The notes under the pieces are model-generated. The model had not been told where the DNA came from and did not search any database. It was given only the letters and a program-made list of their open reading frames with translations. Below, in pieces: positions 1 to 32,166 of a stretch of DNA of 32,166 nucleotides. Source of the DNA: Gammaproteobacteria bacterium (GTDB lineage Bacteria; Pseudomonadota; Gammaproteobacteria; GCF-002020875); the NCBI GenBank assembly GCA_013349825.1, contig DUYW01000019.1, forward strand, positions 1 to 32,166, written 5' to 3'. Positions within the stretch are counted from its first letter, which is position 1. The number at the start of each line of letters is the position of its first letter. Made by a program: the position numbers and the translations under genes.

Positions 1-1185
1 TTGCAGGAGCAGATCAAAGGGGTGATTAACAATACCGTTTTTAATGGTATTCCCGTACTCAATCGCCCTGAAGGACAACAGACAAATACGATTGACCTGC
101 AGGTCGGTGGTAACTTTACTGATTTGACTGTACATGAATTAATTCAGGGTGTTCCTGCTGCAGTTGAAAGCAGGGGGTATTATGCAACCAGTAAAGTTAG
201 TGAACTATCAGACCCGAACACAAGTGTGAGTATAGCTAGTAATGTGGACTTTGAGATCAATGTTGATGGTATAGATTCTGGCGTAATCCAGATTGATGCG
301 GGTGAGATGAAGCCTAGTGAGTGGGCAATACTGCTTGAAGAGAAGATTAATTCAGCGCCAGCTTTGATGAGTAAAGAGAAAAGTGTGGTTGTTACTTTTG
401 ATGATGAAGCGAGTCGTTTTACCATACTTTCAGAGGGTAAAGACACTAATACTTCTAATGTTGAGGTTACAAGTCCTATAGGTGATTTAGGAATATTAAC
501 GGTTGGTGCAGCTAACACACAGCGAGATGATCTAATTTCACTAGTTGGTTTAGCAGAAGAAGAACGGCAATTGAGCTTGAGCATTAATGGTAGACAAGCG
601 ATTACTATCACGCTTCCCGAAGTCGTGAAGACAGCTGGAGAGTGGGTTACGGCGTTAAATTTGAGGTTGGATTCTACATCTGTTGATGGAGCCAAAGCTA
701 GCATTGATGAACAAAATAGATTATCAGTTTCATCGAACCTTACAGAAGGAGGTGAAATTTATTTAGGTACTCGAGGAGGGATCGCATCTTTAGGTCTGGT
801 CGTACATGACACCAGCAAAGTTTCCTTAAACCATTACGACATGGATGACCCAGCAGATTCATTAGGTTCAATTCTGCAAATCAGTGAGATGATCAATACC
901 CAGCAACTGGGAGAAGAGATGCTGACAAAGATTGATACGGCACTGCAGTCAGTGGATCAGCGTCGTGCCCACTTTGGTGCTGTACAGAATAGATTGGTAT
1001 CTGTTGCCAGTTATCTTGAAACGGCCCGTGTAGATAGTAGCGATGTACGCTCACGTATTGAGGATGCAGACTTCGCGGCTGAGTCTGCCCAACTTGCACG
1101 AGCAGGCATTATGAAACAGGTTACAACTGCAATGATGGCGCAGGCCAACCAGCTGCCTGAGCAGATGCTGCAGATGTTTGCGTAG
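1..1185 (+). CDS. fliC: flagellin, 5'-truncated by window edge
   Basis: This is the structural protein of the flagellar filament. The frame is open to the first base, so the N-terminal D0 domain and most of the first D1 helix lie outside the window; the TTG at base 1 is not a real start. What remains begins with the conserved end of the N-terminal helix region (NNTVFNGIPVLNR), then a variable middle containing two flagellin-IN-like repeats (FEINVDGIDSG and LSLSINGRQ). The canonical C-terminal D1/D0 helices follow (VDQRRAHFGAVQNRL, SRIEDADFAAESAQLARAGI) and end at QMLQMFA. The last 100 residues are typical for the family. The middle part (about bases 180-830) looks richer in A/T than the flanks, as is usual for the exposed variable domain. 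The flgM-like gene follows after 12 bases. Identification is secure; which of several possible flagellin copies it is cannot be told. Confidence 0.93.
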   Translation: MQEQIKGVINNTVFNGIPVLNRPEGQQTNTIDLQVGGNFTDLTVHELIQGVPAAVESRGYYATSKVSELSDPNTSVSIASNVDFEINVDGIDSGVIQIDAGEMKPSEWAILLEEKINSAPALMSKEKSVVVTFDDEASRFTILSEGKDTNTSNVEVTSPIGDLGILTVGAANTQRDDLISLVGLAEEERQLSLSINGRQAITITLPEVVKTAGEWVTALNLRLDSTSVDGAKASIDEQNRLSVSSNLTEGGEIYLGTRGGIASLGLVVHDTSKVSLNHYDMDDPADSLGSILQISEMINTQQLGEEMLTKIDTALQSVDQRRAHFGAVQNRLVSVASYLETARVDSSDVRSRIEDADFAAESAQLARAGIMKQVTTAMMAQANQLPEQMLQMFA

Positions 1186-1197
1186 GAGAGATGAGTG

Positions 1198-1506
1198 ATG
1201 AATATCGGCACAGCCTCACTATTTACCAGCTTGAATGCTACTTCAGTCACAACACCCGTAACGGCACAAAGTGGTTCTGTTGCTGAAGAGTCTAAAGAGC
1301 ATCAGGCACAGACAACAGCCTCATTTCAGGGGCATGCAACAGAGGCTTTCAATCGTCTGCATCAACAATTAAGCACTCAGAACGAGCATGCGGAAAAAGT
1401 GGCCCGTATCAAGCAAGAGATTGCTGATGGGAGCTTTTACATTGACTCAGGAAAGATTGCTGAAGAGCTGCTCCGTGGCGAGCAGATGCTGGCTTACACC
1501 GAGTAA
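1198..1506 (+). CDS. flgM: FlgM-like anti-sigma-28 factor
   Basis: A 102-residue protein whose C-terminal third (about residues 65-96: VARIKQEIADGSFYIDSGKIAEELL) matches the FlgM core that binds and inhibits sigma-28 (FliA) until the hook is complete and FlgM is exported. The N-terminal half is Ser/Thr/Gln-rich and looks disordered, as in known FlgM proteins. I start it at the ATG at 1198 because GGAGAG lies 7 bases upstream; a GTG directly before it (1195) is in frame but less well placed. It is 12 bases downstream of the flagellin stop, so the two are probably co-transcribed. flgM usually lies beside flgA or flgN, so this position next to a flagellin gene is uncommon. Family assignment is good; activity against FliA is inferred. 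Confidence 0.75.
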   Translation: MNIGTASLFTSLNATSVTTPVTAQSGSVAEESKEHQAQTTASFQGHATEAFNRLHQQLSTQNEHAEKVARIKQEIADGSFYIDSGKIAEELLRGEQMLAYTE

Positions 1507-1521
1507 CCGGTCTCCTGCTAA

Positions 1522-1543
1522 AGCGGTGTGAATTTACACCGCT
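1522..1543 (+). terminator. hairpin after flgM, possible terminator
   Basis: A perfect 8-base stem (AGCGGTGT / ACACCGCT) with a 6-base loop lies 16 bases after the flgM stop. There is no clean run of T after it (ATTCCTG follows), so it is a weak or atypical intrinsic terminator. Confidence 0.45.
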
Positions 1544-1583
1544 ATTCCTGTAAATTTAATAACAAACAATATCTTATTTATTA

Positions 1584-1600
1584 TTGGCACAATAATTGTA
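1584..1600 (+). promoter_or_regulatory. sigma-54-type (-24/-12) promoter candidate
   Basis: The sequence TTGGCACAATAATTGTA carries the -24 element TTGGCAC. Exactly 10 bases after the GG comes GT within TTGTA, where the consensus has GC (TTGCA). Spacing is right, with one mismatch in the -12 element. It lies about 60 bases upstream of the lipoprotein gene that heads the FlgO-like cluster. The flgOP genes of Vibrio depend on the sigma-54 flagellar hierarchy, which fits; here this is inference from sequence only. Confidence 0.5.
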
Positions 1601-1658
1601 GCTAAGTAATTGTGTGGAATAAGAATGTCAGAAAACAGACGCTCAGGAATAACTAAAG

Positions 1659-2051
1659 ATGGTCAAGAGAATGGACGGTCAAAAGCGAACAGGTATAAAA
1701 ACAGCGATCTCCGTAGTGCTTATTGCACTGCTCAGTGCGGGTTGTGGTTCGTTAAGTAGAACCTTACCTATGCTTCAAGCAGCATCGTATTCACAGGATA
1801 GGGCAGGGCAGAGTGCCATGCAGAGTAGTGACTACTACTGCCCGACGTGTCAGGCGGAACCCTTGATTGAATATGTGGATTTAGAGGTCGCTGAATGTAT
1901 CAAGCAGATTAAGAAGATGCCGTATCAACCAGGGTGTAGTGGAGGTAGCTGTGGTGACTATCCGGTCTCTGTACGTGCTGAAGGGGTCGGAAGTCAGTGC
2001 AAATCACAACCAACTGTTGAAGGTGTGCAGGTCGTAAAGGGGCAACAATGA
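1659..2051 (+). CDS. Cys-rich lipoprotein, unknown function
   Basis: A 130-residue protein not recognised as a member of a named family. After a basic N-terminus there is a hydrophobic stretch ending in a lipobox (LLSAGC, Cys about residue 29), so it is predicted to be a lipid-anchored envelope protein. The mature part has clustered cysteines: YCPTC, an isolated Cys, GCSGGSC and QC, enough for disulfides or metal binding. The start at 1659 is supported by AGGA about 9 bases upstream; an in-frame ATG at 1671 is an alternative. Its last 4 bases overlap the next gene (ATGA), suggesting translational coupling to the FlgO-like protein. The position recalls FlgP, the lipoprotein partner of FlgO in Vibrio, but I see no sequence support for calling it FlgP. 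Confidence 0.7.
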   Translation: MVKRMDGQKRTGIKTAISVVLIALLSAGCGSLSRTLPMLQAASYSQDRAGQSAMQSSDYYCPTCQAEPLIEYVDLEVAECIKQIKKMPYQPGCSGGSCGDYPVSVRAEGVGSQCKSQPTVEGVQVVKGQQ

Positions 2052-2716
2052 AAAATTTACAGTTAAAAACAGTATTGATTGCAGGTCTCTGTTTCGTGAC
2101 TGAGGTGAGTGCGGCAACATTCTGGAGTAGCCTGGGGTTTAACGGAGATGTGGTGTCACCGCAGCATACGATCACCACAGAGGCAGAGATGCCCGCCTAT
2201 TCAAAGCGGATGAAACAGATCACCAATAGCTTGGCCAATCAGCTAAAGGATAACCACCACAAACTCAGAATGGATGGTAATAGTGTGGTGGTAGCCTCTA
2301 TCGTTGACCTCGATAACCCTAAAGAGACCAACCGAATCGGGCGCTCATTGAGCAGTGGCCTGGTCCATGAATTACAGACACGTGGATACGACACCATTGA
2401 TTTCCATCTGATGAAGATGTTGCAGGTGACGGATGAGGGTGACTTTGTGACCAGTAATGATGTCACCGAATTGCGCAATGATTTTGATATTACCTACATG
2501 TTGGCAGGAACCCTCTCAGAACATAGTGATGGTATGACGATCACCATGCGTCTTACGGATTGGGAGACAAGCGTTGTGGTCTCGACTGCACAGGCCTTTA
2601 TTACAACCGATGAATACTTTGGACTGATGTCAGATATGGAGATCAGTCGGCCTGTGGTCAAGGTGATTCGACACAATGTGCCGATGCCAGATCAACGGGT
2701 CATGAAGATACGTTAA
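2048..2716 (+). CDS. FlgO-family protein, exported (non-lipidated)
   Basis: A 222-residue protein with a signal peptide (hydrophobic residues 8-20, likely cleavage after EVSA) and a FlgO-type domain at about residues 55-190. Characteristic stretches are VVVASIVDLDN, IGRSLSSGLVHELQTRGY, TELRNDFDITYMLAGTLS and the closing VVVSTAQAFI. FlgO in Vibrio cholerae is an outer-membrane lipoprotein needed for motility and attachment. This copy has no lipobox: the only Cys near the N-terminus (GLCF) lies inside the hydrophobic core without the required spacing, so it may be periplasmic. It starts 4 bases before the end of the preceding lipoprotein gene. The next gene is a clear paralogue. Family assignment is good; function in motility is inferred. 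Confidence 0.8.
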   Translation: MKNLQLKTVLIAGLCFVTEVSAATFWSSLGFNGDVVSPQHTITTEAEMPAYSKRMKQITNSLANQLKDNHHKLRMDGNSVVVASIVDLDNPKETNRIGRSLSSGLVHELQTRGYDTIDFHLMKMLQVTDEGDFVTSNDVTELRNDFDITYMLAGTLSEHSDGMTITMRLTDWETSVVVSTAQAFITTDEYFGLMSDMEISRPVVKVIRHNVPMPDQRVMKIR

Positions 2717-2736
2717 AGGAAAAGGTGGATCAGAAA

Positions 2737-3450
2737 ATGAAGAAGAGAATCCAGAATATCGTAGTGTTGCCTCTGATGGCGGTGCTGCTCACGGGGTGTA
2801 GTGGTATATCCGGTGTACCGATGTTTCAGTCGAAAAGCCTGAAATATCAGGTCGTGCAACCTGAGGTGAATCCGGGGCAGATTAATGAATATACACAGTA
2901 TTTGGCAGAGCAAATATCCCTCAACCGGGATACCTATAACGTCAGTAACAACCCGGTTGCGATTACCTCATTCGTCAATTTGGAGAACCTGAAACATACC
3001 AATAAGCTTGGTGAGTTGCTGGCGGACAACATGATTCACGAAATGCAGATTCGGGGATTCAAGGTAACCGATTTTAAATCGATGCCTGCCATCCAGATCA
3101 GTGAGTTGGGAGATTTTATCCGTAGTCGTGAAGTGAAAGAGTTGCGGAGTCATCACAATATTAATTTGGTGTTATCGGGTACCTATACCAACCATCAAAG
3201 CGGTGTGATTGTGAATGCGAGAATGATTGATATTGGTAGCGGAATGGTGGTCTCTACGGCACAAACCAATATTCCTAAAGAGATTGCGACAGCTATTTTT
3301 GGAAACTACAACCCGCAGGAGTGGGCGCTTGCAAGACAAGGCGTCAATGTGGATAACCAGATCCAGCAGGCCAAGAAAAAACAGATCAAAAAGAGGAAAC
3401 AGAGGAGTCAGATCTGCTTTGAGAATGGCGGTTGTATTCGTGGTCGTTAA
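2737..3450 (+). CDS. flgO: FlgO-family outer-membrane lipoprotein
   Basis: A 237-residue lipoprotein with a lipobox (LLTGC, Cys about residue 20) followed by a FlgO domain at about residues 50-195 (VAITSFVNLEN, LGELLADNMIHEMQIRGF, VKELRSHHNINLVLSGTY, MVVSTAQTNI). It aligns residue for residue with the preceding gene, so the two arose by tandem duplication or serve as a pair. The C-terminus is strongly basic (KKKQIKKRKQR) with two cysteines in the last 12 residues, a feature the first copy lacks. I chose the ATG at 2737 because AGGTGG lies 8 bases upstream; an upstream in-frame GTG at 2725 is possible. The gap to the preceding gene is 20 bases. FlgO proteins act in the outer membrane near the flagellar basal body; that role here is inferred. 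Confidence 0.82.
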   Translation: MKKRIQNIVVLPLMAVLLTGCSGISGVPMFQSKSLKYQVVQPEVNPGQINEYTQYLAEQISLNRDTYNVSNNPVAITSFVNLENLKHTNKLGELLADNMIHEMQIRGFKVTDFKSMPAIQISELGDFIRSREVKELRSHHNINLVLSGTYTNHQSGVIVNARMIDIGSGMVVSTAQTNIPKEIATAIFGNYNPQEWALARQGVNVDNQIQQAKKKQIKKRKQRSQICFENGGCIRGR

Positions 3451-3482
3451 TCAACAATAGCCACCTTTATGGGGTTTGGATT

Positions 3483-4484
3483 ATGAACGTGAAAATTGAG
3501 ACACTGCAGAAAAACATAGTACTGATCGGAATGCTGGTTGCGATGCAGCTGAGTGCAGCACCTATGGTACTGGTTGGAGAAGGTGACAATATTGCCAGTG
3601 GCTGGGCACTGACTGATTCAAGTGCAGGTTTGGTGACGACCTATGTTGGAACAGGTGGTGGATCAGAAGTGGGTCTTTATGCAGATGATGCGGCCAGGAG
3701 TACCAATAATGTAATTCTGGATACCACAGCGATGACAGCCAAAACGGATAGCTTTTTGATCAACAATAATAGTAATAGTAATCTTTTTTCAGTGGGACAG
3801 AATGGAGCGACCTCAATCAATTCAGTGACCGATTTTGTGAATGGCACTGGAGCAGTCAGTATTGGTAATGTGACTGCAGGAGATATTAGTTTGGTGACCA
3901 GTAGCACCAGTCAGATTACTGTTGGAGATACCAATACATTAGTACAAGGTGTGACTACCGATATTGTAGGCACCACAACCAATATCAATACTGATAATAG
4001 TGTGGCAAGGGCAACCAATATTGGTAATGATAATGTCGGCAGTACAACCAATATCATTGGGGTAACTAACATCAATGCAACTACGGCCGCTACAACAAAT
4101 TTAGGTACCGGTACGGGTGCAGTAAATGTAGGGAACACCACAGGAGCTACTGTAGTCAACGGTAATGCAGTTACGCTCCAAAGTGGTATGAAATCCCTGG
4201 TGGTCGATAGTACCGGTACTTCTATTACAGGGGGGTTAATTGTTGACGGCTTGAGCCTGTCAGGTGCAACCAATGGGGCGATCAATCTGACAGTTAATAA
4301 CCCAACAACCGGTATTGCACATGGCTTGGTGGTACAAAATGATCAAACAATACTCTCTGGAGGTGTAAACAGTACCTATATTACTCTGGACGAAAAGGGG
4401 GCCAGTTTTGCCCACCCTATAACAGGTGCTCCCAGCCGTGTAATGGGGGTTGCAGATGGTGTAGATCCAATGGATGCGGGTTAA
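3483..4484 (+). CDS. trimeric autotransporter passenger fragment (frameshifted)
   Basis: A 333-residue frame starting with a signal peptide (hydrophobic residues 10-22, cleavage near LSAAP). It continues as a low-complexity passenger rich in Asn, Thr, Gly and Val, with short repeats such as TTNI, NIG and GTGAV-NVGN that look like stacked beta-strands of a trimeric adhesin head. It ends in GVADGVDPMDAG followed by a stop. In intact YadA-type proteins a neck motif of the form TDAVN-QL continues here; the expected continuation VNRSQLDIAYGG is present one frame over. Removing one G from the GGG at 4478-4480 joins both frames into a 415-residue protein. As written, this fragment lacks its membrane anchor and could not be displayed on the surface. 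It follows the FlgO lipoprotein gene by 32 bases. Confidence 0.75.
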   Translation: MNVKIETLQKNIVLIGMLVAMQLSAAPMVLVGEGDNIASGWALTDSSAGLVTTYVGTGGGSEVGLYADDAARSTNNVILDTTAMTAKTDSFLINNNSNSNLFSVGQNGATSINSVTDFVNGTGAVSIGNVTAGDISLVTSSTSQITVGDTNTLVQGVTTDIVGTTTNINTDNSVARATNIGNDNVGSTTNIIGVTNINATTAATTNLGTGTGAVNVGNTTGATVVNGNAVTLQSGMKSLVVDSTGTSITGGLIVDGLSLSGATNGAINLTVNNPTTGIAHGLVVQNDQTILSGGVNSTYITLDEKGASFAHPITGAPSRVMGVADGVDPMDAG

Positions 4485-4731
4485 CCGCAGTCAGCTCGAT
4501 ATCGCCTATGGAGGGGTTGCTTCAGTGGCAGCATTGGCAGCACTTCCACCTCCAGCCCCGAATCGTCACTTTTCGATTGGTATGGGTACTAGCTACTATG
4601 AAGGAGAAACAGGTGTGGCGGTCGGGATGAAGGGTAGTTTGACAGATACTACGCAGTTCAGTCTTGGAACCAGTTGGAATAGTGCAGCAGGGACGCCATT
4701 GGTCAACGGTGGTGTGAGCCTCAGTTGGTAG
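4474..4731 (+). CDS. YadA-type membrane anchor fragment
   Basis: An 85-residue frame holding the C-terminal half of a trimeric autotransporter: a short stalk (VNRSQLDIAYGGVASVAALAAL), a Pro-rich turn, then four amphipathic beta-strands (HFSIGMGTSYY, TGVAVGMKGSL, TQFSLGTSW, VNGGVSLSW) ending in an aromatic residue, as in YadA anchors, which trimerise into a 12-strand barrel. An ATG at 4474 overlaps the end of the passenger frame, so translation could restart, but the product would have no signal peptide. I therefore read it as the 3' part of one gene broken by a single-base insertion. Real frameshift, sequencing error and recoding are all possible. Confidence 0.75.
   Translation: MRVNRSQLDIAYGGVASVAALAALPPPAPNRHFSIGMGTSYYEGETGVAVGMKGSLTDTTQFSLGTSWNSAAGTPLVNGGVSLSW
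4476..4484 (+). other. frameshift point in trimeric autotransporter gene
   Basis: The bases GATGCGGGTTAACCGC read D-A-G-stop in the upstream frame. Dropping one G gives D-A-V-N-R, which restores the conserved neck of YadA-type adhesins. The G run is only three long, so it is not an obvious slippage tract. Confidence 0.7.
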
Positions 4732-4769
4732 CTTCGGTTGAGTGAATAATGAGTCGATAGGGAGATGAT

Positions 4770-5123
4770 ATGGATCTGTTATCAATAGCGGGCTTTGCAC
4801 TGAACCTCTACTCTCGTTTGGATGAGCAGGAGTTGAAAAATAGAGAGTCAAGAGGTGTTGTGGAGCAATCGATGGCCCGATCAAACTCTACTGCAGCCTA
4901 TCCTGCACGAAAGATTCCGGTCAGTGAATTATTAGAGGGAAAGGTCAGGCGCAATAGTGACCCCATCACAGCTCATAAAAAAAGCAGGCAGGGGGAAAAG
5001 AGTCCCAAAAAAATAGTGAAACCTGCATTGATTGTGGCAAAAAAAAGACATCAATCTGAATCTGGTGTAGATGGTAACGGGCACTATTTTCTTCGCAGAA
5101 AACCGGTAATTTCACCAAATTAA
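4770..5123 (+). CDS. hypothetical small basic protein
   Basis: A 117-residue protein of unknown family. It begins with a short hydrophobic segment (LLSIAGFALNLYSRL, residues 3-17), too short and too early for certainty as a membrane anchor. A polar middle follows, then a Lys/Arg-rich second half (HKKSRQGEKSPKK, KKRHQ). The start is well supported by GGAG 5 bases before the ATG. It sits 38 bases after the autotransporter and 14 bases before the TolC-family start, so it is probably co-translated with them. Reading frame and spacing argue for a real gene; nothing in the sequence reveals its job. A cytoplasmic or inner-face accessory to export is one possibility, without direct support. Confidence 0.55.
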   Translation: MDLLSIAGFALNLYSRLDEQELKNRESRGVVEQSMARSNSTAAYPARKIPVSELLEGKVRRNSDPITAHKKSRQGEKSPKKIVKPALIVAKKRHQSESGVDGNGHYFLRRKPVISPN

Positions 5124-5137
5124 GGGTGGTGAGTAAG

Positions 5138-7150
5138 ATGAATGATAGAAATGTAAAATTAATAGGTGCTCGTCGGCACGTAGCAAAGAGGGTTGTAGTG
5201 ACCGCTCTGGTTGCGGTACTTTCAACTCCGATGGCAAGCTATGCTCACTCATTGTCACAAGCGATTCATTTGGCGTTGCAAAATAATCCGGAAATTAAGT
5301 CAGCCTACCATGGTGTGGGTATTGCAGATGAACAGCTGGGGCAAGCGGTCGCAGGATGGCTTCCAACGCTAGATGTGAGTCTGGATTCAGGCCGTGAATA
5401 CAGAGATAAACCGACCTCTGATTCTACAAAGATGATGAAAAAAAGTACAACAGTCACCTTAACACAGCCACTTTTTGATGGAGGAGCGGCAGCAGCTGCG
5501 GTAGATCGTAGCGGCCAAATGTTAGAGGTTTCTACCGTTCAGCTGGATGAAATCCGCATCTCTGTGGCATTGCAGACGATTGAGTCCTGGTATGAAATTT
5601 ATCGCCTTCAACGGGTGATCCGATGGACTGTAGAGAACGTCAATCAGCATAACAAGCTGTTTATGCAGATTCAGGAGAAAGTAGAGGCTGGGGGGGCTGG
5701 AAAATCAGAGCTGGTTGCAGCAGAAACTCCGTTGCTGGCTGCACAATCAGCACTCATTTCTGCCAGAGGTGAGTATAGAGATGCGTTGGCACGATACACC
5801 AAGGTGGTTGGCTTGGCGCCATCTGAAGTATTGAACAAGGCAATGGACGTCCCCGACTGGGGGGTGCCCGCTGAATATACACAAGCGATAGAAGTGTTAT
5901 TGGTAAATAATCCGATTTTGAAGAGTGCGAGAGCGAACCTGAATGCAATCAAGGCGGATTTTGAGGGTACCCGTGCCGGTTTGTTACCAACTCTTGATTT
6001 TGAACTCAAAGGGGGGCGTGACCTCAATAATGGAGGTAATGAGGGGCAAGAGGACTATTATACGGCTCTGCTGAAAATGAAATATAACCTGTTTCGGGGG
6101 GGGGCAGATCAATCTCGCAGAAGAGAGATGGCGAAGAGCGTGGTTGATAGTCAGGAGCAGTTGAATATTGCACGCCACAGCATGGAAGAGCAGTTAAAAC
6201 TCTACTGGAATGGGTTGGAAGTTACTCGAGAGTTATTGATGACGAGCAAAAAGCAGTATCAAATCGCACATGAAAACGCACAATCGGTTCAAGAGCAGTT
6301 CAAGCTGGGTGAAGCCGATGTAATGACGATTATGGCGGCAGATGATGCGCTACTGCAGGCCAAGTTGGCAGTATTGCAAGATGACACCAGTGTAAGGCTT
6401 GGAGTCTATCGGGTGATTGCTCATCTTGGCGTACTGCTCAATTATTTGGATATTCCCGAAGAGATACTGAATAGTTTTGAGACGGAAGAGGATGCTGGAG
6501 ATCTGGTCTTTATTGACCGGGTACTGGCTGCACCGGGTAAGGTTGCAGACACGATTATGGGGATCGGCAGTTCTGTTGAAACCGCTATAGTCACTGATGG
6601 TGGGGGGGCTGGACCGGAGTTCGGCACTGTGGTGACAGAGACGGTGGCTACAGCCTCAGAGGCTTCAGTTTCCACTACATCACCAGACTTGGCAATGACT
6701 CAGAAAACATCAAGTTGGAATGTGGCTTATGACCAGATGAAAGATGCAGGCTGGGTAGTGTTGAATGCAGTGGATGAGGCAAGAGGCCGGAAACCGGTTG
6801 TGGTAGACAGTCGAGTGGTGCAGACAGAAGTGGCAATGCTCGCTCCGCCCCCGGTTAAACCTACTCTGGTATTGTCACAAGGTAATACGCAGATGGCCCC
6901 AAGGCAGAAACCGAAAGAGCGTGGCGGGCAATTGAATCGTCATGAGCAGCGCAGGTTGTTATTGGCGAGCAGAATGAACCGCTCCAGCCATAACGGTTCC
7001 AGTTATAACCAGAAGTTGAAGAACCGGAGTCAGCTGTTAAGTCAGAGAAAGGGTGAGCTGGGAAAACAGCTCAGGCGCTTTAACCGCAAACTGGATAAGC
7101 TGAACCTCAACTCCAGTAAGACGGGAAACTGGATTATCCGTAGTAATTAG
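5138..7150 (+). CDS. TolC-family outer-membrane channel with long C-terminal tail
   Basis: A 670-residue protein with a signal peptide (hydrophobic VVVTALVAVLSTPMASYA) and the TolC/LapE-type outer membrane efflux domain at about residues 35-440: an N-terminal repeat (LSQAIHLALQNNPEIKSAYHG) and a second repeat starting near residue 250 (AIEVLLVNNPILKSARANL), with typical strand motifs (VTLTQPLFDGG, MKYNLFRGG). TolC-type proteins form the trimeric outer-membrane exit duct for type I secretion or drug efflux. Members are usually about 420-490 residues; this one has about 230 extra residues, Val/Ala/Pro-rich first and strongly basic at the end, with a possible coiled coil (QLLSQRKGELGKQLRRFNRK). 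I start at ATG 5138 (GGTGAG upstream); GTGs at 5126 and 5129 are alternatives. A type I secretion ABC transporter gene lies convergent immediately downstream, a likely partner. Confidence 0.88.
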   Translation: MNDRNVKLIGARRHVAKRVVVTALVAVLSTPMASYAHSLSQAIHLALQNNPEIKSAYHGVGIADEQLGQAVAGWLPTLDVSLDSGREYRDKPTSDSTKMMKKSTTVTLTQPLFDGGAAAAAVDRSGQMLEVSTVQLDEIRISVALQTIESWYEIYRLQRVIRWTVENVNQHNKLFMQIQEKVEAGGAGKSELVAAETPLLAAQSALISARGEYRDALARYTKVVGLAPSEVLNKAMDVPDWGVPAEYTQAIEVLLVNNPILKSARANLNAIKADFEGTRAGLLPTLDFELKGGRDLNNGGNEGQEDYYTALLKMKYNLFRGGADQSRRREMAKSVVDSQEQLNIARHSMEEQLKLYWNGLEVTRELLMTSKKQYQIAHENAQSVQEQFKLGEADVMTIMAADDALLQAKLAVLQDDTSVRLGVYRVIAHLGVLLNYLDIPEEILNSFETEEDAGDLVFIDRVLAAPGKVADTIMGIGSSVETAIVTDGGGAGPEFGTVVTETVATASEASVSTTSPDLAMTQKTSSWNVAYDQMKDAGWVVLNAVDEARGRKPVVVDSRVVQTEVAMLAPPPVKPTLVLSQGNTQMAPRQKPKERGGQLNRHEQRRLLLASRMNRSSHNGSSYNQKLKNRSQLLSQRKGELGKQLRRFNRKLDKLNLNSSKTGNWIIRSN

Positions 7151-7182
7151 AGGCAGTTTCAAGAGGGTTGTTTAGCTGAGTA

Positions 7183-9270
7183 TTATGTTGTGTTTTGCAG
7201 GACTTTACCCTGGTTTAACGCCTCTAGAACCCGGTCTCTCGGGCCATCTCCGACAATTTTACCCTGATCCAGAATAATGAGTCGGTCCGCCAGAGAGAGC
7301 AGAGAGCTGCGGTGGGTGACCAATATCAGGGTTCTCCCCTTCAGAAATGGGGTGAAACGCTCCTTCCACTGCTGTTCAGCACTGTTATCCATCGAGCTGG
7401 TGGGTTCATCGAGCAGGATGATCGGTGGTTTTTGGAGTAGTGCACGCGCCATCGCGACCGCTTGCCGTTGACCGCCAGAGAGCCCCTCTCCCCGTTCCCC
7501 AACCTCCAGATCATAGCCTTTGGGGTGTTGCCGAACAAAGGTATCTACACCGGCCAGTTGAGAGGCATCCAATAACTCCTCATCACTCGCCTGTGGGTTG
7601 CCAAGTTTGATGTTATCTCGAAGTGTGCCCCGGAACAGGACAATCTCTTGTGAAACATAACCGATTGAGCGCCGTAGTTGTGCAGGATCCAGTTGATTTA
7701 AGTGGGTATGGTCGATCAGCAGGCTGCCTGACTGTGGCTGGTAGAGGCCGAGCAGCAATTTTTGTAATGTACTTTTCCCCGACCCAATACGACCAATAAT
7801 GGCAACCCGTTCACCCGGTTGGATGGTGGCATTGAGATCATGCAGAGCATGATCTTCCTGATTAGGATATTGAAAGCTGACTTTCCGTAGCTCGATAGCC
7901 CCTTGTAGTGGAGGACGGTGTAGAAAATGGGTCGTGACCGGGCGCTCGATCGGTTTTTGCATTACCCCATGAAGTGCGCGTAGAGCAACCATGGATTGTC
8001 GATAACGAATCAGTAGCGCGGCGATTCCTGCCAAAGGGGCCAGTGCACGACCGGCGAGAATGGTACAGGCAATCAAGGCACCAATACTCATCTCACCTGC
8101 TGAAATCTGGTGAACACCAAATACCACAATGGCGATGGTTGCAGCTTGGTGGGTGAAGGTTGTCAGATTGATTGCTAGGGTCGACCAGAGCTTGCTTTTC
8201 ATCCCCGACTTGGCAAGCTTCTCGACATAGCCTTCCCATTTCTGCTGCATGACCCCCTCGGCATTTTCACTTTTGATCGTTTCGGCGGCAGAGATCGCCT
8301 CGACCAGAATGGCGTGTTTTTGTGTAGCCTCTTTAAAGGTTTCACTCACTGCGCGATGGAGCGGGATCTGCAGCAGCAGGGCAGAGATGAGCACAATAGG
8401 AATGGCTGTCATTGGAATAAAGACAATGGGGCCGCCAATCATCCAGATGACAGCAAGAAAGATGACAAGAAATGGCAAGTCAATCAGAGTTGTGAGTGAG
8501 GCAGAGGTGAAGAAATCACGAAGCCCCTCAAATTCACGCATATGGTTTGCGATGGCACCGGAGGCCGGGTCACGTGCCTCCATTCGGGTACCCAAGAGTT
8601 GTTCGAAGATGGTGGCTGATAGAGCTAAATCAGCACGTTTTCCAGCCACATCAATAAAGTAGGCACGTAGCGTACGCAGCAGAAAATCAAATCCTGCAAC
8701 CAGTAGCGCGCCAATTGCCAACACCCATAAGGTCTCCATTGCATTGTTGGGAACCACTCGGTCATAGACGTTCATCACGAAAAGAGGGCTGGCCAGGGTA
8801 AACAGATTGACCATAAAAGAGGCAAATATACTTTCGCTGTAGATGGGCCACCCCTTGAGGATGGTTTTCCAGAACCAGAGCTTTCCCTGCCCCCCTTCAG
8901 CTGGAGGCAGTGCACCATTAATGATCAGTGTTTGACCATTGTACTGTTGCTTGAGTTTTTTGAGTTCAATGGACTCCTCTTGACCCGCATTATCGAGGAT
9001 ATAGGCAGTTTTTCCATCAATTTTGCTGAGCACTACAGCCTTCTTCTCCTTTAGAAAGAGTAGTGCCGGCAGCTGTGTGGTTGATAGCTTCTTTAGCGGA
9101 AGATTGTCAATATTGCCGTTGATACCGGATCGCTGTAGCGCTCGAACGGTCAGTGCTGGATTCAGTAAGCCACGCTTCAGAGGAATGCCTGCCAGCAAGG
9201 ATTCCGCAGCTAGAGGGAAGCCGTGTAATTTGCAGAGCTGCAAAAGAGGAGGAAGAAGCGGATCAGACAT
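7183..9270 (-). CDS. type I secretion ABC transporter, LapB-like
   Basis: A 695-residue inner-membrane exporter. Residues 1-130 form a C39-like domain; no catalytic His is seen at the usual place (KKAVVLSKI), so it is probably a non-cleaving substrate-docking domain, as in HlyB and LapB. Residues about 150-430 are the six-helix membrane domain (SPLFVMNVYDRVVPNNAMET is typical of the LapB group). The C-terminal ATPase has Walker A GRIGSGKST (about residue 493), signature LSGGQRQAVAMARALL (about 597), Walker B IILLDEPTS (about 618) and the H-loop LVTHR. Such transporters export large RTX adhesins with a HlyD-type adaptor and a TolC-type channel. The channel gene is its convergent neighbour, 32 bases away end to end; adaptor and substrate genes are not in the window. 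The ribosome-binding site before ATG 9270 is weak. Confidence 0.93.
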   Translation of the reverse strand: MSDPLLPPLLQLCKLHGFPLAAESLLAGIPLKRGLLNPALTVRALQRSGINGNIDNLPLKKLSTTQLPALLFLKEKKAVVLSKIDGKTAYILDNAGQEESIELKKLKQQYNGQTLIINGALPPAEGGQGKLWFWKTILKGWPIYSESIFASFMVNLFTLASPLFVMNVYDRVVPNNAMETLWVLAIGALLVAGFDFLLRTLRAYFIDVAGKRADLALSATIFEQLLGTRMEARDPASGAIANHMREFEGLRDFFTSASLTTLIDLPFLVIFLAVIWMIGGPIVFIPMTAIPIVLISALLLQIPLHRAVSETFKEATQKHAILVEAISAAETIKSENAEGVMQQKWEGYVEKLAKSGMKSKLWSTLAINLTTFTHQAATIAIVVFGVHQISAGEMSIGALIACTILAGRALAPLAGIAALLIRYRQSMVALRALHGVMQKPIERPVTTHFLHRPPLQGAIELRKVSFQYPNQEDHALHDLNATIQPGERVAIIGRIGSGKSTLQKLLLGLYQPQSGSLLIDHTHLNQLDPAQLRRSIGYVSQEIVLFRGTLRDNIKLGNPQASDEELLDASQLAGVDTFVRQHPKGYDLEVGERGEGLSGGQRQAVAMARALLQKPPIILLDEPTSSMDNSAEQQWKERFTPFLKGRTLILVTHRSSLLSLADRLIILDQGKIVGDGPRDRVLEALNQGKVLQNTT

Positions 9271-9449
9271 ATTTTTTAGTAACCAAACGGGTTCGAGTTC
9301 AGTAGTATATACGCTTTGAAAGTTGAAGAAAGCAGCCTCTGACCTTTCTGCTTAGCGCGACTCAGCGTTGTTCAGATAGCAAAGCATTCGTTATAGGTGC
9401 TTTTATATAATACTTAATGACTTGTAACCATGGATAGAAATCAAGCGTT

Positions 9450-10340
9450 ATGACACAACATGCCCCCCTGTTTATTGCCTTTGCAGTTGCCTTATCCGCT
9501 GTTATCGGTGGATCACTCTATTTTTCTGAAGATGTCTCTGGACCAGATCCATTAAAGGATCCCCTCGCAGCGGACTCTGTAGTAAAGAACGAGGAGCAGG
9601 GCTTAGATCCTTTTCTCCAGGAGTATCAAGAGCTTGAAAATCTTTTGCAGGAGACACGTGAACAGCGTGAAGCGAAGTCTAAGCAACTGAATCCAGAGAG
9701 TATGAGTCAGCCGGTCGATGAGGTTGCTGTCCTTAAAAAGGAGGCTGTTACGATTGCTCAGGAAGAGATTGTGGAGTCCAGCCCTGTTGAGAGTGTGATT
9801 GATTCCGTTGAGCCAATAGAGTCCGTTAAACAGGGTTCATCGGTTGCATCCATGACCGAAAAATCTGTAGTGCCACAATCGGAACCGCCTCAACAGAAGA
9901 TGGTTGAAACAGTACATGTGGATGAGAAGGTGAGTGGTAGTATGGAAACCGTTGAGTCAGAAAAAGAGCGGATTCTGATGGAACAATCGATCTCTAAGTC
10001 AGAGTTGCCTGTAGCTAAAATTACAGAGAGAGCCGTTGCCGATGTGAAGCCTCAAAAACAGGCGGTCACTCCGGTTGCTCCGGTAGCTGCTAAAAAGAGA
10101 GAGTCAAAGCTGGGTCACAACCATGTTCAGGTAGGTGCATTTACCAACAAAAAAAGAGCTGATGCTATCGTTAAAGATTTAGGGGAGTCCAGCTTCAAGC
10201 TTCAGATCGTGACGGTTCAGCAGGGTTCAAAGACCTACTATCTCCTCCGTGACTACAGTGCGAGCGACAAGAAAGAGGCGCTCAGATTGAAAAAAATCTA
10301 CGATGAGTGGCTCAAAGTAGAGAGTTTGGTGCGGTACTAG
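9450..10340 (+). CDS. SPOR-domain membrane protein
   Basis: A 296-residue single-pass inner-membrane protein: a short cytoplasmic start, one membrane helix (about residues 5-24, LFIAFAVALSAVIGGSLYF), a long acidic and Ser/Glu/Val-rich periplasmic linker, and a SPOR domain in the last 75 residues (HVQVGAFTNKKRADAIVKDL, then KTYYLLRDYSASDKKEA). SPOR domains bind septal glycan strands stripped of stem peptides and mark division or polar proteins such as FtsN and DamX. The topology matches these, but the linker is not recognisable, so I assign no symbol. It is divergent from the ABC transporter with a 179-base gap. The ATG at 9450 has no strong Shine-Dalgarno; an 8-codon frame (9430-9453) overlaps it by ATGA and could couple initiation. 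Confidence 0.82.
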   Translation: MTQHAPLFIAFAVALSAVIGGSLYFSEDVSGPDPLKDPLAADSVVKNEEQGLDPFLQEYQELENLLQETREQREAKSKQLNPESMSQPVDEVAVLKKEAVTIAQEEIVESSPVESVIDSVEPIESVKQGSSVASMTEKSVVPQSEPPQQKMVETVHVDEKVSGSMETVESEKERILMEQSISKSELPVAKITERAVADVKPQKQAVTPVAPVAAKKRESKLGHNHVQVGAFTNKKRADAIVKDLGESSFKLQIVTVQQGSKTYYLLRDYSASDKKEALRLKKIYDEWLKVESLVRY

Positions 10341-10366
10341 CGCACAGATTACCGTCAATTCATCGC

Positions 10367-12151
10367 ATGTGTGGAATTTGTGGAGAATTAAGATTGGATG
10401 GTATGGCACCGGATTCGGTGACCATCCGGAAAATGTTGCAGCCATTGCGACCCAGAGGGCCCGATGATGAAGGGGTGTGGCAGCAGGGGCCGTTACAGTT
10501 TGGGCATCGCCGCCTCTCAATCCTCGACCTCTCAGAGCGAGGACATCAACCGATGGTTGATTCTGAGCTGGCGTTCACTATCGTTTTTAATGGCACGATC
10601 TACAATTTTCGTGAACTCAGAGAGGAGTTGAAAGGGCTTGGGTACCACTTTACCTCCACGGGTGATACGGAAGTTATCCTGAAATCCTTTCATGCTTGGG
10701 GGCAGGCGTGTGTAGAACGTTTTGCAGGAATGTTTGCCTTTGCACTTTGGGACCAACGTGCTAAGCAGCTACATCTGGTGCGTGACCGGATGGGTATCAA
10801 ACCACTTTACTGGACTCAAGATGGTAAACGACTCCTGTTTGCCTCCACGCTTCCTGCATTACTGGCTGCGGGAGGAGTGGATACTCAATTTGATCCGCTG
10901 GCACTGCACCACCATTTTTCTCTACATGCTGTGGTACCGGCACCGCGTACACTGTTTCGTGAAGTTCATAAAATGGAGCCTGCCCACTGGAAAACCATCC
11001 ATGCGGATGGCTTAACAGAGCAGCATCGTTATTGGTCATTAACAGCACAGCGCCCTGTAGAGGCAAAGAGTGAATGGGAGTGGGCTGAGGCGGTTCGTGA
11101 ATCACTGATGCAGGCGGTTGAGCGGCGGCGTGCCGCTTCCGATGTGCCTGTTGGTGTCTTGCTCTCGGGTGGACTCGACTCCAGTCTGTTGGTGGGGATG
11201 TTGGCTGAGGCGGGCCACAGAGATATTCGTACCTTCTCGATTGGCTTTGAGGATTCGCCAGAGGAGCGTGGAAGTGAATTTGAGTACTCTGACGCGGTTG
11301 TGGAGCGATTCCAGACCCGGCATCAGAAAATTATAATCCCAAATGATCAGGCATTGCCAAGATTGACTGAGGCGGTGGATGCGATGTCAGAGCCGATGTT
11401 TGGTCAGGATGCGATTGGTTTCTATCTGTTAGCGGAGCAGGTTTCGCAAGAGGTGAGTGTAGTATTGAGTGGTCAGGGTGCAGATGAGGTGTTCGCAGGC
11501 TACTTTTGGTATCCGCTGATGGAGGGTGCTACAGGTTCTCCGGTGGACCGTTTTCGTCAATTTTATTTTGACCGAGACCACCCGGAGATGATGGAGCTGC
11601 TTGCAGAGCCATATCAGGGTGAAGATCATACTGCTGTACTGATGCAGGAGTTGCTGGAGAGAGCTGGGGCAGATGAGTATCTGGACCAAGTGTTGCGGGC
11701 AGATACCACTACACTGGTGGTTGATGATCCGGTCAAGCGGGTTGATAACATGACCATGGCTTGGGGGTTAGAGGCGAGGGTACCATTCCTGGATCACCAG
11801 CTGGTGGAGTTAGCGGCCCAGATTCCTCCGGCATTGAAACTGAAACATCAGGGGAAGGGGCCACTCAAGTTGATCTCTCGCGGACTGTTGCCTGACTCGG
11901 TGATTGATCGGCCCAAAGGGTATTTTCCGATGCCTGCACTTAAATATGTACGTGGTGAATTTCTGGAATTTATGCAAGATATTCTATGTTCTCAGGCGTG
12001 TCGTGAACGGGGGCTTTATCAGCGTAGTTATATTGATAAATTGCTGGCCAACCCAACTGCTGAGAATAGTTTTACCCGTATTCAGGGAAGCAAGTTATGG
12101 CAGTTGACACTTACGGAATATTGGCTGCAGCGTCATATGAGTAGTTGCTAA
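10367..12151 (+). CDS. asparagine synthase-family amidotransferase, NAGGN type
   Basis: A 594-residue class II glutamine amidotransferase. The start is fixed at 10367 because Cys2 (MCGICGE) must become the N-terminal nucleophile. The glutaminase domain (about residues 2-190) shows RPRGPDDEGVW, GHRRLSILDLS, FNGTIYNFRELR and GDTEVIL; the synthetase domain has the PP-loop SGGLDSS near residue 267 and SGQGADEVFAGY. Overall wording (APRTLF, GYFWYP, RVDNMTMAWGLEARVPFLD) resembles the amidotransferase that makes N-acetylglutaminylglutamine amide, a compatible solute of osmotically stressed bacteria, more than AsnB proper; this is from memory of the family, not a search. The dipeptide synthase usually beside it is absent here. 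Ordinary asparagine synthetase remains possible. The gene starts 26 bases after the SPOR gene. Confidence 0.85.
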   Translation: MCGICGELRLDGMAPDSVTIRKMLQPLRPRGPDDEGVWQQGPLQFGHRRLSILDLSERGHQPMVDSELAFTIVFNGTIYNFRELREELKGLGYHFTSTGDTEVILKSFHAWGQACVERFAGMFAFALWDQRAKQLHLVRDRMGIKPLYWTQDGKRLLFASTLPALLAAGGVDTQFDPLALHHHFSLHAVVPAPRTLFREVHKMEPAHWKTIHADGLTEQHRYWSLTAQRPVEAKSEWEWAEAVRESLMQAVERRRAASDVPVGVLLSGGLDSSLLVGMLAEAGHRDIRTFSIGFEDSPEERGSEFEYSDAVVERFQTRHQKIIIPNDQALPRLTEAVDAMSEPMFGQDAIGFYLLAEQVSQEVSVVLSGQGADEVFAGYFWYPLMEGATGSPVDRFRQFYFDRDHPEMMELLAEPYQGEDHTAVLMQELLERAGADEYLDQVLRADTTTLVVDDPVKRVDNMTMAWGLEARVPFLDHQLVELAAQIPPALKLKHQGKGPLKLISRGLLPDSVIDRPKGYFPMPALKYVRGEFLEFMQDILCSQACRERGLYQRSYIDKLLANPTAENSFTRIQGSKLWQLTLTEYWLQRHMSSC

Positions 12152-12170
12152 ATAAGCCCGCTCCTAAAAA

Positions 12171-12184
12171 GGGTGTAATCACCC
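12171..12184 (+). other. small hairpin between amidotransferase and petA
   Basis: GGGTG and CACCC flank a TAAT loop 19 bases after the amidotransferase stop. The stem is only 5 bases and no T-run follows, so a terminator role is doubtful. I see nothing else firm in this 144-base gap, where a petA promoter should lie. Confidence 0.25.
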
Positions 12185-12295
12185 AAACAGTTTATGGTAA
12201 TATCTCCCGCCACTAATTTTGGGTTTGGTGTGTATGTGTTTAGCGGTTAAATGGGGACGCTGAATGGGTCCATCATCAATTTTTGGAGAGACTGT

Positions 12296-12889
12296 ATGAG
12301 TACAGAGACTGTAGATCTGGGTAAGCGTCGTTTTTTGACGGCAGCAACCTCTGCAGTGGGCGCAGTAGGTGCTGCTTTTGTAGCGGTACCATTTGTGAAG
12401 TCTATGAGTCCTAGTGCAAGAGCACAGGCTGCAGGCGCCCCTGTTGAGGCCGATATCAGCAAGATGGAACCGGGGCAGATGCTGACGGTGGAGTGGCGTG
12501 GCAAGCCAGTCTGGATTGTTCGCCGCACTGAAGAGACGCTGAATGACCTGAAGGCACTGGACGGTATCTTAAGTGATCCAGCCTCCGCAGAGTCGGACCA
12601 GCCGGCGTACTGCCAGAATGCAGCACGTGCGATCAAGCCAGAGTATCTGGTAACGGTTGGGATCTGTACCCACCTGGGTTGTTCTCCAACATTCCGTCCT
12701 GAGATGGCACCTGCCGATCTCGGCCCCGACTGGAAGGGGGGGTTCTTCTGCCCCTGTCACGGCTCTCGCTTCGATTTGGCGGGTCGCGTTTATCAAGGTG
12801 TACCTGCACCTACCAACCTGGTCATTCCTCCACACAACTACGTCAGTGATACCCGTATCCTGATTGGCGTCGATCAAGGAGCAGCATAA
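12296..12889 (+). CDS. petA: ubiquinol-cytochrome c reductase, Rieske iron-sulfur subunit
   Basis: The 197-residue Rieske protein of the cytochrome bc1 complex (complex III), which takes the first electron from ubiquinol at the Qo site and passes it to cytochrome c1. The start at ATG 12296 (TTGGAGAG upstream) gives MSTETVDLGKRRFLTAATS, a Tat-type signal anchor with a KRRF core, followed by a membrane helix. The [2Fe-2S] ligands and disulfide cysteines are in CTHLGCSP (about residue 125) and CPCHGSRFD (about residue 150). Upstream in-frame ATGs exist from 12251 but would spoil the signal. The stop overlaps the petB start by one base (TAATG), so the two are coupled. Confidence 0.96.
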   Translation: MSTETVDLGKRRFLTAATSAVGAVGAAFVAVPFVKSMSPSARAQAAGAPVEADISKMEPGQMLTVEWRGKPVWIVRRTEETLNDLKALDGILSDPASAESDQPAYCQNAARAIKPEYLVTVGICTHLGCSPTFRPEMAPADLGPDWKGGFFCPCHGSRFDLAGRVYQGVPAPTNLVIPPHNYVSDTRILIGVDQGAA

Positions 12890-14136
12890 TGGGACTGAGA
12901 GAGACTGAAGCTACAGGCGTGGTAGGCTGGTTTGACCAGCGCTTTCCACTGCTAAAAGTATGGAATGAGCATCTGGCGCAATACTACGCGCCGAAGAACT
13001 TCAATTTCTGGTACTTCTTTGGCTCACTGGCGATGTTGGTGTTAGTGATTCAGATTGTGACCGGAATTTTCCTCACCATGAACTACAAGCCCGATGCAGA
13101 ACTCGCCTTTGCCTCGGTAGAGTACATTATGCGTGATGTGGAGTGGGGGTGGTTGATTCGCTATATGCATTCAACCGGCGCCTCTGCCTTTTTTGTGGTG
13201 ATCTATCTCCACATGTTCCGTGGACTGATGTATGGCTCCTACCGTAAACCGCGTGAGTTGATCTGGGTATTTGGTATGGTGCTCTATCTAGCGCTGATGG
13301 CGGAAGCCTTTATGGGCTATCTGCTGCCATGGGGGCAGATGTCCTACTGGGGTGCGCAGGTTATTATCTCCCTGTTTGGTGCAGTACCTTACGTAGGTGA
13401 AGAGATTGCATTATGGATTCGTGGTGACTTCGTGATCGCGGATGCGACTCTCAACCGCTTCTTCGCCTTCCATGTCATTGCGGTACCCCTGGTACTGGTG
13501 ATGCTGGTCTTCTTACATATTGTTGCACTGCATGCAGTTGGCTCTAACAACCCTGAAGGAATTGAGATTAAAGAGGGACCGAAAGGAAATCGCTGGAGCG
13601 AGACTGCCCCTGCGGATGGTATTCCGTTTCACCCTTACTACTCTGTGAAAGATATTGTCGGTGTGATTGTCTTCCTGATGATCTTCTCTGCAGTGATGTT
13701 CTTTGTGCCGGAGATGGGGGGGTGGTTCCTGGAGAAGGACAACTTTGTCCCTGCTGACCCATTAAAGACCCCCGAGCATATTGTTCCGCTCTGGTACTTT
13801 ACAGCCTTCTACGCAATCTTGCGCGCCGTCCCCGATAAGTTCCTTGGTGTAGTGGCAATGTTTGGTGCGATTATCATGCTTTTCATCCTGCCTTGGTTGG
13901 ATCGGAGTTCGGTAAAGTCAATCAAGTACAAGGGAATGATATCCAAGTTGGCCCTGGCGATCTTTGTGGTCGCATTCGTAGCGCTCTCCTGGTTAGGTAC
14001 ACAGCCGGCTACACCAGTTGCTACCATGTTTGCACGGATCTTCTCGGTTATCTATTTTGCCTTCTTCCTGTTGATGCCTTTCTACTCGAAGATGGACAAG
14101 ACCAAGCCGGTCCCTGAGCGTCTGCCAGAGCATTAA
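12889..14136 (+). CDS. petB: cytochrome b subunit of bc1 complex
   Basis: A 415-residue integral membrane protein, the core of complex III, holding two b hemes and both quinone sites. Two His pairs that bind heme are visible: H in RYMHSTGASAFF with H in FHVIAVPL, and H in YLHMFRG with H in FLHIVALH. Eight membrane helices are expected and the hydrophobic pattern fits. The Qo-site tetrad, PEWY in mitochondria and many bacteria, reads PLWY here (HIVPLWYFTAFYAILRAVPD); a non-acidic second residue is known in some beta- and gammaproteobacteria (PVWY). Start and stop are set by tight packing: one-base overlap with petA and 19 bases to petC. Confidence 0.97.
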   Translation: MGLRETEATGVVGWFDQRFPLLKVWNEHLAQYYAPKNFNFWYFFGSLAMLVLVIQIVTGIFLTMNYKPDAELAFASVEYIMRDVEWGWLIRYMHSTGASAFFVVIYLHMFRGLMYGSYRKPRELIWVFGMVLYLALMAEAFMGYLLPWGQMSYWGAQVIISLFGAVPYVGEEIALWIRGDFVIADATLNRFFAFHVIAVPLVLVMLVFLHIVALHAVGSNNPEGIEIKEGPKGNRWSETAPADGIPFHPYYSVKDIVGVIVFLMIFSAVMFFVPEMGGWFLEKDNFVPADPLKTPEHIVPLWYFTAFYAILRAVPDKFLGVVAMFGAIIMLFILPWLDRSSVKSIKYKGMISKLALAIFVVAFVALSWLGTQPATPVATMFARIFSVIYFAFFLLMPFYSKMDKTKPVPERLPEH

Positions 14137-14155
14137 GGACAAGGAGAAAAAATCG

Positions 14156-14869
14156 ATGAAAAAGATGATGAAAAAAACCGGCGTACTACTGCTGCTGCTT
14201 TTCCCCTCCTTTGTGATGGGGGGCGGTGGGGGTGGCGTACACCTGGACACAGCTCCGGTAGATCTATCGGATAATGAGTCACTGAAGAATGGTGCCAAAT
14301 TATTCATGAATTACTGTCTGAGCTGTCACTCAGCCAGGTTTATGCGCTATAAGAGAATGGCGGATGATCTGGGTATGAGTGATCAAGAGGTGTTGGATAA
14401 TCTGGTCTTTACCGGAGCCAAAATCCATGACACCATGGAGATCGCAATGCCGGCAGAGCAAGCGGCAAAATGGTTTGGAACAACGCCTCCTGATCTGAGT
14501 GTGATCTCTCGTGCGCGTGGAGATGATTGGCTCTATACCTACCTGCGAGGTTTCTATGTTGACCCATCCCGTCCAATGGGTGTTAATAATGTCGTCTTCA
14601 AGGATGTAGGTATGCCTCATGTTTTGCAGGGGCTACAAGGTAAACAGACATTGCAGGAAGATGGTACGTTGACTGTGGATGGTTCCGGTTCAATGACCGC
14701 AGCTGAATATGATAAGGCGGTTGGCGACTTGGTGAACTTCCTCGCCTATGTGGGTGAGCCTGTTAAGGCTTATCGTATGACCTTAGGCTGGTATGTGCTT
14801 GGTTTTCTGTTGATTTTGCTGATTCCGGCCTACCGTCTGAAGAAAGAGTATTGGAAAGACGTTCACTAG
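14156..14869 (+). CDS. petC: cytochrome c1 subunit of bc1 complex
   Basis: A 237-residue membrane-anchored c-type cytochrome, third catalytic subunit of complex III, passing electrons from the Rieske centre to soluble cytochrome c. It has a cleaved-type signal peptide (LLLLLFPSFVMG), a Gly run right after it, the heme c motif CLSCH (about residue 58) and a likely Met axial ligand in the region VFKDVGMPHVL. A C-terminal membrane helix (LGWYVLGFLLILLIPAY) is closed by basic residues. AAGGAG precedes the ATG at good distance. It is the last gene of petABC: a strong intrinsic terminator stands 24 bases after the stop. Confidence 0.96.
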   Translation: MKKMMKKTGVLLLLLFPSFVMGGGGGGVHLDTAPVDLSDNESLKNGAKLFMNYCLSCHSARFMRYKRMADDLGMSDQEVLDNLVFTGAKIHDTMEIAMPAEQAAKWFGTTPPDLSVISRARGDDWLYTYLRGFYVDPSRPMGVNNVVFKDVGMPHVLQGLQGKQTLQEDGTLTVDGSGSMTAAEYDKAVGDLVNFLAYVGEPVKAYRMTLGWYVLGFLLILLIPAYRLKKEYWKDVH

Positions 14870-14892
14870 TTTTATACAGCAGTTCAAATAAG

Positions 14893-14923
14893 CCCTGAAC
14901 CCTTTTGGGTTCAGGGTTTTCTT
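14893..14923 (+). terminator. rho-independent terminator of petABC
   Basis: A perfect 10-base stem (CCCTGAACCC / GGGTTCAGGG) with a TTTT loop is followed directly by TTTTCTT. It lies between petC and sspA and separates the respiratory operon from the stringent-starvation genes. Confidence 0.92.
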
Positions 14924-14947
14924 ACATTTAAGCGAACAAGGAAAAGT

Positions 14948-15571
14948 ATGACTATTGCGAATAGGCGCTCTGTTATGGTTCTGTTTTCAGGACCACAGGA
15001 TCACTTGAGTCATAGAGTCAGAATTGTGATGGCAGAGAAGGGAATTGTCCATGAGGTTGAAAGTGTGGATATTTCTGATCCCCAAGAAGAGTTTTTGAAG
15101 CTGAGCCCTTATCAGCTACTGCCCACGATTGCAGACAGAGACTTAACACTATTTGGTTCTAAGGTAATCATGGAGTATCTGGATGAGCGTTTTCCGCACC
15201 CTCCACTGATGCCGGTAGACCCTGTAGCACGTGCCCAGGCGCGTCAGATGATTGAACGTATTGATCTTGATTGGTCAAAGCGAATAGAAGAGATTGAGCA
15301 GGGGGGAGATAAGGTAGCAGCTCAGGCACGCAGCTCATTGACGGAGAGCATTACCATGCTGGCACCGCTGTTTGCACAATCCCAATTTTTTATGAGTGAT
15401 GATTTTTCGCTGGTAGATTGTAGCTTGGCCCCCATTTTATGGAGACTGAAGTCACTTAAAATTACTCTGCCACTGTCTGCAAAAGCGGTCACCGATTATG
15501 CGGAGCGGTTGTTTGATCGTGACTCATTTATGGATAGCTTGACAGAAGAGGAGCGAGAGCTGGATGAGTGA
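14948..15571 (+). CDS. sspA: stringent starvation protein A
   Basis: A 207-residue protein of the glutathione S-transferase fold that binds RNA polymerase and alters promoter choice in starvation and stress; it has no GST activity in known cases. The N-terminal thioredoxin-like domain (residues 8-85) shows the SspA-type opening VMVLFSGPQDHLSHRVRIV and the cis-Pro region PYQLLPTIADRDLTLFGS; the helical domain follows (FMSDDFSLVDCSLAPILWRL). AAGGA lies 6 bases before the ATG. The last 8 bases overlap sspB, as expected for the conserved sspA-sspB pair. The preceding terminator implies its own promoter in the short gap after petC, which I could not pin down. Confidence 0.95.
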   Translation: MTIANRRSVMVLFSGPQDHLSHRVRIVMAEKGIVHEVESVDISDPQEEFLKLSPYQLLPTIADRDLTLFGSKVIMEYLDERFPHPPLMPVDPVARAQARQMIERIDLDWSKRIEEIEQGGDKVAAQARSSLTESITMLAPLFAQSQFFMSDDFSLVDCSLAPILWRLKSLKITLPLSAKAVTDYAERLFDRDSFMDSLTEEERELDE

Positions 15572-16082
15572 TTTGCCGGTGGATGCGTTGCAGATGAGTT
15601 CTAGCAGACCCTATATGATTCGCGCAATACATGCCTGGATCACAGATAATGGTTTAACACCCTATATTGTTGTGGATGCAGAGCTACCTATGGTGACGGT
15701 TCCAGTTGCGCATATCAATGATGGCAAGATTGTACTGAACTGTGGTTATGATGCGGTCTCATCACTCTCTATTGAGAATGACTGGATTAGCTTCAGTGCA
15801 CGATTTTCCGGAGTCTCTGAGTCAGTCTCTTTCCCCCCCAGTGCAGTGAATGCACTCTATGCTCGTGAAAATGGTCAGGGAATGGTCTTCCCAGAGGAGG
15901 ATGTGCAACAGGCATCCACCGCGCTGAATTCAGACTCAGTGCGTGAAGAGCATCCTGTTGCAGCAGTCAGTAACAAGCCGGAGAAAACGACTCAAGCCTC
16001 AGATAATTCAGGCAAGGGGGCTGCTGAAAAGAAGTCAGTAAAGAAAGATGGGAAGCCTGCATTAACGTTGGTTAAGTCATAG
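15564..16082 (+). CDS. sspB: ClpXP adaptor SspB
   Basis: A 172-residue adaptor that delivers ssrA-tagged and other substrates to the ClpXP protease. The N-terminal dimer domain (about residues 10-115) has the family opening SSSRPYMIRAIHAWITDNGLTP and the substrate-groove part VPVAHINDGKIVLN. A flexible linker rich in Glu, Ser and Lys follows, and the last residues (PALTLVKS) match the ClpX-binding tail. I use the ATG at 15564, which overlaps sspA; an ATG at 15594 (before SSSRPY) is closer to the usual family start. It is convergent with the FAD oxidase. Confidence 0.94.
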   Translation: MSDLPVDALQMSSSRPYMIRAIHAWITDNGLTPYIVVDAELPMVTVPVAHINDGKIVLNCGYDAVSSLSIENDWISFSARFSGVSESVSFPPSAVNALYARENGQGMVFPEEDVQQASTALNSDSVREEHPVAAVSNKPEKTTQASDNSGKGAAEKKSVKKDGKPALTLVKS

Positions 16083-16092
16083 GCTATCTATC

Positions 16093-16107
16093 CTGGCTTG
16101 TTGCCAG
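16093..16107. terminator. hairpin between convergent sspB and FAD oxidase genes
   Basis: CTGGC and GCCAG flank a TTGTT loop in the 29-base gap between two convergent genes. The short stem and lack of T-tracts make it at best a weak bidirectional terminator. Confidence 0.35.
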
Positions 16108-16111
16108 AGCA

Positions 16112-17491
16112 CTAAATTTGTGGCCCCTTTCCGGGGTTGAGAATCGAATGAGGGTCAAAAAGCTGTTTGATATCACTCATTAGTTGGCGCTCGGTTAACC
16201 CAATCTCTTGAGCAACATAAGGTTGTTTGACAATGCCGACTCCATGCTCCCCGGAGATGGACCCTTTAAGTGACAGAACAGCCTCGAAGAGTGACTTCAA
16301 GCACAGTTCTGCACGTGCCATCTCATCAAGATTGTCCGGATCAACCAGTATATTGGTGTGAAGGTTGCCATTGCCAGCATGACCAAAGTTGGCAATACGG
16401 ATCTGGTGATGTTCTGCAAGCTGTTGAATCGTTGAGACCAGTTCTGGAATTCTGGAGACAGGAACGACAACATCCTCATTAATTTTCTTGGGTGCAATCT
16501 CGCGTAGTCGGGGGGATAGTATTTTTCGTGCTTGCCACAGTTGTTGGGCCTCATGATCTGTTTGCGCAATGTGAAAGTTGATTAATCCACTATTTTCAGC
16601 AGCTTTTTGGATCGCACTGGAGGTCTCATTCACACTTTTTGGGGAGCCATCGGCCTCAATCAGCAGCATTGCACCGGTACCGTCTGGAAGTTCGGCGCTT
16701 AATTGATGTCGAATAAGCTGCAAGCAGACGCTATCCATAAACTCTAAAGCCGCAGGAGTTTCAGGTTGTCCCATGATGGTAGAAACGGCATCTGCAGCAC
16801 TCTGGATATCCTGGTAGAGGGCGCGCATCATCACTCTGGACTGTGGTATGGGAATCAGTTTTAAGGTCGCCTCAGTGGTAATGGCCAGAGTCCCCTCTGA
16901 GCCGATCAACAGTCGGGTTAGATCATACCCCACAGCCCATTTAGTGGTCTCTGTACCGGTGCGGATAATCTTACCCTTGCCGGTGACTACACGTAATCCA
17001 AGGACATTTTCTCGTACGGTTCCATACTTAACAGCATGTGGCCCAGCTGAACCGCAGGCGATATTGCCGCCAACACTGCAGAACGGACTGCTGCCGGGGT
17101 CTGGGGGCCAGAAAAATCCATAACGCGCAGCCTCCTGTTGGACCTGCTGGTTGGTGACTCCGGGTTCTACCACGATTAAGCGATTCTCAGGTTCAATCCG
17201 CTTGATTGAATTCATCTTCTCTGTGGAGAGCACGATACCCTGTTGGAGTGGAACGGCGGCACCTGCGGTTCCACTCCCTCTGCCGCGAGTGGTTAAAGGG
17301 AGCTTGTGTTGATAACAGAGCGTAGCGATCTCTCTGATCTGCTCTTCGCTGGTTGGGAGGAGAACTGCATCCGGTAATTGCGAGAGACGGCTGTTGTCAT
17401 AGCTGTAAGTGAGTCGATCAGCGTTGCTGGTGAGAAAACAGTCTCTGCCAAGTAGCTTTAAAAAAGCCTTCTGAAGTTCATCTGAGAGCAT
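16112..17491 (-). CDS. FAD-linked oxidase, GlcD/D-lactate dehydrogenase family
   Basis: A 459-residue FAD-dependent oxidoreductase of the GlcD / D-2-hydroxy-acid dehydrogenase group. The PCMH-type FAD domain spans about residues 35-215, with TRGRGSGTAGAAVP, PGSSPFCSVGGNIACGSAGP, VKYGTVRENVLGLRVV and LIGSEGTLAITTEATLKL. The C-terminal substrate domain has NFGHAGNGNLHTN and the closing motif GSISGEHGVGIVK. Such enzymes oxidise glycolate, D-lactate or related 2-hydroxy acids and pass electrons to the quinone pool. No GlcE or GlcF partner, and no iron-sulfur domain, is present, so D-lactate (Dld2-like) may be more likely than glycolate; substrate is not readable from sequence. The ribosome-binding site is weak. 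Confidence 0.9.
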   Translation of the reverse strand: MLSDELQKAFLKLLGRDCFLTSNADRLTYSYDNSRLSQLPDAVLLPTSEEQIREIATLCYQHKLPLTTRGRGSGTAGAAVPLQQGIVLSTEKMNSIKRIEPENRLIVVEPGVTNQQVQQEAARYGFFWPPDPGSSPFCSVGGNIACGSAGPHAVKYGTVRENVLGLRVVTGKGKIIRTGTETTKWAVGYDLTRLLIGSEGTLAITTEATLKLIPIPQSRVMMRALYQDIQSAADAVSTIMGQPETPAALEFMDSVCLQLIRHQLSAELPDGTGAMLLIEADGSPKSVNETSSAIQKAAENSGLINFHIAQTDHEAQQLWQARKILSPRLREIAPKKINEDVVVPVSRIPELVSTIQQLAEHHQIRIANFGHAGNGNLHTNILVDPDNLDEMARAELCLKSLFEAVLSLKGSISGEHGVGIVKQPYVAQEIGLTERQLMSDIKQLFDPHSILNPGKGPQI

Positions 17492-17509
17492 AGTGATGCA
17501 AGGTATGTT

Positions 17510-17628
17510 GTTCGAGTGCTGTAATTCTCATTTTAACCTCGTCACTCCCGCGTGGGTGGGGATCTGTCATATAACGTACTGTTTTATTTTGGAGGTTGTC
17601 GTGATGAGAGTTTCTGGTTCGAGTGCTG
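17510..17628. repeat. REP-like palindrome between 12-base direct repeats
   Basis: In the gap before the FAD oxidase, the 12-mer GTTCGAGTGCTG occurs at 17510-17521 and again at 17617-17628. Between them, 17540-17571 (GTCACTCCCGCG then TGGGTGGGGATC) resembles the REP-like palindromes that begin CGTCATTCCCGCG in many proteobacteria. A 14-codon frame with a good ribosome site (GGAGG, ATG at 17604) is also present, without other support. Confidence 0.4.
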
Positions 17629-17644
17629 GTTGCTCAGAGGTTCC

Positions 17645-18220
17645 TTAATCAACATATTCAAAAAGTTTGACGATCTTCTGTACACCACTGATTTGCTGTG
17701 TGATAGAGACGGCTTTAGCGCCTTGCTGGCGGCTGGTAAGACCCATTAAGTAGGTCGTTCCATTTTCTGTGACAACCTTGACGCGGTGAGCCAGATCACC
17801 CTCTCCAACCATGGCTGTTTTGATGCGAAGTGTCAGGGTTGCATCACTGGTCCTGCTTAGCATTGAGCTGGGTGCGGCGATATTGAGCATATTGTGGACG
17901 CGGCGCACCTTTGGAATCGATTTGACGATCTGCTCAATGCGGCTCTTGAGTGCCTTGCTGGGCGTTTCGCCAGTAATTAATACAATAAAATTATAACTGG
18001 TGAAGTTGACATGAGTCTGCTCGTTCAGCGTTTTGTCCTGGTAGAGCGCGTTGGAGGCATTGATCTCAATAATTTCATCATCCATTACCGTACCAACAGA
18101 GCGTTGGTCGGTGGCTGCTGCACCCACCCTGCCCGTATTGGTTGTGGCGGTGGTTGAACAGCCTGAAAGCTGTGTCAAAAGGGTGATCAGTGCAATGAAA
18201 ACGAGTTGTTGCTGTAGCAT
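17645..18220 (-). CDS. dolP: dual BON-domain outer-membrane lipoprotein DolP
   Basis: A 191-residue lipoprotein with lipobox LSGC (Cys about residue 21) and two BON domains: residues about 45-115 (DDEIIEINASNALYQ to VRRVHNML) and 120-190 (DATLTLRIKTAMVGEG to VQKIVKLFEYV). DolP (formerly YraP) sits in the outer membrane, binds anionic phospholipids at the division site, and supports envelope integrity. Location beside yraN and rsmI matches the conserved gammaproteobacterial neighbourhood. gmhA and lpoA, found in this neighbourhood in relatives such as Pseudomonas, are absent between these genes here. It is transcribed in the same direction as yraN, 43 bases downstream of it. Confidence 0.9.
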   Translation of the reverse strand: MLQQQLVFIALITLLTQLSGCSTTATTNTGRVGAAATDQRSVGTVMDDEIIEINASNALYQDKTLNEQTHVNFTSYNFIVLITGETPSKALKSRIEQIVKSIPKVRRVHNMLNIAAPSSMLSRTSDATLTLRIKTAMVGEGDLAHRVKVVTENGTTYLMGLTSRQQGAKAVSITQQISGVQKIVKLFEYVD

Positions 18221-18263
18221 AGTTATTCCACTTTATGAATGTTCCGAAAAGCTGAAGTATAGT

Positions 18264-18647
18264 TTAACCGTCTCCAGGCCAGAATGCCTCTTCGATCCAG
18301 TGATATTTATATTGACCATGCTCCATCGAAAGCGAGAGAACGTCGAAGCGGATCTCATGCTCTGCATATTGAGGCTGCTTTTGCAGAAAATGGAGGGCAG
18401 TTTTTGAAATTTTCTGTTGTTTGGCTCGGGTGACACTCTCTGCGCCACTACCAAAACTGGCGTGACTACGGAATCGCACCTCGATAAAAATGAGTTGCTG
18501 GTTGTGATGCATGATCAGGTCAATCTCTCCCCCTTTAAAGAGGTAGTTACGGGTGATTAGAGAGAGTCCCTGTTCAGTAAGGAACTGGAGTGCAGCCTGC
18601 TCTGCATGTTGCCCAATAGTGGAGGGGTTGACCGTTTTCTGTTTCAA
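18264..18647 (-). CDS. yraN: YraN/UPF0102 family endonuclease-like protein
   Basis: A 127-residue member of the YraN family, which has a Holliday-resolvase/PD-(D/E)XK-like nuclease fold and no settled role. The family signature is clear: GQHAEQAALQFL, LITRNYLFKGGEIDLIM and IFIEVRFRSHASFGSG (catalytic-type Glu, Asp and Glu-x-Arg; the usual Lys of EVK is Arg here, as is common in the family). The start at 18647 is TTG; I saw no better one in frame. The gene is divergent from rsmI with 12 bases between start codons, so its promoter must lie inside rsmI. Confidence 0.92.
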   Translation of the reverse strand: MKQKTVNPSTIGQHAEQAALQFLTEQGLSLITRNYLFKGGEIDLIMHHNQQLIFIEVRFRSHASFGSGAESVTRAKQQKISKTALHFLQKQPQYAEHEIRFDVLSLSMEHGQYKYHWIEEAFWPGDG

Positions 18648-18659
18648 TAGTGGACACTC

Positions 18660-19505
18660 ATGGATGGAAAGGTAGATATTGTTGTGACCGGTACACTCTA
18701 TATTGTTGCAACCCCGATTGGCAATCTTGATGATTTCTCACCAAGAGCACAGCGTACGCTGGCACAAGTTGATCTGATTGTTGCAGAGGATACCCGTCAT
18801 AGCGCGATCTTGATGCGTCACTTTGGTATTGAAACCCCAATGCTGTCGATGCATGAGCATAATGAGTTAAGCCGGATTGAGTCTTTGCTGGAACGGATTC
18901 GCTCAGGTCAGTCTATTGCTCAAATCAGTGATGCGGGGACACCACTGATCAATGATCCCGGTTTTCGACTTGTCTCAGCGGTGAGAGAAGTGGGCTTACC
19001 CGTAACGACAATCCCCGGTCCGAGTGCACCCCTGGTGGCTCTGACCTTGTCAGGCTTGCCTGTACACCGCTTTAGTTTTGAAGGTTTTCTGCCCAGTAAA
19101 GAGGGGGCGAGAACAGAGCGTCTGCAGTCGTTGGCAGAAGAGACCCGCACCATGATCTTTTTTGAGTCACCACGAAGGGTGCTGTCTGCTCTACAGACTA
19201 TGGAGCGCTGTTTTGGTGGAGAGCGTCGTGTTGCAGTAGCCAGAGAGCTGACCAAAATGCATGAGTCGGTCTATACGGCACCCCTGGCATCTCTGCTGGT
19301 TTGGATCCGGGAAGACCCCAATCGGTTGCGTGGAGAGTTTGTGTTGATAGTTGAAGGGGTGTGCGAGGCTGTTGTGGATGGCGTTGAGGCGCTACGTATT
19401 GTGAAGCTGCTGGCCGAAGAGTTACCTCCACGAAAAGCGGCAGAGCTTGCCTCAAAAATTACAGGGGTGAAGAAAAATAAGCTCTATCAGTCGTTGCTGG
19501 AGTAG
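18660..19505 (+). CDS. rsmI: 16S rRNA 2'-O-methyltransferase RsmI
   Basis: A 281-residue SAM-dependent enzyme that methylates the ribose of C1402 in 16S rRNA at the decoding centre. Family motifs are TLYIVATPIGNLDDFSPRA near the start, VAEDTRHS, SDAGTPLINDPGFR and GPSAPLVALTLSGLP, followed by SFEGFLPSKEG and FVLIVEG. The ATG at 18660 has no visible ribosome site; an in-frame GTG at 18684 (giving MTGTLYIVATP) has AAAGG about 11 bases upstream and matches the length of many homologues, so the true start may be there. It is divergent from yraN and is followed after 16 bases by the RNase P RNA gene. Confidence 0.95.
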   Translation: MDGKVDIVVTGTLYIVATPIGNLDDFSPRAQRTLAQVDLIVAEDTRHSAILMRHFGIETPMLSMHEHNELSRIESLLERIRSGQSIAQISDAGTPLINDPGFRLVSAVREVGLPVTTIPGPSAPLVALTLSGLPVHRFSFEGFLPSKEGARTERLQSLAEETRTMIFFESPRRVLSALQTMERCFGGERRVAVARELTKMHESVYTAPLASLLVWIREDPNRLRGEFVLIVEGVCEAVVDGVEALRIVKLLAEELPPRKAAELASKITGVKKNKLYQSLLE

Positions 19506-19521
19506 GTTATTCTCCTGCGCT

Positions 19522-19873
19522 GGAAGCTGGTCAGGCAATCGCTGTGTTGTTCGCAATACAGAGGAAAGTCCGGGCTCCGCAGAGCAGAGCGCCAGGTAAC
19601 GCCTGGAAGGTGAAAGCCTATGGAAAGTGCAGCAGAAAATATACCGCCTACGTACGACTTGTCGTGCCGGTAAGGTTGAAATGGTGTGGTAAGAGCACAC
19701 CGCGCAGCAGGTAACTGCTTGTGGCATGGTAAACCCCGCTCGGAGCAAGACCAAATAGGGGGACAATGGAGTGGCTCGCTCTGTCCTCGGGTAGGTCGCT
19801 TGAGGTGTGTGGTGACACGCATCCCAGATGAATGGTTGTCCATGACAGAACCCGGCTTATCGACCAGCTTCCT
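19522..19873 (+). ncRNA. rnpB: RNase P RNA, bacterial type A
   Basis: The catalytic RNA that trims the 5' leader of tRNA precursors. Recognised by the conserved core: GAGGAAAGTCCGGGCTCC (19561-19578), GCCAGGTAACGCCTGG, the P4 partner ACAGAACCCGGCTTAT (19845-19860), and GGTAAACCCCGCTCGGAGCAA. The closing helix P1 is perfect: GGAAGCTGGTC (19522-19532) pairs with GACCAGCTTCC (19862-19872). Length is near 350, slightly shorter than the E. coli molecule; the P3 arm is reduced to a compact hairpin with a TTCG loop (19542-19561). CTCTTTT after P1 may act as the terminator. Exact 5' and 3' ends are estimates. Confidence 0.95.
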
Positions 19874-19893
19874 CTTTTAATTCTCCATACAAT

Positions 19894-20052
19894 ATGTTTG
19901 AGTATTTGTACTCCGACAACCTTGTTTTGACCATCCCAGATTTCCGCAGTAGATTCTCTATTCTCGGACAAGCTCTAGCAGTCAATGAGGTTCGGGCCGC
20001 TCCCGGATACTATTTTAGGGTGCTGTTGAGCATCATCCCCCCCGATTTTTGA
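19894..20052 (+). other. 52-codon open frame in rnpB-ftsZ gap, doubtful
   Basis: ATG at 19894 opens a frame of 52 residues (starting MFEYLYSDNLVLTIPDF, ending SIIPPDF) with a mixed, protein-like composition. No Shine-Dalgarno is visible and I do not recognise the product. The rest of the roughly 450-base gap holds an A/T-rich stretch with CCTATAA (20136-20142) and TTATAGG (20183-20189) as inverted arms, then the ftsZ promoter. Confidence 0.2.
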
Positions 20053-20244
20053 ATGCTAAGTTGATGTTTCTATACTCCGTCCTGTTAGGCCGGTTATGGC
20101 GATCATTCAGAGAAAATTATTGTTCAGTCATTACCCCTATAAAACCTTATAACTCAATGATATTTAAATTATTTATAAAATGTTATAGGTGAATTGGGGG
20201 TTTCGGAAGGTTTTGAGTCGTGTGGGGAAAAAATTCAAATTTTG

Positions 20245-20276
20245 TTGATATTGGGAAAAAGTGGCGTATAGTGGGT
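20245..20276 (+). promoter_or_regulatory. sigma-70 promoter overlapping three MraZ boxes
   Basis: TTGATA (20245-20250) and TATAGT (20267-20272), 16 bases apart, each match the -35 and -10 consensus in five of six positions; transcription would begin near 20279. Interleaved are three TGGGN-type repeats at 20252 (TGGGA), 20262 (TGGCG, one mismatch) and 20272 (TGGGT), with an exact period of 10 bases. MraZ is known to bind TGGGN repeats with 5-base spacers upstream of its own operon. Here the array controls ftsZ first and then, presumably by read-through, mraZ and the rest. Confidence 0.75.
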
Positions 20277-20325
20277 TTTTTTGGAGACTAGTGGTTATAA
20301 TAATCCAGTAAGCCGAGGGAGAGAT

Positions 20326-21519
20326 ATGTTTGAAGAAATAGTCGATTCATATGCTGATAACGCAATTATTCGTGTTATCGGAGTGGGGGGAGCAGGTGGT
20401 AACGCCTTGGAACATATGGTTGCTTCTGAAATTGAGGGAGTTGATTTCATCTGTGCAAATACCGATGCACAGGCATTGGGTAAATCCTCTGCCAGCACGG
20501 CAATACAGATTGGTGTTCAGACTACACGTGGTCGTGGAGCCGGTGCAAAGCCGACCGTTGGACGAGACTCTGCACTAGAGGATCGGGAACGTATTCGTGA
20601 GGCGATAGAAGGCACAGAGATGCTCTTTATTACAGCCGGAATGGGTGGTGGCACAGGAACCGGGGCGGCCCCGGTCGTTGCGGAAGTTGCTAAAGAGATG
20701 GGGATCTTGACAGTAGCGGTCGTGACCAAGCCATTTTCCATGGAAGGCCCAAAGCGTATGAGTGTTGCTTTGGATGGAATTGATGAGTTGAGTCAACATG
20801 TCGATTCTATTATTACCATTCCAAATGAAAAATTAATGACGGTTTTTGGTGCAGACATGACCGTGATGGATGCGTTCCGCGAGGCAGATGGTGTATTGCG
20901 AGGTGCTGTGCAGGGAATCGCTGAGTTGATTACCCGAGAGGGAATGATCAATGTGGATTTTGCTGATGTAAAAACGGTAATGTCTGAGATGGGAATGGCA
21001 ATGATGGGTACCGGCTCAGCCACAGGTGAGAATCGTGCGTCAATTGCTGCTGATATCGCGCTCCACAGCCCGCTACTGGAGGATATTGACCTGCGCGGTG
21101 CACGCGGCATTCTGGTCAATGTCACCTCCGGCTATGACTTGACCATGGGGCAGTTTAATGAGGTGGGAACAGCGGTACGTCAGTACGCTTCTGAAGACGC
21201 AACCATTGTGATTGGAGCAGGTTTTGATGCTTCAATGAATGATGAGATCCGTGTTACGGTTGTGGCAACGGGGTTGAACAGCATTGCTGCAGAGCAAGCA
21301 AACCCACGACCAAAACCTGTTTTGGTCGAAGTGGAGATGCCACGTACAGATGACTACATGCCTCAGCAACCTAGAGTGAGTGGTGATCTGGACCGTCCTA
21401 CCTTTCAGAGACAAGAGACTCAAATGCATGGGGCGGCGGGTGTAAACAGTGCATCAGCCTCTGGGCTGGATGAGGAGTTTCTCGATATCCCCGCCTTTTT
21501 ACGAAGTCAGGCTAACTAA
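20326..21519 (+). CDS. ftsZ: cell division GTPase FtsZ, at head of dcw cluster
   Basis: The tubulin-like GTPase that forms the Z-ring. Start at ATG 20326 (GAGGGAGAG upstream) gives 397 residues beginning MFEEIVDSYADNAIIRVIGVGG; a TTG 45 bases earlier is unlikely. The GTP-binding signature GGGTGTGAAP (about residue 107), the T7 catalytic loop NVDFADVKTVMSEMG (about residue 208) and the C-terminal FtsA/ZipA-binding peptide LDIPAFLRSQAN are all intact, so it should be functional. The sequence is gammaproteobacterial in type. Position is the surprise: ftsZ normally ends the dcw cluster after ftsQ-ftsA, but here it precedes mraZ by 21 bases and sits behind MraZ boxes. Whether a second ftsZ follows ftsA beyond the window cannot be seen. 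Confidence 0.97.
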   Translation: MFEEIVDSYADNAIIRVIGVGGAGGNALEHMVASEIEGVDFICANTDAQALGKSSASTAIQIGVQTTRGRGAGAKPTVGRDSALEDRERIREAIEGTEMLFITAGMGGGTGTGAAPVVAEVAKEMGILTVAVVTKPFSMEGPKRMSVALDGIDELSQHVDSIITIPNEKLMTVFGADMTVMDAFREADGVLRGAVQGIAELITREGMINVDFADVKTVMSEMGMAMMGTGSATGENRASIAADIALHSPLLEDIDLRGARGILVNVTSGYDLTMGQFNEVGTAVRQYASEDATIVIGAGFDASMNDEIRVTVVATGLNSIAAEQANPRPKPVLVEVEMPRTDDYMPQQPRVSGDLDRPTFQRQETQMHGAAGVNSASASGLDEEFLDIPAFLRSQAN

Positions 21520-21528
21520 CTGCGGGTT

Positions 21529-21542
21529 ATGGGCTGACCCAT
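21529..21542 (+). promoter_or_regulatory. hairpin covering mraZ start codon
   Basis: ATGGG and CCCAT form a perfect 5-base stem around a CTGA loop, and the second arm includes the first two bases of the mraZ ATG. No clear Shine-Dalgarno exists outside this stem. It could lower mraZ translation unless ribosomes finishing ftsZ, 21 bases upstream, open it. The stem is short, so this is tentative. Confidence 0.35.
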
Positions 21543-21978
21543 GTTTCGAGGAAACAAATCAGTCAAAATGGATGGTAAGGGACGGGTTTCAATTCCGACC
21601 CACTATCGCTCTCAGTTGTTGGGTGCCTCTGATGGAAAGGTTGTGGTTGCCCCCAATTTTCGTTCCCCCTGCCTGGATCTCTATCCCTTGCCGGAGTGGG
21701 AAGATGTGGAGACAAAAATTGGTTTATTGCCGGGTAGTCAACAATCCAAACTGCGCCGTGTCGTGATCGGACGCTCACAAGAGTGTGAAATGGATAGCAA
21801 TGGAAGAATTTTGTTGAGCCAGGAGCTTCGTGATCATGCAAAACTGGATAAAGTGGCCGTACTAGCCGGTGTGGGGTTTAAGTTGGAGCTATGGGATGAT
21901 GCAGCTTGGGTTGATGTTTCACAACCTGAAGAGCTGAGTGAAGATGACCTGACGCAGTTGCAGGATGTCTACTTCTGA
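21541..21978 (+). CDS. mraZ: transcriptional regulator MraZ
   Basis: A 145-residue DNA-binding protein that represses the dcw operon by binding TGGGN repeats. It consists of two AbrB/SpoVT-type halves, each with a DxxxR core: KMDGKGRVSIPTHYRSQL (about residue 10) and EMDSNGRILLSQELRDHA (about residue 80). Length is usual for the family. It lies 21 bases after ftsZ and overlaps rsmH by 14 bases. Since its likely operator lies before ftsZ, MraZ should control ftsZ directly in this organism. A small hairpin covers its start codon. Confidence 0.96.
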   Translation: MFRGNKSVKMDGKGRVSIPTHYRSQLLGASDGKVVVAPNFRSPCLDLYPLPEWEDVETKIGLLPGSQQSKLRRVVIGRSQECEMDSNGRILLSQELRDHAKLDKVAVLAGVGFKLELWDDAAWVDVSQPEELSEDDLTQLQDVYF

Positions 21979-22942
21979 TTCGGACCCGTTATCGGCTCAC
22001 TTCTCGGTGATGCTTGGTGAAGCGGTAACGGGTCTTAAAATAAAAGAAGATGGTTTTTATGTTGATGGCACCTTTGGGCGGGGGGGGCATACGGCAGAAA
22101 TCATTAAACAGCTCTCGCCACAAGGCAAATTACTCTTGATGGACCGTGATCAGGATGCAATCACTGAGGCTCAACGGCTATATGCAGCAGATCCACGTGT
22201 GGTGATCACCCATAACCCCTTTTCAAAGTTGCCTGAGGTGCTGACAGAAATGGGGCTGACTCGAAAGCTGGATGGTTATCTCCTGGATTTGGGGGTCTCT
22301 TCCCCTCAGTTGGACCATGCGGATCGTGGCTTCAGTTTCATGCGCCAAGGGCCACTTGATATGAGAATGGACCAGTCTCAGCCATTAACCGCGGCGGAGT
22401 GGCTGCGCTGTGCGGAGCAGGATGAGATTGCCCGTGTTTTATGGGAGTACGGTGATGAGCGTCAATCCAGAAAGATAGCGCGTGCAATTATCCACTCACG
22501 TGATGAGATCCCTTTGGTTACTACTTCACAGCTCGCAGAATTGGTGCAACGGGTAATCCCCGGTTACCATAAAAAGCATCCGGCCACCCGAACCTTTCAG
22601 GCAATCAGAATACATATCAATCAGGAGTTACAAGAGCTGAAACAGGCTCTGGAGCAGAGCCTTTCTCTGTTATCCGCGGGAGGAAGAGTCGTGGTGATCA
22701 GTTTTCATTCTCTTGAAGATCGTATGGTCAAACAGTTTTTTCGTCGCAATAGTGGTGGGCAACAGGAGCTGCCACCCGAAATTCCTATTCGCGGACAACC
22801 GCAACAGGGGGTGTTGCAAACAGTCGGCAAGCGACAGCGCGCCACGGCAGAGGAGATCGATCTGAATCCGCGCTCAAGAAGCGCAGTATTAAGAGTGGCT
22901 GAGCGAACTACCAGCAATATCGATAAACGGTTCCAGCCATGA
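21965..22942 (+). CDS. rsmH: 16S rRNA N4-methyltransferase RsmH
   Basis: A 325-residue SAM-dependent enzyme (formerly MraW) that methylates N4 of C1402 in 16S rRNA, the same base RsmI modifies on the ribose. Motifs: HFSVMLGEAVTGL, FYVDGTFGRGGHT (SAM loop), YLLDLGVSSPQLDHADRGFSF and VVISFHSLEDRMVKQFF. The GRGGH codons create a run of eight G (22080-22087). The ATG at 21965 lies inside the end of mraZ, giving a 14-base overlap, and the stop overlaps ftsL by ATGA. It is thus translationally coupled on both sides. Confidence 0.97.
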   Translation: MSTSDSDPLSAHFSVMLGEAVTGLKIKEDGFYVDGTFGRGGHTAEIIKQLSPQGKLLLMDRDQDAITEAQRLYAADPRVVITHNPFSKLPEVLTEMGLTRKLDGYLLDLGVSSPQLDHADRGFSFMRQGPLDMRMDQSQPLTAAEWLRCAEQDEIARVLWEYGDERQSRKIARAIIHSRDEIPLVTTSQLAELVQRVIPGYHKKHPATRTFQAIRIHINQELQELKQALEQSLSLLSAGGRVVVISFHSLEDRMVKQFFRRNSGGQQELPPEIPIRGQPQQGVLQTVGKRQRATAEEIDLNPRSRSAVLRVAERTTSNIDKRFQP

Positions 22943-23229
22943 GTGTCTGGTATGAAAATAGTCCTTTGATGCAGGGGGTCTTAATAATGCTATTGATTCT
23001 TTTTACCGTAGGCAGTGCTGTTGGAGTGATCTACATTAAACATCGAGAGGTCCAGCTCTACATTACGTTACAGGGACTCAAGAAACAGTATGAGCAGAGT
23101 TTGGAAGAGCAGGGGCGACTGCGTCTGGAAGAGGCATCTTGGGGGAATCTGGCCCGAATAGAGGACCATGCACGTGCTAAATTAAAAATGAACTATCCGC
23201 AAGCAGCCCAGAGAGTTGTGCTTCACTGA
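22939..23229 (+). CDS. ftsL: cell division protein FtsL
   Basis: A 96-residue bitopic protein of the FtsQLB complex that activates septal peptidoglycan synthesis by FtsWI. It has a short cytoplasmic start, one membrane helix (about residues 11-32, GVLIMLLILFTVGSAVGVIYI), and a periplasmic coiled coil (LQGLKKQYEQSLEEQGRLRLEE) ending in the conserved ARIEDHARAKLKM segment. Sequence conservation of FtsL is low, but size, topology and position between rsmH and ftsI leave little doubt. It overlaps both neighbours (4 bases with rsmH, 1 with ftsI). Confidence 0.93.
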   Translation: MSVWYENSPLMQGVLIMLLILFTVGSAVGVIYIKHREVQLYITLQGLKKQYEQSLEEQGRLRLEEASWGNLARIEDHARAKLKMNYPQAAQRVVLH

Positions 23230-24962
23230 TGCAGCGCCAAGCCGTTACTGGGGATACTCCGTGGCGTAAGCGGGTTGTGATTGCTCTGCTTGCAGCAGGT
23301 GCAGCTGCTGTGGTCTGGCGAGCGATGATGCTGCACCTTTTTCCCGAAGAGATCAGTGCAAAATTGCCGTACAGGGTCAAACAGCATATTGGCAAGATGT
23401 TGATTCCGGCACGGCGCGGAGAGATTGTTGATCGTACGGGTGAGGTTTTGGCACTGAGTACACCGATGGTGACTGTTGGGTGTAATCCGCAAAAATTCCC
23501 GGACTCTGTAGAGAAGCGCGCAGCTCTCGCTAAATTGCTGGGTAAGACGGACCGCTGGTTGAAAAAAAAATTGGAGCGGTATGAGGATAAACGCTATATA
23601 CCGCTTAAAAAACAGGTAGAACCCGAGACCAAACAGAAGATCGCAGCATTAAAAATTAAGGGTGTTGAGTTTCGTCGTGGCAGTCGCCGCTTCTATCCGG
23701 AAGGGGAGGCAATGGCCTCAATGATCGGATTTACCAATCAGCAGGATGTGGGACAAGAGGGGGTAGAGCTGGCCTACGATAGTTGGCTTGATGGAAAACC
23801 GGAACAGGTACGTGTGGTGCGTGATGCGGTTGGTAAATCAATTGAGACGCTGAGTTTGATTGAGCGTGGAGAGGAGGGAAAACGTCTCCATTTGACACTC
23901 GACCGACGCCTGCAGTTTCTTGCCTATCGATCCTTGAACAGGGCACTGAAGGAGTTTGATGCGGAATCGGGCACCGTAGTGGTGCTGGACTCGGATCGTA
24001 GTGAGATATTGGCAATGGTCAGTCTTCCCTCCTTTAACCCGAATGATCTTGCACAGCGTAAAGGGGGAGCGTTACGCAACCGTGCAGTCACAGATCTGCT
24101 GGAGCCGGGCTCCACCATGAAACCCTTCACTGTGGCAGCAGCAATGGAAAACGGTATTGTGACTACCAGCACAACAATTGATACCTCTCCTGGAACGCTG
24201 CGAGTGGGGCGTAAGACCATTCGGGAGTTCAGAAATCACAACTATAAAGAGGTAAACATGGCCAGGCTGCTGCAGAAATCAAGCAATGTCGGTTCTGCAA
24301 TGGTTGCCCTGATGATGAAACCGCAACAGTTTTGGCGAGTACTCGATCTGGCGGGTATCGGAGAGGAGACTGGTAGTACCTTTCCAGGTGAGGGTACCGG
24401 CGTTTTGAGAGATTATGCCCGCTGGCGTAAAGTTGAACAGGCTACGCTCTCCTATGGTTATGGCATGAGTATGACGCCACTACAATTGGCAAGAGCCTAC
24501 ACAGCGATTGCAGAAGATGGCATGATTCGTCCGATCACCTTTTTACAGAGTGAAGAGGCGGAGAGAGACCAGGAATCACGTCGGGTGTTCTCGGCGAAGA
24601 CCGCAAAAGATGTACGCTTGATGATGGAGAAGGTGACACAGGAGGGGGGAACGGCCCGCCGTGCGCGGGTGAAAGAGTATCGTGTTGCAGGAAAAACAGG
24701 AACCGTCGACAAGCTGGTTGGTGGACGATATGCCGATGCAGATGGTAAGCCTTTTGGGCACACAGCCCTGTTTGCAGGGATGGCACCAGTGGAAGATCCT
24801 AGAGTCGTAGTGGTGGTGGTGGTGGATGGTCCAAAGGGGAAGTATTACACCGGCGGTGCAGTTGCGGCACCGGTATTCTCGGAGGTGATGGGTGGGGCTC
24901 TGCGTGTACTGGGGATCCCCCCTGAAGTGACAGACGACCTCAAGAGCGCCTCTCATGGGTAA
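23229..24962 (+). CDS. ftsI: septal peptidoglycan transpeptidase FtsI (PBP3)
   Basis: A 577-residue class B penicillin-binding protein that cross-links septal peptidoglycan together with FtsW. One membrane helix lies near residues 16-36; the pedestal domain begins RRGEIVDRTGEVLALSTP. The transpeptidase domain has the three active-site motifs: STMK (Ser about residue 295), SSN (about 350) and KTGT (about 488). The end of the protein has a Pro-rich, loosely structured tail. It starts on a TGATG overlap with ftsL and its end overlaps murE by 8 bases. Confidence 0.97.
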   Translation: MQRQAVTGDTPWRKRVVIALLAAGAAAVVWRAMMLHLFPEEISAKLPYRVKQHIGKMLIPARRGEIVDRTGEVLALSTPMVTVGCNPQKFPDSVEKRAALAKLLGKTDRWLKKKLERYEDKRYIPLKKQVEPETKQKIAALKIKGVEFRRGSRRFYPEGEAMASMIGFTNQQDVGQEGVELAYDSWLDGKPEQVRVVRDAVGKSIETLSLIERGEEGKRLHLTLDRRLQFLAYRSLNRALKEFDAESGTVVVLDSDRSEILAMVSLPSFNPNDLAQRKGGALRNRAVTDLLEPGSTMKPFTVAAAMENGIVTTSTTIDTSPGTLRVGRKTIREFRNHNYKEVNMARLLQKSSNVGSAMVALMMKPQQFWRVLDLAGIGEETGSTFPGEGTGVLRDYARWRKVEQATLSYGYGMSMTPLQLARAYTAIAEDGMIRPITFLQSEEAERDQESRRVFSAKTAKDVRLMMEKVTQEGGTARRARVKEYRVAGKTGTVDKLVGGRYADADGKPFGHTALFAGMAPVEDPRVVVVVVVDGPKGKYYTGGAVAAPVFSEVMGGALRVLGIPPEVTDDLKSASHG

Positions 24963-26463
24963 TAGAAAGTGGACATTGGGTGCCCTGCTGGAGGGAATTG
25001 TAACGGTCCCGCAACCGCTCGATAGACAGACAGTCGAGGGAATAACCACAGACAGTCGAACCGTAAAGGCGGGTACCCTTTTTGTGGCACTCGACGGTGG
25101 AACTGTGAATGGGGTGGACTATGCACAACAAGCCATTGATCAAGGTGCGATTGCGGTACTGTGGGAACAGGGGAGCTTGCAAAGTGATTGTGCAATCCAG
25201 CTCTCTTCGTTGAAGAGACAGCTAGGTGAAATTGCAAGTCGCTTCTATGGAGATCCCTCGCGTCAACTGCGGGTGGCGGCAGTTACCGGAACCGATGGAA
25301 AAAGTTCAGTGGCCCACTTTCTTTCAGCTGCAATGGAGAGGCTCGAAGGGGGGGCGGCACTGTTCGGAACACTCGGTAACAGAATGGTTGGTGGAGTAGA
25401 GTTTGATACAGAACTCAGCCATACCACACCTCCTGTAATTGAGCTGCATAAACTGCTTGCTGAAGTGGTCAAGCAATCGGGGAAAAGTGTTGCATTGGAG
25501 GCATCTTCACATGGTATTGAACAGCAGCGTCTCTCCGCAGTTTCGATTGATACCGCAATCTTGACCCAGATTGGGCGAGATCACCTTGATTACCATGGTT
25601 CACTTGAACACTACCGTGCAACTAAAAAAAAGCTTTTTTACCGCCCGGAACTACAGTCAATAGTGGTCAACCTAGATGACACGCTGGGTACAGAACTCTA
25701 TGTTGACCCACGCAGCGGAATAGAGGTGTTGGGTTATAGTCTGAGTGGTGATGAGCGGGCAGAGTTGATGGGCGAGGTGGTTGAACAGAACAGGGAAGGG
25801 CTGGTGCTCAATATCCGCTTTCGGGAAGAGCAGGGAGAGATTCACTCACCACTTTACGGACGTTTTAATGGTAGTAACCTGCTGGCAGTGGTTGCAACGC
25901 TGCTCAGTTGGGGTTATTCGCTGAATCATATTTGTCATCTGTTGGGACAGGTTCAGGCGGTGGATGGGCGAATGGAAACATTTCGTGATAGTTCAGGGTG
26001 CAAGCCACTATTGATGGTTGATTATGCCCATACTGCAGGGGCCTTGGAGTCTGCCCTGAGCGCTGTCAGAGAGCACTTGCAGAATGTGGAGCCGAGTAGC
26101 AGGTTATGGGTTCTGTTTGGTTGTGGAGGGGAGCGTGATCAAGGAAAGCGGGCTGCGATGGGACGTGTGGCAGAGCAGCTGGCAGATCAGGTGGTGCTCA
26201 CCAATGACAACCCTCGTCGGGAGTTGGCCGCCCAGATCCTTCAACAGATCCTTAAAGGGGTTAAAGAGCCCAAAGAGGTCACTGTGATTGAAGATCGCGA
26301 AGCCGCGATTCATCACTGTTACCAGCAGGCGGCAGCAGAGGATGTGATCCTGATTGCAGGTAAGGGGCATGAGCAGTTTCAATGGATCGGGGAAGAGAAG
26401 ATTGCCTTGAGTGATCGCATGATTGCACGATCATTGGTAATGGATGGTGATAGCCGTGGCTGA
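24955..26463 (+). CDS. murE: UDP-MurNAc-L-Ala-D-Glu:meso-DAP ligase MurE
   Basis: A 502-residue ATP-dependent ligase of the Mur family that adds the third residue of the stem peptide. Domain 1 has TTDSRTVKAGTLFVAL, the central domain the P-loop TGTDGKSSVAHFL, and the C-terminal domain the specificity motif DNPR (TNDNPRREL), which marks meso-diaminopimelate enzymes; the organism should therefore have DAP-type peptidoglycan, as Gram-negatives do. GTDGKSS replaces the more common GTNGKT(S/T) at the P-loop, a conservative change. It overlaps ftsI by 8 and murF by 20 bases. Confidence 0.97.
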   Translation: MGNRKWTLGALLEGIVTVPQPLDRQTVEGITTDSRTVKAGTLFVALDGGTVNGVDYAQQAIDQGAIAVLWEQGSLQSDCAIQLSSLKRQLGEIASRFYGDPSRQLRVAAVTGTDGKSSVAHFLSAAMERLEGGAALFGTLGNRMVGGVEFDTELSHTTPPVIELHKLLAEVVKQSGKSVALEASSHGIEQQRLSAVSIDTAILTQIGRDHLDYHGSLEHYRATKKKLFYRPELQSIVVNLDDTLGTELYVDPRSGIEVLGYSLSGDERAELMGEVVEQNREGLVLNIRFREEQGEIHSPLYGRFNGSNLLAVVATLLSWGYSLNHICHLLGQVQAVDGRMETFRDSSGCKPLLMVDYAHTAGALESALSAVREHLQNVEPSSRLWVLFGCGGERDQGKRAAMGRVAEQLADQVVLTNDNPRRELAAQILQQILKGVKEPKEVTVIEDREAAIHHCYQQAAAEDVILIAGKGHEQFQWIGEEKIALSDRMIARSLVMDGDSRG

Positions 26464-27832
26464 TCAACGCCCACTGAGTTGTCTCTCTGCCGTTGCAACA
26501 CTGTTGGGGGGGCGGCTCATCGGAGAAGATGCCAGCTTTTCAGCGGTCAGTACAGACAGCCGTTCCATTTCATCTGGTGCGCTGTTTGTCGCTTTGAGAG
26601 GTCCCAACTTTGAGGGTGAACAGTTTCTGCAACAGGTACATGCTGCAGGAGCGGTTGGGGCGATTGTTCAACAACAAAAACCGTTCGACATCCCCCAGAT
26701 TGTGGTTGGAGATACGTTACAGGCACTGGGGCAGTTGGCGGCTGGGTGGCGGGCACAGTTTGAGATACCGGTGGTTGCAATCACCGGAAGCAATGGAAAG
26801 ACCACTGTAAAAGAGATGGTGGCATCTATACTGCATTTGGCGGGGCAAGGGACTGTGACCCAGGGTAATTTCAATAATGAGATTGGGGTTCCATTGACAC
26901 TGTTGCGGTTGACCCCTCAAGATCGGTGGGCCGTGGTTGAGATGGGGGCCAGTGCAGTTGGGGATATTGAATACCTGTGTAAACTGGCCCAGCCGACCCA
27001 TGCCCTGGTCAATAATATAGGGGCAGCCCATCTGGGTGGATTTGGTTCAATGGAGCGAATCGCACAGGCAAAGGGAGAGATCTATACAGGGTTGAGGGGT
27101 AACGGCACTGCAGTGATCAACCAGAATCTCCCTCAGGCTTCACTTTGGATGAAGTTGGCAGAGGGAAAACGTATAGCGCGCTATGCAACCACTAGAGTCG
27201 CTAACTCAGAGTTACTTTCTGCAGATACAGCTAAAGCTCCGTTGCTGTTGTCTTATCAGGGAGATGAGGTCTCCGTACAGCTAAAACTATTGGGTGAACA
27301 CAATCGTACCAATGCAGTGGCAGCAGCGGCACTTGCGCTCGAGGTGGGGGCTTCGTTGATACAAGTCAAACAGGGGTTGGAGTCGCTGCAACCGGTTGCA
27401 GGTCGATTGCAACAGATGGCTGCCCGGTTGGGCAGCACGGTGATTGATGATAGTTACAATGCCAATCCGGACTCAATGAAAAGCGGGGTTCGCCTGCTCT
27501 CTGACTTTCCGGGAAAACGGGTATTGGTCTTGGGGGATATGGGGGAGTTAGGAGAGGCAGCAGCATCCCTGCATCAAGAGGTAGGACAGCTTGCCCAAAA
27601 GGTTGGGATCGACAAGCTTTTTGCCTTTGGGGAGTTTGGTGGTGACTTTGTTGCAGGATTTGGAGGAGGGGTGGCTCATGTAACTCTTGAAGCTCTTCTG
27701 GAACAGTTGGACCTTGAGTTAGGTCGCGATACCACCATTCTGGTCAAGGGTTCACGCTTTATGAGAATGGAACGTGTGGTCAACCATCTGTTGGATCAGG
27801 GTGACACTACGGCGTCCGTACAGAATCAATAG
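26444..27832 (+). CDS. murF: UDP-MurNAc-tripeptide:D-Ala-D-Ala ligase MurF
   Basis: A 462-residue Mur ligase that attaches D-Ala-D-Ala and completes the cytoplasmic precursor. N-terminal domain with [18 protein letters not shown]-loop [14 protein letters not shown] (about residue 112), [14 protein letters not shown], and C-terminal [11 protein letters not shown] and VLGDMGELG motifs. The frame opens at ATG 26444, inside murE; GTG 26456 (giving MADQRP) is an alternative. The stop is followed after 28 bases by mraY. Confidence 0.97.
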
Positions 27833-27860
27833 CCATAAATTATCAGGAATCAGAAACATC

Positions 27861-28943
27861 ATGATGCTCTATCTCAGTGATTACCTAGTGGAAATTTCAC
27901 CCCATTTTTCGGTGTTTCGTTATTTGACGTTACGGGCGATATTGGGTGCGCTGACAGCACTCATCGTCTCCTTTATGATTGGACCGATGATGATCCGCAA
28001 GTTGACTCAGTATAAAGTGGGGCAGGCGATACGAGATGACGGTCCGGAGACTCATCTGAAGAAGGCGGGAACGCCAACCATGGGTGGAGCGCTGATACTG
28101 GTTGCAGTGGCTATTGCTACACTGTTGTGGGGAGATTTGAGTAACCACTACCTCTGGATTGTGTTGCTGGTCACCTTGGGGTTTGGAATGGTGGGCTGGA
28201 TTGACGATTACCGAAAAGTGGTCCACCAGAATCCCAAAGGACTCTCTGCAAAGGCCAAGTTTCTGGGACAATCTCTGGTTGCAGCAGTTGCAGTGAGTTG
28301 GATCTATTACTCTGCGACCCTACCGGCAGAGACGGCACTGTTGGTTCCCTTCTTTAAAGAGGTAACGATTGATCTGGGGATACTCTATCTGCCGTTGGCA
28401 TTCCTGGTGGTGGTGGGTTCAAGTAATGCGGTGAACCTGACCGATGGACTGGATGGTCTTGCGATCATGCCAACGGTATTGGTAGGAGGGGCGCTAGGGG
28501 TCTTTGCTTATCTCAGTGGCCATGTGGAGTTTGCCCGCTACCTGGCAATTCCCTCTCTACCGGAGGCCGGAGAGTTGGCGGTATTCTGTGGTGCACTGGT
28601 CGGTGCAGGACTTGGTTTTCTCTGGTTTAATGCCTATCCGGCAATGGTCTTTATGGGGGATGTTGGCGCATTGGCTCTCGGGGCTGCTCTGGGGATTGTT
28701 GCGGTACTGGTACGTCAAGAGTTGGTGTTGGTCATCATGGGGGGGATCTTTGTACTGGAAACCGTCTCGGTGATGATTCAGGTACTGTCGTTTAAACTGA
28801 CGGGTAAACGGGTTTTTCGTATGGCCCCGATACACCACCACTTTGAGCTGAAAGGGTGGCCTGAGCCAAGGGTCATTGTCCGCTTCTGGATTATTACCTT
28901 TATTCTGGTGCTGGTAGGGTTGGCAACCCTGAAAATACGGTAG
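27861..28943 (+). CDS. mraY: phospho-MurNAc-pentapeptide translocase MraY
   Basis: A 360-residue polytopic membrane enzyme, exactly the E. coli length, that transfers phospho-MurNAc-pentapeptide to undecaprenyl phosphate to make lipid I. I start at ATG 27861 (AGGAA about 11 bases upstream), giving MMLYLSDYL as in homologues; a longer frame from 27774 runs back into murF and is not real. Key motifs: [22 protein letters not shown] (Asp pair), [20 protein letters not shown] and the His-rich [13 protein letters not shown]. Its stop codon touches the left arm of a palindromic element that separates it from murD. Confidence 0.97.
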
Positions 28944-29009
28944 AGCACCTCTGAAAATGCACTTTTTCAGCGATTGCTGCCACAGAAAAATTACTATTTT
29001 TAGAGGCTC
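28943..29009. repeat. short palindromic element between mraY and murD
   Basis: The left arm GAGCACCTCTGAAAAT (28943-28958) matches the reverse complement of the right arm ATTTTTAGAGGCTC (28996-29009), apart from one extra A, one mismatch and one length difference. Inside, CTGAAAA and TTTTCAG near 28951-28970 form a second nested hairpin. About 67 bases in all, like a tiny MITE or intergenic repeat. It fills the only sizable gap from mraZ to ftsW and supplies AGAGG as the murD ribosome site. Confidence 0.5.
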
Positions 29010-29015
29010 CCGGTA

Positions 29016-30419
29016 GTGAGTACAGTGTCGGCTATTGGCAATAACAGACCACAGAGACTGGTGTTGGGGCTGGGTAAGAGTGGTCAGTCGGTTGTGCGCT
29101 ATTTTTCAGAACACAATATTCCTTGTGTTGTTGCCGATACGCGTGCTCACCCGCCGGGGTTGGAGCAGATCCGGCGTGAGTTCCCCCAACTGGAAATTGT
29201 TCTGGGTCCTTTAGAGCAGACACTGCTCTGCTCGGTAGCACAAATTGTATTGAGTCCGGGAATCTCTATCGATCATCCACTGTTGCAGCAGGCGCTTGAG
29301 GCGGGTGTTGAAGTGGTTGGTGATGTGGAGCTGTTTGCGCGGCAGGCGAAGGCGCCAGTAGTTGCAATTACCGGCTCCAATGGCAAGAGTACCGTAACCA
29401 CACTGGTTGGAGAGATGGCGAACTCAGCGGGGTTGAAGGTCCGTGTCGGGGGGAATCTGGGAACCCCTGCACTGGAATTGCTAAAGCATGAAGAGCCCGA
29501 CCTCTATGTGCTTGAACTCTCCAGCTTTCAACTGGAGTCGATTCAGACGCTGGAGCCAGTAGCGGCAGTGGTACTCAATATCTCGGCCGACCATCTGGAC
29601 CGCTATCGTAGCCTGCAACACTATGCGCAAGTGAAAGGGCAAGTTTATCTGCGCGCAGTGCATTGGGTCTATCCAGCAGAGGATGAGGCTGTTGTCGCAC
29701 TAATGGAGTCCTTGGCAATTACACCACAGCCACAACAGTTGTCCCCTTATTACTCCACTACACCAGTTAAACCTGGGTGGTTTGGGCTCTGTAAAGATCT
29801 GTCTGGTGCAGTGTGGATCTGTCAGGGAGAGCAGCCCTTAATTGCTGTCTCAGAGCTACAGATTTTTGGGACACATAATGTAACCAATGTTGTCGCTGCA
29901 ATGACCCTGGCAGAGGCTGCCGGGGTACCTCTTGCTGCAATGGTGGCGGCGCTACAACAATTTTCAGGGTTGCCTCACAGAACGGAGTGGGTGGCAGAGA
30001 GCCGGGGTGTGCGGTGGATCAATGACTCCAAGGGAACCAATGTGGGGGCCACCGAAGCAGCAATCAAAGGACTTGGCCGTCCAGACCATTTAAACAAGCT
30101 GGTATTGATTGCCGGTGGTCAGGGAAAAGAGGCCGATTTCTCCCCCCTGAAAGTGCTTGTTAAAGATTATGTACGTAGTGTTATTTTGATGGGTGAAGAT
30201 GCCAAATTGATTGAGTCAGCACTGGGGGGAGTCACCCCGGTCTATCATGTAGCAACGATGGAAGAGGCTGTGGTTACAGCAAACAGGATTGCCGAACCGG
30301 GTGATACCATATTGCTCTCCCCGGCATGCGCCAGTTTTGATCAATTCTCCGGCTTTGAGGCGCGAGGCGATGCCTATAAGCAGGCAGTACAGAAACGGCT
30401 ACAAAAGGTGGTGAGATGA
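29016..30419 (+). CDS. murD: UDP-MurNAc-L-Ala:D-Glu ligase MurD
   Basis: A 467-residue Mur ligase that adds D-glutamate as the second residue of the stem peptide. The N-terminal nucleotide-binding fold has VLGLGKSGQSVVRYF and LSPGIS, the P-loop is ITGSNGKSTVTTLVG (about residue 121), and RTEWV, INDSKGTN and LLSPACASFDQF are diagnostic of MurD. The start is GTG 29016 with AGAGG 9 bases upstream; that ribosome site lies within the right arm of the palindromic element. The stop overlaps ftsW by ATGA. Confidence 0.97.
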   Translation: MSTVSAIGNNRPQRLVLGLGKSGQSVVRYFSEHNIPCVVADTRAHPPGLEQIRREFPQLEIVLGPLEQTLLCSVAQIVLSPGISIDHPLLQQALEAGVEVVGDVELFARQAKAPVVAITGSNGKSTVTTLVGEMANSAGLKVRVGGNLGTPALELLKHEEPDLYVLELSSFQLESIQTLEPVAAVVLNISADHLDRYRSLQHYAQVKGQVYLRAVHWVYPAEDEAVVALMESLAITPQPQQLSPYYSTTPVKPGWFGLCKDLSGAVWICQGEQPLIAVSELQIFGTHNVTNVVAAMTLAEAAGVPLAAMVAALQQFSGLPHRTEWVAESRGVRWINDSKGTNVGATEAAIKGLGRPDHLNKLVLIAGGQGKEADFSPLKVLVKDYVRSVILMGEDAKLIESALGGVTPVYHVATMEEAVVTANRIAEPGDTILLSPACASFDQFSGFEARGDAYKQAVQKRLQKVVR

Positions 30420-31630
30420 AGTTTCTACAAGAGTGGTTTGTATGGGCAAAGAGTGGCGAGGCTAAAAAGCGGCAGACAGCCGGTGGGCGCAGTATCAGCC
30501 GCTCTGTCTATCAATCAGCGTTACTTCCTGTGGTGATGACGCTGCTACTGTTTGGACTGGTGATGGTTGCCTCGGCATCCATGCCGATTGCAGAGAGGTT
30601 GTATCACGACCCGTTTCACTATCTGACCCGACAACTCATCTTTGCGACCCTGGGTTTTCTGCTGGGGCTGATAGTGTTGCAGATCCCGTTACACCTGTGG
30701 GAGAAGATGTCACCGGCGCTACTGCTGGGCAGTGCCGTGCTGCTGGTATTGGTATTATTGGTCGGGGTTAAGGTCAATGGTGCTTCACGCTGGATTCCGA
30801 TTGGACCGTTCCGTCTTCAGCCCTCTGAATTTACCAAACTGGCAGCTTATCTCTATCTGGCCAGTTATCTGGTGCGTCATCGCGATAAGGTCTCAACTGA
30901 CTTAGCGGCAGTCCTCAGACCCATTGCACTGCTTGCCGGAGTGAGTGTACTGATTCTTGTGGAGCCTGATCTGGGTGCCGCCTTTGTAATGATGACCGTG
31001 GTGATTGGAATGATGTGGCTGGGAGGGGTGAAACCATCTCAGTTTGCACTGTTTATCCTGTTGGGCGTTCTATTCGTCTCTATTGCCATCATGATGGAAC
31101 CATTTCGTATGGCGCGTATGGCCTCGTTTCTGGGTGATGACCCCTTTTTGGTCGACCCCAAGGGGAAGAATTATCAGATAACACAGGCGCTGATTGCCTA
31201 TGGTCGGGGTGGATGGCAGGGGCTAGGGTTGGGAGAGGGGCTGCAGAAATTGTTCTATCTTCCGGAAGCGCATACTGATTTTATTCTGGCGGTGATTGCC
31301 GAGGAACTCGGACTGTTTGGTACGCTCTCGGTGGTACTACTGTTCTCTCTGGTGGTGTGGAAAGCCTTCCAAATTGCAGCAAGGGCCAGTGAAGGGCATC
31401 AACCTTTCGCCTCCTATCTGGCGTACGGAATCGGGATCTGGATTGGATTACAGGCGCTGATCAATCTATTGGTGAATGTCAATTTGGCTCCGACCAAAGG
31501 GCTGACACTGCCACTGGTCAGTTATGGAGGCAGCAGTTTGATTGTGATGATGATTGCCATTGCGTTACTGATGCGGATTGAATTTGAAGTGGGACCCATC
31601 GTAGAGCGCAAAAGAAGGGGCAACCGATGA
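30416..31630 (+). CDS. ftsW: septal peptidoglycan polymerase FtsW
   Basis: A 404-residue SEDS-family glycosyltransferase that polymerises lipid II at the septum with FtsI. About ten membrane helices are visible. Family motifs are VNGASRWIPIGPFRLQPSE, ILVEPDLGAAFVMM (with the catalytic-type Asp near residue 184), FYLPEAHTDFILAVIAEELG and PLVSYGGSSLIVMM. The basic cytoplasmic N-terminus (KSGEAKKRQTAGGRSISR) and charged end are usual. It starts on the last bases of murD. Confidence 0.97.
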   Translation: MKFLQEWFVWAKSGEAKKRQTAGGRSISRSVYQSALLPVVMTLLLFGLVMVASASMPIAERLYHDPFHYLTRQLIFATLGFLLGLIVLQIPLHLWEKMSPALLLGSAVLLVLVLLVGVKVNGASRWIPIGPFRLQPSEFTKLAAYLYLASYLVRHRDKVSTDLAAVLRPIALLAGVSVLILVEPDLGAAFVMMTVVIGMMWLGGVKPSQFALFILLGVLFVSIAIMMEPFRMARMASFLGDDPFLVDPKGKNYQITQALIAYGRGGWQGLGLGEGLQKLFYLPEAHTDFILAVIAEELGLFGTLSVVLLFSLVVWKAFQIAARASEGHQPFASYLAYGIGIWIGLQALINLLVNVNLAPTKGLTLPLVSYGGSSLIVMMIAIALLMRIEFEVGPIVERKRRGNR

Positions 31631-31697
31631 GAGATAGAATAAGCTGTCTATGGCTTTTATCGGCAAGCCTATGCTCCAATCCGGCAGAGGCAGGGTT

Positions 31698-32166
31698 GTG
31701 AAAAAGCTGATGGTAATGGCCGGGGGTACCGGAGGGCATATCTATCCTGCTATGGCAGTAGCCCGGATGTGGCAAGATGAGGGGGGCGAGGTTGTCTGGC
31801 TCGGGACACCGGAAGGGATGGAGTCAACGCTGGTGCCGCAAGCAGGGTTTAAACTAGAGACAGTTCCGGTTCAGGGAATACGTGGTAAAGGGGTTAAGGC
31901 GTTGGTCGTTGCACCATTGCGACTGCTCAAGGCGATCTGGTTGGCCTATCGAATAATTTCACGTCAGCAGCCGGATGTTGTGTTGGGGATGGGAGGCTTT
32001 GTGGCGGGGCCGGGAGGGGTAGCGTCATGGCTCATGCGAAAACCACTGGTGATTCATGAGCAGAATGCCATTGCCGGATTAACCAACCGTTGGTTGTCAC
32101 GACTGGCTACGGCGGCATTGGAGGCCTTCCCATCAACTTTTCCAGCCACTGTGGCAGCCCGTACCG
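31698..32166 (+). CDS. murG: lipid II synthase MurG, 3'-truncated by window edge
   Basis: The N-terminal 156 residues of the membrane-associated glycosyltransferase that adds GlcNAc to lipid I to make lipid II. The start of the N-terminal GT-B domain is typical: MAGGTGGHIYPAMAVA (first G-loop), WLGTPEGMESTLVP, VQGIRGKG, DVVLGMGGFVAGPGG (second G-loop) and VIHEQNAIAGLTNRWL. I favour the GTG at 31698, with AGAGG 7 bases upstream; in-frame ATGs at 31650 and 31671 would add an uncharacteristic leader. The gene runs off the window; 67 bases separate it from ftsW. Confidence 0.95.
   Translation, partial: MKKLMVMAGGTGGHIYPAMAVARMWQDEGGEVVWLGTPEGMESTLVPQAGFKLETVPVQGIRGKGVKALVVAPLRLLKAIWLAYRIISRQQPDVVLGMGGFVAGPGGVASWLMRKPLVIHEQNAIAGLTNRWLSRLATAALEAFPSTFPATVAART

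Follow-up and report, generated by a model that had tools for sequence, protein, structure and literature searches.

A candidate flagellum-co-regulated operon combining flagellar-disk genes with adhesin and type I export genes in a gammaproteobacterium

Why would genes for FlgO-type flagellar proteins lie on one strand with genes for a trimeric adhesin and a TolC-type channel? This question is raised by a stretch of 32,166 nucleotides (the window) that forms the start of contig C19 in the 2.87-Mb draft genome of a marine gammaproteobacterium (GCA_013349825.1). A sequence-only reading had proposed that six genes in this window form an undescribed envelope operon, which could be a flagellum-coordinated attachment or export device. 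Here, we favor, with a probability of about 0.6, the explanation that the locus is a flagellum-co-regulated operon adding adhesin and type I export parts to a flagellar-disk module.

Gene content and layout of the locus

The features of the locus, with window coordinates, strand, and the evidence used for each, are as follows.

1-1185, +, flagellin-family protein, 5′ part lost at the contig start (PF00700 Flagellin_C, 7.6e-19)
1195-1506, +, flgM, anti-sigma-28 factor (PF04316, 4.1e-10; TIGR03824, 44.4 bits, cut-off 40.75)
1585-1600, +, sigma-54-like -24/-12 promoter TGGCACAATAATTGTA, TGGCAC-N5-TTGTA (10/11 consensus positions)
1659-2051, +, Cys-rich outer-membrane lipoprotein of a conserved unnamed family preceding FlgO (lipobox LSAGC; alignment; position before FlgO)
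2048-2716, +, FlgO-family protein a, without a lipobox (PF17680, 1e-32, 113.2 bits, cut-off 22.6)
2725-3450, +, FlgO-family protein b, lipobox LLTGC, alternative ATG at 2737 (PF17680, 1.1e-40, 139 bits, cut-off 22.6)
3483-4484, +, trimeric autotransporter adhesin, signal peptide and beta-rich passenger to the neck (translation; 46% identity to the end of an intact 946-aa paralog)
4474-4731, +, YadA-type anchor in another reading frame (PF03895, 1.5e-9, 38.2 bits, cut-off 22.7)
4770-5123, +, unknown basic protein (family blocks MDFLSxAGFAxNxxS, N-terminal, and ESGVDNxGxYFxRR, C-terminal)
5126-7150, +, type I secretion TolC with a C-terminal tail of about 234 residues (TIGR01844, 228.6 bits, cut-off 225.15)
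7183-9270, -, LapB/LssB-type type I secretion ABC transporter (TIGR03375, 920 bits, cut-off 693)

The same-strand run from 1659 to 7150 is real, and its spacing ranges from a 4-base overlap to a 38-base gap. The strand and spacing of the six genes described earlier were correct, but the adhesin corresponds to two ORFs rather than to one gene. The flagellin-flgM pair upstream of the run was confirmed by the PF00700, PF04316, and TIGR03824 matches, the lipoprotein and two FlgO proteins by the lipobox LSAGC and PF17680, and the TolC-like channel with its tail by TIGR01844, and the protein encoded at 4770 to 5123, called unknown in the sequence-only reading, indeed has no match in Pfam or NCBIfam. 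We also observed a gene absent from that reading, the LapB/LssB-type gene, which is convergent with the TolC gene and encodes the ABC transporter partner of TolC at the locus. Neither an HlyD-type partner nor a giant type I substrate was found among the ORFs of the window. As seen in a promoter and terminator scan, internal sigma-70-like promoters were fewer than expected by chance and terminator-like sites occurred in about the chance number, and a sigma-28 promoter scan returned background-level matches only. The underlying sequences are draft contigs; lipoboxes and signal peptides were judged by eye, and the promoters are consensus matches only.

The FlgO module and its sigma-54-like promoter

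FlgO, FlgP, and FlgT have been placed in the H-ring or basal disk and are sigma-54 controlled in Vibrio (PMC6504787), and Arcobacter has FlgO-FlgO′ operons and 5 to 6 concentric rings (PMC5758724, PMC9321776). FlgO-family protein b of the window matched the FlgO chains of flagellar ring structures 9yds and 9yfg (phmmer, 4.8e-28 to the 9yds FlgO), entries that also contain FlgP chains, and its predicted model (mean pLDDT, 76.6) belongs to the LpoB/PelC/TolB/CsgG fold group. The lipoprotein family exhibits invariant cysteines in an alignment of 15 members; its structure prediction gave no usable fold (mean pLDDT, 53.8), and a profile search identified no match in the PDB. In this genome, which encodes five FlgO proteins of the window type and one divergent FlgO, the lipoprotein is found ahead of FlgO at three loci, C19 and C71, where two FlgO genes follow, and C43. 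It also directly precedes FlgO in all 10 of the closest named FlgO loci (Gammaproteobacteria and Campylobacterota), and weak matches were found in Aquificota and at two Deltaproteobacteria/Geobacter loci; the ten close members fed the profile, and the independent ones are C43 and the weak matches. Balneatrix and Pokkaliibacter carry the genes as lipoprotein-FlgO-FlgP, together with a divergent FlgT gene. The flagellar context of the host is given by the presence of FlhA in the genome and of flgM directly upstream of the run. Overall, the lipoprotein-FlgO-FlgO′ set is a widespread flagellar outer-membrane module of an already known kind. The description of the operon as undescribed holds for its second half only, as both FlgO-FlgO′ operons and disks of FlgO and FlgP have been reported (PMC9321776, PMC5758724, PMC6504787).

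The locus resembles the Vibrio flgO, flgP, and flgT genes in its FlgO domain, the vicinity of flgM, a sigma-54-type promoter, and the presence of FlgP in the same genome; however, it has two FlgO copies behind a Cys-rich lipoprotein, FlgP lies on another contig, and an adhesin and TolC follow. As in Arcobacter flgO-flgO′, a single operon holds FlgO paralogs in tandem (PMC9321776, PMC5758724); the locus differs in belonging to a gammaproteobacterium with an FlgP-like protein, five FlgO proteins plus the divergent one, and a block of trimeric adhesin and TolC genes. Helicobacter FapH, a lipoprotein encoded beside flgP (PMC11756786), was considered as a relative of the lipoprotein, and we claim no link.

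Several further observations concern FlgO loci. Two LuxR-family response regulators with 39% mutual identity each adjoin a lipoprotein-FlgO locus (L007, 8221-8892; L009, 312-980), and the one on C71 has a sigma-54-like site. The sixth, divergent FlgO, on C204 (1-1541), is preceded by an apparent shortened end of the gene that is FlgO's partner in other Gammaproteobacteria, and an open transposase-like ORF adjoins this region. Lipoprotein-FlgO pairs also occur in records of Campylobacterota that bear the names Sulfurimonas, Campylobacterales, and Helicobacteraceae (L048 to L054), at odds with the statement that within this phylum FlgO is restricted to Arcobacter (PMC9321776).

The sigma-54-like promoter that had been proposed ahead of the operon was recovered as the top match in the 32-kb window, 74 bases upstream of the lipoprotein start. 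Sites scoring at least 9/11 numbered 28 in 147 kb of this genome, made up of stretches picked for carrying such genes and including many other genes too, and 5 of the 28 were intergenic, correctly stranded, and within 150 bases of a gene. These five sites precede the window operon, the pair of FlgP and small-protein genes, the TolC paralog of C113, the LapB paralog of C67, and the LuxR-type response regulator beside the FlgO pair of C71. The position of the site is kept in congeners for two of the five, namely, the FlgP-small protein pair in G002 and LapB in G004. The other two lipoprotein-FlgO copies have no such site before them; the C71 site faces the response regulator, and C43 has none. 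An RpoN gene is present in this genome, and H-ring genes are sigma-54/FlrC class III genes in Vibrio (PMC6504787). From the promoter-like sequence, we infer that the operon may be a member of the flagellar sigma-54 regulon, and its two halves are likely coexpressed.

The adhesin, the small protein, and the tailed TolC

The passenger ORF of the adhesin spans 3432 to 4484, with a likely start at the ATG at 3483, and stops just before the neck and anchor. Passenger and anchor do not form one polypeptide, being encoded by two ORFs in different frames that overlap at 4474 to 4484. The relatives are single ORFs, of 946 amino acids in this genome (C38) and 362 amino acids in congener G002. Because the intact C38 paralog aligns to both ORFs back to back, with its residues 808 to 863 matching the end of the passenger ORF and 864 to 925 the start of the anchor ORF, we interpret the pair as one adhesin gene whose frame is disrupted in the assembly, by a mutation or an assembly error at 4474 to 4484. 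An anchor ORF acting as an independent protein with its own start was rejected, as the intact paralog reads through both pieces, and programmed frameshifting found no support, with no relative showing the same break. The YadA anchor and passenger of the proposed trimeric adhesin are therefore present, but not as the intact single gene seen in the C38 and G002 relatives, and the adhesin may be inactive in this strain. The YadA anchor, the beta-rich passenger, and the intact paralogs in the genus resemble YadA-type trimeric autotransporters; what sets the gene apart in this assembly is the loss of frame between passenger and anchor. Intact trimeric adhesin genes were also observed at L117 (4125-7647) and L118 (9321-11029), each after a gene for a similar protein of 190 to 226 amino acids; the 226-amino-acid protein has no Pfam match, and large sensor-like genes lie nearby.

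Among 369 genomes searched, the small protein was found in none outside the genus. Both C21 of this genome and G002 encode paralogs with the same N- and C-terminal blocks directly behind an FlgP-like gene, and the product of the C21 FlgP-like gene matches the FlgP chains of solved rings. At both loci (L107, 8868-9869; L106, 9081-10062), a sigma-54-like site lies about 60 bases upstream of the FlgP-like gene and small-protein paralog, in both species. FlhA is present in this genome (G000), G002, and G004; all three have the small-protein family, and two of them, G000 and G004, have FlgO. Both FlgO and the small-protein family are missing from the three congeners that lack FlhA. This codistribution of FlhA, FlgO, and the small protein, over six genomes only, is suggestive of a tie to the flagellum.

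The tail of TolC carries an SWxxAYxQMKxAGWxVLNAVDE block and a basic end. The ortholog in the sister species G004 is 62% identical over residues 23 to 672, and between the two species, the OEP part is 70% identical and the tail 42% identical. As judged from these alignments, the C-terminal tail appears to be real and conserved, most of it weakly so (42%). The tail is not specific to the flagellum, because the type I TolC of G001, a genome without flagellar genes and with no FlhA, carries part of the tail motif.

Other type I export genes were observed elsewhere in this genome. C67 (54-13388) harbors a complete Lap-type cluster, with LapD (EAL/GGDEF/LapD_MoxY_N), LapG (Peptidase_C93), LapB, HlyD, and the start of a giant protein, as well as a 1,196-amino-acid protein in which cadherin-like repeats are fused to a TolC domain; this fusion is also present in G004 (L097, 8307-11381). 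On C113 (445-8227), a gene for a 2,002-amino-acid protein containing Laminin_G_3, cadherin-like, and Calx-beta domains lies ahead of a TolC paralog; this paralog ends in an acidic EP-repeat tail and has a sigma-54-like site of its own.

G004 shares the order of the window for the end of an adhesin, the small protein (45% identity), and a TolC that bears the same tail; an inserted chemoreceptor gene comes next and then LapB (88%), which is convergent as in the window. The G004 contig ends inside the adhesin, upstream of the small protein. G004 carries lipoprotein-FlgO-FlgO genes; orthologs of the FlgO genes of the window locus were not found in this 84% complete genome. The complete six-gene order was seen once, and TolC or an adhesin was next to FlgO at 0 of 58 other FlgO loci (41 named and 17 class level). 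Conservation of gene order, on which the sequence-only reading had staked its proposal, was found in two parts, lipoprotein-FlgO across phyla and adhesin end-small protein-TolC-LapB in one sister species. The adhesin-small protein-TolC half is lineage specific, but not random.

Explanations for the combined locus

The flagellum-co-regulated operon that we favor builds on the observed gene content and order, a promoter-like site, partial conservation, and co-occurrence with flagella, from which co-transcription, location at the disk, the export substrate, and the biological purpose are inferred. Sigma-54 flagellar control would drive the whole operon. The Cys-rich lipoprotein, FlgO, and FlgO′ would add subunits to the outer-membrane basal disk or H-ring around the flagellum, and the adhesin, the small flagellar-disk-associated protein, and the tailed TolC would supply surface attachment, with TolC as the putative outer channel for the neighboring LapB-type type I exporter. 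Flagellum and attachment parts would then be made together, so that a swimming cell might already be equipped to stick. The flagellar link is strengthened because of the sigma-54-like promoter, the adjoining flgM, the restriction of FlgO to flagellated congeners, and the small-protein paralogs behind FlgP, and the attachment or export reading is strengthened because LapB adjoins TolC. The small-protein paralogs behind FlgP and the placement of the intergenic sigma-54-like sites are two independent links of both halves to the flagellum. Both parts of the proposed flagellum-coordinated attachment or export device thus gained evidence, but the adhesin frame is broken here. Joint control of flagella and of the export of Lap-type adhesins by a sigma-54 activator has precedent: in Pseudomonas, FleQ binds lapA, tolC, and the gene for the LapA-exporter ATPase (PMC6120874), and in Vibrio, the adhesin FrhA is flagellum regulated (PMC6504787). 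The type I TolC, the adjoining LapB, and this type of regulation liken the locus to LapA-type export (LapB/LapC/LapE) under FleQ and to Vibrio FrhA (PMC6120874, PMC6504787); in contrast, TolC here lies inside an FlgO operon and has a long tail, and LapC and the giant substrate are on C67 and not at the locus.

The two halves could instead be neighbors only, the adhesin and type I export block having arrived or been rearranged behind a disk operon, with any shared transcription being without functional meaning. We regard this as unlikely, although it deserves serious weight: no TolC or adhesin gene adjoins FlgO at the 41 named and 17 class-level loci or at the remaining FlgO copies of this genome, and the YadA paralogs lie far from FlgO. 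Nevertheless, the family of the block's small protein is elsewhere encoded behind FlgP, separate sigma-54-like sites precede the TolC and LapB paralogs at other loci, and the gaps inside the run are just 32 and 38 bases. At the other extreme, the products might form one physical device, in which the tail of TolC and the small protein dock the channel to the FlgO/FlgP disk and the adhesin is exported at the flagellar pole. The conservation of the tail and the small protein in the sister species and the linkage of the small-protein family to FlgP at one locus and to TolC at the other would agree with such a device, but part of the tail motif also occurs in the TolC of G001, which lacks FlhA, and the tail shows weak conservation over most of its length (42%), making such a device improbable in our judgment. 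We likewise treat as a long shot the related proposal that the tailed TolC and the small protein couple a type I channel, and the trimeric adhesin, to the flagellar disk, with adhesin export taking place at the base of the flagellum and each FlgO paralog forming a separate concentric ring.

The FlgO proteins might also act outside the flagellum, as a PelC/CsgG-like outer-membrane ring that aids adhesin or polymer export. The model of FlgO-family protein b does match the PelC, LpoB, TolB, and CsgG folds, but its sequence kinship is with the flagellar FlgO rings (E value, 5e-28), and none of the three congeners lacking FlhA has FlgO. Trimeric autotransporters are not known to need a PelC/CsgG-like ring, which also counts against this explanation, and we consider it very improbable.

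Under the flagellum-co-regulated operon, gene order, the type of promoter, and a small-protein family common to both connect the disk genes with those for attachment and export. Two unnamed families become candidate disk components, namely, the Cys-rich lipoprotein encoded ahead of FlgO and the small protein with its links to FlgP and TolC, and the multiple FlgO paralogs of one genome offer a test of whether there is one FlgO per concentric disk ring. The idea that swimming cells preload their stickiness becomes testable at the level of single genes.
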